DNA from: Candidatus Iainarchaeum sp.
GTDB taxonomy: Archaea; Iainarchaeota; Iainarchaeia; JAGGVJ01
NCBI GenBank assembly: GCA_021158055.1
Contig: JAGGVJ010000035.1
Span: 1 to 7,995, forward strand
DNA length: 7,995 nucleotides
Reading direction: 5' to 3'
The first letter of the stretch is position 1. Each line of letters starts with the position of its first letter. Below are positions 1 to 7,995 of the stretch, one piece after another. The position numbers and the translations under genes were made by a program. Below the pieces are notes generated by a model. The model worked only from the letters and a program-made list of their open reading frames with translations, did not search any database and had not been told where the DNA came from.

Positions 1-127
1 CAGAATCCCGTACGACAAAGCATTTTCAGAAGCGCTGGTCAACATGACTCCCATTGCAGTGCATGAAAAAAAATACGAAAAACTGTTTGACGATCTTTCA
101 GAAAAACTGCTTTTTGATTTCAGGTAA
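1..127 (+). CDS. C-terminal fragment of a MinD/ParA-like P-loop ATPase (partial)
   Basis: An open frame enters from the left edge (first full codon at base 2) and runs 41 codons to TAA at 125-127. The visible residues begin RIPYDKAFSEALVNMTPIAV and end in a charged amphipathic helix (EKLFDDLSEKLL). In MinD/ParA/Mrp-type deviant Walker ATPases, including the ferredoxin-associated MinD-like proteins of archaea, a closing strand reading IPYD or similar is followed by a helix, a 'G-K-P-hydrophobic' segment and a last helix; the order here fits, with T-P-I-A-V in the usual place. The nucleotide-binding motifs lie outside the window, so the family call rests on this tail alone. No terminator hairpin follows the stop. 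Confidence 0.5.
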   Translation, partial: RIPYDKAFSEALVNMTPIAVHEKKYEKLFDDLSEKLLFDFR

Positions 128-160
128 ATGCGAATTAAAAATTAAATGCAGGTGCTGGAA

Positions 161-214
161 TTTACCCCTACATATGTATAAACTTTAGCTATTTTTAAGA
201 AATGTAGGGGTAAA
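161..214. repeat. Perfect 13-bp inverted repeat upstream of the cupin gene
   Basis: The arms are tttacccctacat (161-173) and atgtaggggtaaa (202-214), identical as reverse complements, separated by 28 bp. The arm centres are 41 bp apart, close to four turns of B-DNA. A TATA-like stretch (gtataaac, 176-183) lies between the arms. It could be a pair of binding sites for a regulator, or a hairpin in a longer leader RNA of the cupin gene. The C4/G4 cores stand out from the AT-rich surroundings. Confidence 0.7.
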
Positions 215-250
215 AACCGATTGCGATTCAATCAGCCCGAACGATAAACC

Positions 251-263
251 TTTTAAATATATA
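251..263 (+). promoter_or_regulatory. TATA box of the cupin gene
   Basis: The run ttttaaatatata is centred about 25 bp before the ATG at 282. There is no purine-rich ribosome site before the ATG, so transcription starting at or near the ATG (leaderless mRNA) is the simplest reading, as is common in archaea. Confidence 0.6.
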
Positions 264-281
264 AAAAATCCCTTAGATTAC

Positions 282-623
282 ATGAAACTCATAAAAAACC
301 AGGAATGGATCTCGGGCGAGAGTTACAAAAAAAGAATCCTGCTGGAAAACTTAAAAGAAAAAATTAATCTGATAGAAGACGTCATAATCAAACCCCGCGG
401 AATAATCCCGGTTCACAAACACGATTTTACCGAGGAACTTTTTTACATCACCGAAAACTCTGCAATCATGACCGTCAACGGAAAAGAATTTGAAGTCCGG
501 CCAAATAACATGGTTTACGTTGACAAAAACGAAAAACACGGCTTCAGAAATGAATCGGGCAAAGAATTTAAGATGATTGTCTTTAAAATGAACTTCGAAA
601 AAAGCGATTCTTACTTAAAATAA
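282..623 (+). CDS. Small single-domain cupin protein
   Basis: The 113-residue product is one cupin beta-barrel. Cupin motif 1 is visible as G40 followed by H45-x-H47 and E51/E52, ending near G67. Motif 2 is visible as P74 followed by H86 and N90. H45, H47, E51 or E52, and H86 are the expected four metal ligands. There is no second domain, signal peptide or membrane segment, so it is cytoplasmic. Single-domain cupins include sugar isomerases, dioxygenases and ligand-binding proteins, and the sequence does not decide between them. The lysine-rich N-terminal 25 residues precede the barrel. The ATG at 282 is chosen because a TATA box sits at leaderless distance. The gene faces the minus-strand hydrolase end to end, with 54 bp between stops. 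The inverted repeat at 161-214 may control it. Confidence 0.85.
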   Translation: MKLIKNQEWISGESYKKRILLENLKEKINLIEDVIIKPRGIIPVHKHDFTEELFYITENSAIMTVNGKEFEVRPNNMVYVDKNEKHGFRNESGKEFKMIVFKMNFEKSDSYLK

Positions 624-677
624 CTGCAAGCGCGCTCAAATTTGTCTCACACAGTTCCAAAGCTTTACACTAACTTG

Positions 678-1433
678 TTACAATTCTAAGTTCACGATCA
701 CCGGAACATGGTCAGAAATCTTATTTTCATCAACTTCAGGCAAACCGTGTTTAATCTGTTTTGAAACAAATATGTAATCTATCTTAAAATTGAGCCCGGC
801 AGGCAATTTCCAATCCAAATATTCAAAATCACAGATCGGCCATGTTTTGAGAGTGTTTTTCGCATCGACATCTTTCAGATATTGCCTGATTCTGTCTATT
901 CCCTTGTCTTCAGGAAGTGAATTAAAATCACCCATCAGGACAATCGGAAACTTTTCATTCTGCTTTAATACCTGGACCACTTTTTCAATCTGCTGAAGTT
1001 TAATTTCAGTAACCTCAAATTCTTTTGAATACCCGAGATGCAATGTCATAAAGCACACGGTTTTGCCGCCGACTTTAATCTTTGTCTCCAAAAGTGTTCT
1101 TGGTTGTGTCACGGCAGTTCCGTCCCATTCTTCAGGATTATTGAGAAAATATCTTTTATTTTCAAGAATGGGAAATTTTGAAAGAATACTGTTCCCGAAC
1201 TGACCCCCTGCAAAATCCCCTGTCTTTTGATTTTCCACGCTCGCGCTGTAAGCAGAATAATAACCCAAAGACCCCGCGATTTCTTTTGTGATGTTCAGTG
1301 ATCCCGTCCTTTCAAGATTATTGTCCACTTCCTGAAAAGCCATCACTTCAACTTCGTGCTTTTCTGCAAAATCAGCAATCTGTTTCCAGTTTTTCCCTGA
1401 CCAGACGTTCCAGGTCATTACTCTCAAAGCCAT
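678..1433 (-). CDS. Endonuclease/exonuclease/phosphatase (EEP) family hydrolase
   Basis: The 251-residue protein has the full set of EEP-fold (DNase I / exonuclease III / sphingomyelinase superfamily) active-site motifs in order: TWNVW with N9; FQEVD with metal-binding E35; GNS with N81; LHLGYS with H132; MGDFNSLP with D169 and N171; KIDYIFVS with D219; and the closing SDHVPV with D241 and H242. The fold cleaves phosphodiester or phosphomonoester bonds with Mg2+; whether the substrate is DNA, RNA, lipid head group or inositol phosphate is not decided here. Length and motif spacing match small single-domain members. There is no signal peptide, so it is intracellular. The N-terminus starts two residues before strand one, which supports ATG 1433-1431. 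A TATA element lies 24-31 bp upstream on the minus strand. It is divergent from the metallo-beta-lactamase-fold gene. Confidence 0.9.
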   Translation of the reverse strand: MALRVMTWNVWSGKNWKQIADFAEKHEVEVMAFQEVDNNLERTGSLNITKEIAGSLGYYSAYSASVENQKTGDFAGGQFGNSILSKFPILENKRYFLNNPEEWDGTAVTQPRTLLETKIKVGGKTVCFMTLHLGYSKEFEVTEIKLQQIEKVVQVLKQNEKFPIVLMGDFNSLPEDKGIDRIRQYLKDVDAKNTLKTWPICDFEYLDWKLPAGLNFKIDYIFVSKQIKHGLPEVDENKISDHVPVIVNLEL

Positions 1434-1456
1434 AATGACAGTGGGTTATTTTACGT

Positions 1457-1464
1457 TAATAAAT
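1457..1464 (-). promoter_or_regulatory. TATA box of the EEP hydrolase gene
   Basis: On the minus strand the sequence reads atttatta, centred about 27 bp before the ATG at 1433. No ribosome site precedes the ATG, so a leaderless transcript is likely. Confidence 0.5.
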
Positions 1465-1481
1465 CTTATGCGCCCCAAAAA

Positions 1482-1522
1482 CAGCGTAAAGTCTTTTATA
1501 AACCAGCATAAAGTCTTTTATA
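1482..1522 (+). promoter_or_regulatory. Tandemly duplicated promoter element of the metallo-beta-lactamase-fold gene
   Basis: Two 19-bp copies, cagcgtaaagtcttttata (1482-1500) and cagcataaagtcttttata (1504-1522), differ at one base and are offset by 22 bp, about two helical turns. Each has a purine-rich stretch resembling a BRE (the archaeal TFB recognition element) followed by a TATA-like ttttata. The second copy is placed to start transcription at about the ATG at 1546; the first would start it about 22 bases earlier. This is either a double promoter or an activator/repressor direct repeat that includes the TATA box. Confidence 0.65.
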
Positions 1523-1545
1523 TTGCGGATATTATTGCTTATATA

Positions 1546-2322
1546 ATGAAATTAACAATATTGAATGACAACGAAGCCGGAAACAACTATGAAGCAGAAT
1601 ACGGGCTTTCTTTTTTAGTCGAAGACGAAAAAAAGATCTTATTTGATGCAGGCCCTTCCGATGTCTTCTTAAGAAATGCAAAAAAATTAGGGGTTAACTT
1701 AGATGATATTGACTTCATTGTTTTGAGCCACGGACACTGGGATCATGGAAATGGTCTGAAATTTATAAAAAATAAAAAACTGATCTGCCATCCAGAATGT
1801 TTTATCAAAAGATACAGGAAAAATGACGATTCATATATCGGATTGCCATTCACATTAGAACAGGCAAAAAATAATTTTGATTTAATTCTCTCAAAAAAAC
1901 CATACAAAATCTCAGAAAATATCCTCTTTTTAGGTGAAATTCCAAGAAAAAATGATTTTGAAGCAAAAAAAACAGCATTTTACAAAGAAAATAACGAGGA
2001 AGACTTTGTAACAGATGATTCTGCAATTGCAATAAAATCAAACAAGGGATTAATAATCATTGCAGGTTGTTCGCACGCAGGAATCTGCAACATTATTGAA
2101 TATGCTAAAAAAGTAACGGGATCAAAGAAAGTCCATGCGGTCATCGGCGGGTTTCATCTCAGGAAAACAGATGAAGTAACCGATAAAACAATTGAATATT
2201 TCCGGAAAGAAAAAATTGAAAGAATCTATCCATCTCACTGCGTCCATCCCTTGGTCCTGGAAAAATTCTCAGAAAAACTGAATGCCGGAAGAATCAAGTC
2301 CGGAGATATCCTAAATTTCTGA
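1546..2322 (+). CDS. Metallo-beta-lactamase-fold enzyme, dihydropterin ribofuranosyl-aminobenzene phosphate synthase (COG1237-like) group
   Basis: The 258-residue protein carries the metallo-beta-lactamase metal motif SHGHWDHGNG with H62, H64, D66 and H67, preceded by the FDAG strand with D34. The opening ILNDNEAG, the VTDDSAIAI segment, GCSHAGICN (C175, H177), GGFHL (H204) and YPSHC (H231, C232) are the pattern I associate with the group typified by Methanocaldococcus MJ0301, named 7,8-dihydropterin-6-methyl-4-(beta-D-ribofuranosyl)aminobenzene-5'-phosphate synthase, linked to tetrahydromethanopterin synthesis. Many members outside methanogens are only annotated as metal-dependent hydrolases, so the exact reaction is open. 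The start at 1546 is preferred over an in-frame ATG at 1435: the family begins at this MKLTILNDNE and the TATA repeats lie inside the 37-codon extension. No terminator hairpin is evident. Confidence 0.85.
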   Translation: MKLTILNDNEAGNNYEAEYGLSFLVEDEKKILFDAGPSDVFLRNAKKLGVNLDDIDFIVLSHGHWDHGNGLKFIKNKKLICHPECFIKRYRKNDDSYIGLPFTLEQAKNNFDLILSKKPYKISENILFLGEIPRKNDFEAKKTAFYKENNEEDFVTDDSAIAIKSNKGLIIIAGCSHAGICNIIEYAKKVTGSKKVHAVIGGFHLRKTDEVTDKTIEYFRKEKIERIYPSHCVHPLVLEKFSEKLNAGRIKSGDILNF

Positions 2323-2428
2323 TTTTTCGGGCGGGGAATTCGTATTCAGTGACGATTTGACAAAAGACCCCAAGTACGGCTTTAAGACTGACGGGAATTT
2401 TTTTCTGGTAGTGGCCGATAAAAAATAA
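2315..2428 (+). pseudogene. Coding-like remnant downstream of the metallo-beta-lactamase-fold gene
   Basis: After a TAA at 2312-2314, the frame is open to TAA 2426-2428 and reads like protein, including SGGEFVFSDDLTKDPKYGF and then DGNFFLVVADKK. It overlaps the end of the preceding gene by eight bases in another frame and has no ATG, GTG or ribosome site, so it cannot be a normal gene. It may be the tail of a lost gene or a chance frame. I do not recognise a family. The rest of 2429-2517 shows only a palindrome aagcgcgctt (2427-2436) and a weak four-pair hairpin near 2486-2498. Confidence 0.25.
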
Positions 2429-2517
2429 GCGCGCTTTTGGGGAACGATTATGTCTTTTATTGTCAATAGAAAATAATTTCAGTTGCCGACAAATCGTCGA
2501 TAACTCAATATCGTGTT

Positions 2518-2958
2518 TCAACTCCCTTCTTTTAATCCAAAAGGCTCAAAGTGCTCAATTGAATACCCGTCAAGCATTTCAACCATGCATTCAACATCTT
2601 TTTCTGTTCCGGAAAACATCAGCACTAAATCAACATACGCAAAAAAGCCATTGCTCAAAACACCGTAACTAATGCATATATCATCATCAAAAAACAAACC
2701 CTTGCCTTCCCCTAACAAAAGCATGTTTTCTTTTATATCGTCTTCTGGCAACTCAAATATTTCTTCAATAACCCCGTCATCTGTCTTTACAACCCTGAGT
2801 TTTTGGTCTCCCGCAAACTTAAAAAATGCCTCAACCAACTTTTTTTAAATTCCTTTTCTTCCGGTCAAAAACAAGTCTTTTGTTTCAACATAATGCGTAA
2901 ATCCAAACATTTCCTCAAAAGCAGTTATTTCTTCTCCGATAAACTTATCAAGTTCCAT
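2518..2958 (-). pseudogene. Unrecognised gene downstream of the AAA ATPase, interrupted by an in-frame TAA
   Basis: The ATG at 2958-2956 has a good ribosome site and opens a frame of 37 residues starting MELDKFIGEEITAFEEMFGF and ending TGRKGI. A TAA at 2847-2845 follows; the same frame then continues without another stop through KKLVEAFFKFAGDQKLRVVK to TGA at 2520-2518. Without the stop the protein would be 146 residues. The distal part (106 residues if begun at a TTG at 2838) has no good start of its own: GGA lies about 14 bases away. The sequence is acidic and soluble, mixed alpha/beta, with the segment FFDDDICISYGVLSNGFFAYVD in the middle and no membrane helix. I do not recognise a family. 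It sits 15 bases after the ATPase stop, so it is co-transcribed. A single base change (for example TAT or TAC to TAA) would explain the break; a consensus error is the other option. Confidence 0.6.
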
Positions 2959-2965
2959 TTACCCA

Positions 2966-2970
2966 ACCTC
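2966..2970 (-). promoter_or_regulatory. Shine-Dalgarno site of the gene at 2958
   Basis: The minus strand reads GAGGT seven bases before the ATG at 2958, complementary to the conserved CCTCC end of archaeal 16S rRNA. It lies in the 15-bp gap after the ATPase stop and fixes the start of the downstream gene. Confidence 0.65.
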
Positions 2971-2973
2971 TTT

Positions 2974-4236
2974 TTAAACATTTTCCAGCATCCATTTCCA
3001 TACCGGCATGACTGTTATTTTTTTGTTATCCTTTTTTATTTCATATTCTTCATCAAGTGTTAAAATCAACCCTTCTTTTAGATCATGGCTGTTTAACGCT
3101 TCCAAAAGACCTGCAATTTCCCTGTCTTTATTTTCTTCCAGATAACAAGTTACCTGGATTGCTTTCACAATATTGATTCCCTGCCTGACCAGAAAATCAC
3201 ATTCTTTTTTCTGCCTATGGAAATATATCTCGCAATTTTTCCTTTTTAACTCCAAAAAAACCAAATTCTCAAGAACACGCCCTTTATCCTCACTTGCCCT
3301 GAACCCGATTACTCTTGCCATGCCTGAATCTATAAAATATGCTTTTTTGTTGTAATAAGCCTGTTTTTTCAACGAAACATCGTAGCGGGAAATCAAAAAA
3401 ACAAGGTAGCTGTTTTCAAGGTATTCAAAATATTCTTTTATTGTCGTGGCGCTTGTTAACCCTGTTAATTTTTTGATGGTATTAAAGCTTATCTCTTTGC
3501 CGATATTGCTTACCGCAAAATAAACGGTTTCTTTTATGGGTTTTTCTTTCGTAAGCCCGTACCTTGTGATTATGTCCCGGTATATTATGTTTTCATAGAC
3601 ATTTTTCAGGTATTCGTCTTTTTTCGTTTTTACAAACTCAGGAAACCCTCCTTCTTTCAGGTATTTATTGAACATGTGTTTAATCTTGCTTTTTTCCACA
3701 GACGTCAACTTATCCAATGCATCCGATGCATCCAAAAAATCAATCCCGTATTTTTCCATGTCAAGATATTCCCTGAACGAAAAAGGATACAGTTGAAATG
3801 AAATATTTCTTCCGGTCAGGTGAGTCCCAAGTTCCTTGGAAAGTATTGTTGCATTTGACCCCGTCACATAAATCTTTTTACCAGCATCATGAAGCCGTCT
3901 CACAAACCTTTCCCAGCCCGGAATATTCTGTATCTCGTCAAAAAGAAAAATATTTTTTTCGCCGAAAAGCTCTATTAAAAGCTCGTAAAGTTTCTGAAAA
4001 TCATTGACATCAAAATTAATGAACCGCTCATCATCAAAATTGACGTAATAAGAATCTCTTGTCTTGATCCTGTTCATCAAAGTTGACTTTCCGCAACGCC
4101 TGATTCCTGAAATTATAATTACAAAAGGAGATTTCCCGTATTCAGCTATTTTCTTCATAAGGCTTCGCTGAATACCGGACACATCTGTTTTTTTGTCTTG
4201 CTCCAAAAGAACCTCTTTCAATATGCTTTTTTCCAT
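2974..4236 (-). CDS. AAA_14/DUF4143-type ATPase
   Basis: The 420-residue protein (from ATG 4236) has the two-part build of the widespread archaeal/bacterial AAA_14-DUF4143 family. The ATPase half shows Walker A GIRRCGKST (44-52), Walker B FLFDEIQ (97-103), sensor motif TGSN (125-128) and the family signature around GRNISFQLYPFSFREYL (142-158). GGFPEF (196-201) leads to the DUF4143 half. That half has a winged-helix-like segment (about 249-280) and a C-terminal domain resembling the PD-(D/E)xK nuclease fold, with E323, E345-x-D347 and the IQV strand with Q361. The cellular role of the family is not settled; DNA binding is a reasonable guess. There is no signal peptide or membrane helix. An in-frame TTG six bases upstream is less likely as the start than this ATG, which sits at leaderless distance from its TATA box. 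It is the first gene of an operon with the interrupted gene at 2518-2958. Confidence 0.9.
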   Translation of the reverse strand: MEKSILKEVLLEQDKKTDVSGIQRSLMKKIAEYGKSPFVIIISGIRRCGKSTLMNRIKTRDSYYVNFDDERFINFDVNDFQKLYELLIELFGEKNIFLFDEIQNIPGWERFVRRLHDAGKKIYVTGSNATILSKELGTHLTGRNISFQLYPFSFREYLDMEKYGIDFLDASDALDKLTSVEKSKIKHMFNKYLKEGGFPEFVKTKKDEYLKNVYENIIYRDIITRYGLTKEKPIKETVYFAVSNIGKEISFNTIKKLTGLTSATTIKEYFEYLENSYLVFLISRYDVSLKKQAYYNKKAYFIDSGMARVIGFRASEDKGRVLENLVFLELKRKNCEIYFHRQKKECDFLVRQGINIVKAIQVTCYLEENKDREIAGLLEALNSHDLKEGLILTLDEEYEIKKDNKKITVMPVWKWMLENV

Positions 4237-4258
4237 AGACAAAATATAACCGATTTAG

Positions 4259-4268
4259 TTTATAAATA
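4259..4268 (-). promoter_or_regulatory. TATA box of the AAA ATPase operon
   Basis: The minus strand reads tatttataaa around a centre near 4263, about 27 bp before the ATG at 4236, with the purine-rich accaaat immediately upstream in the BRE position. The first palindrome of the repeat array overlaps that BRE. Confidence 0.65.
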
Positions 4269-4321
4269 TTTGGTTTGTCAGACCAAATAATGTAGTGTTT
4301 ATTTGGTTTACCAAACCAAAT
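4268..4321. promoter_or_regulatory. Pair of palindromic operator-like sites over the AAA ATPase promoter
   Basis: Two 21-bp palindromes share the outer arms atttggt and accaaat. Site 1 (4268-4288) has 10-bp arms with one mismatch around a central T. Site 2 (4301-4321) has perfect 9-bp arms, atttggttt and aaaccaaat, around acc. Their centres are 33 bp apart, near three helical turns. Site 1 touches the BRE/TATA of the ATPase gene, so a bound protein would be expected to block TFB/TBP. An additional arm pair, aataatgta (4286-4294) and tacattatt (4321-4329), extends the symmetry around site 2. Confidence 0.65.
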
Positions 4322-4374
4322 ACATTATTCCATTTTACCAAACCAAATACATTATTCCATTTTAACAAAACAAC
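4307..4374. repeat. 27-bp tandem direct repeats upstream of the AAA ATPase gene
   Basis: Two identical 27-bp units at 4307-4333 and 4334-4360 each begin tttaccaaaccaaat and end cattattccat. A third, decayed start follows at 4361-4374 (11 of 14 bases match). Each unit carries one half-site aaaccaaat of the adjacent palindromes. There are no spacers, so this is not a CRISPR array; tandem binding sites for the protein that uses the palindromes fit best. Confidence 0.75.
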
Positions 4375-4428
4375 AAACAAAACCAACAAGTAATCAAATC
4401 AGACCTTTATTACCTATATCTATCATTC

Positions 4429-4496
4429 TTTACAGGGTCATTTACAGAGTCATTCAGTATGTAACAACCTGTTTTCGACTGTTTTCTGTAAATGAC
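4429..4496. repeat. Tandem 12-bp repeat and 12-bp inverted repeat upstream of a short ORF
   Basis: tttacagggtca (4429-4440) and tttacagagtca (4441-4452) are adjacent direct repeats with one difference. gtcatttacaga (4437-4448) and tctgtaaatgac (4485-4496) form a perfect 12-bp inverted repeat with a 36-bp gap, in which ctgttttc also occurs twice (4469-4476 and 4479-4486). This block lies about 33 bp upstream of a TATA box and is distinct in sequence from the operator-like array at 4268-4374. A regulator site or hairpin is possible. Confidence 0.6.
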
Positions 4497-4528
4497 AGCA
4501 TCCGAAAACAAATTTCAAAGCAGAAGCG

Positions 4529-4536
4529 TTTATAAA
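4529..4536 (+). promoter_or_regulatory. TATA box of the 36-codon ORF
   Basis: tttataaa is centred about 27 bp before the ATG at 4559, the same leaderless geometry as the other genes here. Confidence 0.55.
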
Positions 4537-4558
4537 CGAGATTAAGCATAGCGTTGGT

Positions 4559-4669
4559 ATGAAAATAAAATCAAAGCACCGGCTCAACAACAAAAGCACA
4601 GCTATTGACCTCACGGCCGCGCAGTACAAAGAAGAAATCCCGGAGCCCGGAAGGAGTTCTACAGAGTGA
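4559..4669 (+). CDS. 36-residue ORF, possibly a truncated gene
   Basis: The ATG at 4559 opens a frame of 36 residues ending at TGA 4667-4669. It begins MKIKSKHRLNNK and continues STAIDLTAAQYKEEIPEP. The first dozen residues resemble the start of archaeal PUA-domain RNA-binding proteins, which often open with a similar basic MKIKSRH-like stretch, but nothing further of that domain is present. It could be a decayed gene retaining its promoter, or a real small basic protein. A well-placed TATA box supports transcription. It lies 36 bp ahead of the U32-like gene, which has its own weak TATA. Confidence 0.4.
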   Translation: MKIKSKHRLNNKSTAIDLTAAQYKEEIPEPGRSSTE

Positions 4670-4673
4670 AAAC

Positions 4674-4686
4674 ATTAAAAATTCTT
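4674..4686 (+). promoter_or_regulatory. Probable TATA box of the U32-like gene
   Basis: attaaaaattctt is centred about 26 bp before the ATG at 4706. There is no ribosome site, so a leaderless start is likely; read-through from the short ORF upstream is also possible. Confidence 0.45.
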
Positions 4687-4705
4687 ATGGTCATACTCAT
4701 ACCAT

Positions 4706-5827
4706 ATGAACATTTCTGCGCCAACCAACTGGGATTTAAAATTAATCAATTTCACAGAAAAATTAAACAAAGAAAAATCCTGCAAAATTAAGACCGCTGA
4801 ATTTTACGGAAGCCTGAAAAAGAGCATAACCGGCAGTGCAAACGCCCCGGAATTATTAAAATCAAACATTTCCAAAGAACACGTGGAAAAATTCATTAAA
4901 GAATCAAAAAAGAAAGGCTTTGATTTCAATTATGTAATAAACAGCTCTTGTCTGGGAAACAAAGAATATCTAAAAAAAACCAGGAAAGAAATTCTTGACT
5001 ATTTAAACTGGATCGAGTCAACAGGGGCCTCTTATGTCACTGTTGCAAACCCGTTTATAATGGACCTGGTTAAAAACTCAACAAACCTTAAAATAACTCT
5101 TTCCTGCGTAACAAACCCAAAAAATATCAACAAGATGAAACTATTTGAAAATGAAGGTATTGACAGAATCGTCATATCAACTGACTTAAATCGAAATTTT
5201 TCGGCTTTGAAAAAAATAAAAGAAAACATAAACTGCAAACTGGAAATTTTAGCCAACGAATCGTGCTTGTTGGGTTGCCCTTACCGGGCCTACCATCACC
5301 TGATTTCATCACACGCATCCCAAAAAACAACTTCAGACCAAAACTTCGACTATTGCCTGATCAAATGCTCTCTGGCAAGATTAAACGACGCCTCCCAAAT
5401 AATAAAAGCGCCTTGGATAAGACCTGAAGATCTTGATTTTTACTCGGAATTCAATTTTGAATTTTTAAAACTGTCAGGGAGAGCAATGCCGACAAACTGG
5501 ATAAAAAACTGCTTGCAGGCATATTCCAAATTCAGATATGACGGGAACTTATACGACATCATAGATCAACGTGGAATGTATTCAAAAGAATTCTCTCGAC
5601 ATGCAAAGAGCGACAACTTTGGAAAATTGAATATTTTCGTCGACAACAATAAACTAAACAACTTTATTGAAAACATAAAAAAACTAAATGTTGATTGCGG
5701 ACAAGACTGCGGGAAATGCAATCATTGCAAAACAACAGCAAAAAAAGCAGTCAAAATCAATGAAAAAGACAAAAAAGAGCATATCAAAAACCTGGAAGCT
5801 GTCCTGAAAAAAGCCATGTTCACTTAA
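4706..5827 (+). CDS. U32 peptidase-like protein with two cysteine clusters (probable Fe-S protein)
   Basis: The 373-residue protein resembles the U32 family (collagenase-like peptidases, and relatives such as UbiU/UbiV that act in oxygen-independent hydroxylation). The first 180 residues look like the family's barrel, with alternating strands such as YVINS (76-80), ASYVTVANP (108-116) and IDRIVIST (152-159). The core signature is ILANESCLLGCPYRAYHHLI, where E185 is the family glutamate and C187-xxx-C191 pairs with C217-xxx-C221, four cysteines in the arrangement that binds a 4Fe-4S cluster in UbiU/V-type proteins. A second set, C331, C335, C338 and C341, sits near the C-terminus and could hold another metal site. 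There is no signal peptide. Protease activity has not been shown for most such members; a radical or hydroxylation-type role is possible. The neighbours do not reveal its substrate. Confidence 0.75.
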   Translation: MNISAPTNWDLKLINFTEKLNKEKSCKIKTAEFYGSLKKSITGSANAPELLKSNISKEHVEKFIKESKKKGFDFNYVINSSCLGNKEYLKKTRKEILDYLNWIESTGASYVTVANPFIMDLVKNSTNLKITLSCVTNPKNINKMKLFENEGIDRIVISTDLNRNFSALKKIKENINCKLEILANESCLLGCPYRAYHHLISSHASQKTTSDQNFDYCLIKCSLARLNDASQIIKAPWIRPEDLDFYSEFNFEFLKLSGRAMPTNWIKNCLQAYSKFRYDGNLYDIIDQRGMYSKEFSRHAKSDNFGKLNIFVDNNKLNNFIENIKKLNVDCGQDCGKCNHCKTTAKKAVKINEKDKKEHIKNLEAVLKKAMFT

Positions 5828-5847
5828 AAGCTGATATTACGGAAAAA

Positions 5848-5925
5848 TCAAGTGAAATATCTGAACCCGGAACCACAGAGGTTTTGAATAACCTCTTGTT
5901 TTTGTAAGTTGATTGTAATTTTCAT
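5848..5925 (-). CDS. 25-residue ORF, doubtful
   Basis: The ATG at 5925 opens a frame starting MKITINLQKQEVIQNL and ending at TGA 5850-5848. The composition looks coding-like, but there is no ribosome site, and the hairpin at 5877-5896 lies inside it. It is in the same frame as the 16-residue ORF just upstream, so both could be remains of one gene. I do not recognise the sequence. Confidence 0.2.
   Translation of the reverse strand: MKITINLQKQEVIQNLCGSGFRYFT
5877..5904 (+). terminator. Hairpin and T-run terminator after the U32-like gene
   Basis: agaggtt (5877-5883) and aacctct (5890-5896) form a perfect 7-bp stem with a 6-base loop, followed directly by tgtttttg. A second T-rich run (5926-5940) follows 30 bp on. 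The hairpin starts 49 bp after the stop at 5827. Confidence 0.6.
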
Positions 5926-5946
5926 TGTTTTTTTATTTTTGTCTAA

Positions 5947-5997
5947 TCAAGCGTCCCCCTCATAACTATCCCTCAAAACAAACTGACTAAAATCCAT
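5947..5997 (-). CDS. 16-residue ORF with a strong ribosome site, possibly a gene remnant
   Basis: The minus strand has GAGGTG (6008-6003) five bases before the ATG at 5997, a strong Shine-Dalgarno. The peptide is MDFSQFVLRDSYEGDA and stops at TGA 5949-5947. Seven sense codons separate that stop from the ATG of the 25-residue ORF in the same frame. Such a strong site before so short a frame suggests either a leader peptide or the start of a broken gene. I do not recognise the sequence. Confidence 0.3.
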   Translation of the reverse strand: MDFSQFVLRDSYEGDA

Positions 5998-6114
5998 AGC
6001 AACACCTCAATATTAATAAACACCAACACCAATACATATTATTACTTTACTAAAAGAGTTATTCAAAACCCTCTATTGTTTTCTCAAGCTAATAAATTCA
6101 AATGTGAAAAAATC

Positions 6115-7313
6115 ATGGGAAAAATAAATCACTTTGCAAGAACAGGGATCATTCTAATCCTGATTATCAGTGTCTTTTTAGTCAGCGGTTGCGTACAAGA
6201 ACCCGGAGCCGATTAAAGAAAACACGAGTGTTCCGGAAACTGCGTTTTTATAGATAGCCTGTTTGCGGGAGACAAAACTGTTCTGGAATTGGATGTGTTC
6301 CAAAGTGAATACCTGCCGGAAACTGTCACCGACGCAATCGACGCAAATTTCAGTATAAGGACTGTAAAACCACTTGATTTTGATTGCGATGAATACGCAA
6401 GCATAGTGGATATGCACGCTGAAGTGAAGCCAGTGTATTTTAAAAATTCTGAGTGCGGTGTTTATCTGCCTTTTTTGGAAATTTCGTTGAATTTAATAGA
6501 AGACTCCAATTTTGACGTCAGTTTAATCACTTTCGAGGAAGAAAAATTAGGAGAAAAGCCGGATATTGATTTCGTGACCTGTGGATGTATAATCATTCAA
6601 TCCGGAGAGTACACCAGAAATTACCTTGGCGGCCTGAACAGGGGTTCGTGCAGTTGCTCTTATTGCACTGCAGAAGAAATGAACAATGCTGTTTACCCGG
6701 AAACCATGGAGCTATCTGTTGAACAACCCTACACTACAGATCCTGTTAAAACCAAAACAATTTAGTGCCTCTTTTCAGGTATGACGGCAAAACCGATGAA
6801 ATGATTATATTCAAGCGCATGAAGTTAAAAATATCTTATGATTCCCAGGTTCAGGCGAATGCAAAAGAATTGGTTCTTGATTTGTCTGAACTGCCGGAAA
6901 ATTCTGAGTTGACAGGAACGGGTTTTGAAACAAGCAGCATCGGTGAAGTTTTAAGCCAGTATGGGATTGCTGCATTTGCCGGCGATGAAAAAAACTTTTT
7001 TTCTTTAATGAATGCAGTATATGTCACAAAGACAACAGAAGAGGCAAAAAAACAGATGGGGATTGTTTTGGAAGAAAATGACACTATAACATCATCAGAA
7101 TATATTGATCTGGGTGATGAAGGAATGCTGATAGCCGGTGAAATGGAAAGCGAGGGAAACCCGCTCGATTATACGGCAATTGTATTCAGGGAAAAAAATG
7201 TTCTGGTTCAGTTGATGATAATTTCACCAAATCTTTCAAAAGCAAAAATCTCTGAAATGGTTGTGGATCTTGGGAAAAAAATTGAAGATAAGATATCCAA
7301 TTTTGTCTTGTAA
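6115..7313 (+). pseudogene. Secreted lipoprotein gene split across three frames
   Basis: The ATG at 6115 starts a clear lipoprotein signal peptide: basic residues K3 and R9, a hydrophobic core to residue 24, and the lipobox LVSGC with C26. The frame stops at TAA 6214. Between 6206 and 6250 a second frame reads a typical linker, EPIKENTSVPE. The first frame resumes from about 6250 with IDSLFAGDK and runs to TAG 6763-6765; a third frame continues from there with PLFRYDGKTDEM to TAA 7311-7313. One base fewer in CCC (6202-6204), one more T in 6245-6249, and one more A in 6754-6757 would give a single 399-residue protein. The middle has paired cysteines (CGC, and SCSCSYC at about 6647-6667). The last 140 residues resemble domains of archaeal extracellular lipoproteins with a pattern such as 'IDLGDEG... 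TAIVFREKNVLVQL'. It would be anchored outside the membrane; function unknown. No internal start codon has a good ribosome site, which argues against three separate genes. Confidence 0.65.
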
Positions 7314-7355
7314 AATCCTAACTAATCATACTAACCTGCCGGTATTCCAATCAGG

Positions 7356-7375
7356 AAAAAAACAACAAAAACAAA
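7356..7375 (-). terminator. Oligo-T terminator of the methyltransferase gene
   Basis: On the minus strand, T-rich tracts (T4, T5, T2 and T7 split by single G bases) lie 22-41 bp past the methyltransferase stop. Archaeal RNA polymerase terminates at such tracts without a hairpin. The region lies between two convergent genes, and no other signal is seen there. Confidence 0.5.
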
Positions 7376-7396
7376 CGATTAAACGCCTTTTCCGCT

Positions 7397-7995
7397 TCAA
7401 AACGGCTTCTGCACCCAAACAATGGCCTGCTTTGACGTGAACACTACTTTTTTTCCCTTCCTGTGAGACCTGAAATGTTTGGTCAACTTGTCTTTAACGG
7501 TTTCATCAAGGGCTTCAAAAGGCTTTTCAAAGAAAAAATGCGAGAGGCTCAAGGCTTCCTCGACGCCCGGGAAAACGATTTTCGAATCCACCATGCTGTG
7601 CCCTGGCTTAAGCGACTTTTTCTTCAATGCATTCACTGCGTCAAGGTAAGTCTTCACTGAAACATCTTTGTTTATGAGTTTCTGGAACCTGTCCAGGAAA
7701 TTGAAAAACATTCCCGACCTTGCGTGCATCACTACCGCGAGAAAGCCGCCGGGCTTCAGAGCAGACAAAAGCTTGTCGAACAACGCGTCCCAGTCCTCAA
7801 TGAAATACAGGACGTGTGCTACAAGGATCAAGTCAAACTTGTCTGAACTGGGGGAAAAGTCAACTTCCTCGATTCTTTTTTGAATCAGTTTCACGTTGTC
7901 TTGTGAACCGAACTTTTTTTTGAACTCTGCAACCATCCTTGAAGACGGCTCCACTGCAACTGTTCTTCCGACATGGTTTGCAAGCAAGGCAGTCA
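7397..7995 (-). CDS. Class I SAM-dependent methyltransferase (partial, N-terminus beyond the window)
   Basis: The frame enters from the right edge, with 198 residues visible. The edge begins TALLANHVGRTVAVEPSSRM, which is the end of methyltransferase motif I (helix after the glycine loop) and motif II with the ribose-binding acidic residue E15. DFSPSSDKFDLILVAHVLYF follows as the motif III/IV strand, then LKPGGFLAVV (79-88), the conserved turn before strand 5. The remaining 110 residues form a basic C-terminal region ending in a pair of strands (KKVVFTSKQAIVWVQ). The glycine-rich loop is cut off by the window edge, so an in-frame TTG at 7987 is not a real start. The pattern matches Methyltransf_11/25-type enzymes acting on small molecules or proteins; the substrate is unknown. 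By eye its codons are GC-richer than those of the genes to the left. Confidence 0.9.
   Translation of the reverse strand, partial: TALLANHVGRTVAVEPSSRMVAEFKKKFGSQDNVKLIQKRIEEVDFSPSSDKFDLILVAHVLYFIEDWDALFDKLLSALKPGGFLAVVMHARSGMFFNFLDRFQKLINKDVSVKTYLDAVNALKKKSLKPGHSMVDSKIVFPGVEEALSLSHFFFEKPFEALDETVKDKLTKHFRSHRKGKKVVFTSKQAIVWVQKPF

Follow-up and report, generated by a model that had tools for sequence, protein, structure and literature searches.

Paired dyads on the promoter of an archaeal AAA_14/DUF4143 (PDC-S01) ATPase gene as a likely private autoregulatory operator

Repeated DNA on the promoter of an archaeal ATPase gene raises the question of what such repeats do there, and of which protein reads them. 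The window analysed here is an entire contig of 7,995 bp from a draft archaeal genome of 1.15 Mb, and it carries the gene of an AAA_14/DUF4143 ATPase on the minus strand (2974-4236; 420 amino acids plus stop, ATG at 4234-4236). Two 21-bp palindromes, first pointed out in a preliminary description of this DNA, are indeed present at the promoter of this gene. The proximal dyad (4268-4288, no strand assigned; ATTTGGTTTGTCAGACCAAAT) is centred on 4278, 42 bp before the ATG, and the distal dyad (4301-4321, likewise without strand; ATTTGGTTTACCAAACCAAAT) on 4311; both are putative operator dyads, and the 33 bp from centre to centre is the commonest spacing in the ATPase family. The TATA box of the ATPase promoter (TTTATAAA, 4259-4266, minus strand) is directly abutted by the proximal dyad, which therefore covers the BRE position, as had been proposed. 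Judged by the distance from TATA box to ATG, the transcript is probably leaderless or nearly so, and since the dyads sit upstream of the TATA box, an RNA hairpin in a leader is an unlikely reading of them. The 140-bp upstream region reaches a pair score of 27.4, against a best of 20.8 among 5000 dinucleotide shuffles.

The element is shared with related genes. The same dyad occupies the same place before the five closest orthologs found, which come from a Woesearchaeota MAG (L107), a MAG filed as Thermoplasmatota (L108), two genomes of the window's own class (L201 and L202) and a Nanoarchaeota MAG (L251, whose ATPase is 64% identical to that of the window). Four of the five have a dyad pair, perfect to a varying degree, at a spacing of 33 bp; L202 has one clear dyad. 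Within the 1.15-Mb genome, pattern searches found the window-type dyad at one place only. Hence the repeats are not scattered away from the ATPase gene and the orthologous loci do carry the dyads, the two points on which the preliminary description had let its operator stand or fall. A scan for TTTGGTYTNNNARACCAAA that was blind to genes returned three places in 87 class genomes, all three at the start of genes of the window's ATPase subfamily (the phylum-level search for TTTGGTYTNNNARACCAAA took in the same 87 genomes). In DNA-only scans, 7 of 9 places with the TTCTATT-type dyad and 3 of 5 with the GTGATAC-type dyad lay beside ATPase genes; restriction of the site to its cognate gene holds for the window type and is less strict for these two. 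At one locus (L210, G074:C51, about 1100-1517), a TTCTATT-type dyad precedes an ATPase remnant without its N-terminal part.

The window locus also carries two exact 27-bp tandem units (4307-4333 and 4334-4360, no strand assigned), and a decayed remnant of the unit extends to about 4373. The units had been placed after the palindromes; their number and the decayed third are as described, but the first unit overlaps the distal dyad. Each unit contributes one half-site with a degenerate partner. A half-site common to all elements, also claimed, holds in part: the decayed remnant has no exact copy, and the right half of the first dyad (4268-4288) reads AGACCAAAT. The sequence AAACCAAAT has one extra copy at 3258, within the ATPase coding region. 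Of the two spacings earlier said to allow cooperative binding, 33 bp is conserved (23 bp elsewhere in the family), whereas the 27-bp array occurs in none of the orthologs examined (L107, L108, L201, L202 and L251), and 27 bp, a spacing peculiar to the window locus, was rejected as a functional register. The tandem is probably a local slippage duplication, a by-product beside the dyad pair, which is the conserved unit.

Several other features of the window may be recorded. Directly after the ATPase gene lies a 146-codon open reading frame (2518-2958, minus strand) with one in-frame TAA at codon 38. Between the dyads and a divergent gene whose product matches Peptidase_U32 (4706-5827, plus strand; 3.9e-13), a 12-bp inverted repeat (GTCATTTACAGA/TCTGTAAATGAC, 36 nt apart) occurs with a partial 12-bp tandem at 4437-4496. 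Two 22-bp tandem units, 91% alike, precede a metallo-beta-lactamase-fold gene (1478-1522), and a possibly frameshifted gene at 6115-6765 (plus strand) has a lipoprotein-like start (MGKINHFARTGIILILIISVFLVSGC), a stop near 6216 and then an open frame.

How general is the paired arrangement? ATPase genes were taken from class relatives, from contigs across archaea and bacteria and from further paralogs (209 in total), with start codons set by rule. The pair score sought two similar 21-bp dyads with the spacing left free from 18 to 45 bp, 336 genes of the same loci served as controls, and a pair was called significant when spaced 22-24 or 32-34 bp and better than its own shuffles at p<=0.05. By this measure a significant upstream pair is present in 113 of the 209 ATPase genes and absent from 96. 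In the first set the share was 58% of 154 members, compared to 7.4% of the 336 neighbouring control genes; in a second set of 55 further members it was 44%, with 33 and 23 bp again foremost, and in a set made non-redundant at 45% identity it was 43%. Among the 154 members, the free-spacing search favoured 33 bp (56 members), then 23 bp (30) and 32 bp (14); the distribution in the controls was flat. Some members have a single dyad (L202 and the minus-strand gene of L052) or none. The conserved unit is two similar 21-bp dyads 33 bp apart, or 23 bp apart in other subfamilies, and it occurs in both archaea and bacteria. Dyad sequence differs among the ATPase paralogs of one genome and tracks the sequence of the ATPase. 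The earlier proposal of an operator at the ATPase promoter is supported, and moreover family-wide. Two paralogous loci of the window's genome show other layouts: at L051 (contig C12), upstream of the ATPase reading frame 3141-4632, a 34-bp unit is repeated 4.6 times on the promoter, a longer array of the same kind as that of the window, and at L047 (contig C1), just before the ATPase start, the dyads GTTACaccaaaacGTAAC and GTTACtttataacGTAAC flank the TATA box in a variant placement.

The proximal dyad also keeps to the core promoter, adjoining TATA in archaea and the TAnnTTTG box in Bacteroidota. Of 49 archaeal members, 61% have a TATA-like element that starts at +9 to +13 bp from the centre of the proximal dyad, versus 17% of control genes at equal distance from the start codon; in Bacteroidota, the share with a TAnnTTTG box 12-19 bp from that centre is 63%, versus 5% of 54 controls. 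Any operon-internal genes among these controls would lower the control values. The dyads are found on the gene's own promoter and next to its core elements, where an autoregulatory operator belongs. So placed, they would block TBP/TFB or RNA polymerase, position by itself suggesting repression.

The ATPase is recognized by Pfam as AAA_14 (1.1e-35) followed by DUF4143 (1.4e-18), and by the PADLOC model of PDC-S01 (1.7e-115), which makes it a member of that family, with defence as a candidate role. Its structure model (pLDDT 93) comprises an AAA+/STAND-type ATPase domain (aa 39-165; 3742-4122), a winged-helix domain (aa 229-302; 3331-3552) that is the candidate operator reader and includes a presumed recognition helix with its N-cap (aa 261-275; 3412-3456), and a PD-(D/E)XK/McrC-like C-terminal domain (aa 303-420; 2977-3330), all on the minus strand. 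The best PDB matches are 2qen (Z 17.2) and 2fna (Z 16.3), with several NLRs and CED-4 at Z 15-16, all matched by the N-terminal two thirds of the protein, which has the STAND NTPase arrangement of nucleotide-binding domain plus winged helix found in SSO1545, NLRs and CED-4. Foldseek matches the C-terminal domain to 6hz4 (McrBC, 1.9e-4) and Hjc (0.017), which assigns it the PD-(D/E)XK fold, and its motif reads E323, ExD345-347 and QxC/T/S361-363. Position 363 is C, T or S in 104 of 112 members and K in one. As 111 of the 112 family members lack the catalytic lysine of (D/E)XK, this domain may be an inactive or altered nuclease.

The ATPase itself is the likely reader of the dyads, given that the dyads are paralog-specific, that no neighbour gene recurs, that operator and protein distances are related and that protein and operator covary. 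The more two ATPases differ, the more their operators differ (Mantel r 0.43, p 0.001). This signal comes from the AAA+ and winged-helix segments and not from the C-terminal domain, although faster evolution of the C-terminus may play a part in that contrast. Residues 252, 261 and 264 covary with operator bases, in figures that phylogenetic dependence inflates: residue 252, just before the presumed recognition helix, with base -8 ranks first among 374 columns (z 6.4), residue 261 with base -5 heads the APC pairs (z 4.5), and residue 264 is Q with CT in 8/8, R with GT in 3/3 and N with C at -5 in 16/20, partly through shared ancestry. Residues 249-277 supply 11 of the top 40 pairs in one encoding, against an expectation of 3.3 (P 3e-4); under the other two encodings the enrichment is not significant (P 0.07 and 0.19). 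The covariation is noisy; plain mutual information gave a diffuse signal in which relatedness prevailed, and the APC and the identity-stratified forms point to the winged helix, yet list columns distant from it too. In STAND proteins such as NLRs, the winged helix is usually not a DNA reader. Across 14 loci, no neighbour gene recurs save other superfamily ATPases, so that a conserved neighbour was rejected as reader, and the conserved co-transcribed partner of a two-gene toxin-antitoxin operon was not found. The preliminary description had suggested either the ATPase or its interrupted partner as the acting protein; the structure model, covariation, operator/protein distance and the lack of a conserved neighbour indirectly favour the ATPase, acting via its winged helix.

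The supposed partner, the reading frame at 2518-2958, begins on the ATPase strand, 15 bp beyond the stop codon of that gene, and might once have been a regulator or partner acting on the array. This is very improbable: neither a Pfam match nor a homolog in the other 86 class genomes was found, not even in the operator-sharing G070 and G079, and the persistence of the operator where the frame is absent disfavours it. A regulator encoded elsewhere in the host could instead read the dyads, as members of a regulon for defence or stress. Dedicated regulators typically have paired palindromes on the promoters they control, and reports on RptR (PMC12255303) and on CapK/CapS (PMC13373217) indicate that defence genes can have one of their own; however, the genome has no other dyad of the window type, paralogs that share a genome bear different dyads, no neighbour is conserved, and the dyad travels with the ATPase between archaeal lineages, in an architecture that spans archaea and bacteria. 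We regard such a host regulator as unlikely.

The protein has features that would suit another role for the dyads, that of a target for the ATPase in recombination, replication or DNA cleavage (an iteron, an integration or a cleavage site), as the first Foldseek match of the ATPase is Orc1/Cdc6 on origin DNA and its C-terminal domain resembles McrC and Hjc. We find a target site of this kind quite improbable, in view of the fixed offset between dyads and core promoter in archaea and bacteria alike, of the absence of a second copy flanking the gene, which a mobile element would need, and of the catalytic lysine missing from all but one of 112 members. The end of a transposon or insertion sequence was likewise rejected, with no inverted flanking copies and none scattered in the genome. 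Finally, chance, or a neutral repeat produced by slippage in AT-rich DNA between genes, is still the probable source of the 27-bp tandem, which is slippage-like and not conserved. For the dyads it is refuted, with 0 of 5000 shuffles reaching the pair score and with dyads conserved in orthologs and, at fixed spacing, throughout the family; as an account of the array it keeps next to no probability.

We consider it likely, on computational evidence, that the array is the private autoregulatory operator of the AAA_14/DUF4143 (PDC-S01) ATPase; each ATPase copy probably represses its own gene at a site read by it alone. What is directly observed is the dyad pair, its recurrence across the family, where it sits on the promoter, the fact that it is unique in the genome and its link with the sequence of the ATPase; from these we infer how repression, cooperativity and a trigger could fit together. 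Two ATPase dimers, or one higher oligomer, would probably sit on both dyads through the winged helix, the bound ATPases lying on nearly the same DNA face. TBP/TFB would be excluded in archaea and RNA polymerase in bacteria, and an immune-type STAND ATPase would be kept at a low level that could rise once the protein is engaged or degraded or its nucleotide state is changed.

It seems evenly balanced whether the whole NLR-like immune ATPase family of archaea and bacteria consists of such self-addressed genes, each with two dyads as a private operator that the winged helix of its product reads in a simple residue-to-base code. If it does, many paralogs could share one genome without cross-talk, their control could survive transfer between domains whose transcription machineries differ, and one regulatory architecture would serve archaeal and bacterial core promoters alike. 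PDC-S01 is reported to be among the commonest candidate defence genes in prokaryotes. A family-wide operator would provide the first regulatory handle on it, would mark its promoters in raw DNA, and would predict the residues responsible for DNA specificity.

Among known systems, the best structural matches are the archaeal STAND-type ATPases SSO1545 (2fna) and PAB2304 (2qen), which align over aa 15-312 (Z 16-17) and leave the C-terminal domain of the window ATPase model uncovered. To our knowledge, no operator has been described for either. The ATPase belongs, as said, to PDC-S01, the PADLOC phage-defence candidate built of AAA_14 and DUF4143, and no account of a PDC-S01 promoter or operator was found in the open-access literature (preprints outside scope). 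By domain order it can be likened to arCOG03166, an "AAA+ superfamily ATPase fused to HTH and RecB nuclease domains" (PMC4158269), whose order is identical; that paper regards it as a likely defence or plasmid gene, and a text search of it turned up nothing on autoregulation. Toxin-antitoxin operators that repress themselves (e.g. HigA, PMC6987408) are alike in having palindromes on their own promoter and a system-specific sequence. The window gene differs from these in being solitary, in having the ATPase as its presumed reader and in carrying two dyads in a 33- or, elsewhere in the family, 23-bp register. A further likeness is offered by IniR (PMC5760070), in which an SSO1545-like ATPase domain is joined to a DNA-binding domain that controls transcription; IniR differs in that it regulates iniBAC, and does so via a C-terminal SdiA-like domain together with a MalT-like sensor (PMC5760070).
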